Positions 1-35,646 of a DNA stretch of 35,646 nt are shown here, in pieces. Each line of letters opens with the position of its first letter. Within the stretch, counting starts at the first letter, position 1. The DNA comes from Candidatus Ozemibacteraceae bacterium. GTDB lineage: Bacteria > Muiribacteriota > Ozemobacteria > Ozemobacterales > Ozemobacteraceae. Below the pieces are notes generated by a model that did no database searches, was not told the DNA's origin, and saw only the letters and a list, made by a program, of their open reading frames with translations. Position numbers and translations under genes: made by a program. Where the stretch lies: positions 1-35,646 of the forward strand of contig CALLCO010000086.1 in assembly GCA_937998695.1 (NCBI GenBank). Reading direction: 5' to 3'.

Positions 1-488
1 AACGCCAGATCGTCGATCTGCTGCGGCATATCCGGCGAACCTTCAAACGGGCGGTGGTGCGGACCACCTTTATCGTCGGGTTTCCCGGGGAATCGGAGGA
101 GGATTTCGAGGAACTCCTCGAGTTCATCGAGCACCACCGGATCGATCGACTGGGGGCCTTCCCCTATAGTCTGGAAGAGGGAACCGAGGCCGCCCGGATA
201 CGTCCGCGCATCCGAAAGGCCGAAAAGTCCAGGCGGCTCGACCAACTAATGACGGCCCAACAATTACTTTCCTCTGATTATAATAATAAAAAAATTGGTA
301 AAGTTTTCGATATTTTGATAGATAAGATTGATCAAGAAGGAGTATCTGGAAGAACTTATGGAGATGCATTCGAGGTGGACAATGTCGTTCACCTTCCTTA
401 TGATGCTTCCGTAAGTCCCGGAGATTTCATCAAAGTGCGAATCACCGGGGCGGATGCGTATGACCTGAGGGGAGAGCGGGTCCCGTGA
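1..488 (+). CDS. rimO: Ribosomal protein uS12 methylthiotransferase RimO (3' part, 5' end outside window)
   Basis: Radical-SAM enzyme that methylthiolates an aspartate of ribosomal protein S12. Only the C-terminal about 160 residues are here; the open frame runs in from the window edge (codons start at position 3). RTTFIVGFPGE is the conserved segment late in the radical-SAM barrel of RimO/MiaB enzymes, and the last about 65 residues, with IGK, SGRTYGDAFEVD and a closing YDL, match the RimO TRAM domain. The usual DAPEVD is DAFEVD here, so the Pro is Phe. The stop overlaps the pgsA start (GTGA). A striking oddity is an AT-rich block: positions 261-360 have only about 26 G/C in 100 bases while the flanks are GC-rich, yet the frame is intact. 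RimO rather than MiaB is favoured by the TRAM sequence and the downstream pgsA, a common rimO neighbour. Confidence 0.88.
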   Translation, partial: RQIVDLLRHIRRTFKRAVVRTTFIVGFPGESEEDFEELLEFIEHHRIDRLGAFPYSLEEGTEAARIRPRIRKAEKSRRLDQLMTAQQLLSSDYNNKKIGKVFDILIDKIDQEGVSGRTYGDAFEVDNVVHLPYDASVSPGDFIKVRITGADAYDLRGERVP

Positions 489-1093
489 CCCTGGCCACAA
501 AACTGACCTTCACCCGGGTGGCAGCGATACCCATTTTCATGGGCTGCTTCCTGTGGAATGCTTCCGACGACCTGACCGGTGATTGGGGCAAAGTCGCCGC
601 GACAGTGGTGTTCATCATCGCCGCGATCACCGACTACTACGACGGGGCCGTCGCCCGCTGGTACAAGGAGGAGACCACGTTCGGCCGGTTCATCGACCCG
701 ATTGCCGACAAGTTGCTGGTTTCCACGGCCCTGATCGCGATGGTCGAGCGGCGGGCGATCACGTTCACCCCGGCCTGGGTGGCGATCGTCATCATTGCCC
801 GGGAATTTGCCGTCACCGGCCTCCGCATGATCTGCGCCCCCAAGGGAACGATCATCGAATCTTCGACCCTAGGGAAATGGAAGACCGGCCTGCAACTGAC
901 AGCCATCATCACCGCCCTCGTGTTCATCTCTTTCCGAGTGGTGCTCGCCACCTATGGACACCGGGAATTGCACAGCGCCTTCGCCCCCTGGCATGGCCCC
1001 ATCGTTCTTGGCCTGATGGGCTTGGCGGTGATGATCACGCTGTATTCGGGGTATGACTACCTTAGGAAGAATTGGCACCTCCTTGACGAATAA
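485..1093 (+). CDS. pgsA: CDP-diacylglycerol-glycerol-3-phosphate 3-phosphatidyltransferase
   Basis: Makes phosphatidylglycerol phosphate from CDP-diacylglycerol and glycerol-3-phosphate in the inner membrane. The 202-residue protein carries the complete CDP-alcohol phosphotransferase motif DxxDGxxARx8Gx3Dx3D (DYYDGAVAR, then G, D and D in GRFIDPIADK), around residues 51-76, with all four Asp present. Several hydrophobic helices follow (for example around residues 90-110 and 135-155). The start is a GTG overlapping the rimO stop by four bases, which implies translational coupling. It overlaps pgpA downstream, so the enzymes for two consecutive steps are co-expressed. Length and motif fit PgsA; another CDP-alcohol transferase is possible but less likely given the pgpA neighbour. 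Confidence 0.93.
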   Translation: MTLATKLTFTRVAAIPIFMGCFLWNASDDLTGDWGKVAATVVFIIAAITDYYDGAVARWYKEETTFGRFIDPIADKLLVSTALIAMVERRAITFTPAWVAIVIIAREFAVTGLRMICAPKGTIIESSTLGKWKTGLQLTAIITALVFISFRVVLATYGHRELHSAFAPWHGPIVLGLMGLAVMITLYSGYDYLRKNWHLLDE

Positions 1094-1559
1094 ACCCGGG
1101 GTCAACCGGGTTCTGACTTTCCTTGCCGCGGGCTGCGGGTGCGGCTATTCCCCCGTGGCTCCCGGGACGGTCGGCAGTCTGCCGGGCATCCTCTTGTTTT
1201 TCTGCTTCCGCCCTTTTGCTGTGCCGATCCAGATCGGGGTTTTCCTCCTTTTCACCCTTTTGGCGGTCGGCTTAGCCGACCGGGCCGAGCGGGCCTCGCG
1301 GGTCGAAGACCCCGGATTCGTGGTCATCGATGAGATTGTGGGAATGTGGGCCGCTCTGCTGCTTTTGTGGCGGATTGACTGGGTGGTCGTCGGGGTCGCT
1401 TTCCTGTTGTTCCGAACCTTTGATATCGTGAAATTCTTCCCGCTGAACCTGTTCGAAGGATTCCGCGGCGGCATCGGCATCGTGGCGGACGATCTGGCAG
1501 CAGGCATGCTGACCAATCTCTGCTTGCGTGCCCTTTTGATGGCTGGCCTGCTTCCCTGA
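1053..1559 (+). CDS. pgpA: Phosphatidylglycerophosphatase A
   Basis: Removes the phosphate from phosphatidylglycerol phosphate, the step after PgsA. The 168-residue length is normal for the family (E. coli PgpA is about 170). Diagnostic stretches are GYSPVAPGTVGSLPG near residues 29-43 and VIDEIVGMW near residues 90-98, which contains the conserved acidic pair, followed by FRTFDIVKFFP. Three or four membrane segments are visible. The ATG at 1053 gives a 41-base overlap with pgsA. A TTG at 1083 in the same frame, with a purine-rich AGGAAGA about 13 bases before it, would give a shorter overlap and a 158-aa protein; the choice is not certain. Last gene of the rimO-pgsA-pgpA run. Confidence 0.9.
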   Translation: MTTLGRIGTSLTNKPGVNRVLTFLAAGCGCGYSPVAPGTVGSLPGILLFFCFRPFAVPIQIGVFLLFTLLAVGLADRAERASRVEDPGFVVIDEIVGMWAALLLLWRIDWVVVGVAFLLFRTFDIVKFFPLNLFEGFRGGIGIVADDLAAGMLTNLCLRALLMAGLLP

Positions 1560-1565
1560 CCTTGG

Positions 1566-1586
1566 TGGCACCCCTTGGTGGTGCTA
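1566..1586 (+). terminator. Possible weak hairpin after pgpA
   Basis: GCACC at 1568-1572 can pair with GGTGC at 1580-1584, extended by one G-T and one T-A pair, with a 7-base loop. It starts seven bases after the pgpA stop. No run of T follows, so it is a poor intrinsic terminator and may only be an mRNA-stabilising stem. Confidence 0.2.
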
Positions 1587-1742
1587 TGGAATCGCCGTTT
1601 TCTGAACCCTTCCCTAGTGGTCGCCCAAACTAAAAGTCAAGTGATTTTCCCATGACCCTTTCGCCCATTCAGAGGTTTCTGGAGATCTACGGAGGTGACA
1701 TCAGGATCCAATCGGACTATATTGGGAAGTAAGGAGGGGATT

Positions 1743-2300
1743 ATGCGTCAGCGCCATGGGACCGTCATGCTCGCCCTGTTGGTTGTTGTGCTTATCGGAG
1801 GTATTCTGGCCATCCGGCTGGTTCCGTCCTACGAGATCCAGGAACGACGACAGTCCGACCAGGAACTGAAGTTCTCGCTGGCCCAGATCCGGCAAGCGGT
1901 GGATATGAAGGGTTTTCTCGACCCCACGTGGCCAGAATCGACCGGATTGAATCTTGGGGTCGCCTCCGAGGTAAAAGACCTCATGATTGGCCTCACCAAA
2001 GAAAAGCTTTTGGGAGATATCCCCAGAGACACCACTATTGTCAGCTACCAATGGGGTCAGAACATGACCGCCAGCCCAACCGAAGGGCACTTCTGGGTCT
2101 TCTGCTCGAACATCGCTTCCAATACCAACTTCGAGGACGATGCCGAAGACGGCTCCCTCGCCTCCTGGACCCTCGGCCCCGACACCTATCTGGCCACAGA
2201 ACAGGTCGCCTTCCCCGACGCCCTCGACGATTACAAGGGCCAGAACAAGTTCGGCCGCCTGTTCTCGAACTCCAATACCGCGATCAAGATCGTTAAATAG
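1743..2300 (+). CDS. Type IV pilin-like / pseudopilin-like single-span protein
   Basis: A 185-residue protein with a short basic leader (MRQRHG) followed directly by a 20-residue hydrophobic helix (TVMLALLVVVLIGGILA) and then a soluble domain. This is the layout of a prepilin-processed pilin or type II secretion pseudopilin: Gly6 would be the cleavage site. Position +5 after the Gly is Ala instead of the usual Glu, as in GspK-type tip pseudopilins. The soluble part continues the helix (to about residue 55) and contains WGQNMTASPTEGHFWVFCS and a C-terminal Asn/Lys-rich end; no known domain was recognised. The start is set by a strong Shine-Dalgarno (AAGGAGGGG) just before ATG 1743; an upstream in-frame ATG at 1695 lacks one. 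No pilus or secretion genes lie nearby. Confidence 0.6.
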   Translation: MRQRHGTVMLALLVVVLIGGILAIRLVPSYEIQERRQSDQELKFSLAQIRQAVDMKGFLDPTWPESTGLNLGVASEVKDLMIGLTKEKLLGDIPRDTTIVSYQWGQNMTASPTEGHFWVFCSNIASNTNFEDDAEDGSLASWTLGPDTYLATEQVAFPDALDDYKGQNKFGRLFSNSNTAIKIVK

Positions 2301-2322
2301 CGGAAGCGACCATGGCCTTCCG
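2301..2322 (+). terminator. Hairpin directly after the pilin-like gene
   Basis: CGGAAG at 2301-2306 pairs with CTTCCG at 2317-2322 across a 10-base loop, immediately after the TAG stop. No T-run follows, so termination is uncertain. The rest of the gap to 2453 shows nothing clear. Confidence 0.25.
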
Positions 2323-2453
2323 CCACCCCTCCCACCTGTAGGGGCTCATCATGCAGAGCTCCCCCAACCCTATCACCGATCTGTCGGGAGAACGGCGGTA
2401 TTTCGAGTGGTAGACCGGTCCGCGCGCCCCGAGAGAGGTACCCCCGCGGCCGC

Positions 2454-5414
2454 ATGACCCTTCCCCGCGCGCCTCATTCCTCCCTTGCTCAGGGGCCGGC
2501 CCGCCCCTATGGGAATCTCCTTAGGGCCTTGGTTTTCCTGCTGCCGGTGGGGGCTTGGCTGGCGCTCATCGCCTTGGTGATGGACGCGAACCGGCGGTTC
2601 GTCGCCTTGCGGCTCGAAGACCACCGCCACGCCTGGGAACAAGACGCCCGCACGATTGCCGCCTTCCTGCAACGGGCCCACACCCTCGAAGCACAGGTCG
2701 AGGACCGGGGCCGGCAGATGATCCGGCGCATGGAGAGGACTCTGCGACAGGATCGGGCTCGGCGGCCCGATGCCGCCCTGGTGGGCACGAGCATCCGGGA
2801 GGCATTTCCGGAGATTTCGCCCGGGGCGGGCTTGCGAGTATGGGGGTTCGCGGGCGATCCCCGAGCCGGCGAGGTCGAGACGCTGGTCGGGCCGGGGTTG
2901 GAGGCACGCACGCGGGCGGTCGCTGCAGCGGTATTTCGGGGGCTGGCCATCCTGGCAGGCGGGGGCACTCTGCGGCCTGAGGCCCACCATCGGCTGCGCA
3001 AGCAGACCGCCGCCCTGTTCGGGCCCCTGGCCAAACCCGAGCTCCTGGCCGATGTGCGGGAGAAGCGCCTGACCGAGGTTCTCGTCGAGGGCCGGTTCGC
3101 CTACCTCTGGTGGAGCCGGATCCGCCAGCGGGGGCGGGTGGTGGGCGGCATGGTGGTGGTCTTCCCCGCCAACCTGGCGCAACGGATCCGGCCGCGCCAG
3201 GCGGCGTTGGAACAGGCCTGGCGCCGCAGCCGGGGCCGCGTGCTGCCTCTGTTGCTGCCGTTGGCCGCGGCGCGGGGCCGCCCGGTCCTGCTCCCCACCT
3301 CCTGCCGCCGCGCTCAAGGGGCCCGGGAGCAAGCCCGACGCGCCCTGCACCTGACGCGCAGCGGGCTGCTTCTTCAAAATCGTCTGCTGGAACAGGGTGA
3401 CACCTGGTGGCTGTCGGCGTTCCTGTCGATGGACACCCCTCACCACACCGTGCTGGTGGGAGCGGTACCCCGACTGTCCGGTCCGTTGGCGGGATGGCCC
3501 CGGGGTCTCGCTCTCCTGGGCCTCGGAGTGGTGGCCTGGACCCTCCTGCAGGGCAGCCAGACCGGCCGGGCCGAAAGTCTGAGAACGTCTTTCCTGAGCA
3601 TGTTCCTGGCCCTCGCCCTGCTGCCCCTGGCCGCCGTTGGACTCTATGGTGCCTTTCAGATCGAAGCGGGAGAGGCCCAACAGATTCGCCGGATCCGGCA
3701 GGAAGCCGTGGAAGAGGCGCAGCGCATCGATTTCAGCGGAGACACCATCCTCCAGGAATTGTCAATGATCACCTACCGCCTGGGGGAGGACCCCCGAATT
3801 CGCGAGGCTCTGCTTTCGTCTTCCCGACCGCGGCGGGAGTCGGCCCTGCGACGGCTGGATGCGGTCTGTGGAGCCAAGGGGGTGGGAGTCGACGATCTCA
3901 TGTTGATGGCCCCAGGCCGATCCCCGGTCTTGTTGTATGGGAGAGGGCAGACAAGAAAAACCTCCCGGCGGACCCAGGAGTTCCTGTCGGTCATTTGCTA
4001 TCGGTTCCATCAGATCATTCACGAGCTTTTCCATCCCGCTCCCGCCGCTCTGGGGGTCACCCCCGCGGTGAAAAAAGCCCTGGATGTTCTGCGCCTGTTG
4101 GATACCCCCGTGGTGGTCAAGATGTTCTATGCCGCCCATGAAGTTGGAGAGATCAGCCGCACCGGGCAGGACGACCCGATCTTCACCATGGTCCAGACCT
4201 TGGCTGACGGAGGAACCCTGCAAGCCTATCTCCTGCTGACAACCCGGGCCGCCGCCCTTTTCCAACGGCATCTGGAGCAAGCGGTTCGACGGACCAATAT
4301 CGACCGGCAGGGGTTCCTGGGGTATGGGCTATCCGACCCGCGCCGAGGATTTTCGGTGCCGAACCGAGACCATGGCCCCTTCTGGGGAAGTGCGGAAGGC
4401 CATCGGCTGGCCGCCCTCATGGTCCGGGCGGCGGAGCTGGGGGCGCCTCTCTCCACCGAACGGGACGGCACCCTCCACTTTGCCCTGCCATTGCAACGCT
4501 TGTCCCCCTTCGTCATGGGGGGGGTCCGGCCTTTGCAGCATGTCCGGATGGCGGCCTTCTGGCAGCGGACCGGCCTGGCCGGGTTCCTGATCGTGGTGGG
4601 GCTGGTTCTGGTGGCCCTGGCCCAGGGAGCGGGGGAGTTCCTGCTGACCCCCCTGACCGAAGCGGCCCAGGCGCTGACCGCCGTGGCCCGCGGCGATCTG
4701 GAACAACGCATGCCCAGCACCCGTGATGACGAACTGGGAGAAATGACCCGGGCGTTCGACCAGATGATCGCCGGCCTGCGCGAGCGTCGCGACCTGGGCC
4801 GGTTCATTTCCGGATCCCTGGAACACTCGATCAGTCAGGGCAACCTGGCCGAAGGGCCGCCGCGGGCAGTGCCGGCCGCGGTCCTGATCTCCGACATCCG
4901 CAGTTTCACCACCATCTCGGAGAGCCACCCCCCGGCCGAGGTGGTGGCGATGCTGAATGCCCATCTCGACGCCATGGCCAGGAAGATCCGCCAGCGCGGC
5001 GGCAAGATCGACCGGTTCGTGGGAGATGCCATCATCGCTCTCTTCACGGCCCCCACCCCGGCCGAGGCGGTGCATCAGGCCATCGAAGCCGCGCGCGACA
5101 TGATGGCGGGCCATGCCGCCCTGCAGGAGGAACGCCGCCGCGGCGGGCGGTTCCCCTACGCGATCGGCATTGGGATCGATTTCGGTCAGATCATGGAAGG
5201 CACGCTTTCCGCTGGAGAGCGGCTTGAATACGCCCTGTTCGGGCCGCCCCGGGTCGAAGCGGAGCGCCTGGAGGCAGCCTCGAAGTCGGGCCGTCACACC
5301 AGGATCATGGTCTCGGAGGCGGTCAGAAACCTGGCGACGGGCACCGACCCGTTCATGGAGCATCGGCAACATCGGGCCTGGGAGATCATCTCCCTGCAGA
5401 GGGCGTCATCGTGA
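2454..5414 (+). CDS. Receptor class III nucleotide cyclase, C1-like subunit (metal half only)
   Basis: A 986-residue membrane protein. TM1 lies near residues 22-44, an outside domain at about 45-348, TM2 and TM3 at about 350-367 and 380-402, a second outside domain at about 403-705, TM4 at about 707-724, HAMP at about 730-782, and the class III cyclase domain at about 805-975. Both metal-binding Asp are present, D814 in SDIRSFT and D858 in VGDAI, 44 residues apart as in the family. The partner-facing residues are lost: the usual Lys before GD is R854, the purine-contacting Thr/Asp is A927, and the transition-state Asn is V934 (YALFGPPRVEAERL against the usual YTxxGDxVNxAxRL); R938 remains. 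A homodimer would therefore probably be inactive or very weak. The gene overlaps the next cyclase gene by four bases (GTGA). The inference is that it supplies the metals of a heterodimer. Signals sensed are unknown. Confidence 0.85.
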   Translation: MTLPRAPHSSLAQGPARPYGNLLRALVFLLPVGAWLALIALVMDANRRFVALRLEDHRHAWEQDARTIAAFLQRAHTLEAQVEDRGRQMIRRMERTLRQDRARRPDAALVGTSIREAFPEISPGAGLRVWGFAGDPRAGEVETLVGPGLEARTRAVAAAVFRGLAILAGGGTLRPEAHHRLRKQTAALFGPLAKPELLADVREKRLTEVLVEGRFAYLWWSRIRQRGRVVGGMVVVFPANLAQRIRPRQAALEQAWRRSRGRVLPLLLPLAAARGRPVLLPTSCRRAQGAREQARRALHLTRSGLLLQNRLLEQGDTWWLSAFLSMDTPHHTVLVGAVPRLSGPLAGWPRGLALLGLGVVAWTLLQGSQTGRAESLRTSFLSMFLALALLPLAAVGLYGAFQIEAGEAQQIRRIRQEAVEEAQRIDFSGDTILQELSMITYRLGEDPRIREALLSSSRPRRESALRRLDAVCGAKGVGVDDLMLMAPGRSPVLLYGRGQTRKTSRRTQEFLSVICYRFHQIIHELFHPAPAALGVTPAVKKALDVLRLLDTPVVVKMFYAAHEVGEISRTGQDDPIFTMVQTLADGGTLQAYLLLTTRAAALFQRHLEQAVRRTNIDRQGFLGYGLSDPRRGFSVPNRDHGPFWGSAEGHRLAALMVRAAELGAPLSTERDGTLHFALPLQRLSPFVMGGVRPLQHVRMAAFWQRTGLAGFLIVVGLVLVALAQGAGEFLLTPLTEAAQALTAVARGDLEQRMPSTRDDELGEMTRAFDQMIAGLRERRDLGRFISGSLEHSISQGNLAEGPPRAVPAAVLISDIRSFTTISESHPPAEVVAMLNAHLDAMARKIRQRGGKIDRFVGDAIIALFTAPTPAEAVHQAIEAARDMMAGHAALQEERRRGGRFPYAIGIGIDFGQIMEGTLSAGERLEYALFGPPRVEAERLEAASKSGRHTRIMVSEAVRNLATGTDPFMEHRQHRAWEIISLQRASS

Positions 5415-8302
5415 AACGAGGGTTGTGGTCGATCCTGCTGACGGGCATCCTGGTATTCCCGTTCGCGGTGGTGCAGATGGCGCGGGATACCCAGCATCGC
5501 CTGTCCCAGGATCGGTACCTGCAGGAAACCAGAAAGGTCCAGGGGTGGGAACTCGATCGGCTGGCCGCGCCGCTCCATCCGGCGAATGCCGTCACCCGGC
5601 TGGGCAAGCAGTTCCTGGACGGCTTGCCGGCGGCGTTCCACCTCCCGCCCGACCAGGTGGCATCGTATCTGGCCGCCTTGCATCACCGGGTGTTTCCCGC
5701 CGATTTTCCTCTCGAGCTGATGGTCTACAAGCGGCGCACCGACTTCCAGCCCTTGTTGCACGCGGGGTCCCGGCTGGGCCTGGCTTCCTTCTCGGCCAAA
5801 CTGATAAGGCGGGCGGACCTCCTGATGCATCAGCCGGGCAAGCACAACCTGAACCAGCGAGAGGTCATGGCTTCCCTGACCCGGGTTTTTCCCCAACCCG
5901 TTTTCGCGAAATCCTTGAAGCCGGACGAGCCCGTCCGCTTTCTGAGTCGCTCGCCGAATGGGCTGTCCATGCTGCTGATCGGGCATAGTCCCGTATCGGA
6001 GGGCACCCAGGACCACGAATTCCTGGTCCTGCTTCTGGCGCGGTTGTCAGGCCTTTCCCCCCGCTTCTGGCCCAGATTCCATCTTCATACCTGGACCACG
6101 CCGAACGTCGGACTGTTCTTCCAGGACCGCCGGGGGGGAAAGGGCCTGGGCTCGCGCTGGTTCCAGCACCGCCCAGCGGTGCGGGCCCTGCTCGACTCGC
6201 ATCCGCGCCTGGCCGGGGAAAAATTCCAGATCGGCATGTTCGGCCCCTGGTTGATCCAAAGCCTGCCCGCCCCTGGCCGGTCACGATTCCGCCCCTTCCT
6301 GGTCCGGCGGCTTCCCGAAGCGCTGTTTCCCCGCGGGAGAGGCGGCTCCCCCCTGTGGTTCTTCCTGAGCACCAGCGGAGTGGGCTTGGGAATCCTGTTC
6401 ATCCTGCAGAGGATCTGGATGGGCCGTGGTCTTCGCCTGCGCGTCGCCTTGGGCACGGTGGCCATTTTCCTGGCCGGGGCGACCATTCCCCTGACCGGAA
6501 CGATTTTTCTTGCCCAGCACCTCTTGTCCACCACCTACGAGACCGCCTTGCATACCCTGGAACGGCGGCTCCACCAGCATCTGGAGAACCTCGACGCCGG
6601 GGTGTTGCCTTTCCAGGGCCAGTTCATCACCCAACTCCGCAATTTCCGCTTCACCGACGCCCAAGGGAGGGATCTCCCGGTTCCGACCTCGCCATCGGAA
6701 TGGCTAGGTTTTCTCCCCCCGCTGTTGAAGAGGGCCGGCATCCCGGGAAAAGCCCTAGAAGCCATCCTGGTCAGCAGTCGGAGTGGGAACCAGATCAACA
6801 TCTACCAGGACCACATCAGCGGGACCCTCCAGCTGGTCCCCCGCCCAGATCCTCTGCATAAGCGGATTGTAGAATCAATGCGGCAGCACTGGGCGCTCAT
6901 TGCCCCCGAACGCCGCAGGGCCGGAAAACTGGAATCTCCCATGAATCTGCAGGAATGGTCCATGGATTTGGTCGACGAGACCATCACCTACCTTCTTGGC
7001 CCGGAAACTCTCATCAACGTTATGGGGTTCTCTTCCCGCCGAACGTCCTTCAGTAACTTCTTCGAGTCTTTTTCCCTGCTCCGCACGCTGGTCCGCCGGC
7101 AGGGGCGGCCCACCCATCTCATCACCTGGAGCTGGTCGAGCCGCTACCTCGAATCGCCCTATATCCGGCAGGCCATCGGACAATTCGGCAAAACCCGTCC
7201 GGAGTTTCCGACCAGCGTCTCGCTCGGCCGGGAATTTGAAACCGTCCGCAGCGCGGAAATACATGCCGCCAGATCGAACTTCCGTGCGCTGGAAACTCTG
7301 CGTCTGGAAGCCGAGCGAAGTCGTCGGGCCTTCCGACAACAGGATCTCTCGGCCACAGATGCTCCCCTCCTGGAAGCGTTGCCGGGACGGCACATGAAGG
7401 CCATTCTCGCCGCCCAAGCCAGCACGGCCGATCTCGCCCAGCAGCAGGCTCGCATGTCCCGACACCTGGTGGCCCTCGGCCTCGGGATCCTGGCGTTCGT
7501 TCTGTTGGCGGGGTTCGCGGCCGGCATCTTCTTCCTCGAGCCCTTGGGACGGGTGTTGGCCGCCATCGATCAGATCAACCGCCAAGAGTATGCGGTGGCG
7601 CTCGACGCCGATCGCGCCGACGAATTCGGCCAGTTGGGCGCCGCCTTCAATGCCATGGCGACCGGGTTGCGGGAAGGCACCATCATCAGGCGGTTCGTTT
7701 CCGATGCGGTCCGCCAACTCGTCAGCCAGGAAGGGAAAGTTCGAGAAGCCTGTCTCACGGAGGCCACCGTCTTATTCTCCAGTTTTCTAGGGTTTGACGG
7801 GTTCCAGACCCGCCATCCCCCGGACGAGGTGTTTTCCCTGTTGCAGCACCATCTGAGCGCAGCGGCGGAGGCCACGGCCGAGCATGGGGGCGACATCGAC
7901 AAGATGGTGGGCGACAAAGTGATGATCGTCTTCCGACACGCCGGATGGTCGCAGCCCTGGTCCCCCGCCGAGGCTGCGGTGCGGGTGGCCCGGTCCCTAC
8001 GCGCGAAAGTGGCGGCGGCGGGCTGCCCCCTCAGCCTGGCCATCGGCATCAATTCCGGGCCGGTGGTGGCGGGGGCCATGGGGGCCGCGGAAGTGCGGCT
8101 CGACCTGACCGTGATCGGCGACCCGATCAACCTGGCGGCCCGCCTGGCCACGCTGGCGCATACCGTTTCCGGCAGCCGGATCGTGCTGTCCGGGCAGACG
8201 CGAGACCGCCTGCCGCCAGGCTTCCCCTGCACCCGGCTGCCATTCAAGGCCGTGCGAGGCAAGACCCAGGCCATCGAAGCCTGGCTGTTGGGCGAATCCT
8301 AG
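5411..8302 (+). CDS. Receptor class III nucleotide cyclase, C2-like subunit (purine and transition-state half)
   Basis: A 963-residue protein with the same layout as its upstream neighbour: TM1 near residues 4-22, outside domain, TM2 and TM3 near 314-331 and 345-367, second outside domain, TM4 near 684-706, HAMP near 708-760, and cyclase domain near 783-962. The first metal Asp is replaced by S791 (FSSFLGF against FSDIxGF), the same Asp-to-Ser change as in C2 domains of mammalian adenylate cyclases; the second is kept as D835. K831, T900, N907 and R911, which bind the purine and stabilise the transition state, are all present (LTVIGDPINLAARL). The Lys/Thr pair points to ATP rather than GTP. 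The GTG start overlaps the upstream stop, so equal co-translation is likely. It probably arose by duplication of the neighbour. A catalytic role only with the partner is inferred, not shown. Confidence 0.85.
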   Translation: MKRGLWSILLTGILVFPFAVVQMARDTQHRLSQDRYLQETRKVQGWELDRLAAPLHPANAVTRLGKQFLDGLPAAFHLPPDQVASYLAALHHRVFPADFPLELMVYKRRTDFQPLLHAGSRLGLASFSAKLIRRADLLMHQPGKHNLNQREVMASLTRVFPQPVFAKSLKPDEPVRFLSRSPNGLSMLLIGHSPVSEGTQDHEFLVLLLARLSGLSPRFWPRFHLHTWTTPNVGLFFQDRRGGKGLGSRWFQHRPAVRALLDSHPRLAGEKFQIGMFGPWLIQSLPAPGRSRFRPFLVRRLPEALFPRGRGGSPLWFFLSTSGVGLGILFILQRIWMGRGLRLRVALGTVAIFLAGATIPLTGTIFLAQHLLSTTYETALHTLERRLHQHLENLDAGVLPFQGQFITQLRNFRFTDAQGRDLPVPTSPSEWLGFLPPLLKRAGIPGKALEAILVSSRSGNQINIYQDHISGTLQLVPRPDPLHKRIVESMRQHWALIAPERRRAGKLESPMNLQEWSMDLVDETITYLLGPETLINVMGFSSRRTSFSNFFESFSLLRTLVRRQGRPTHLITWSWSSRYLESPYIRQAIGQFGKTRPEFPTSVSLGREFETVRSAEIHAARSNFRALETLRLEAERSRRAFRQQDLSATDAPLLEALPGRHMKAILAAQASTADLAQQQARMSRHLVALGLGILAFVLLAGFAAGIFFLEPLGRVLAAIDQINRQEYAVALDADRADEFGQLGAAFNAMATGLREGTIIRRFVSDAVRQLVSQEGKVREACLTEATVLFSSFLGFDGFQTRHPPDEVFSLLQHHLSAAAEATAEHGGDIDKMVGDKVMIVFRHAGWSQPWSPAEAAVRVARSLRAKVAAAGCPLSLAIGINSGPVVAGAMGAAEVRLDLTVIGDPINLAARLATLAHTVSGSRIVLSGQTRDRLPPGFPCTRLPFKAVRGKTQAIEAWLLGES

Positions 8303-8435
8303 TCCCGCCCCACCCCGCCTCCCCCCTTCTGACCGCCCAGGATGGAGGCAGGCCTCCAGGATGGCAGGGCCAGGGAGGCGCCGCCAAACACCGCCCGGCA
8401 GCGAGGGAGACCAGCGCGTGGCTAGGGGGACCGGG
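8303..8435. other. Non-coding GC-rich spacer after the cyclase pair
   Basis: Contains a short duplication, CCAGGATGG twice at about 8337-8345 and 8356-8364, around a small stem GGAGG/CCTCC. No gene, promoter or convincing terminator was seen. Confidence 0.3.
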
Positions 8436-8718
8436 GTTAATATGACAACCGTCGTTTGCCAAGCCCTGGGCCCGGGTTCGCCTCCAGACACCATTCCGCA
8501 GGCTCGGATCGGTGGCCTCCCTCAGGGGCTCGGCTCGAATCTTCGTCCGAACCCCGCAGAATCGCCATCTCCCTGGCGATCTGCGAGGCGCGAGGCCAAC
8601 CAGGCCTTGCGGGACGTCGATTCGGCCTCGCCTTCGGACCGATCCGGCCTGCTCCATGTGTGTCTTCCGGCGAATCCGGCCCCAGGGTGGATGTTTCAAC
8701 TACGGTAGTCATATTAAC
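8436..8718. repeat. 283-bp near-palindromic intergenic element with 22-bp terminal inverted repeats
   Basis: The ends are inverted repeats: GTTAATATGACAACCGTCG at 8436-8454 and, read on the other strand from 8718, GTTAATATGACTACCGTAG; about 22 bases match with two or three differences. The symmetry continues inward: CCCTGGGCCCGGGTTCGCC against CCCTGGGGCCGGATTCGCC, then GCAGG..CGGATCGGT in both arms, and a central hairpin ATCGCCA/TGGCGAT at 8561-8580. The two arms are about 135 and 148 bases. No ORF of note is inside and no target-site duplication is clear. It could be a MITE-like non-autonomous element, two inverted copies of a roughly 140-bp repeat, or a structured RNA. No second copy was found in the window. 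Confidence 0.7.
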
Positions 8719-8722
8719 AAGA

Positions 8723-8754
8723 AACGGGCCGGGGGATTGCTCCCCCGGCCCGTT
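8723..8754 (-). terminator. Strong intrinsic terminator of the C25 protease gene
   Basis: A perfect 14-bp stem (AACGGGCCGGGGGA with its complement) and a 4-base loop. On the - strand it begins 19 bases after the protease stop and is followed by the T-rich GTTTCTTGTT. On the + strand no T-run follows. Confidence 0.8.
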
Positions 8755-8773
8755 CGTTCGGACCTGGACGGTC

Positions 8774-10729
8774 TTAGAAGGTGACCTTCTGATCGATCAC
8801 CGGGACGAGGTCGGTGCCGGTGACGGTCACGTAGCCCTCGGTCGCCTCCTTGGGCAAGCTGAGGGTGGCTTCACCGTTCTGGTCGGTGAGCCGGACGTCG
8901 ACATTCTTGACACCCTCGGTGTAGGTCACGACGCGAGCGTCGGGCATGGACTTGCCTTCGGCGTCACGCACGACGACCTTGACGGTGGACTTGTCGTCGG
9001 CCTTGGTGCCGGTCGCTTCAACCTTGATAGCGACCGGAGGAGCGAAGCGGACGTTGAGGGTGCTATCGCCGAAGAGATGCCACTGCTCGAGCATCATGAC
9101 GCCGGACTTGGTGGGCTCGGCGGTATAGAGTTCGAGGCCTTTCATGATGCCATTGGCGAAGATGCCGCCGGTGGTCTTGTAAACCTTGTTGGCGATGTAG
9201 TTCTGGTTGAACTCGACCTGGACCCAGATCGGCGGAACCCATTCCATGTTGGTGGTGGAACCGGCATAGCTGACGGCGCCCGCAGGCTTCTCGATGGAGC
9301 CGGCACGCATCCAGGTTTCGCCGAATCCGGTGAAGTTGACGAACTTGCCGTTGACGCAGGCGACGTCCCAGATGATGGGCATCTTCCAGCCGTTCTTGAG
9401 GTTGGCCTTGATGTCGTTGTTGTTGTAGGCGGTGGTGCCCCAGCTGGTGCCGGACCCGTGGCCGAGGTAGTTGATCAGGCTGCGGCCGGCGTTGACGCCG
9501 TCGGTGATCATGGCCTTGGTGGCGGTGGGATCATAGACCTTGTCGATGTTCTTGAACATCGCGGCCATGAGCCCGGTGCGGTTCTTGTCCATGTATTCCC
9601 AGTCTTTGGGGCTGCCTTCGTTGGAGGCGATGCCCATGCCATCGGTATACCAGGCGGTGTCGTTGGTGATGGGGTAGGCTTCGTAGTTGATGAACTTGGC
9701 GACCTGGTAGGCCACTTCCTCGGGGGTGTTGGCCGAAAGGCGGCTGATGATCGCATCGGGAACGTGGTCGTTGCCGGCCAGCTTGGTGTAGCAGGGGTCG
9801 GAATCGGCGCGTTCTTTGACGCCCTTGAGGGTCGGGATCTGCTCGGCATCGCCGACCAGCATGATGTTGGTCAGCTTGGCGCGGTCGAATTCCTTCTGGA
9901 TGAAGGCCTTGACCTCGTCGGCGGTCCTGCCGACTTCGCTCATCTTGGCGAGGGTGACCTCGATGCCGCACTTCTGCTTCCAGGTGATGAAGGGCTGGAT
10001 GGCATCGACGAACCCGTCGTGGCAGATGATCAGCAGGCGGCCGAATTCTTCCAGGCGGGGGAGGCGGCCGGCGGTCTGCTTGAAGTTGATGAAGGCCCGG
10101 GCGTACAGGGGCTCGAAGGTGCGGGAGATGCCCTTGAAGGACAACGGATTGGTGGAGGTGGTGGTGCCGCTGATGGCCACGCTCAGGTTGCGGTAGACGC
10201 GCAGCTGGTTCTTGACCGGGTTGTACTGGACCGGTGTGATGGTCAGGTTGACGCCACGGACATCGCGGAAGATGAAGGGCGAACCCATCTGCACGAGGTC
10301 GTTGTCAGCGGGATACCATTTGTCTTGGGCGTAGACATCGCCGAACACGTAGGGAACGTTGGCCGGGTCGATGTCACGGGTGAAGTTCCCGCGGCTGGGA
10401 ATGACGGTGGCAGGAAGGTCGATGACCTGGGCCTGACCCTTGACGACCTTGAAGATCGGGTCACGGCGCGGATCGACCATGACCAGAGCGGTCAGGCGGG
10501 GCAGTTCGGGGGCATTCTTGTCGTAGGACGGGCTGGTGTTGGGAACGTTGATCGAGACGACGGGGCGGCCCGCCACCTCGGTCTTGGCGAAGGCGACATC
10601 CTCCACCTTGATCTGGAGAGTCGTGTCAAAACCCTTGGTGGCTTTGACCGTGATCCCCGTGGCCGCCCACGAACCGGCGGCACAACACAAAACCGCGAGC
10701 ACCGTACAAAGGAAAGTCCAACGCCTCAC
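8774..10729 (-). CDS. Secreted gingipain-type cysteine protease (peptidase family C25)
   Basis: A 651-residue exported protease. Residues 1-22 form a signal peptide (cleavage near SWA/AT). Residues about 25-220 look like the gingipain propeptide, and about 225-560 like the catalytic domain. His and Cys of the dyad are seen as H424 in NYLGHGSGTSWG and C458 in WDVACVNGKF, 34 apart, close to the spacing in gingipains. The last about 85 residues form an Ig-like domain (VKVVVRDAEGKSMPDARV, DQNGEATLSLP) as in the family. No extra sorting domain of the Bacteroidetes type IX kind is visible after it. The start is GTG: AGGAGG sits six bases upstream, while the nearby ATG at 10734 opens only ATG-AAG-TGA. 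The gene stands alone with its own promoter and terminator. Substrate is unknown. Confidence 0.88.
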   Translation of the reverse strand: MRRWTFLCTVLAVLCCAAGSWAATGITVKATKGFDTTLQIKVEDVAFAKTEVAGRPVVSINVPNTSPSYDKNAPELPRLTALVMVDPRRDPIFKVVKGQAQVIDLPATVIPSRGNFTRDIDPANVPYVFGDVYAQDKWYPADNDLVQMGSPFIFRDVRGVNLTITPVQYNPVKNQLRVYRNLSVAISGTTTSTNPLSFKGISRTFEPLYARAFINFKQTAGRLPRLEEFGRLLIICHDGFVDAIQPFITWKQKCGIEVTLAKMSEVGRTADEVKAFIQKEFDRAKLTNIMLVGDAEQIPTLKGVKERADSDPCYTKLAGNDHVPDAIISRLSANTPEEVAYQVAKFINYEAYPITNDTAWYTDGMGIASNEGSPKDWEYMDKNRTGLMAAMFKNIDKVYDPTATKAMITDGVNAGRSLINYLGHGSGTSWGTTAYNNNDIKANLKNGWKMPIIWDVACVNGKFVNFTGFGETWMRAGSIEKPAGAVSYAGSTTNMEWVPPIWVQVEFNQNYIANKVYKTTGGIFANGIMKGLELYTAEPTKSGVMMLEQWHLFGDSTLNVRFAPPVAIKVEATGTKADDKSTVKVVVRDAEGKSMPDARVVTYTEGVKNVDVRLTDQNGEATLSLPKEATEGYVTVTGTDLVPVIDQKVTF

Positions 10730-10770
10730 TTCATTCCTCCTGAAAATATAAGTTGGGATCGAATAAAACT

Positions 10771-10800
10771 ATTATACCTGGAGAGGTTGGGGGGCAGCAA
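10771..10800 (-). promoter_or_regulatory. Sigma-70-type promoter for the C25 protease
   Basis: On the - strand a perfect -10 TATAAT (10776-10771) is preceded after 18 bases by TTGCTG (10800-10795), a weak -35. The start of transcription would be near 10764, about 35 bases before the GTG start codon. Confidence 0.55.
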
Positions 10801-11061
10801 CGTACCCTCGCTTTTTTTTGTAACCCAGCCCTTCCATTGGGGTGGGAGGCTCGCCCGGTGGGCGCGTCAGGGCAATCCTCCCAAGTGTTCCGGGAACCCG
10901 GCAAAAAGAGGGGGACGCCATTCGAGGAGGTGGCTCAGGCACACGGGGCATTTTCCCTTCTGGAATGCCCTCTTCCACCCTTGGGTCTGTTCGCCTCCTA
11001 AGCCCCCCCGTGGACCTGGGGCGGCCCCCGAGGAAAGACAAGCAGTGGCGGACATCGGCGG
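10801..11061. other. Intergenic region between the GT-C-like gene and the protease promoter
   Basis: Holds a T8 run at 10812-10819 (+ strand) and a stem GGGCATT/AATGCCC at 10946-10970 with an 11-base loop. No convincing gene was seen. Short - strand frames with a CxxC motif exist (10867-11055), but they lack a ribosome binding site and are interrupted by stops. Confidence 0.3.
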
Positions 11062-12975
11062 TCAATAGCGGGGATCGGGGACGTCCGTGGGAAAGCGGAC
11101 TCCCGGCTGACCGCCTGGCCACCCTCCAGCCGGAGGCGACGGGCTCCATGGCATGGAGAACAGCACCAGTTCCTCCCCGCCCCCCGTCCGGTTGACTGCC
11201 ACCGAGCGCTTGAGGAGCGGCCGGAAGACATCCAGACGGGCGAGCACCTCGGGGTACCAGTAGGGAAAAATCAACAGAAAGTCTGGCCGTTCCTGCTCGA
11301 GAAAGCGGTCAACCTGGCCCCGCCGCCGCCACGGCATCGACCGCGGCGTGATCAAACCTTCCAGGTCGATCAGGCGCTGCCGGCCAAAATACGCCATGGC
11401 CCCCACATCGTGGAGGGCCAGCCGCTCCCCAGGCGGACGGTGCTCCCGGAACCACTGGGCCCATCCAACCTGCAGGCGATTGATGGTATCGACCTCCTGA
11501 CCGTATTCGACCGCCACTTCGCTCTGCCGCCACATGCCAAAGGCGGTTCCGGCCACCAGACCGATGACCAGGAGCCGCGGCAGGCGGCCCCGGGCAACGG
11601 CGACGGCCATCCCCACGGCCGCCGTCACGGCGCTCAGCCACAAGGAATGCGCGAGGTAGCGGCCGTGGAACAAGGTCTGGAATTCCGGGCCCGCCACCCA
11701 CCCCACCACCACGACAACCACCGGCAAGGCGGCCCAGGCCAGCCAGGTATCCAGCCCCCGGCCCAACGCCCCCCCCGCTTCCTCACGACCGGAGGAGGCC
11801 GTCTTCCCATTTCCGCCCAGGAAAGGCCAGCTTCCCCAGAGGATCAGAAATACCGGGCACTCCAGGCACAGGAACCCCAGCAGTTCCGACAAATCGTGGA
11901 GCGGGGAGCGCAAGGCGGAGCCGGCGACGGCCGCCCAACCTCCCGCCTCCCAGGCCAGAGGCAGGGCCCGGCCGGTCATCTTGGCGGCCAGAGTGCTGGG
12001 AAACGGGTTCCCGGCAAGGGCCCAGTAGAAAAGGGCTTGACCGCCGATCAATGGGACGGCCCAGCTTCCCAGGCGCACCAGGGCGACCCCGAACCCGCCC
12101 GGCTCGCGGCGGGCGGCCGCCACGGTCATGCCCACGAGGAGCAACAGATTCTCGGGCCGCAGCAGGGAGGCCACCGCCCACAACACCACCGCCCCCCGCC
12201 GCGCCCACCCGGCATGCGCTTCCCGAGCCCCCCGCCGCTGCCACCGCCAGGCCCAGGTACAGACCGCCATCGTGGCGGCCACCTCCATGCCGGACAGGGC
12301 GGCCCACCCCAAAGGATAGACCACGACCAACAGGACCGGGAGCATCCCCAGGACCCAACCGTCGACGCCGTCGCCGCTTCCCGACCCCCTGCCCGATTCG
12401 CTTCCCTCCTGCGTGGCGAGAGCATCCGATGACAGGGCGGTCGGTGGGGGGGGAGACCCTTCCGGCTCGGGGCCACCAAGAAGGCCGCTACCATGGGGCC
12501 GGGCCAGGGTCGCGGGGGAAGCCGGCACCGCCCCCAGGTCGCCCTCCCGGGCAAGGTCACTTCCCGCAGATCGAGCCGACAGTTCGTCGGCCAGAAGCCC
12601 GACGGCCCCCCAGATGGCCAACAGGGCGAACGCCAGGCCCGCCCCCTTGACCGCCCAGATCACCGGAGCCAGACCCCATCCCCCGAATATCGCGTGCAAG
12701 AGGCCGACCCACAGCGACCACAACAAGCTGGTCGAGGCCGTCGAGGGCTCCCCGGGTTGGGCGGCAAACCCCAGGCCCCAGGCGAGGTTGCGCCCGAAGG
12801 CCATGTGGATCCAGGCATCGTCGAGGGGGAAGCCCAGCGTGGCCCCGGTCGCCTGCCACTCCTGCCACCAGGAACCAGCCGCCACCCCGATGACCAGGAC
12901 GGTCGCCAGCCAGGCCCCGACCAGCAGGGCGCGGGGCCAGCGGCCCGCGGCGATCATGCCCCCTCGCGAGGTCAT
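11062..12975 (-). CDS. GT-C-like multi-pass membrane protein (putative glycosyltransferase)
   Basis: A 637-residue protein with about nine to eleven hydrophobic helices and a soluble C-terminal domain (about residues 480-637). After TM1, FPLDDAWIHMAFGRNLAWG (Asp pair D52/D53) resembles the first-loop DD motif of GT-C polyprenyl-phosphate sugar transferases, followed by PGEPSTASTSLLW. This suggests transfer of a sugar from a lipid carrier on the outer face of the inner membrane; donor and acceptor are unknown. A Gly/Ser/Pro-rich hydrophilic insert of about 70 residues lies near residues 130-205. The start at 12975 is chosen because its ATGA overlaps the RNase D stop; the longer frame to 13173 lies inside that gene and is Arg/Pro-rich. 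Confidence 0.7.
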   Translation of the reverse strand: MTSRGGMIAAGRWPRALLVGAWLATVLVIGVAAGSWWQEWQATGATLGFPLDDAWIHMAFGRNLAWGLGFAAQPGEPSTASTSLLWSLWVGLLHAIFGGWGLAPVIWAVKGAGLAFALLAIWGAVGLLADELSARSAGSDLAREGDLGAVPASPATLARPHGSGLLGGPEPEGSPPPPTALSSDALATQEGSESGRGSGSGDGVDGWVLGMLPVLLVVVYPLGWAALSGMEVAATMAVCTWAWRWQRRGAREAHAGWARRGAVVLWAVASLLRPENLLLLVGMTVAAARREPGGFGVALVRLGSWAVPLIGGQALFYWALAGNPFPSTLAAKMTGRALPLAWEAGGWAAVAGSALRSPLHDLSELLGFLCLECPVFLILWGSWPFLGGNGKTASSGREEAGGALGRGLDTWLAWAALPVVVVVVGWVAGPEFQTLFHGRYLAHSLWLSAVTAAVGMAVAVARGRLPRLLVIGLVAGTAFGMWRQSEVAVEYGQEVDTINRLQVGWAQWFREHRPPGERLALHDVGAMAYFGRQRLIDLEGLITPRSMPWRRRGQVDRFLEQERPDFLLIFPYWYPEVLARLDVFRPLLKRSVAVNRTGGGEELVLFSMPWSPSPPAGGWPGGQPGVRFPTDVPDPRY

Positions 12976-14276
12976 CCCGACCGGCGGCGGCGGCGGCGGG
13001 CCCGGCCGGAAGAGGCCGGTGGCGGACCGCGCCGCTTCAGCAGGTCGAGGAAGGCCTCGCCCAGCAGGTCGAGCTGCCAGGTCCGAAATTCGCCCAGGGC
13101 CCGCAGATCCTCGATTGATGAGGGTTGGCGACGGGCGGTCTCGAACAGGGCGTGCGCCGAAGCCAACAGGCAAGGCGCCACTCCCAGGCGCTGCGCCGTC
13201 TGATTACGGATTTCCCGCAGGGCGTGGGTGGTTTCGGCTTCCCAGTTGGTGGGGGGCGGCTCCCGATGGCGGCCGGCCTCCGGGGCAGGCAGCCGGATGG
13301 GTTCGGCTTCACAGCCCCGCTTGATGGCCGCCTGGAGTTCTTTGCCGTGCCGGCGCAAAAACTCGCCGGACATGTGCGAGACCGCCGACAGGCCGGCGAG
13401 GGAACGCGGCATCTGGCGGGCGATTTCGAGGAGGGCCTGGTTGGCCACCACCATGAAGGGGGCGCGATCCATCGATCGGGCGATGCGGTCGCGTAACTCC
13501 CAGACCTCCTTCAGCACCGCCAGTTGGCGGGGGGCCAGGCGGGCGGCGCCCTTGATGACGAAGGCAAAGGGATCTTCGGTGGGCGCGGCCGTCCCGTGAC
13601 GCGCCTCCGCCGCCAGGATGGCGCATTCCTCCTCCACCCAGGCCAATCGATCCAGGCGGGTCACCTCGGCGAGAAGGGAATCCCGTAGAGGAACCAGGCA
13701 GATGGCATCGAGCAGCCCGTATTTCTTCATGCCCTCGGTCAGGGGCCGACGCGACCAGTCACAGCGCTGTAGCTTCTTGTCGAGGGTCAGGCCCAGATAC
13801 CGCTCGGCCAGCGAGCCGAGCCCCAGTTCGGGCAGGCCAGCCAGCTCAGCGGCCACACGCGTGTCGAACAGGCGCGGGATCTCCAGCCCGAGATACTTGA
13901 ACAGGGCGCCGGCGTCGTACCCCGCGCCGTGGAAGATCCACTGGCAGGGGCAACGCCGCGGGAACTCCCGCAGCGGGGACAGATCATCGACCGCCTGGGG
14001 ATCGATGATGGCCGCCCGGCGACGGGTGCTGACCTGGATCAGGTTGACGGTGGCCTTGTAGCGGTAGAAGCCGGCCGATTCGGTATCGACCCCGAGCACG
14101 TCGGTGTCGGCGATCTCCGCGAGGAACCGCTCCAACTGGGCGGTGGTCTCGATGAGCACGGCCGTGTCCAGCAGGGGCTGCGGATCGAAAGGCTCGACGG
14201 AGACAAGAGCCCCGGAGCCGGGTGACAGTTCGGATGGATGAGGGCGTCCGGTGGGGGGGGGGGCAGGTGGATTCAT
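12972..14276 (-). CDS. rnd: Ribonuclease D
   Basis: A 434-residue 3'-5' exoribonuclease that trims structured RNAs such as tRNA precursors. The DEDDy catalytic set is complete: D64 and E66 in GVDTESAGF, D121 in HGAGYD, and Y186/D190 in KYGLLDA. The second half contains HRDC-type helical domains (about residues 235-310 and 345-415), as usual for RNase D. Residues 1-35 are Pro-rich and probably disordered, and the tail is a run of Arg, perhaps RNA-binding. No good Shine-Dalgarno precedes the ATG; a later start is possible. It is 43 bases after the CHASE2 cyclase stop and is coupled by ATGA to the GT-C-like gene. Confidence 0.88.
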   Translation of the reverse strand: MNPPAPPPTGRPHPSELSPGSGALVSVEPFDPQPLLDTAVLIETTAQLERFLAEIADTDVLGVDTESAGFYRYKATVNLIQVSTRRRAAIIDPQAVDDLSPLREFPRRCPCQWIFHGAGYDAGALFKYLGLEIPRLFDTRVAAELAGLPELGLGSLAERYLGLTLDKKLQRCDWSRRPLTEGMKKYGLLDAICLVPLRDSLLAEVTRLDRLAWVEEECAILAAEARHGTAAPTEDPFAFVIKGAARLAPRQLAVLKEVWELRDRIARSMDRAPFMVVANQALLEIARQMPRSLAGLSAVSHMSGEFLRRHGKELQAAIKRGCEAEPIRLPAPEAGRHREPPPTNWEAETTHALREIRNQTAQRLGVAPCLLASAHALFETARRQPSSIEDLRALGEFRTWQLDLLGEAFLDLLKRRGPPPASSGRARRRRRRSG

Positions 14277-14319
14277 AAGTGGTACAACTTTTTCGATGTT
14301 GTCATCCGGCCATCGCCGG

Positions 14320-17139
14320 TCACTTGTGGGTCAGATGGTAACTGCCGTCCCAGTTCTCGGGCGGCGGAGTTTCTTTGTACTCGTTGCAGCGTTTGAGATA
14401 GGTCTTCGACGGACCGTCGTCGGGATAGCGCATCAGGATTTCCTCTAAGAGGGCGATGGCGTCGTCCCATTGGCGGTCAAGGTGCAACTGGATGGCCTCC
14501 TCGTATTTCTGGCCGATCTCGATGAACCAGGGGGGCTCATGACCGATCTCGCACACGATCTCGTGCACCTTGACCGGCTCCTTCTTCCCCTTGACCGCCA
14601 GGAAATCGAGGAACCGGCACTGAATGCGGTGTTTAGCCTTCTGATAGGTGGTATCGCTGCACATGTACAAGGTGCCGTATTCCTTGTTGGCGCCTTCCAG
14701 GCGTGACGCCAGATTGACCCCGTCGCCCAGACAGGTGAAGTTCATCTGGGTCTTCGACCCGATGCACCCGACGACGACATGGGCGGTATTGATGCCGGCC
14801 CGGGCGTAGGCCCGTGGCAGACCACGCCGGGCCCAGTCGGCTTGCAGCTCCTTCAGCTTCTCGTGCATCTCGAGGGTGTAGAGCAGGGCCCGCACCGTGT
14901 GGTCATCCTGCTTTTTGGGGAAGTTCCAGTAGGCCATGACCGCGTCGCCGATGTATTTGTCGAGGGTTCCACCGTGCTTGAACAGCAGTTCGGTCATGGT
15001 GCCGAGATACTCGTTCATCATCACGACCAGGCCCTCGGGCGACAGACTTTCGGAAATGGTGGTGAACCCGGCCAGGTCGGAGAAGAAGATGGTCAACTCG
15101 ACCTTTTGCCCACCCGGCTTCACTTCGTCCGGGTTGCTGGTCAGATAGTCGACGACGTCGGGAGACACGAACCGCCCGAACATCTCCTTGGTGCCGCGGG
15201 CCTTCTCTCGCTGTTGGATATAGTGGGATAGATTGGTTAGACCCCAGGTGAGTGGGAAAGCCACCATGAACGGGCTGAGGTTGAAATACTGCCCCCCCTT
15301 GAAGGAGAGGATGGCCCCCCAAGTCATCGCCCCCAGCATGCCAACGGTCACGAACGCCCCCAGGACCGGGGTGATGAGATCGAGGAGGATGCCCAGCCCC
15401 AGGGTCCCGATCACCAGAAGCAAAAGGATCAGCTGCTGGTTGGGATACCGGATGAAGGATCGGCTCAGGATGGTATGCACCGCGTTGGCATGGATTTCCA
15501 CCCCCATCATCATCGGGTCCTGTTTCCACCACGGGGAGCGCATGGTGAAGGGGGTCGGGAAGTAGTCGAAATCGCTCAGTTCGAACGGCCCGACCATGCA
15601 GATCTTGTTGCCATAGTTCTGCCCGTAGGCGGCGGTCTTGAAGTGGGCCTTCTCCGGGGAAAGGGCTTCCCGGCTGCTGGGCATGCGCTCGACCGTGCTG
15701 GCCAGGGTCGCCTCGTCGAAACACTCGAAGAAATCGGCACCCGGAAGGAAGGGGGCTCGCGGCGGGGTCCGGGTGTTGCCGAAGAAATTGACATTCATCA
15801 GGCCCCGTTCGTTGGTCGGGATGTGGATATCCCGCATCGTGAATCCGCCCTTGTATGCTCCGGCCTTTTTCAGGGGGTTGATCCGTCGGAGTTCCTCATA
15901 CAAGGCGGCTTCATAGGAATCCGATCCGGTTAGATTGTAGGTCCGGTCGAGGGCGATGGCTGCGGTAATCACGCTCATGGCCGGAGCGAGGGTTCCATCT
16001 GGGAGGGTGAGGAACACGGGGAGTTGGGAAACGAATCCTTTGTTTCCGACCGCCACGTTGATGAACCCCAGCCGGACAGGCCCGGACAGGAACTTGTCGG
16101 CCGGGTAGTTCGGCCGCAACTCCACCACCTGGGAAGCCACCATGCGGACTCCCGAACCCTCCCGCAGCCCCTGGTCGATCTGGAAGCTCACCTCTTCCTG
16201 GCGGATGGCAGCCCCCAGAATGACGGGGGCACTCGAGGTCCGGATGGCTTCCACCAGCAGCGCATCATCCAAAGGGTTCTTCTCTCCGTCCAGGACGAAG
16301 TCGAAGGCAATCACCCTGGCTGGAGGAATGGTGTAGGTGGTTCGGGCTTTCCTGATCCCGGTCAGGGAAATCTGCAGCAAAACGGGGGCGCCCTTGGGAA
16401 ACACCCGGACGTCGAGGTCGAGACTGGCCATGGTGAGGTCCAGCAGGAAATCCTGCCACCCCACCCCATACCGGCGCCCGGCCTCGGGATCGTCAGCGAG
16501 CCGCCCATCGGCATGAGCCCGCCATGCCCGCCCGGTATCCAGCCCGGAGGGGCCGTCCATCGCCTGCCAGAATCCCCCGACCCGTGGCATGATCAGGTCT
16601 TCTTTGAACTGGAAGGGGAAGAATTGAGGCGCCCCTTCCTCTTTGGACTTTTCCCGCTTGGCCCCGCCCGTACGAAGATGCCAATCCCATTCCTGGAAGG
16701 TGGAACCGACCGGGCCCCGGGCGGAGTATTCCACCCACCCTAGGCGAAAATCCAGGAAGGTAATCCGCCGCTCGCTGCCCTTGGAAGGGAAATTTTTGGT
16801 CTGGCTCCGGCCCAAAAAACGAAAGATCGACGCGAACTCGCCACGCTCCGGGTTCCGTCCGATCAACCGTGACGTCCGTTCGTCCTTTTTCACCATCAGC
16901 AGGTCAGGAGAAGGACGGCGGCCTTCCGAGGTGAGAAAGCAATACTGCATGATCAGGGCATTGAAATAGTCGTCGATATCGACGAAAACCTGGAAAGCGT
17001 AGAGAAGCACCACCACCGTGGCCACGATGGCGGCGAAAAACAGCCCGTCACGACTCCGGGCGCCGGTCTTCCCCTTCCCTGTCGACAGCCCAGGAAAAAT
17101 CGCGGACTTGATACGGGCGGTCAACCGGGACAGGCCCAT
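14320..17139 (-). CDS. CHASE2-type adenylate cyclase with complete active site
   Basis: A 939-residue receptor cyclase. TM1 is near residues 33-52, followed by a long outside region (about 55-560) of CHASE2 type (KKDERTSRLIGRNPERGEFASIFRFL, ITFLDFRLG). Three clustered TMs lie at about 568-635, then the cyclase domain at about 680-850. All six key residues are present: D688 and D732 (metals), K728 and T802 (adenine), N809 and R813 (transition state), so a homodimer can be active and the Lys/Thr pair suggests ATP. The C-terminal about 65 residues look like a TPR-type helical pair (YEEAIQLHLDRQWDDAIALLEEIL). The gene lies 22 bases after the GH57 stop, probably in one transcript with it. The ligand is unknown. 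Confidence 0.9.
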   Translation of the reverse strand: MGLSRLTARIKSAIFPGLSTGKGKTGARSRDGLFFAAIVATVVVLLYAFQVFVDIDDYFNALIMQYCFLTSEGRRPSPDLLMVKKDERTSRLIGRNPERGEFASIFRFLGRSQTKNFPSKGSERRITFLDFRLGWVEYSARGPVGSTFQEWDWHLRTGGAKREKSKEEGAPQFFPFQFKEDLIMPRVGGFWQAMDGPSGLDTGRAWRAHADGRLADDPEAGRRYGVGWQDFLLDLTMASLDLDVRVFPKGAPVLLQISLTGIRKARTTYTIPPARVIAFDFVLDGEKNPLDDALLVEAIRTSSAPVILGAAIRQEEVSFQIDQGLREGSGVRMVASQVVELRPNYPADKFLSGPVRLGFINVAVGNKGFVSQLPVFLTLPDGTLAPAMSVITAAIALDRTYNLTGSDSYEAALYEELRRINPLKKAGAYKGGFTMRDIHIPTNERGLMNVNFFGNTRTPPRAPFLPGADFFECFDEATLASTVERMPSSREALSPEKAHFKTAAYGQNYGNKICMVGPFELSDFDYFPTPFTMRSPWWKQDPMMMGVEIHANAVHTILSRSFIRYPNQQLILLLLVIGTLGLGILLDLITPVLGAFVTVGMLGAMTWGAILSFKGGQYFNLSPFMVAFPLTWGLTNLSHYIQQREKARGTKEMFGRFVSPDVVDYLTSNPDEVKPGGQKVELTIFFSDLAGFTTISESLSPEGLVVMMNEYLGTMTELLFKHGGTLDKYIGDAVMAYWNFPKKQDDHTVRALLYTLEMHEKLKELQADWARRGLPRAYARAGINTAHVVVGCIGSKTQMNFTCLGDGVNLASRLEGANKEYGTLYMCSDTTYQKAKHRIQCRFLDFLAVKGKKEPVKVHEIVCEIGHEPPWFIEIGQKYEEAIQLHLDRQWDDAIALLEEILMRYPDDGPSKTYLKRCNEYKETPPPENWDGSYHLTHK

Positions 17140-17161
17140 GGACGGTCACTCCCCTACCCCC

Positions 17162-18757
17162 TCAACGATGGGTGCGGTAGATTCGATAATCGATGTCGGG
17201 GAAGATGTTATCACGCCACTCCACTTCGCTCAACCACGCCTCGTCGATGCGGTCGCGCAGGATGTCGTGATACAGCCGGGTGAAGCGCACGCAGTGGTCT
17301 TTCGTGCGCTTCACCGCATACGGCACGGTGGTGCCAGTCTTCATGATGAACGCCCAGTCGGAAGCCTGCATCAGCATCAGCTCGCGCGCCGCCTGGTTGA
17401 GGGCGCGCCGACGCAGGCCGTCGGCATCGGGGTAGCGGTCGGCCAGCCCGATCATCCGCTCGGCGGCCTTGTGCAGGTGGCGGTAGATCCAGTCGTTGCT
17501 GCCCTCGAGCCAGACCTCGTGGTAGCCCTTGTGGCCCCACGACGACATCGACGGCATCGCCACCTGGTTCTTGGGGAACCGCCCCAGATACTCGGACGGC
17601 GTGATCAACTGGAGCGTCGGGCTGTCGCACACCACCTTGCGCAACAGGAAATTGATGAAATCGGGCCCCTCATACCACCAGTGCCCGAACAACTCGGCAT
17701 CGTAGGGGGAGACGATGATCGGCGGCCGGTCGCCCATCAGTCCGCCGAGATACTCGACCTGCTTCTCGCGGCACCACATGAAATGGCCGGCGTGGGTGGC
17801 GGCTTTGGCCAACGCCACCTGGTGGTTGTAGGGCTCCTTGTGGTTGCTCTCGCGCGTCGTGATCCGGTAGTACTTGATGCCGGTGTTGAGCCGGATGCCC
17901 GACTCGTGGATGTAGGGCCGGATGTAGTCGAGTTCGAGGTCATACCCCACGTCGCGGTAGAACTCGCGGTAATCGAAGTCGCCGGGGTACCCTTCCTCGG
18001 CCGACCAGACCTGTTTGCTGCTCTCGAGGTCGCGGGCGAAGGCCGCCACTCCGGACGGCGTGTAGATCGGCGCGAACACGCCGTAGCGGGGTCGCGGGTG
18101 GGCGTGCAGCACCCCGTGGGCATCGGTGAAGAAGAACCGGATGCCGTGTTCGGCCAGCACCTTGTCGTCGCCGGGGTTGAAGGCGCATTCCGCCAACCAG
18201 ATGCCCCGGGGCCGCCGCCCCAGGTGCTTCTCGTAATCGCGGACGGCCTGTTCGATCTGGGCGCGGACGGCGGGGCGGTACAGTTCCATCAACGGCAGGT
18301 AGCCGTGGGTCGCACAGCAGGTGATGATTTCGAGGTTGCCGAGATCCTGGAACTTGCGGAAGGCTCCGACCAGGTTGCGCCCATACTGCCGGTTGAAGAT
18401 GTCGCGGATGCGATGGAGTTTGTCGCGGTACATCAGGGCGGTCCCGTGGAATTCGGGCATCCAGCGGGTGCGGTCGACCTCTTTCTCGGCCAGCTCGATC
18501 AGCAGGTCGAGATGCTTCCCGTAGCGTTCCTGCAGGAGCGGATCGGTCAGCATGCCGATCAGCGGCGGGGTCAGCGACATGGTGAGGCGGAAGTCGACCC
18601 GGTCGTTGATCATGCCATCGAACGCCTCGATCAGCGGGATGTAGGTTTCGGTGATCGCTTCGTACAGCCAGCGTTCCTCCATCATGTCGGCATGCTCGGG
18701 ATGGCGGACGTATGGCAGATGGGCGTGCAGAACCAGACTCAGGAACCCTTTTTTCAT
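17162..18757 (-). CDS. GH57 1,4-alpha-glucan branching enzyme (DUF1957 type)
   Basis: A 531-residue enzyme of about the length of the Thermus and Thermococcus GH57 branching enzymes, which introduce alpha-1,6 branches into glycogen-like glucan. The GH57 motifs are in order: HAHLPYVRHP (11-20), CATHGYLP (148-155), GIWLAEC with the nucleophile E190, and SPYDAELFGHWW with the general acid/base D353. The C-terminal helical DUF1957 part follows (about 385-531, with MSSWGHKGYHEVW). A Shine-Dalgarno-like GAGGT precedes the ATG by seven bases. It has no signal peptide and is cytoplasmic. It lies downstream of the DUF4912 gene, a combination I recall from other genomes. A 4-alpha-glucanotransferase is the alternative. 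Confidence 0.88.
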   Translation of the reverse strand: MKKGFLSLVLHAHLPYVRHPEHADMMEERWLYEAITETYIPLIEAFDGMINDRVDFRLTMSLTPPLIGMLTDPLLQERYGKHLDLLIELAEKEVDRTRWMPEFHGTALMYRDKLHRIRDIFNRQYGRNLVGAFRKFQDLGNLEIITCCATHGYLPLMELYRPAVRAQIEQAVRDYEKHLGRRPRGIWLAECAFNPGDDKVLAEHGIRFFFTDAHGVLHAHPRPRYGVFAPIYTPSGVAAFARDLESSKQVWSAEEGYPGDFDYREFYRDVGYDLELDYIRPYIHESGIRLNTGIKYYRITTRESNHKEPYNHQVALAKAATHAGHFMWCREKQVEYLGGLMGDRPPIIVSPYDAELFGHWWYEGPDFINFLLRKVVCDSPTLQLITPSEYLGRFPKNQVAMPSMSSWGHKGYHEVWLEGSNDWIYRHLHKAAERMIGLADRYPDADGLRRRALNQAARELMLMQASDWAFIMKTGTTVPYAVKRTKDHCVRFTRLYHDILRDRIDEAWLSEVEWRDNIFPDIDYRIYRTHR

Positions 18758-18935
18758 GTTATGACCTCGAACGTCATGGTGCGACGACCTGGGGGCAGGT
18801 CAGCGAGTGGCCCGGCCCGGCGGGGAGTGCCACCCCATGCGGCAGGCCAAGAGAAATGGGTGAGGCCCCACCTGCCGCCTTCCAGCCGCGGCGAACTCTC
18901 GCAGCCGGAGGCGGTTGGCGTCACCCACCGCGGTA

Positions 18936-20084
18936 TCAGCGGGTGCTCTTCTGAACGACGTGGGTGATCGTCCGCTCCATGTCGCCGTCGTTGTTGACCG
19001 CGTGGACGGGAATGTGCTGGTCGCCGTCGGGCAGGGCGAAGCGCAGCGAGAAGGTGCCATCGGGGCGCAGTTTCACGTTCTTGCCCTGGACGGTCAATCG
19101 AGCATCGGGCTCGGTGGCTCCGTAGACGATCAACTCGGTGTTGACCACCAGCCAGAAGTCCTTCCCGGCCGACGGGGCGGCCTTGCGCACCGGCGAGCTG
19201 AGGGAACTGACCGCCCCCGAGCTGAGCTCATGCAGCAGGCGCTGCGACATGGCCTGCCGGATCTCACCCGAACTGGCCCCGACGTTGAACCCGCCCGAGG
19301 CGCGATAGATCTCGCGGAACGCCTCGTCGACCACCATCCACTGCTCGTCGACGACGTCGGAATACGTGTCGCGGGGCGTTCGCACCACGTTGCTGCGCGC
19401 GATCAGGATGAACTGCCCATGCGGCGAGATGAGCCCCAGATCGAGCAGGAAGGCCCGGTCCGGGCGGCCCAGATGGATATACCAGTTGTTGGCGCCCTCG
19501 AAAACGTGGATGTCGGAGAAACTATGGGCATTGTCGCCGGTGAACTCGATATCGGTGACGTCGTAGACGCGCAGAATGAACGAACTGCGGGCGTAGCCCT
19601 CGTCGCCGAGGGTGTGGCGCAGCTCGGCCTTGGTCTGCTCGTTGATCTCCCAGTAGGCGTGGGCCCACTGCGGGTCACGCACCTGCAGGACGATCCGGGT
19701 GTCACCGTAGCCGAGCGGCAGTTCGCCGGTCAGGCGGTCGACCTCGCCCGACGAATGCTCGGGGGCTTTGATCGGTTGGAACGGCCGGCCGGCCGCTTCC
19801 ATCACCTCGCCGGTGGGCAGAGGGGCCTGGCGGGGCCCGGTCTGCGCGGCGGGTTCTTCTCGGGGCCCCTTCTTCTGGGGCTTTCCCCGGGTTAGAGGAG
19901 CCAGGGTGGAAGTCGGGGCCGTGGCCACGGGGGATTGCCCTGTGCGCTGGGCGGCCTCGATCTGGGCGATGAGTTCGGCCTTGGTCACCTTGGACCGGAC
20001 CTTGATCTGCAAACCCTTGGCAAGCTCGGCCAACTCGGATTTGGTCAGCTTCCGGAGTTCTTTTCCCGTTCCGACGGTAGCCAT
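18936..20084 (-). CDS. DUF4912 protein with N-terminal Rho-N/SAP-like domain
   Basis: A 382-residue cytoplasmic protein. Residues about 8-45 (LRKLTKSELAELAKGLQIKV, then VTKAELIAQI) form a Rho N-terminal/SAP-like helical motif, followed by a Pro/Thr-rich linker. The DUF4912 domain occupies about residues 125-290 (LQVRDPQWAHAYWEIN, LRVYDVTDI, WYIHLGRP). A second beta-rich part at about 315-375 (YGATEPDARLTVQGK, LRPDGTFSLRFALPDG) looks Ig- or carbohydrate-module-like. Its biochemical role is not established; its place before a GH57 branching enzyme hints at glucan metabolism. The start at 20084 is supported by GAGGAGG six bases upstream; the frame extends 13 codons further without such a site. 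Confidence 0.8.
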   Translation of the reverse strand: MATVGTGKELRKLTKSELAELAKGLQIKVRSKVTKAELIAQIEAAQRTGQSPVATAPTSTLAPLTRGKPQKKGPREEPAAQTGPRQAPLPTGEVMEAAGRPFQPIKAPEHSSGEVDRLTGELPLGYGDTRIVLQVRDPQWAHAYWEINEQTKAELRHTLGDEGYARSSFILRVYDVTDIEFTGDNAHSFSDIHVFEGANNWYIHLGRPDRAFLLDLGLISPHGQFILIARSNVVRTPRDTYSDVVDEQWMVVDEAFREIYRASGGFNVGASSGEIRQAMSQRLLHELSSGAVSSLSSPVRKAAPSAGKDFWLVVNTELIVYGATEPDARLTVQGKNVKLRPDGTFSLRFALPDGDQHIPVHAVNNDGDMERTITHVVQKSTR

Positions 20085-20157
20085 TCGGGCCTCCTCAACA
20101 CAAAATGCTCTGGATCGCAGCAAGAACCATACCAGGGTCCTCGAGGGAAACTGCTTT

Positions 20158-20187
20158 ATAGTAGCGCAGGTGAAGCCCAGGGGTCAA
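20158..20187 (-). promoter_or_regulatory. Sigma-70-type promoter for the DUF4912-GH57-cyclase run
   Basis: On the - strand TTGACC (20187-20182), 18 bases, then TACTAT (20163-20158). Five of six -35 bases and four of six -10 bases agree with the consensus. It lies about 75 bases before the DUF4912 start. Confidence 0.45.
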
Positions 20188-20200
20188 CCCGCAGGACTGC

Positions 20201-20311
20201 TCAGGAATCGCCGAGAAACCGGTCGATCAAGGCCGGCAGGAAGATCAGCAGCAGGTAATAGTGCACGGCCATGAAGAATCCGAAGCAGTATCCCAGGGCC
20301 TGGAAGAACAT
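20201..20311 (-). CDS. 36-residue single-span membrane peptide
   Basis: Reads MFFQALGYCFGFFMAVHYYL and continues to an end LIDRFLGDS. It has one strongly hydrophobic helix (about residues 4-28) rich in Phe, Tyr and Leu, and a short charged C-terminus. The ATG is preceded by AAGGAGG with a five-base spacer, as good a ribosome binding site as any in the window. It lies 87 bases downstream of the TPR gene on the same strand and just upstream of the DUF4912 promoter. I recognise no family. Because of its size it would be missed by usual gene callers. The ribosome binding site, hydrophobicity and clean stop make it likely to be real. Confidence 0.6.
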   Translation of the reverse strand: MFFQALGYCFGFFMAVHYYLLLIFLPALIDRFLGDS

Positions 20312-20398
20312 GGGCGCCTCCTTCCGTGTCGTATCCCCTGGCAGAGGGTGGACCCTGCGAAGCGCTCTCGATGGCGCGCGTTTCGCGGGGGTGCCCCG

Positions 20399-21712
20399 CT
20401 ACCGGCGGGTGATCATGAGCTTGACCTGGATGCCCGCGAATAGGGGCACCGAGCGGACCCCTTCGCCGTAGATGTCCTGGATGTAAGCGGTCGTCACGTT
20501 GACGGTCTGGAACTCGACCTTGTATACCAAAGCCCCGTCCTCGTAGGTCACTTTGCGATCGGGGATGCCCTCGTCGGCGCGGTATTGGTATTCCTTCTGG
20601 TTGGCACCTTTCCCGAGCACCATGGTGAACTGCTCGAACCGGTGATCGGGCACGTTGGGCTGCTCGTTGAACGCCCGGAAGGTGTAGGCGAACTCCCCCA
20701 GCTCTTTCGACTGCACGCCGGGATCGCGGAATTCCAGGGCGGCTTCGTGGAGCGGGGCATCGTCACGCGGCTGGAGATCGGCGAGCCCGTCGCGCGGGCG
20801 CCGGAATTCCACGTAGGACGTGCGCTTCTGGGTGTAAAAAGCCAGCTTCTCTTCGGCTTCCCCCGACTCCTCGGAATTGGGGTAGATGATCATGATCTGC
20901 TTGAGGGTTTCGATGGCCTTTTCGGTATCGCCGCGCAACTCCTGGAAGGTGGCCAGTTTGAGCAGGCGCCCGGGCTCCTTGGATTTGTCTTCGGTCAGGT
21001 AGGTCAAATACTGGATCGCGTCATCGATCAGGCCGGAATCGTCTTGCCCCATGAGCGAGGGCTCGAGTTGCAGACTGCGCAGGTAATCGTCGAGCGAGCC
21101 GCGGATGTCCCGGCGCTTGTAGGCCGCCATGGCCCGTTTGAACAGACGGGTCGCCTCCTCGTGCTGGGCCAGCTTGGGCAGATGTTTCAGCTTGAGCGCC
21201 ACCCGGCTGGCCAGGGTGTCGGGAAGTTCGCCCAACAGGGCCTGTTTGTAGTGATACTCGGCAAAATCGAACCGGCGAATGCCCTCGAGGCACTCGCCGA
21301 TTCGGAAATGGACCCGGCTGCGCACGGAGTCTGTCGTGGTCGAGCCGAGCGCCTCATAGTAGAAGATCAACGCCTCGCGGAAATTGTTTTCCTTGAACAG
21401 CTCTTCCGCCCTGGTCAGCAGGGTTTTGAATTCGTAGGGGGCCTTGATAGTCGGCAGCTGTTGCGGCCGGGGAGCAGCCCCCCAGGCAGGGTTGAGAACC
21501 AGCCCTACCAAGAACCCCAGGGCGAGAATCTTCCCCGGAAAGGATGCCCCGGTCATCCGCGAGGCAATCGCAGAATGTCGCGGGCAAGCGCCGCTCCGAA
21601 GCGGGGGTTTCTGAGGTCGGGGAGAGATCCCGACCACGCCGGCCCAGCGGCTTTGCCGCCGGGGCTTCCTGGGGGGGCTGGCGGGCGCCAGAGGCGTGGT
21701 TCGCGTGGACAT
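20399..21712 (-). CDS. Exported TPR-repeat protein
   Basis: A 437-residue protein. A signal-peptide-like segment (FPGKILALGFLVGLVLNPAWG/A) lies at residues 57-79. TPR-like helical repeats follow from about residue 90 to 300 (EELFKENNFREALIFYYEAL, RRFDFAEYHYKQALLGEL, ATRLFKRAMAAYKRRDIRGS, DTEKAIETLKQIMIIYPNSE). A beta-rich C-terminal domain of about 120 residues ends in IQVKLMITRR. The first ATG (21712) has AGGAG eight bases upstream and lies 14 bases after the upstream stop, but gives an odd 52-residue basic leader; the ATG at 21556 would give a normal signal peptide without a good ribosome binding site. Probably a periplasmic or outer-membrane-associated scaffold; its function is unknown. 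Confidence 0.7.
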   Translation of the reverse strand: MSTRTTPLAPASPPRKPRRQSRWAGVVGISPRPQKPPLRSGACPRHSAIASRMTGASFPGKILALGFLVGLVLNPAWGAAPRPQQLPTIKAPYEFKTLLTRAEELFKENNFREALIFYYEALGSTTTDSVRSRVHFRIGECLEGIRRFDFAEYHYKQALLGELPDTLASRVALKLKHLPKLAQHEEATRLFKRAMAAYKRRDIRGSLDDYLRSLQLEPSLMGQDDSGLIDDAIQYLTYLTEDKSKEPGRLLKLATFQELRGDTEKAIETLKQIMIIYPNSEESGEAEEKLAFYTQKRTSYVEFRRPRDGLADLQPRDDAPLHEAALEFRDPGVQSKELGEFAYTFRAFNEQPNVPDHRFEQFTMVLGKGANQKEYQYRADEGIPDRKVTYEDGALVYKVEFQTVNVTTAYIQDIYGEGVRSVPLFAGIQVKLMITRR

Positions 21713-21726
21713 GCGCGGGCTCCTAT

Positions 21727-22926
21727 TCAGAGAGAGCCGGTAAAGGCCTCGGGAACCAGGTGGCGTTCGAGAACCTCGGCATTCTTCATGTTGGGGACGG
21801 TTTCCAGGACGATCAGGCGTTCGTGGCCGGCGTCGAGGTCTTCCTTGATGCAGCGCAGGATGGGCCGCAAATTGATCTCGCCGTTCTGGAACAACCCGAG
21901 GTGGGCGTTGGGGTTCTTGCAGGCATCGGTGTACTCGTGCCAGGTACGCAGCAAGGTGCCGAGAGGCGTGCCCTTCCCACGCACATCGGCGGCGGCAGGC
22001 CCGGCGGCCTTGTAGTCGGCGAGGGCCGCCCGGTATTTTTTGATGCTTGCCGCCATCGCCTCACGCCAGCCCTTCCATTTGTCGATGCCAGGGAGCACCT
22101 GGTGGAGGTAGAGAATTTCGATGTGGTCGCGATAGGCCGCGTAGGTCTCGGTGAGGTTCAGCCGCTCGAGGTCGGCCGTGCCCACGTTGAAGGCCAAGCC
22201 GCACCCGATCTCACGATGCAGGCGTTTGAAAAAATCGAGGCGAAGACCACCCGTGCGCAGGTGCAGGCGCACGTTGGCGGCCCTGGCCAGGGGGGCGAGG
22301 TCTTTCAACTTGGTGCGCAGCTCATCGGAGGCGGCCGGGTCGAGAAACAACCCGGGCTCGGACACCGGCACCACCACGTGCCGCAAGCCGAATGTGCCGG
22401 CCAGTTCGATGATCGGGGCACAGTCATCGACGCTCAGGGTCTGGAAGGTGTCGGGCTCGGGCAGGGTGCGGGGCACCGCCAGGTAGCAGGGCTTGAACCA
22501 GGCCACCGGCACGACCGGAATGGGCTTGCCATAGGGGCGGAGCTTCCGGGCTTCGATGGCCGCCTCGCGTTCCCGGGCGTGCCGGGCTTCGCGGGCCTCC
22601 TTCGACTCTTTGGCGGGGCGGACCTCCTTGGCGGGCTTGGGTTCCTCGGCCTTGGGCGGGGGCGGTTCGAGAAACTCGGGAACATATTCCGGCAGGGTCA
22701 GGATCGTTTCTAGACCGAGCGTGCGGGCTTTCTCGAGAGTCTCTTCGAACGCAGGCCGGTAGCGGGCCAACCCCGGGTCGTTGACCCGCAGGTCGAGCAA
22801 CTGGATCTTGTCACGCCACTTGGCGAGGCTGCCGTTGCGGCTGACCGAGACGGCCGGCACCAGGGGGTCGACTCCCCCGGCCACGGCCTGTTCGACGTAT
22901 CCCAACAGGATTCTTGGTTCTGACAT
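21727..22926 (-). CDS. Hypothetical TIM-barrel protein, xylose-isomerase/AP-endonuclease-2-like
   Basis: A 399-residue cytoplasmic protein. Alternating strands and helices (IQLLDLRVND, LETILTLPEY, LRHVVVPVS, NVRLHLRTGG, GCGLAFNVG, HIEILYLHQV, and LGLFQNGEINLRPIL with ERLIVLE near the end) resemble the xylose-isomerase-like TIM-barrel fold. The fold call is by pattern only and the metal ligands of that family could not be assigned. A Lys/Glu/Ala-rich charged insert of about 40 residues lies near residues 88-128. The start at 22926 is preferred over an upstream GTG because the -10 element overlaps the latter. First gene of a run with the TPR protein and perhaps the 36-aa peptide. Confidence 0.5.
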   Translation of the reverse strand: MSEPRILLGYVEQAVAGGVDPLVPAVSVSRNGSLAKWRDKIQLLDLRVNDPGLARYRPAFEETLEKARTLGLETILTLPEYVPEFLEPPPPKAEEPKPAKEVRPAKESKEAREARHAREREAAIEARKLRPYGKPIPVVPVAWFKPCYLAVPRTLPEPDTFQTLSVDDCAPIIELAGTFGLRHVVVPVSEPGLFLDPAASDELRTKLKDLAPLARAANVRLHLRTGGLRLDFFKRLHREIGCGLAFNVGTADLERLNLTETYAAYRDHIEILYLHQVLPGIDKWKGWREAMAASIKKYRAALADYKAAGPAAADVRGKGTPLGTLLRTWHEYTDACKNPNAHLGLFQNGEINLRPILRCIKEDLDAGHERLIVLETVPNMKNAEVLERHLVPEAFTGSL

Positions 22927-22940
22927 GGCGGTTTTGGCCC

Positions 22941-22969
22941 ATCTTACCACACTTCGGTTTGCCCCTCAA
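22941..22969 (-). promoter_or_regulatory. Sigma-70-type promoter for the TIM-barrel and TPR genes
   Basis: On the - strand TTGAGG (22969-22964), exactly 17 bases, then TAAGAT (22946-22941); four of six match in each box. The predicted start is only about 8 bases before the ATG at 22926, so the mRNA would be nearly leaderless, consistent with the lack of a Shine-Dalgarno there. Confidence 0.45.
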
Positions 22970-23040
22970 TTTTCCTGCCCCGAATGCCGATACCTGTTTC
23001 AGGGAGTTTCCGATGCTCCAACATTTCGGGAGGAGGCACC

Positions 23041-23214
23041 ATGAAACTGAGCAAAGATGAAGCCTATTATATCCTGACCAACCTCGACCAGTTCGTCGCC
23101 CATTTCGAGAAAGCCACCGCGAAGAAGGTGACCCCCGGCGCCCTCCAGATCATCCACGAGATCCTGACCGAGGTCTCCTTCCCCTCTGGGCCCTGCTCGG
23201 ATAACGTGCACTGA
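23041..23214 (+). CDS. 57-residue hypothetical protein
   Basis: Small acidic/basic, mostly helical protein (MKLSKDEAYYILTNLDQFV, then HFEKATAKKVTPGALQIIHE) with a tail containing a single Cys (SGPCSDNVH). The ATG at 23041 is chosen because GGAGGAGG lies four to five bases upstream; an in-frame ATG at 22984 lacks this. No signal peptide or membrane span. It is the only + strand gene between pieces transcribed on the - strand, divergent from the TIM-barrel gene and convergent with the lipoprotein gene. Family not recognised. Confidence 0.6.
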   Translation: MKLSKDEAYYILTNLDQFVAHFEKATAKKVTPGALQIIHEILTEVSFPSGPCSDNVH

Positions 23215-23262
23215 CCACACGGGGCCCCCGAGCCGCCCCACGACTTCCCTCTCTGTCGACGC

Positions 23263-23287
23263 CGCCCCTGGTCCCACGACCGGGGGC
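23263..23287 (+). terminator. GC-rich hairpin after the 57-aa gene
   Basis: GCCCCTGGTC pairs with GACCGGGGGC around a CCAC loop, with one G-T pair. It starts about 48 bases after the stop. Only a weak T-run follows, so it is a plausible but imperfect terminator. Confidence 0.35.
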
Positions 23288-23307
23288 GACAGCGCATTTC
23301 GGCCAAG

Positions 23308-23330
23308 AAAAAACCCCGCCGAAGCGGGGG
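23308..23330 (-). terminator. Intrinsic terminator of the envelope operon
   Basis: On the - strand CCCCGC-TTCG-GCGGGG followed by TTTTTT: a stable stem with a UUCG tetraloop and a six-base T-run, 21 bases after the lipoprotein stop. Confidence 0.9.
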
Positions 23331-23351
23331 TTAAAGATCATGAGATCACCG

Positions 23352-26300
23352 TCAGGGCATTTCTTCGAACAGAGAGATCCCGCCGCGATCTGCCACCACG
23401 ATTTCATTCCCCTGATACCGCTTGATAAAGAAAGGCTCGTTCACGCTCCCGAGATAATCATTGTCGACATCGTTATGCCCGATCTCCCACCTGGGAACCA
23501 GAGGCTGGTTAAATATCACCGTATCGTTGCTCATTGGCTGGGCATATCGTCCGATTCTGTTCCGGTCGGAGTCGGCAATGAGGAATTCATTGGAATCTTC
23601 AAGCCAATCGAGCCCATATCTCGTCGAATCTATCCCCACGGGGCCAGACAAAAGGAGATGCCATGGCCCATAGTTCAGTTTATCGTAATTGGGTGGGTTG
23701 CCCTCTTCCAGGAGGAAGGCTTGAAACTTACGATCATCCGTGATGATCCAAAATACCACGGCTGAACCCATAGGGGTTCGGCCACTATCGACGGCCATGG
23801 CTCGCCCGTAGAAACTTATCGAGTCCAGCAAAGCTGGGTCAGGTGAGGTCACTCCAGGGCCGTAGAGGCGGACCTGCGTACCCATGGCCATGAAGTCGCG
23901 CGTCAAGCCATAGGTCGGAAAGCTGGCGGTGATCACGGTCAGAGGAGTTGGCCCCCAGGTATCGATTCCCAGGGGGAAGCTGGCAAGAGGCCCGTTCGAC
24001 GTTGTTTGACGATGATAGTACAATCCACTAAACGGCGGCGCTCCGACCGTCACCCCCTGCAATTCCATGAGCTGACCCGATTGATCATATTTTATCCCCA
24101 GGTCGTAAAAAGTGAACGCGTTGGTATCCAACGTTCCGAACCAAGTTGGCCCTGTATAGATCGCCATCTTCGATTCGGCCGAGATACTGATGCTCCGCTC
24201 CTGAACCAGATCATCGAACAGAAGGAAGAGGCGCGAATCATTCGGGTGAGGCAGGTACACCTTCTTGGGCACCCCCTTTGGGGTAATGGAAGACCAGGGC
24301 AGGTAATCGCGGAAGACCAACCGCCCACCGAGGATGACCTCGGGGCCTGAGGCGAGGTGGGTTTCGTCGACATCCCGAACGTTAGAAACGAGAACCTTTT
24401 GCGTGGCCCGCAAGGGATTGATCGCACCGTCGGCAAAAGTCACCCTCGCTTGTTTGGTGGAGGAATTGAATACCACCGATTGAGCTGGAATCAGAGCCCG
24501 ATCGATCAAGGATGTGTCCTCGCGGTTCACCGTCTCATCTACCAACAGATACCGAGAAGGGTCCGCCGCTTGGGCTGAATTGGGATCACGTTCGAACGTC
24601 ACCACAACCGTCCTCGCGTCCGTCTGGGTAGCCAGATAGCCCAGGCGATCGAGAACCTGGATACTGCACGAGGCCGCACCATACCCGATGCTGTCGCTCA
24701 CCGAGATGTCGAACGACCAGTTCTGGAGCTGGGTGGGGGTCCCCGAGATCACCCCGCAGGAGGCCACGGATTGCAAATACAACCCCTCCGGCAGAGAGCC
24801 GGCGATGACACTCCACATGGCAGGATCGGGCCCGTTCTCGGTGGTAAAGGTATAAGAATACGGCACGCCGAGAATCGCGGCCGGCAGAATGATCGAAGGC
24901 TGGCCGACAATCGTGTAGTGAGTCGGGGTTTCCTGAATGTTGATCCTATCGCTCCGGGTCGCCACTTCGCCGCGACCGTCGGTCACCTTGACCTCGACGA
25001 TAACGGTACCGGCGCGCGACGTGGAGCCGCGCAGGACGCCGACCCGCGGGTCGGTCGTGCTGGCCGCGATCGTCCAAGAGCCGTCGGAAACGCTCAGAAT
25101 TGACCAGGTGAAGGGACTCTGCCCACCAACCACCCGATATTCGTAGGCCAGGGGTCGGTTGATGAGGCCAGTCAGATAGCCGGGGTCCTTGATGCCGTAA
25201 GTATCACCAAGCACGGATATCCTGGCAGAATACGTGGCAACCCCACCAAGCGCATCCTTGACCACAACTTCGAATAACGATGACCCGGTAATTTCGGGCG
25301 ATCCCGACAGCAGACCGTCCCGCGAAAGGGTCATCCCCGGTGGAAATCCCGTGCCGGTCCAGGTGTAGGGGGGCATTCCTCCCTCCGCCTCGAATTGGTA
25401 GCGGAAGGGGGTGAACGCTTCGGCTTGCAGCATACCGGGAACGACCACCTCGAGATCGTTGGCCAGGGTGGTGCCATTCACCAGCGCCTTGTACAGAAAC
25501 TGTTTGAATCTGACATCCCCGCTGACAACGCAAATGTCGTCGATTCCTGCGATGCCGACCTTCTTGAGCAAATACATGACATGCTTCTCTTGGGCAAGAC
25601 CGGTGGCCCGCGAGTAGGCATTGTTGGGGTCAGGATAGGTGGTGGAAACCTCGACCGGCACCACCACCGCTTTGCCATTCTGGGCGAGCGGCAAGGGATT
25701 CATGATTTCGAGTTGGCCGACTTTCGCGGTTTTGAGCGCAGTGATGGTCTGCCCACTATAGAGGAAGGTCACGGTAGCCACGGTTTCTTTTCCTGTGACC
25801 AGGGGGTCGTCGATGATCTTCCAGGGGCGCCCGCCGTTGAACGAGCTGTTGGGACCGTAGTAGAACAAGCCGTTCCCTTCTACCAGCGCGAACCGGAAGG
25901 ATCCACCCGAAGGATTCGTCTCGTTTCCGGGGAAGAGGTCGGCCATGACATTGCCCCGCGCATACCGCATCGATCCGATCGGCATATTGGGCGAGTAGGG
26001 AATACCGGGGTCAGAGAAGATGGAACCGATGTTGGCATAACTGACCGACGACCGCGTCATGGGGTAGACCTGCCGCCCATCGATCGAGGTCGGATTGCCG
26101 ACGGTCATCAAAGCCCCGGCCGACGTCAGCAGCTCCCCGCCGCTTTGCTGGGCATACAACAGCTTATCCCCAGAGCGGAGCGGGAAGTATTCGGCCAGCG
26201 GCGCATTGACCGACAGGCTGGCCCCACCGTCGTCGAACCCGATCTCGTCGATGAAGTATCTCCCTTGCTCGTAGACCATATAGAAGGTGATGACCATGGT

Positions 26301-26690
26301 GATTCCCGACACCCCGGTGTATTTGGCCGGCACCACGTACCGACCGCCATCCCAGGAGACCTCGTCGGGATTCAGGGTGAACGTGTAAGAAGCATCATCG
26401 TTCGGATTATAGATGTCATCGCCGAAATCCCGCACATAGAGGCGCTGCAGACGGTTCGAGGCCTCCCCCGAAACCTGGGCGCGCTGCGAGAAATAATCGA
26501 CGGCTTTGCCGTCGTTGCGGGCGGACATGGCCGCGAAGAAGCCTTCCAGCGTGCGCTGCAACGCGGGCAGGTCGGGAGGCGGCTGCCGGGTTCCGGCGGC
26601 GCCGCCGCCTCCGCCGCTGAAACAGCCGGAAGACAAAACCACCCCTGCGATGAGGGCAAAGAGACAAACGGTTGCCAGTCGAAATTTCAT
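23352..26690 (-). CDS. Large lipoprotein with Ig-like (He_PIG-type) repeats
   Basis: A 1,112-residue exported protein. The signal sequence ends in LSSGC (C23, the likely lipidated Cys), followed by a Gly run. Residues about 35-160 look like a small alpha/beta domain (LQRTLEGFFAAMSARNDGKA, VITFYMVYEQGRYFIDEIGF), of the kind found in SnoaL/NTF2-like proteins. The middle (about 420-690) has three Ig-like repeats with the PYTWTGTGFPPGMTLSRDGL and SGTP pattern of putative Ig domains. The C-terminal about 300 residues are beta-rich (DWLEDSNEFLIADSDRNRIG), possibly propeller-like. The start at 26690 gives a proper lipoprotein signal and has AGGA upstream; the frame extends 15 codons further. Third gene of the FecR-barrel-lipoprotein operon, 19 bases after the barrel stop. 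Function unknown. Confidence 0.75.
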   Translation of the reverse strand: MKFRLATVCLFALIAGVVLSSGCFSGGGGGAAGTRQPPPDLPALQRTLEGFFAAMSARNDGKAVDYFSQRAQVSGEASNRLQRLYVRDFGDDIYNPNDDASYTFTLNPDEVSWDGGRYVVPAKYTGVSGITMVITFYMVYEQGRYFIDEIGFDDGGASLSVNAPLAEYFPLRSGDKLLYAQQSGGELLTSAGALMTVGNPTSIDGRQVYPMTRSSVSYANIGSIFSDPGIPYSPNMPIGSMRYARGNVMADLFPGNETNPSGGSFRFALVEGNGLFYYGPNSSFNGGRPWKIIDDPLVTGKETVATVTFLYSGQTITALKTAKVGQLEIMNPLPLAQNGKAVVVPVEVSTTYPDPNNAYSRATGLAQEKHVMYLLKKVGIAGIDDICVVSGDVRFKQFLYKALVNGTTLANDLEVVVPGMLQAEAFTPFRYQFEAEGGMPPYTWTGTGFPPGMTLSRDGLLSGSPEITGSSLFEVVVKDALGGVATYSARISVLGDTYGIKDPGYLTGLINRPLAYEYRVVGGQSPFTWSILSVSDGSWTIAASTTDPRVGVLRGSTSRAGTVIVEVKVTDGRGEVATRSDRINIQETPTHYTIVGQPSIILPAAILGVPYSYTFTTENGPDPAMWSVIAGSLPEGLYLQSVASCGVISGTPTQLQNWSFDISVSDSIGYGAASCSIQVLDRLGYLATQTDARTVVVTFERDPNSAQAADPSRYLLVDETVNREDTSLIDRALIPAQSVVFNSSTKQARVTFADGAINPLRATQKVLVSNVRDVDETHLASGPEVILGGRLVFRDYLPWSSITPKGVPKKVYLPHPNDSRLFLLFDDLVQERSISISAESKMAIYTGPTWFGTLDTNAFTFYDLGIKYDQSGQLMELQGVTVGAPPFSGLYYHRQTTSNGPLASFPLGIDTWGPTPLTVITASFPTYGLTRDFMAMGTQVRLYGPGVTSPDPALLDSISFYGRAMAVDSGRTPMGSAVVFWIITDDRKFQAFLLEEGNPPNYDKLNYGPWHLLLSGPVGIDSTRYGLDWLEDSNEFLIADSDRNRIGRYAQPMSNDTVIFNQPLVPRWEIGHNDVDNDYLGSVNEPFFIKRYQGNEIVVADRGGISLFEEMP

Positions 26691-26709
26691 ATGCTCGTTC
26701 CTACCGCTA

Positions 26710-28731
26710 TCAGAAATCGTATTCCAGGCCCCCATAGAATTCCGTCACGGTGATGGGGCGGGTAAAGTCCCAGAGCAGTTCCTGGGAGGTGGTGTCGAAG
26801 GACTTGTAGTAGGTCTTCTCGCGCGAGGCGGACAACCTGATCTTCAGATCATGGCGCAGGAAATAATTGAATTTGCCCTCCGTGAGCGGCTGGGACTGAC
26901 TGCGCCAATCAGTGGCGGTGTTATTGCCGTTCCGGTTGGAGAAGTTGCGGTAGTCCTGAACGAACGACCAGTCATATTTTTTGGGCTTGGCGTAGCTGGT
27001 GAAGACCCCTCCCAGCAGGTATCGATAATCGCGGTAGAAGAGGGCGGTGTAGCGGCGCAGCAGATACTCGCCACGGATGCCCGTCTCGATCTTCGAGGGC
27101 AGCCTCCAGGTGGCGCGTGCCGACAGCACGTTTTCCCCGAAATCCATGACGTCGCCGATCAGCGTGTAGCGGCGGTGGAAGGTGTCTTCGATCTTGAGCT
27201 TGAACTGGTTGCTGAACTTTTTTTCCCACATCCCTGACCAGATGTGGTTCTTGTGGCTGCGAGCCTTGGTCTTTTCGTCGTTGTAGATGTACTGATGCCC
27301 GATGCGACCACGGGTCTGCTTGTCGATGGTGATGTGCCCGGTGGTCTTGATCTTCAACTGGGCGTAACCGCGCGGGTTGTCGCTGTAGTAGTTGCGCCGC
27401 TGGTGCTCGTCCTCGAACGTCCAGCGCCAGGTCTTGCTGACCGGCAGGTCGTAGCGGAACCGGAAGTAGTTGTCCCAGTAGCTGGCGCGAAAGAGATTGA
27501 CCGCCTCGTTGCCGTAGATGCGATGGTCGTAGGTATCGGACACGCTGATCTCGCTCTTGTTCCCTTCGTAGGAACGGTTGAACTCGACGTAGGTGTTGTC
27601 GTTCTTGTAGTCGAGCTGGGGCGAGTTCTTGTAATCGCGCCAGTTGTAGGTGCTCTCGCCAAAGAGCGTCCCGTTCTGGATGAAATACGTGGTCTGAGTC
27701 ATAAGATTCTTCTGGGAGAAATCAGACCGGGAGTAGTCAGGGTAGGTGCGGGTTTGGAACCCCACACTGTACAGGCGCTCGTAGCGGCCTTCCTTGCGGT
27801 CGAGGAAGAGCTCGGCGAGATTGTCGCGATAGGCCTTCCGGGCATTCTGCGGATACCACACGTGATGTAGCCGGTCTTTGAAAGAAAAGATGGTCTTGGG
27901 GGAGCGGCTGTGGACCCAGCCGAGGGTCAGCACGTTCTCTTTGACCAGCTCGTTGCGGCGCCGTTGCAGGTATTTGTCCTCGAGCGAGAGCTTGTTCTTG
28001 TCATCCATCTGGTACATGAGCGAGAGACGGCCCTGGTAGGAGTTGTTGGGAAGGGCGGTATCCTGCGCCGTATATTGCTCGTTCTTGTTGCGCAGGTCGA
28101 CCTTGAGGGTGCCAGTCAGGCGGACCTTCTGCCCCTCTTCCCCGTGGGCGGAAGGAGTCACGGCGGGAACGCCGGCCGTGGGAGCGGCCACCGGTTTCGC
28201 CGGAGTCTGGGCAGGCGTGCCGGCAGGTTCAGCTACCTTGGGGGTGGGTGTGGCGACAGGGGTGGCGGACTTGCCGGCAGGTTCGGCGGACGTGGTGGCA
28301 GGTACGGCAGGCTTGGGAGCCGGGGCCGGTCCACCATCGCGGAACCGGTTGAGGTAGAAGTCCCGGAAATGGCGGTACAGATCGTCGAGCCGGCTGAACC
28401 CGTCGAACAACTGGGCCTTGTCGGCGGGATTGTCGCCGGACACGCTCTTGAACAGGTCGTCCATCAGGTCATACCGCTTTTGCACGTAGTCGAACAGATC
28501 GTCGGCGTCGTCCTTGAGGGCCTGCCACTCCTTGGTCCCGGGTTTCCATCCCTGGTTGTCGATCTTGCGCTGGATCTCCTCGAGCTTGCGCAGGGAGGTC
28601 AGGAAATCGGGCTCGTAGCGCCGGAACGCGTCGAGCGCCCGGGCGCTGGCATTGGCCAGGGCAAAAGCGGCGGGGATACAGGTCCCGGCCACGAGGATCA
28701 CGAGGAGCACGGTCAGCAATCGGTGGTTCAT
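26710..28731 (-). CDS. Outer-membrane beta-barrel protein with helical N-terminal domain
   Basis: A 673-residue protein. Residues 1-24 are a signal peptide (AAFA/LAN). Residues about 28-132 are a helical, charged domain (LRKLEEIQRKIDN, DDADDLFDYVQKRYDLMDDL). A Pro/Ala/Thr/Lys linker at about 134-200 contains the repeated unit AEPAG. From about 205 to the end, short amphipathic strands rich in Tyr, Arg and Asp with turns (LKVDLRNKNEQYT, RLSLMYQMDDKNKLSLEDKY) end in YGGLEYDF; the terminal Phe is the usual signal for outer-membrane insertion. About 20-24 strands seem possible. No TonB box or plug domain was seen. It lies between the FecR-domain and lipoprotein genes. Start supported by GGAGG upstream. 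Confidence 0.75.
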   Translation of the reverse strand: MNHRLLTVLLVILVAGTCIPAAFALANASARALDAFRRYEPDFLTSLRKLEEIQRKIDNQGWKPGTKEWQALKDDADDLFDYVQKRYDLMDDLFKSVSGDNPADKAQLFDGFSRLDDLYRHFRDFYLNRFRDGGPAPAPKPAVPATTSAEPAGKSATPVATPTPKVAEPAGTPAQTPAKPVAAPTAGVPAVTPSAHGEEGQKVRLTGTLKVDLRNKNEQYTAQDTALPNNSYQGRLSLMYQMDDKNKLSLEDKYLQRRRNELVKENVLTLGWVHSRSPKTIFSFKDRLHHVWYPQNARKAYRDNLAELFLDRKEGRYERLYSVGFQTRTYPDYSRSDFSQKNLMTQTTYFIQNGTLFGESTYNWRDYKNSPQLDYKNDNTYVEFNRSYEGNKSEISVSDTYDHRIYGNEAVNLFRASYWDNYFRFRYDLPVSKTWRWTFEDEHQRRNYYSDNPRGYAQLKIKTTGHITIDKQTRGRIGHQYIYNDEKTKARSHKNHIWSGMWEKKFSNQFKLKIEDTFHRRYTLIGDVMDFGENVLSARATWRLPSKIETGIRGEYLLRRYTALFYRDYRYLLGGVFTSYAKPKKYDWSFVQDYRNFSNRNGNNTATDWRSQSQPLTEGKFNYFLRHDLKIRLSASREKTYYKSFDTTSQELLWDFTRPITVTEFYGGLEYDF

Positions 28732-28757
28732 GACATATCCTCCCGGAGGTGGCTGGT

Positions 28758-30410
28758 TCAGCGGCTCAGGAACTGGCCGAGCTGGCTTTCGAGGTCGTTC
28801 AGTCTGGATTCCAGAAGCTCGGCCCCGATGCCGACCTGGTGGTAGGTATCCTGGATACGGTCGTAGAGAGCCACCAGTTCATCCTGCTCGGCGGTCCGGA
28901 ATTTCTGCCCGGCGGTGGAACGCATGACCGAGTCATAGAGACGCTGAGCGTTGAGGAACTGGCGCCGGGCTTTCGAGAAGTCGCGCAGCACGGAGAGCGA
29001 GGCGCTCAGCCGGCGCTCAGCATCCGCGCCAGCCACGGTGGTGTTGTACATGTCGATCTGCTGGTTCAACAGCAGGATGGAATCGGACATCAGGTCGTCG
29101 ATGTCCTGCATCTGAGTCAGGACCACCCCGTCGATCTCGACGACCGCCAGATCTTTCAGCAGAGCAGCAATCTGCGACTGTTTGGCGTTGATCGTCTTGA
29201 CCAGAGCCTGAGCGGCCGTATCCTGGGGATGGTCGTCGAGGTAATCCTGCACCTGCAAGAGCAGATCGCCCAGCGCATTGAGCGCTTCCGTACACTTGTT
29301 GCGGGCTTCGACGAACCAGTCCTGGCTGATGCCGGAGGGGCGGGCCGAGACCTCGCGAAGAATGTCCTCGACCGGTTCCAGAAGGCCAGCCAACTCGCCC
29401 TGCATCTGTTCCAGCTCGGCGGCGTCACCGGTCCCGCCAGAGGGTTTGAACTGGGTTTTCATCATCTTGGCAATTTCGTTCTGGTAACCCTGGATCTTTG
29501 CTTGCGCGTCGGCCACCATTTTGTGGTACCCGGCGATCTGGGCCGTCTGCTCAGGGGTCAGCCCGCCTCCTGCGAGGGCTTTGTCGAGTTTCGTCCGGAT
29601 GGAGGAGAGGATGAGCAGATCTTCCATTAGCACCCCGATAAACCGCTCGGCAGTCTTGCGAAACTCCAGGACATCGGCGAGATCGACGGTTCCCGCGGCG
29701 AGGAGGGATTTGAAATTCTCGTTGATCGAGGCAAATTCCTGGGCTTCGGACTGCAACATGCCTTGAATGACGTCGGGAATCTCATCCATCTGGATATTGG
29801 CCCCCAGATTGCTGAGCTCGTCCTTCCATTTTTCCTTTTCGGTCTCGATGTCGATCTCTGCCTTCTGGGTCTGACCACCTTTCTTCACGACCAGTTCTTC
29901 GCCCTCGTTGACCTGAATCCGCTCCTGGGTCTCGCGGATCAGGACTTCGGCCAGACCGCGCAGAACCTTGATGCGATCTTCGTTTTCATTTGTCTGGCAG
30001 GTGATGTTGGTCCCTTTGATGCCGGCGACGGCCTGGCCCATTTCGATGTCCATCGAGCCGTCCTTGACCATTTTCTTGACGTTGACCCAGAGATTACCGG
30101 CCAGAAGCCTAACCACGCTGTCCTTGGCCGCGGGGCTCGACAGGATGATCTCCGATTCCGGTTTCATGACGAACGTGGTCATGTCGGCGAAGCTCAGGAT
30201 GGCACTCGACCGATCTCCGGTCTTGACGTGGTCGTCGACGTTGAGCCGCATGTCGAGCTTGGCGAAATTCCACCCCTCCTCGTCATCCCCCGCCCGGACT
30301 TGGACTTCCCCGGACAGGTCGGAAAAGCGGGCACCCGAGTCTTCAGCCGCCCAGCCAGGGGCCAGGAAACAACAGAGGATTAACAACAGGACCACCACGG
30401 AACGTTTCAT
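28758..30410 (-). CDS. Secreted FecR-domain protein with long helical C-terminal region
   Basis: A 550-residue protein. A signal peptide (KRSVVVLLLILCCFLAPGWA/AE) is followed by a FecR domain at about residues 28-175 (LSGEVQVRAG, LNVDDHVKTGDRSSAILSFAD, LLAGNLWVNVKK, GIKGTNITC, KVLRGLAEV). Residues about 200-550 are almost wholly helical, with possible coiled coil (LESRLNDLESQLGQFLSR at the end). Unlike iron-signalling FecR it has a cleavable signal and no anti-sigma domain, and no sigma factor gene lies nearby; it resembles secreted FecR proteins of unknown role. The start at 30410 is supported by GAGGAG seven bases upstream; the frame extends 19 codons further into the promoter region. First gene of the envelope operon, 26 bases before the barrel gene. 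Confidence 0.82.
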   Translation of the reverse strand: MKRSVVVLLLILCCFLAPGWAAEDSGARFSDLSGEVQVRAGDDEEGWNFAKLDMRLNVDDHVKTGDRSSAILSFADMTTFVMKPESEIILSSPAAKDSVVRLLAGNLWVNVKKMVKDGSMDIEMGQAVAGIKGTNITCQTNENEDRIKVLRGLAEVLIRETQERIQVNEGEELVVKKGGQTQKAEIDIETEKEKWKDELSNLGANIQMDEIPDVIQGMLQSEAQEFASINENFKSLLAAGTVDLADVLEFRKTAERFIGVLMEDLLILSSIRTKLDKALAGGGLTPEQTAQIAGYHKMVADAQAKIQGYQNEIAKMMKTQFKPSGGTGDAAELEQMQGELAGLLEPVEDILREVSARPSGISQDWFVEARNKCTEALNALGDLLLQVQDYLDDHPQDTAAQALVKTINAKQSQIAALLKDLAVVEIDGVVLTQMQDIDDLMSDSILLLNQQIDMYNTTVAGADAERRLSASLSVLRDFSKARRQFLNAQRLYDSVMRSTAGQKFRTAEQDELVALYDRIQDTYHQVGIGAELLESRLNDLESQLGQFLSR

Positions 30411-30465
30411 TCTGGGACTCCTCAGATGGTACTCTCTCAGGATACAGTATCTAAAGAACGCGCGC

Positions 30466-30495
30466 ATCCTACCATCCCCTTCAAGATGGTGTCAA
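30466..30495 (-). promoter_or_regulatory. Sigma-70-type promoter of the FecR-barrel-lipoprotein operon
   Basis: On the - strand a perfect TTGACA (30495-30490), 18 bases, then TAGGAT (30471-30466). The start would be near 30459, giving a leader of about 50 bases. A 13-base palindrome (CCAGCATTGCTGG, 30532-30544) lies upstream and could be an operator. Confidence 0.6.
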
Positions 30496-30567
30496 CGAAG
30501 TGCGGAAAAGGGCGCTCTGGAAGCGATCCTACCAGCATTGCTGGCAGACTAGGGTGCGGCTGGCGAT

Positions 30568-30591
30568 GCCCTGGGGTGGGACCTCCAGGGC
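30568..30591 (-). terminator. Hairpin after the M23 peptidase gene
   Basis: GCCCTGG and CCAGGGC form a 7-bp stem with a 10-base loop nine bases after the peptidase stop. No T-run follows, so it is only a possible terminator. Confidence 0.35.
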
Positions 30592-30599
30592 CGGGCCGA

Positions 30600-32531
30600 T
30601 CAGTGGTTCCCGGACCAGGCTGTCACATTGCCGGCATGGTCAAAGACCTGGAGCGAGACCCTGACCTTGCCGGCTGGCTTTGCCCCAAGCACGATGTACA
30701 GCTCATCCTTGTCGGGATCGGAATCGACCTCGGCGGGCCGGTCGCCAAGCGTGGCCCGGGCGGCATACCAATCGATCCCCTCCCCCTCGTCGTCCACGGC
30801 GAACACGAGGCAAGGCCCCAGGCCACTCACCGTACGGGTTCCCTTGAACTTCACCCGCGGTGGCACCGGATCGCGAACCACCAGGAAGGGGTGGAATACC
30901 CGGGATTCGACCGCCAGAAAGCGATCCCGGGGCGAGCCGCCCAGGCACCCATAGGAACGCCCATGCCGCCACCGATAGACCGCCAGTTGCCGGAGCGGCA
31001 CCCCCGCGGGAAACGGCAGATTGATCTGCGCGGGGGCCCCCGTCACGATCTGATCGGGGCTGAACCGCCAGACAGGTGAGACCTCCTGCAGAACCGGGCC
31101 CTTCTTCCCCGCGGGCGGCTGAGCGGGCCGCACCACTTCGACCCGGGCCAGAATGGGCAGGTTGAGCGATCCCGGCGGGAAGCGGACCACGAACCCCTCA
31201 GGGCCTTCGACCTCGCCTCCCCGTCCGTCCAAGAACCGGTGGGGCGGCAGGACCGGCACGCCCCCCGCCCGTCCTCCCCCTTCCCACCACTTGGCGATCG
31301 GGAAAGCCACGGTCAGGGTCTCTTCGGTGGCAATGGCTGGGAGCAGGTGCTCCTGTCCGACATCGTCGGTGACAGCCACGGCATCGGTCCCCGCGGGCAA
31401 CCCGGCAGGGCGTGTGCATTCCGCGATCACCGCCATGGGATGATAGGACACTTTTCGCAAGGCCAGAGATCCCCGATAGGGGTTGGCCCTAGCCAGGCCA
31501 CGCTCCCCGATCACCGCTCCCTCGATCGTCACCTCGTTGCCGGCGAAATCCGCGGCAAGGATGCGGATCTGATGCGTCCCTGGTGGCAGATCGAGCACTC
31601 CTGCCCAGGGGGGGTAGCCGCCGGCGAACGGGGTCGTGTCGTGCGGCCAGCGGAACAGGGTGTAGACGAAGCCCGTCCCCGGGCGCTCGGACCGATGGTG
31701 ATCATACACATAGGGGCACTGGGGGTTGTGGTCGTAGGAAAAGGTCTGGAAACGCCGTTCGAACAGCGTCTTCCCATCGACCTCGAGCCGGATCAGGTCG
31801 ACCCCGAACCGGCTTCCCCCTTCGCCATGGTCGATGAAACCGGCATGCAGGCCGGCGCGCCCGGCCAACCGGACCGGTCGCTTCCAGATATACCGCCCGG
31901 GGCCCGCCTTGGCGAGGGGGATCGTCACCGGCCGGAAGCCGCCATCGATGATGGTTTCGGGCGACAAGGGGTCGAGATGCACCTGAAAGGCCTCGGGCCG
32001 CGAGGTGTCCGGGGCGGTCAACCCCACCATCGAGGGGGCGATGGGATGATCATTGAACCGCCGCAGTTCGAAATGCAGATGCGGCGGCCCCAGACCGGTC
32101 TCACCGGAATAGCCGATGATCTGCCCTTTCTTGACGGGGAACCGGTCGGGCCCAAAGGAGTCGTCGATCCCGTATCGCGAACCCGTCTTGGCCTGCTTGG
32201 CGGCGATGTAGGCCGCCATCGGCTCGGCGAACCGGTCAAGGTGGGCATAGAGCGAGCGCACGCCCGCCGCGGGGTGGTCGAGGTAGACCGAGTTCCCCGC
32301 CCCCCGATGCTGCACCTTCAACCGGGAAACGAACCCGTCGGCGATGGCGTGCACGGGATGGCCGATGGTGCCCTGGGTTTTCAGGTCGATTCCGGCATGG
32401 AAGCGCAGGCCACGATACTCGGCGAAGCTCGAACTCTGCTTGATCTCGATCCGCAATGGCCATTCCAGGGGCTCGGCGGCCAGGGACACCGCCCATGTCA
32501 AGATCAGGAGCAGGATCACACACCATTTCAT
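30600..32531 (-). CDS. M23 (LytM-type) peptidoglycan metallopeptidase with beta-rich C-terminal region
   Basis: A 643-residue secreted protein. Signal peptide at residues 1-19 (MKWCVILLLILTWAVSLAA). The M23 domain at about 30-160 has H45-x3-D49 (FHAGIDLK) and H151-L-H153 (GPPHLHFEL), the zinc ligands and catalytic His of LytM endopeptidases. The domain is N-terminal, and about 480 residues follow with Ig- or fibronectin-like strands (LDLPPGTHQIRILAADFAGN, LQVFDHAGNVTAWSGNH). It likely cuts or binds peptidoglycan peptides, or is part of an envelope complex. The start at 32531 is set by GGGAGGTGAGG just upstream. Its promoter is divergent from the flagellar genes; a role in flagellar assembly is possible but not shown. 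Confidence 0.88.
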   Translation of the reverse strand: MKWCVILLLILTWAVSLAAEPLEWPLRIEIKQSSSFAEYRGLRFHAGIDLKTQGTIGHPVHAIADGFVSRLKVQHRGAGNSVYLDHPAAGVRSLYAHLDRFAEPMAAYIAAKQAKTGSRYGIDDSFGPDRFPVKKGQIIGYSGETGLGPPHLHFELRRFNDHPIAPSMVGLTAPDTSRPEAFQVHLDPLSPETIIDGGFRPVTIPLAKAGPGRYIWKRPVRLAGRAGLHAGFIDHGEGGSRFGVDLIRLEVDGKTLFERRFQTFSYDHNPQCPYVYDHHRSERPGTGFVYTLFRWPHDTTPFAGGYPPWAGVLDLPPGTHQIRILAADFAGNEVTIEGAVIGERGLARANPYRGSLALRKVSYHPMAVIAECTRPAGLPAGTDAVAVTDDVGQEHLLPAIATEETLTVAFPIAKWWEGGGRAGGVPVLPPHRFLDGRGGEVEGPEGFVVRFPPGSLNLPILARVEVVRPAQPPAGKKGPVLQEVSPVWRFSPDQIVTGAPAQINLPFPAGVPLRQLAVYRWRHGRSYGCLGGSPRDRFLAVESRVFHPFLVVRDPVPPRVKFKGTRTVSGLGPCLVFAVDDEGEGIDWYAARATLGDRPAEVDSDPDKDELYIVLGAKPAGKVRVSLQVFDHAGNVTAWSGNH

Positions 32532-32554
32532 ACCCTCACCTCCCGGATGCACGC

Positions 32555-32583
32555 AGCATACCCGGATTGGACGCACGGGTCAA
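32555..32583 (-). promoter_or_regulatory. Sigma-70-type promoter of the M23 peptidase gene
   Basis: On the - strand TTGACC (32583-32578), exactly 17 bases, then TATGCT (32560-32555). Five of six and four of six bases match. The leader would be about 17 bases, with the ribosome binding site inside. Confidence 0.55.
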
Positions 32584-32592
32584 ATTTCGGAC

Positions 32593-32620
32593 TAAGGGGA
32601 AGACAACCCGATGCCGATGT
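32593..32620 (+). promoter_or_regulatory. Possible sigma-28 (FliA-type) promoter of fliK
   Basis: TAAG at 32593-32596 and GCCGATGT at 32613-32620, separated by 16 bases, resemble TAAA-N15-GCCGATAA. The spacing is one base long and the last two bases of the -10 differ. It lies 54 bases before the fliK ATG. Confidence 0.35.
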
Positions 32621-32673
32621 TGATAGTGGGCAAGTGTTTTCGACCGCAGAATGGCCCGAAAGGAGGTGAACGC

Positions 32674-34500
32674 ATGATCGCCAATCTCGCATCGATCGAT
32701 TTCCTCGAACTGCTGGGCGTGGAGACCACCCAGGCCTTCCCCCAGAACGCCCCGTCCCCGCAGGAGTTCGCCAAGTCCCTGCGTGAAGCCATGGCCCGTC
32801 CCCGGCCGGACCCGGCCCGCACCATTCAGGGTGCCCGGCCGCCAGAGGCCCGCCGCGACGGCCCCGGCTTCCGCCCCGTCTTCCTGCGTGACCGCCCAAC
32901 CCAGGCCCCTCCTCCTTCCCCTCGGGCCCGAACGAAGAATGAAGCCGACCCGTCACCGCTCCCATCCAGGACCTCCGAGGCAGACAATTCCCCCCGCGAC
33001 GATGAATCGACCGTCTCTGGGCAGGCAACGCCCAACCCGGTGAAAAGCCCGACCGACCCCCAGGCCCACCAGGACGTCCTCACCCCGACAGATCCAGACG
33101 GAGTTCCGACAGACCTCACCGTCCCGGGGGACACCTCGACTGACCCCGACGAGCGGGTTCCGGACGCCGCCCGCCGCCTCCTCGAGCATTTGGCCATGCT
33201 GCTGCAGAAACTCCAGGAGATCAAAGACGACCCCGAAGCTCGACAAGCCCTCCTCGCCGGTCTGCAACAGGATCCAACCCTCGGTCAACTGCTCGACCTC
33301 CTGACCGAGGCCACCGGCCAGACCCTGCCGGATCTCCTCGCCAATCACTCCCCCGAGCAAGTTTTCGAGCCCCTCCAGAAGGTGCTGACCCTGCTCACCG
33401 CCCCCGAACCCCCGCTGCCCGAAGCATTCGGACAGGCTCTCGAACAGGCCTTCCAGGACAACCCGCTCTGGAAGGACGTGAACCCCGAAACGGCCGCCCG
33501 GGCCGTGGAGGACCTGCTCGCGACGGCCCTGCCCGCATCCACCTCGGGAGCAACGGACCCCGCTCTGCCAGCTCCTGAAACGATCTCGCCTCCCGCTCAG
33601 TCAGTGTCGGAGGCATCGGAACATCCCGGAAAATCCGCTCCCAAGGCCCACCTTCATGGCAGGCAAGCCCCGGCCACCGAGGGGACCGACACCGCCCTGT
33701 CCACCCCGACCGGATCAGCGGAACCTGCGGCCCCGTCCCCCGACCGCACCCGCCCGCAGGAACAACCCACTCCTCCCCACGAGGAGGACGGACGCCCCGC
33801 GTCCGCGATTCCTCCGTTCCATGCTCCCTCTCCGACGGTGGCCGCCGCCGATGCCGTGGGAAGCGCCCTGACCGCCGAAGAGGCCACCCCTCCCTCCCCC
33901 GCAAGAAAGCCCGCCTTCGATCCGGCCGCCCCGGCGGCTGACCTGAAGGGCCCCCGCGCCGCGGTCGCCCCTCCCACGGGTGGACAGCCCTCCCAAGGCT
34001 GGGGATTCAACCCCGGCGACCGACCTCCCGAGAAGATTGGCCCTCCCCCACCCCGATCCGCCGATCCAATCCGGGGGGCCTTGTTCTCCCAGATCATCGA
34101 AAAAGCCGAACTGTTCAAGGTCGGCACCGAGAAAAAGGTCCTCACCATCCAGCTGCGGCCCGAGTCGCTCGGCAAGCTGAACATCGAGCTGACCTCCAAA
34201 GACGGGACGGTCAGCGCCCGCATCACCACGGAACATGCCATGGTCCGCGAGAAGCTCGACCAACTGGTTCCCCAGATCAAGGACACCCTCGCCGCCCAGG
34301 GCATCAAACTCGACCAGGTGACAGTGGACATTTCCCATCAGAATCCCGAAGGAAGAAAAGAGCAGGCCTTTCCGGGCCAGGGTGGAACGTTCCGCTCCTC
34401 ATCCGCCCCGACCCAGGAAGAGGCAGGTCCGATCCAGGATGTCCGCCCCGCCCTGCGCCGCTTGGCGCTGAATATCCGCATGGTCGACCTGACGGTCTAG
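32674..34500 (+). CDS. fliK: Flagellar hook-length control protein FliK
   Basis: A 608-residue protein. The C-terminal domain at about residues 470-560 is the Flg_hook domain: LTIQLRPESLGKLNIELTSK, then VSARITTEHAMVREKL and GIKLDQVTVDI. In FliK this domain contacts FlhB to switch export specificity when the hook is complete. The N-terminal about 450 residues are Pro/Thr/Ala/Asp-rich and mostly disordered, as expected for a secreted ruler, with one helical block at about 165-275 (LLEHLAMLLQKLQEIKDDPE). The start at 32674 is set by the near-perfect AAAGGAGGTGA four bases upstream; the in-frame ATG at 32611 has none. First gene of a flagellar run, 21 bases before flgD. Confidence 0.9.
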   Translation: MIANLASIDFLELLGVETTQAFPQNAPSPQEFAKSLREAMARPRPDPARTIQGARPPEARRDGPGFRPVFLRDRPTQAPPPSPRARTKNEADPSPLPSRTSEADNSPRDDESTVSGQATPNPVKSPTDPQAHQDVLTPTDPDGVPTDLTVPGDTSTDPDERVPDAARRLLEHLAMLLQKLQEIKDDPEARQALLAGLQQDPTLGQLLDLLTEATGQTLPDLLANHSPEQVFEPLQKVLTLLTAPEPPLPEAFGQALEQAFQDNPLWKDVNPETAARAVEDLLATALPASTSGATDPALPAPETISPPAQSVSEASEHPGKSAPKAHLHGRQAPATEGTDTALSTPTGSAEPAAPSPDRTRPQEQPTPPHEEDGRPASAIPPFHAPSPTVAAADAVGSALTAEEATPPSPARKPAFDPAAPAADLKGPRAAVAPPTGGQPSQGWGFNPGDRPPEKIGPPPPRSADPIRGALFSQIIEKAELFKVGTEKKVLTIQLRPESLGKLNIELTSKDGTVSARITTEHAMVREKLDQLVPQIKDTLAAQGIKLDQVTVDISHQNPEGRKEQAFPGQGGTFRSSSAPTQEEAGPIQDVRPALRRLALNIRMVDLTV

Positions 34501-34521
34501 CTCGCGAAGGAGGCGACAAAC

Positions 34522-34950
34522 ATGGCCCTGGAAATCGTCGATGTCCCGGTCTCTGGAGTGAATGGTCCCCGACGCATCCCCAAGCGGGAACTCGGCAAGG
34601 ATGACTTCCTGCTGCTGCTGACCAAACAGCTGCAGAACCAGGATCCCCTGCAGCCCGCCGACAACCTGCAATTCATCAGTCAGATGGCCAACTTCAGCAC
34701 CCTCGAACAGATGACCAACATGACCAAGACCCTCGAAAAGTTCCTGGCGACGACCACCAGTTCCTACAAGGCCGAAGCCATGAGCTACCTGGGAATGAAG
34801 GTCACCGCCACACCCAATGGCACCGCCGATACGATCACCGGCACGGTGCGGGCGATCCGGTTCGAGAACGGAGCGGCCGTTCTGCGCGTCGGCGATCGGG
34901 AGGTGAAGCTCGCGGAGATCGAAAGAATCGAGTTCCCGGAAGCCACCTGA
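34522..34950 (+). CDS. flgD: Flagellar hook assembly scaffold FlgD (short form)
   Basis: A 142-residue cap protein needed to polymerise the hook. The N-terminal half has the FlgD signature: LGKDDFLLLLTKQLQNQDPL, QPADNLQFISQMANFSTLEQM. The C-terminal half (about 90-140) is a compact beta domain (MKVTATPNGT, TGTVRAIRFENGAAVLRVGD), shorter than the enterobacterial Tudor-plus-fibronectin region and like the short FlgD of Gram-positive bacteria and spirochaetes. AAGGAGG precedes the ATG. Order after fliK and before the TIGR02530-type gene supports the call. Confidence 0.93.
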   Translation: MALEIVDVPVSGVNGPRRIPKRELGKDDFLLLLTKQLQNQDPLQPADNLQFISQMANFSTLEQMTNMTKTLEKFLATTTSSYKAEAMSYLGMKVTATPNGTADTITGTVRAIRFENGAAVLRVGDREVKLAEIERIEFPEAT

Positions 34951-35031
34951 GGCAAACAAACCCTGGGAACGACGGAGGTTCCCTCGCCGACCACGGAACC
35001 CGACACGAAAGGATGGTGATCTTGCCCTCGT
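34951..35031 (+). repeat. Spacer with first copy of an A-rich flagellar intergenic motif and a hairpin
   Basis: GGCAAACAAACCCT at 34951-34964 begins right after the flgD stop and is followed by a stem GGGAAC/GTTCCC (34965-34983). Related copies occur at 35443-35455 and 35514-35530 after the next gene. Confidence 0.4.
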
Positions 35032-35439
35032 ATGGACCCCCGCTTGCTCATCGGCCCTAGAATCCCGCTGACTGGACCGAATCCGGGGCGGACCGTCGGA
35101 GCGACCTCTCCTGGCGCCAACCAACCCGGAGCGTTCGGTCGGGTGTTGCAGCAAGTGCTGCAGCAGCCGTCCGCCCCCCAGGGGCTCGCCGTCTCCCAGC
35201 ACGCCGAGAAGCGGCTGCAGGAACGGGGGATTCCCTTCGGAGCCGACACGCGGGCCCTTCTGGCCGACACCATCGACGAGCTGCGCGCCAAGGGCGCCCG
35301 CGATTCGTTGGTGATCACCAACGACGGGGCCTTCCTGGTCAACGTGCCGAGCCGCACCCTGGTGACCGCCCTGGACATCGGAGAGATGCAGGATCGGATC
35401 GTCACCCAGATCGACAGTGTCAGCGTCAAGACGCGCTGA
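35032..35439 (+). CDS. TIGR02530-type flagellar operon protein
   Basis: A 135-residue small protein of the family found between flgD and flgE in many Firmicutes and other deep lineages. Family-like segments are FGRVLQQVL, then SQHAEKRLQERGI, the helix DTIDELRAKGARDSLVITND, AFLVNVPSRTLVTALD and the ending RIVTQIDSVSV. The exact role is not known; position suggests hook assembly. The first about 35 residues are Pro/Gly-rich. The Shine-Dalgarno is unusual: AAAGGATGGTGA lies about 14 bases before the ATG, further than normal; no other in-frame start is better. Cytoplasmic, with no signal or membrane span. Confidence 0.85.
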   Translation: MDPRLLIGPRIPLTGPNPGRTVGATSPGANQPGAFGRVLQQVLQQPSAPQGLAVSQHAEKRLQERGIPFGADTRALLADTIDELRAKGARDSLVITNDGAFLVNVPSRTLVTALDIGEMQDRIVTQIDSVSVKTR

Positions 35440-35646
35440 CGAGGCAAACAACCCTAAGAGAGACACGATGACGTAAGGAAGCAGACAACGCCGGTTCGCG
35501 AAGATCGGGCCCAGGCAAAACAAATCCCCTATCAGACAGAAACGGAACGGCCGGACCCCGTGAACAGGGGAAGCCGTCGCGACGCCCGACCGACAGAGGG
35601 CGTCCTCCCTCCGGTCTTCGTGAGCCCGACCGTGCACGGTCGGGAG
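35440..35646 (+). other. Hairpin-rich non-coding leader running off the window end
   Basis: No gene was seen in these 207 bases. They contain two further copies of the A-rich motif (GGCAAACAACCCT at 35443-35455; a longer variant at 35514-35530), a stem CCCC/GGGG (35556-35570), a stem GACGCCC/GGGCGTC (35581-35604) and a perfect 20-base palindrome CCCGACCGTGCACGGTCGGG (35625-35644). It is probably the 5' leader or promoter region of the next flagellar gene (flgE expected) or a terminator region. Confidence 0.4.

Follow-up and report, generated by a model that had tools for sequence, protein, structure and literature searches.

Two overlapping receptor cyclase genes of a Riflebacteria-type bacterium as predicted C1 and C2 halves of one adenylyl cyclase

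Introduction

Can two adjacent bacterial receptor cyclases, neither of which carries a complete set of catalytic residues, be the two halves of a single enzyme? Class III active sites sit at the dimer interface. Bacterial homodimeric cyclases such as CyaB and CyaC hold the full residue set in each chain and have two equal sites, and in the mammalian transmembrane adenylyl cyclases (tmACs, AC1-AC9) the C1 domain has the metal aspartates and C2 the purine and transition-state residues, giving one live site.

The question is raised by two overlapping genes, A and B, in the window, our name for the whole stretch of 35,646 nucleotides that was analysed (contig CALLCO010000086.1 of assembly GCA_937998695.1). 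The source genome is of the Candidatus Riflebacteria type and its assembly comprises 4.5 Mb in 324 contigs. An original prediction, made from the letters of this DNA, had read A and B as a C1/C2-type heterodimer with complementary half active sites. Having followed the residues, the gene layout and the relatives of the pair, we put the probability at roughly 0.85 that A and B would be a class IIIb receptor adenylyl cyclase which is coupled to HAMP domains, works only as a C1/C2 heterodimer and has a single live site beside a pseudo-site.

Results

HAMP and Guanylate_cyc are the only Pfam families in A and B, both over cut-off; for Guanylate_cyc, A scores 47.6 bits and B 56.6 bits against a cut-off of 21.9 bits (Table 1). 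The 4-base gene overlap named by the original prediction is present. Among the genomes searched, the nearest relative is Ca. Ozemobacter sibiricus BY5 of the same genus (G001; QOQW01000019), and the stretch from a radical-SAM/TRAM gene to an exonuclease/HRDC gene is conserved there. Compared with the copies in that genome, A and B are under purifying selection (dN/dS ~0.24 and ~0.23, respectively), which rules out the decay of one gene.

Table 1. Features of the A/B gene pair and of a control cyclase in the window
Feature	Position	Strand	Remark
Gene A, C1-type receptor cyclase half	2454..5414	+	986 aa
Gene B, C2-type receptor cyclase half	5411..8302	+	963 aa, GTG start
4-base overlap of A stop and B start, letters GTGA	5411..5414	+	
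A outer region 1 (presumed extracytoplasmic), residues 46-345	2589..3488	+	
A outer region 2 (presumed extracytoplasmic), residues 402-703	3657..4562	+	
HAMP domain, gene A residues 730-777	4641..4784	+	Pfam PF00672
C1 cyclase domain, gene A residues 808-962	4875..5339	+	Pfam PF00211
A D814, metal Asp 1	4893..4895	+	
A R854, in purine-Lys column	5013..5015	+	
A D858, metal Asp 2	5025..5027	+	
A A927, in purine-Thr column	5232..5234	+	
A V934, in transition-state Asn column	5253..5255	+	
HAMP domain, gene B residues 709-755	7535..7675	+	Pfam PF00672
C2 cyclase domain, gene B residues 783-959	7757..8287	+	Pfam PF00211
B S791, in metal Asp 1 column	7781..7783	+	
B K831, purine Lys	7901..7903	+	
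B T900, purine Thr	8108..8110	+	class IIIb type
B N907, transition-state Asn	8129..8131	+	
B R911, transition-state Arg	8141..8143	+	
CHASE2 cyclase, DKDTDNR	14320..17139	-	internal control outside the system

Active sites were written in a seven-column code, D1-K-D2-T-D-N-R, which stands for metal 1, purine Lys, metal 2, purine Thr, the Asp of GD, the transition-state Asn and Arg. A reads DRDAPVR and B reads SKDTDNR; the third cyclase of the window has the full set, DKDTDNR. The residues named at the outset (D814, R854, D858, A927 and V934 in A; S791, K831, T900, N907 and R911 in B) are all present in the translations, and their assignment to motif columns holds, since phmmer aligned both proteins with class III cyclases of known structure (2w01 and 5x4t for A, 5x4t for B) and left no gap around the motifs. 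A lacks K, T and N, and B lacks D1, so that the full set D, K, D, T, N, R is absent from each single chain and, as had been predicted, one site is complete by residues only when the chains are combined. In A, Pro replaces the usual Asp of GD, yet Arg938 is kept; B retains the second metal Asp, D835. Given that the motif columns are gap-free against solved structures and that the pattern recurs in 96 units (see below), chance or misalignment is ruled out. A and B can be aligned just across the TM-HAMP-cyclase part, at 31%, and the split is kept in relatives, which makes mere tandem duplicates unlikely.

For the survey of relatives, a profile HMM was built from 26 cyclase domains of the source genome itself and run on the window and 80 family regions, and then on further regions, all of them taken from the best matches listed to A and to a C2 profile and so no census. 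A domain was classed as C1 when D1 and D2 are both Asp and N and R are not both kept, and as C2 when N and R are kept and D1 and D2 are not both Asp, a gap at D1 counting as not Asp; the remaining domains were FULL or cut. The window and the 80 regions hold 84 C1, 78 C2, 6 FULL and 1 cut domain, and none without both halves. The addition of 20 regions, 14 of them from other families of the phylum, gave the window plus 100 chosen regions, with 122 adjacencies of same-strand cyclase domains. C1 lies next to C2 in 113 of these, five involve a FULL domain and four a cut one; no C1+C1 or C2+C2 neighbours were found among the 118 uncut adjacencies. By order, the 113 comprise 50 split and 36 fused cases of C1 followed by C2, and 27 of C2 followed by C1, some of the latter being neighbours between units of one array.

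Without the f5 pairs (see below), the pairs in which a domain is cut, neighbours that belong to different units, and near-copies, we count 96 non-redundant tandem or fused units, namely 47 split, 37 fused and 12 of families f3 or f6 or of reversed order. The split of the window's pair recurs in the 95 others, and the residues do not vary at random. In the C2 domains (n=96) Lys is found in 96, Thr in 95 (one has Ser), the GD Asp in 88, and Asn and Arg in 96 each; the D1 column holds Asp in 4, a gap in 8 and another residue in 84, and the D2 column Asp in 48, Glu in 35 and another residue in 13. The C1 domains (n=96) have D1 and D2 throughout, with K in 40, T in 22, the GD Asp in 18, N in 4 and R in 14. 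The positions lost in C1 vary freely, and the same positions are fixed in C2. Since the class rule itself is built on D1, D2, N and R, evidence independent of it comes from K, T and the GD Asp and from the clean test, in which the fusions are scored by position alone. Among the 37 natural fusions scored in this way, the N-terminal domain has both metal aspartates in 37, Asn and Arg in 1 and Lys with Thr in none; for the C-terminal domain the numbers are 0, 37 and 36. The complementary split is a family trait, lineage-wide and not confined to one pair.

The halves also travel together. In the 47 split C1-to-C2 units an in-frame start codon lies exactly at the -4 overlap in 37, at -1 in 2 and elsewhere in 8. 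The distance matrices of C1 and C2 correlate with r 0.787 over the 96 units, against a maximum of 0.096 in 2000 permutations (0.777 within split and 0.849 within fused units), a correlation that shared ancestry of the units and contact explain equally well. In a tree of 117 rows, the subgroups of C1 are mirrored by those of C2 when all columns are used; when the trait columns are left out, C2 forms a single clade and two changes are required for C1, by a quick method and with long branches.

Which nucleotide would such a pair use? The purine positions of B hold Lys and Thr (K831, T900). Lys and Thr at these positions are the class IIIb adenylyl pattern, and their presence in 96 and 95 of 96 C2 domains points to ATP as the substrate and cAMP as the product. 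The source genome has 13 matches to cNMP-binding domains, 12 of them over cut-off, and a cAMP read-out is plausible for this reason. It also has 35 cyclase matches, ~15 of them FULL; in this genome we read seven complete C1/C2 units (C86, C118, C13, C53, which is fused, C112, C237 and C297) and one degenerate cyclase domain, RKETDSR.

Controls were sought outside the family. A search of a named collection returned 80 loci, a biased sample since the query was derived from C1. Fourteen of these were set apart as Riflebacteria-type, by label, by match to our set of genomes (L143, L151 and L192) or, in the case of L154, for showing the split itself; they contain 15 C1, 16 C2 and 3 FULL domains. 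The other 66 loci have 73 domains, of which 69 are FULL, two differ only by Arg to His, one has neither half and one is cut, and no complementary pair was found among these 66 loci with the C1-derived query (one of them, L149, shares its MAG with L143). Of the 30 loci that best match the C2 profile in 41 genomes of other phyla, 29 are FULL and one has Arg to Tyr. In 15 genomes of other families of the same phylum, the 30 C2-profile loci listed (L221-L250) are all FULL, and some of these genomes carry split pairs as well (L281, L282, L285-L294).

Has the split arisen more than once? Within the phylum, a dCache pair of family f6 reads KKDTDNR then DKDSESR, and a HAMP pair of family f5 reads DKDTENR then DKGTDNR; the f5 pair is only partly split because its first copy is FULL by the class rule. 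Outside the phylum, pairs were sought among the listed matches of the 41 genomes; two of the three adjacent pairs noticed are split, both of them CHASE2 cyclases (SKETDNR + DKDTEIE in G055 and SKHTDNR + DKDTETE in G067), and the third is unsplit (VTDTKDH + DEDTSNR). The G067 pair is conserved in both of the other genomes examined of its order. In the order of G055, represented by 13 genomes, the split pair is present in five genomes of two families; four genomes of another family carry a single DKDTDNR gene at the best-matching place, and four of a fourth family have a weaker match only, of which the one that was read is FULL. In a small tree without the trait columns the G055-type pair is a clade (96/87) beside its single-gene relatives, and the G067-type (100/99), f6 (100/100) and f5 (100/100) pairs each group alone; neither main group, C1 or C2, is a clean clade there (3 changes each). 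Because the pairs group separately in this tree, duplication followed by complementary loss would have taken place five times or more, the main family and the partial case of f5 included.

Some observations point against a heterodimer: six of the 96 C2 domains retain acidic residues at both metal positions and 48 keep D2, A keeps Arg938, f5 is only partly split, and one fused N-terminal domain (L117) is FULL.

Hydropathy analysis gives four segments in B (5-23, 314-332, 341-359 and 691-709) and, in A, segments at 25-43, 379-397 and 708-726 with a weak one at 155-173. The helices of an AF2 model of A (pLDDT 86.7, pTM 0.70) include one at 348-368 and a short one, 154-168, that lies within the first outer region. 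On the basis of these segments and helices, both chains fit a layout of TM, outer region, two TM, outer region, TM, HAMP and cyclase; with ~4 TM helices and two outer regions per predicted chain, this agrees with the up to four outside domains first proposed. Four fused proteins have nine or ten hydropathy segments, and eight of these fall where two such cassettes would place them. Compared with Pfam, 48 full-length C1 members show HAMP, cyclase and two stray single matches, and no Pfam family was found in outer region 1 or 2 of A. Profiles of the two outer regions, each built from 20 of the 48 C1 members, gave no significant match in the PDB; the best, with E 0.25 and 0.027, are short and implausible. 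In the AF2 model the outer regions consist of a long helix followed by strand-rich halves, which suggests Cache-like folds.

A segment of a natural fusion (1146 aa, with 39 natural fusions aligned) was modelled with pLDDT 79 and pTM 0.57. Its seven best Foldseek matches in the PDB are AC5, AC9 and AC8, with 1165-1222 alignment columns, TMq 0.30-0.36 and, for the chain as a whole, rmsd 25-33 A; the alignments span the two cyclase domains together with the membrane part that separates them. The listed bacterial entries, with one cyclase domain per chain, reach 0.14-0.19, and the model of A alone reaches 0.16 against AC5. Human sAC, a single chain with both domains, gives TMq 0.16, TMt 0.37-0.39 and an rmsd of up to 52 A, about one domain's worth. 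The fusion model speaks for a succession of domains like that of a tmAC and not for C1/C2 packing. We had considered that both of its domains superpose together on AC9, and rejected this, as the sAC rows of the same output speak against it. A packed C1/C2 dimer was not seen in this single-chain model (pTM 0.57, with an sAC match that covers about one domain); a single-chain prediction with an intervening membrane part may miss the C1/C2 contact.

Discussion

How might such a receptor work? We infer that a single membrane receptor adenylyl cyclase is made of A as its C1 half and B as its C2 half. Each chain would carry four TM helices and two outer regions for sensing, besides HAMP and a catalytic domain that is degenerate and of class IIIb. 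In the active A-B heterodimer that would assemble, A would give both metal aspartates, and B would give Lys and Thr for adenine selection together with Asn and Arg for the transition state, the outcome being one live site and one pseudo-site. A ligand bound to either chain would act through a hetero-HAMP bundle on the single site and change the output of cAMP, and signals from four outer regions could be integrated in this way. Pairing would be enforced by the overlap of the genes or, in relatives, by their fusion.

Are there other ways to read the pair? Both chains may be independent homodimers of weak or altered activity, which tolerate the missing residues by non-canonical catalysis and lie side by side through tandem duplication. 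D835 of B and R938 of A are consistent with this, as are the six C2 domains that are acidic at both metal positions, a fusion model with no packed C1/C2 pair, and a passage of PMC9552081 in which bacterial class III cyclases are described as homodimerizing. We nevertheless hold such homodimers to be very unlikely: all 113 uncut pairs that have no FULL domain are complementary, the loss of residues in the fusions is position-specific, positions that are free to vary in C1 are fixed in C2, and the full set is usual elsewhere, as in 29 of the 30 best C2-profile loci of other phyla. That one or both chains are dead pseudo-cyclases, which only bind nucleotide or regulate the FULL cyclases of the cell, appears highly improbable. 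A regulator would not need exactly the residues that complete its neighbour's site, and the fusions and mirrored distances make this neighbour the partner, against which stand the ~15 FULL cyclases of the genome as possible partners and the existence of the degenerate domain RKETDSR.

The heterodimer might also be real and yet make cGMP, or serve mainly as a low-turnover sensor. Specificity rests on two residues only, and the good structural matches include a guanylyl cyclase, Cya2 (2w01); Lys in 96 of 96 and Thr in 95 of 96 C2 domains match the class IIIb adenylyl pattern, and we regard cGMP or low turnover as unlikely. The preferred reading remains that of a C1/C2 heterodimer making cAMP.

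With which known systems should the pair be compared? For the tmACs, a passage of PMC12264004 gives one live and one degenerate site. A and B, the 96 units and the 37 fusions share with them the complementary arrangement of metals in C1 and the rest in C2, and the fused relatives have two membrane cassettes in one chain, C1 then C2. A and B differ in being bacterial, class IIIb-like and HAMP-coupled, in having, where tmACs have two 6-TM bundles, ~4 TM and two large outer regions in each chain, and in being encoded by two genes (one chain in the 37 fused units of relatives), whereas both tmAC halves lie in one polypeptide. Soluble guanylyl cyclase (sGC) alpha/beta consists, as A and B do, of two separate chains; a passage of PMC3591389 states that alpha gives D486/D530 and that homodimers cannot rebuild the site. 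It differs in being eukaryotic, with a heme sensor and cGMP as product, and no H-NOX heme domain was found in A or B with Pfam. In the chytrid NeoR/RGC pair, as described in PMC12264004, NeoR gives the metal Asp and is without NxxxR, the partner gives base selection, and there is one live and one regulatory site; these are likewise two membrane receptor chains, but fungal, with rhodopsin sensors and cGMP. CyaB, CyaC and Rv1625c have the same catalytic fold, CyaB (3r5g) and CyaC (1wc1) being among the best single-domain matches. A passage of PMC9552081 describes Rv1625c as homodimeric, with a full residue set and two equal sites; A and B differ from these bacterial homodimers in that each is without the full set. 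The pair seems to be a class III cyclase that works like C1/C2 enzymes but is no tmAC.

The principle is already known in eukaryotes, from tmAC, sGC and NeoR/RGC, and what seems new are the bacterial split pairs and fusions. According to the 2022 review by Schultz, bacteria are not known to have fused dimeric class III cyclases. Among the papers listed in our searches of the open-access literature, none reports class III cyclases of bacteria that are heterodimeric or fused, and none deals with cyclases of Riflebacteria; the word heterodimer is counted for the Actinobacteria survey PMC2447327, in whose text no passage with it was found. It is probable that the animal-type split has been reinvented in at least five bacterial lineages by tandem duplication and opposite loss, in one of them partly, and that in Riflebacteria the pair was then fused to the tmAC layout, C1-C2 in one chain, and multiplied to several or many receptors per genome (seven units read in the source genome), a hetero-HAMP and a pseudo-site letting one active site read four outer regions.

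The 37 fused and 47 split units of one family, together with a partial case and unsplit relatives elsewhere, are directly testable material, and form a natural series of steps by which an enzyme may pass from a symmetric homodimer to an obligate asymmetric form. They are also a set of candidate receptors, each with two different sensor chains that would act on a single catalytic site.

Genes flanking the cyclase pair

Directly upstream of A, the C1-type half of the pair (B being the C2-type half), lies the weakly GspG-like stretch at 1695-2300, with a relative at the same place in the same-genus genome G001, which matches Ca. Ozemobacter sibiricus. Between the window's C25-type peptidase and its Ca. 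Ozemobacter sibiricus counterpart, identity is 94% and dS 0.35; the corresponding dS values for A, for B and for the other two neighbouring genes compared are 1.0-1.5. The low peptidase dS may reflect a recent transfer, a recombination event or a strong constraint on codon use.

Other features of the window
Feature	Position	Strand	Remark
Weak GspG-like pseudopilin match	1695-2300	+	score far under family cut-off
C25-type (gingipain-like) peptidase gene	8774-10729	-	
DUF4912 protein	18936-20123	-	Rho_N-like and glucodextranase-B-like parts

Cyclase units at other loci

Residues are written in the order metal 1, purine Lys, metal 2, purine Thr, GD Asp, Asn and Arg. In the window's own genome, the L018 cyclase domain (G000:C232:42659-43087) reads RKETDSR, with damage in both halves. 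The L332 tandem of G062 has a VTDTKDH cyclase, with most catalytic residues gone, next to a DEDTSNR cyclase of the full-set type, and is possibly a receptor pseudo-cyclase pair.

The own-genome row G000:C112 (L063) runs full-set, C2, C1, and C2 likewise precedes C1 in two other own-genome pairs, L065 and L066. At G015:C314 12500-50400 (L295, L296), fused C1-C2 genes stand head to tail in an array of six or more, each encoding a cyclase of ~1970-2170 aa.
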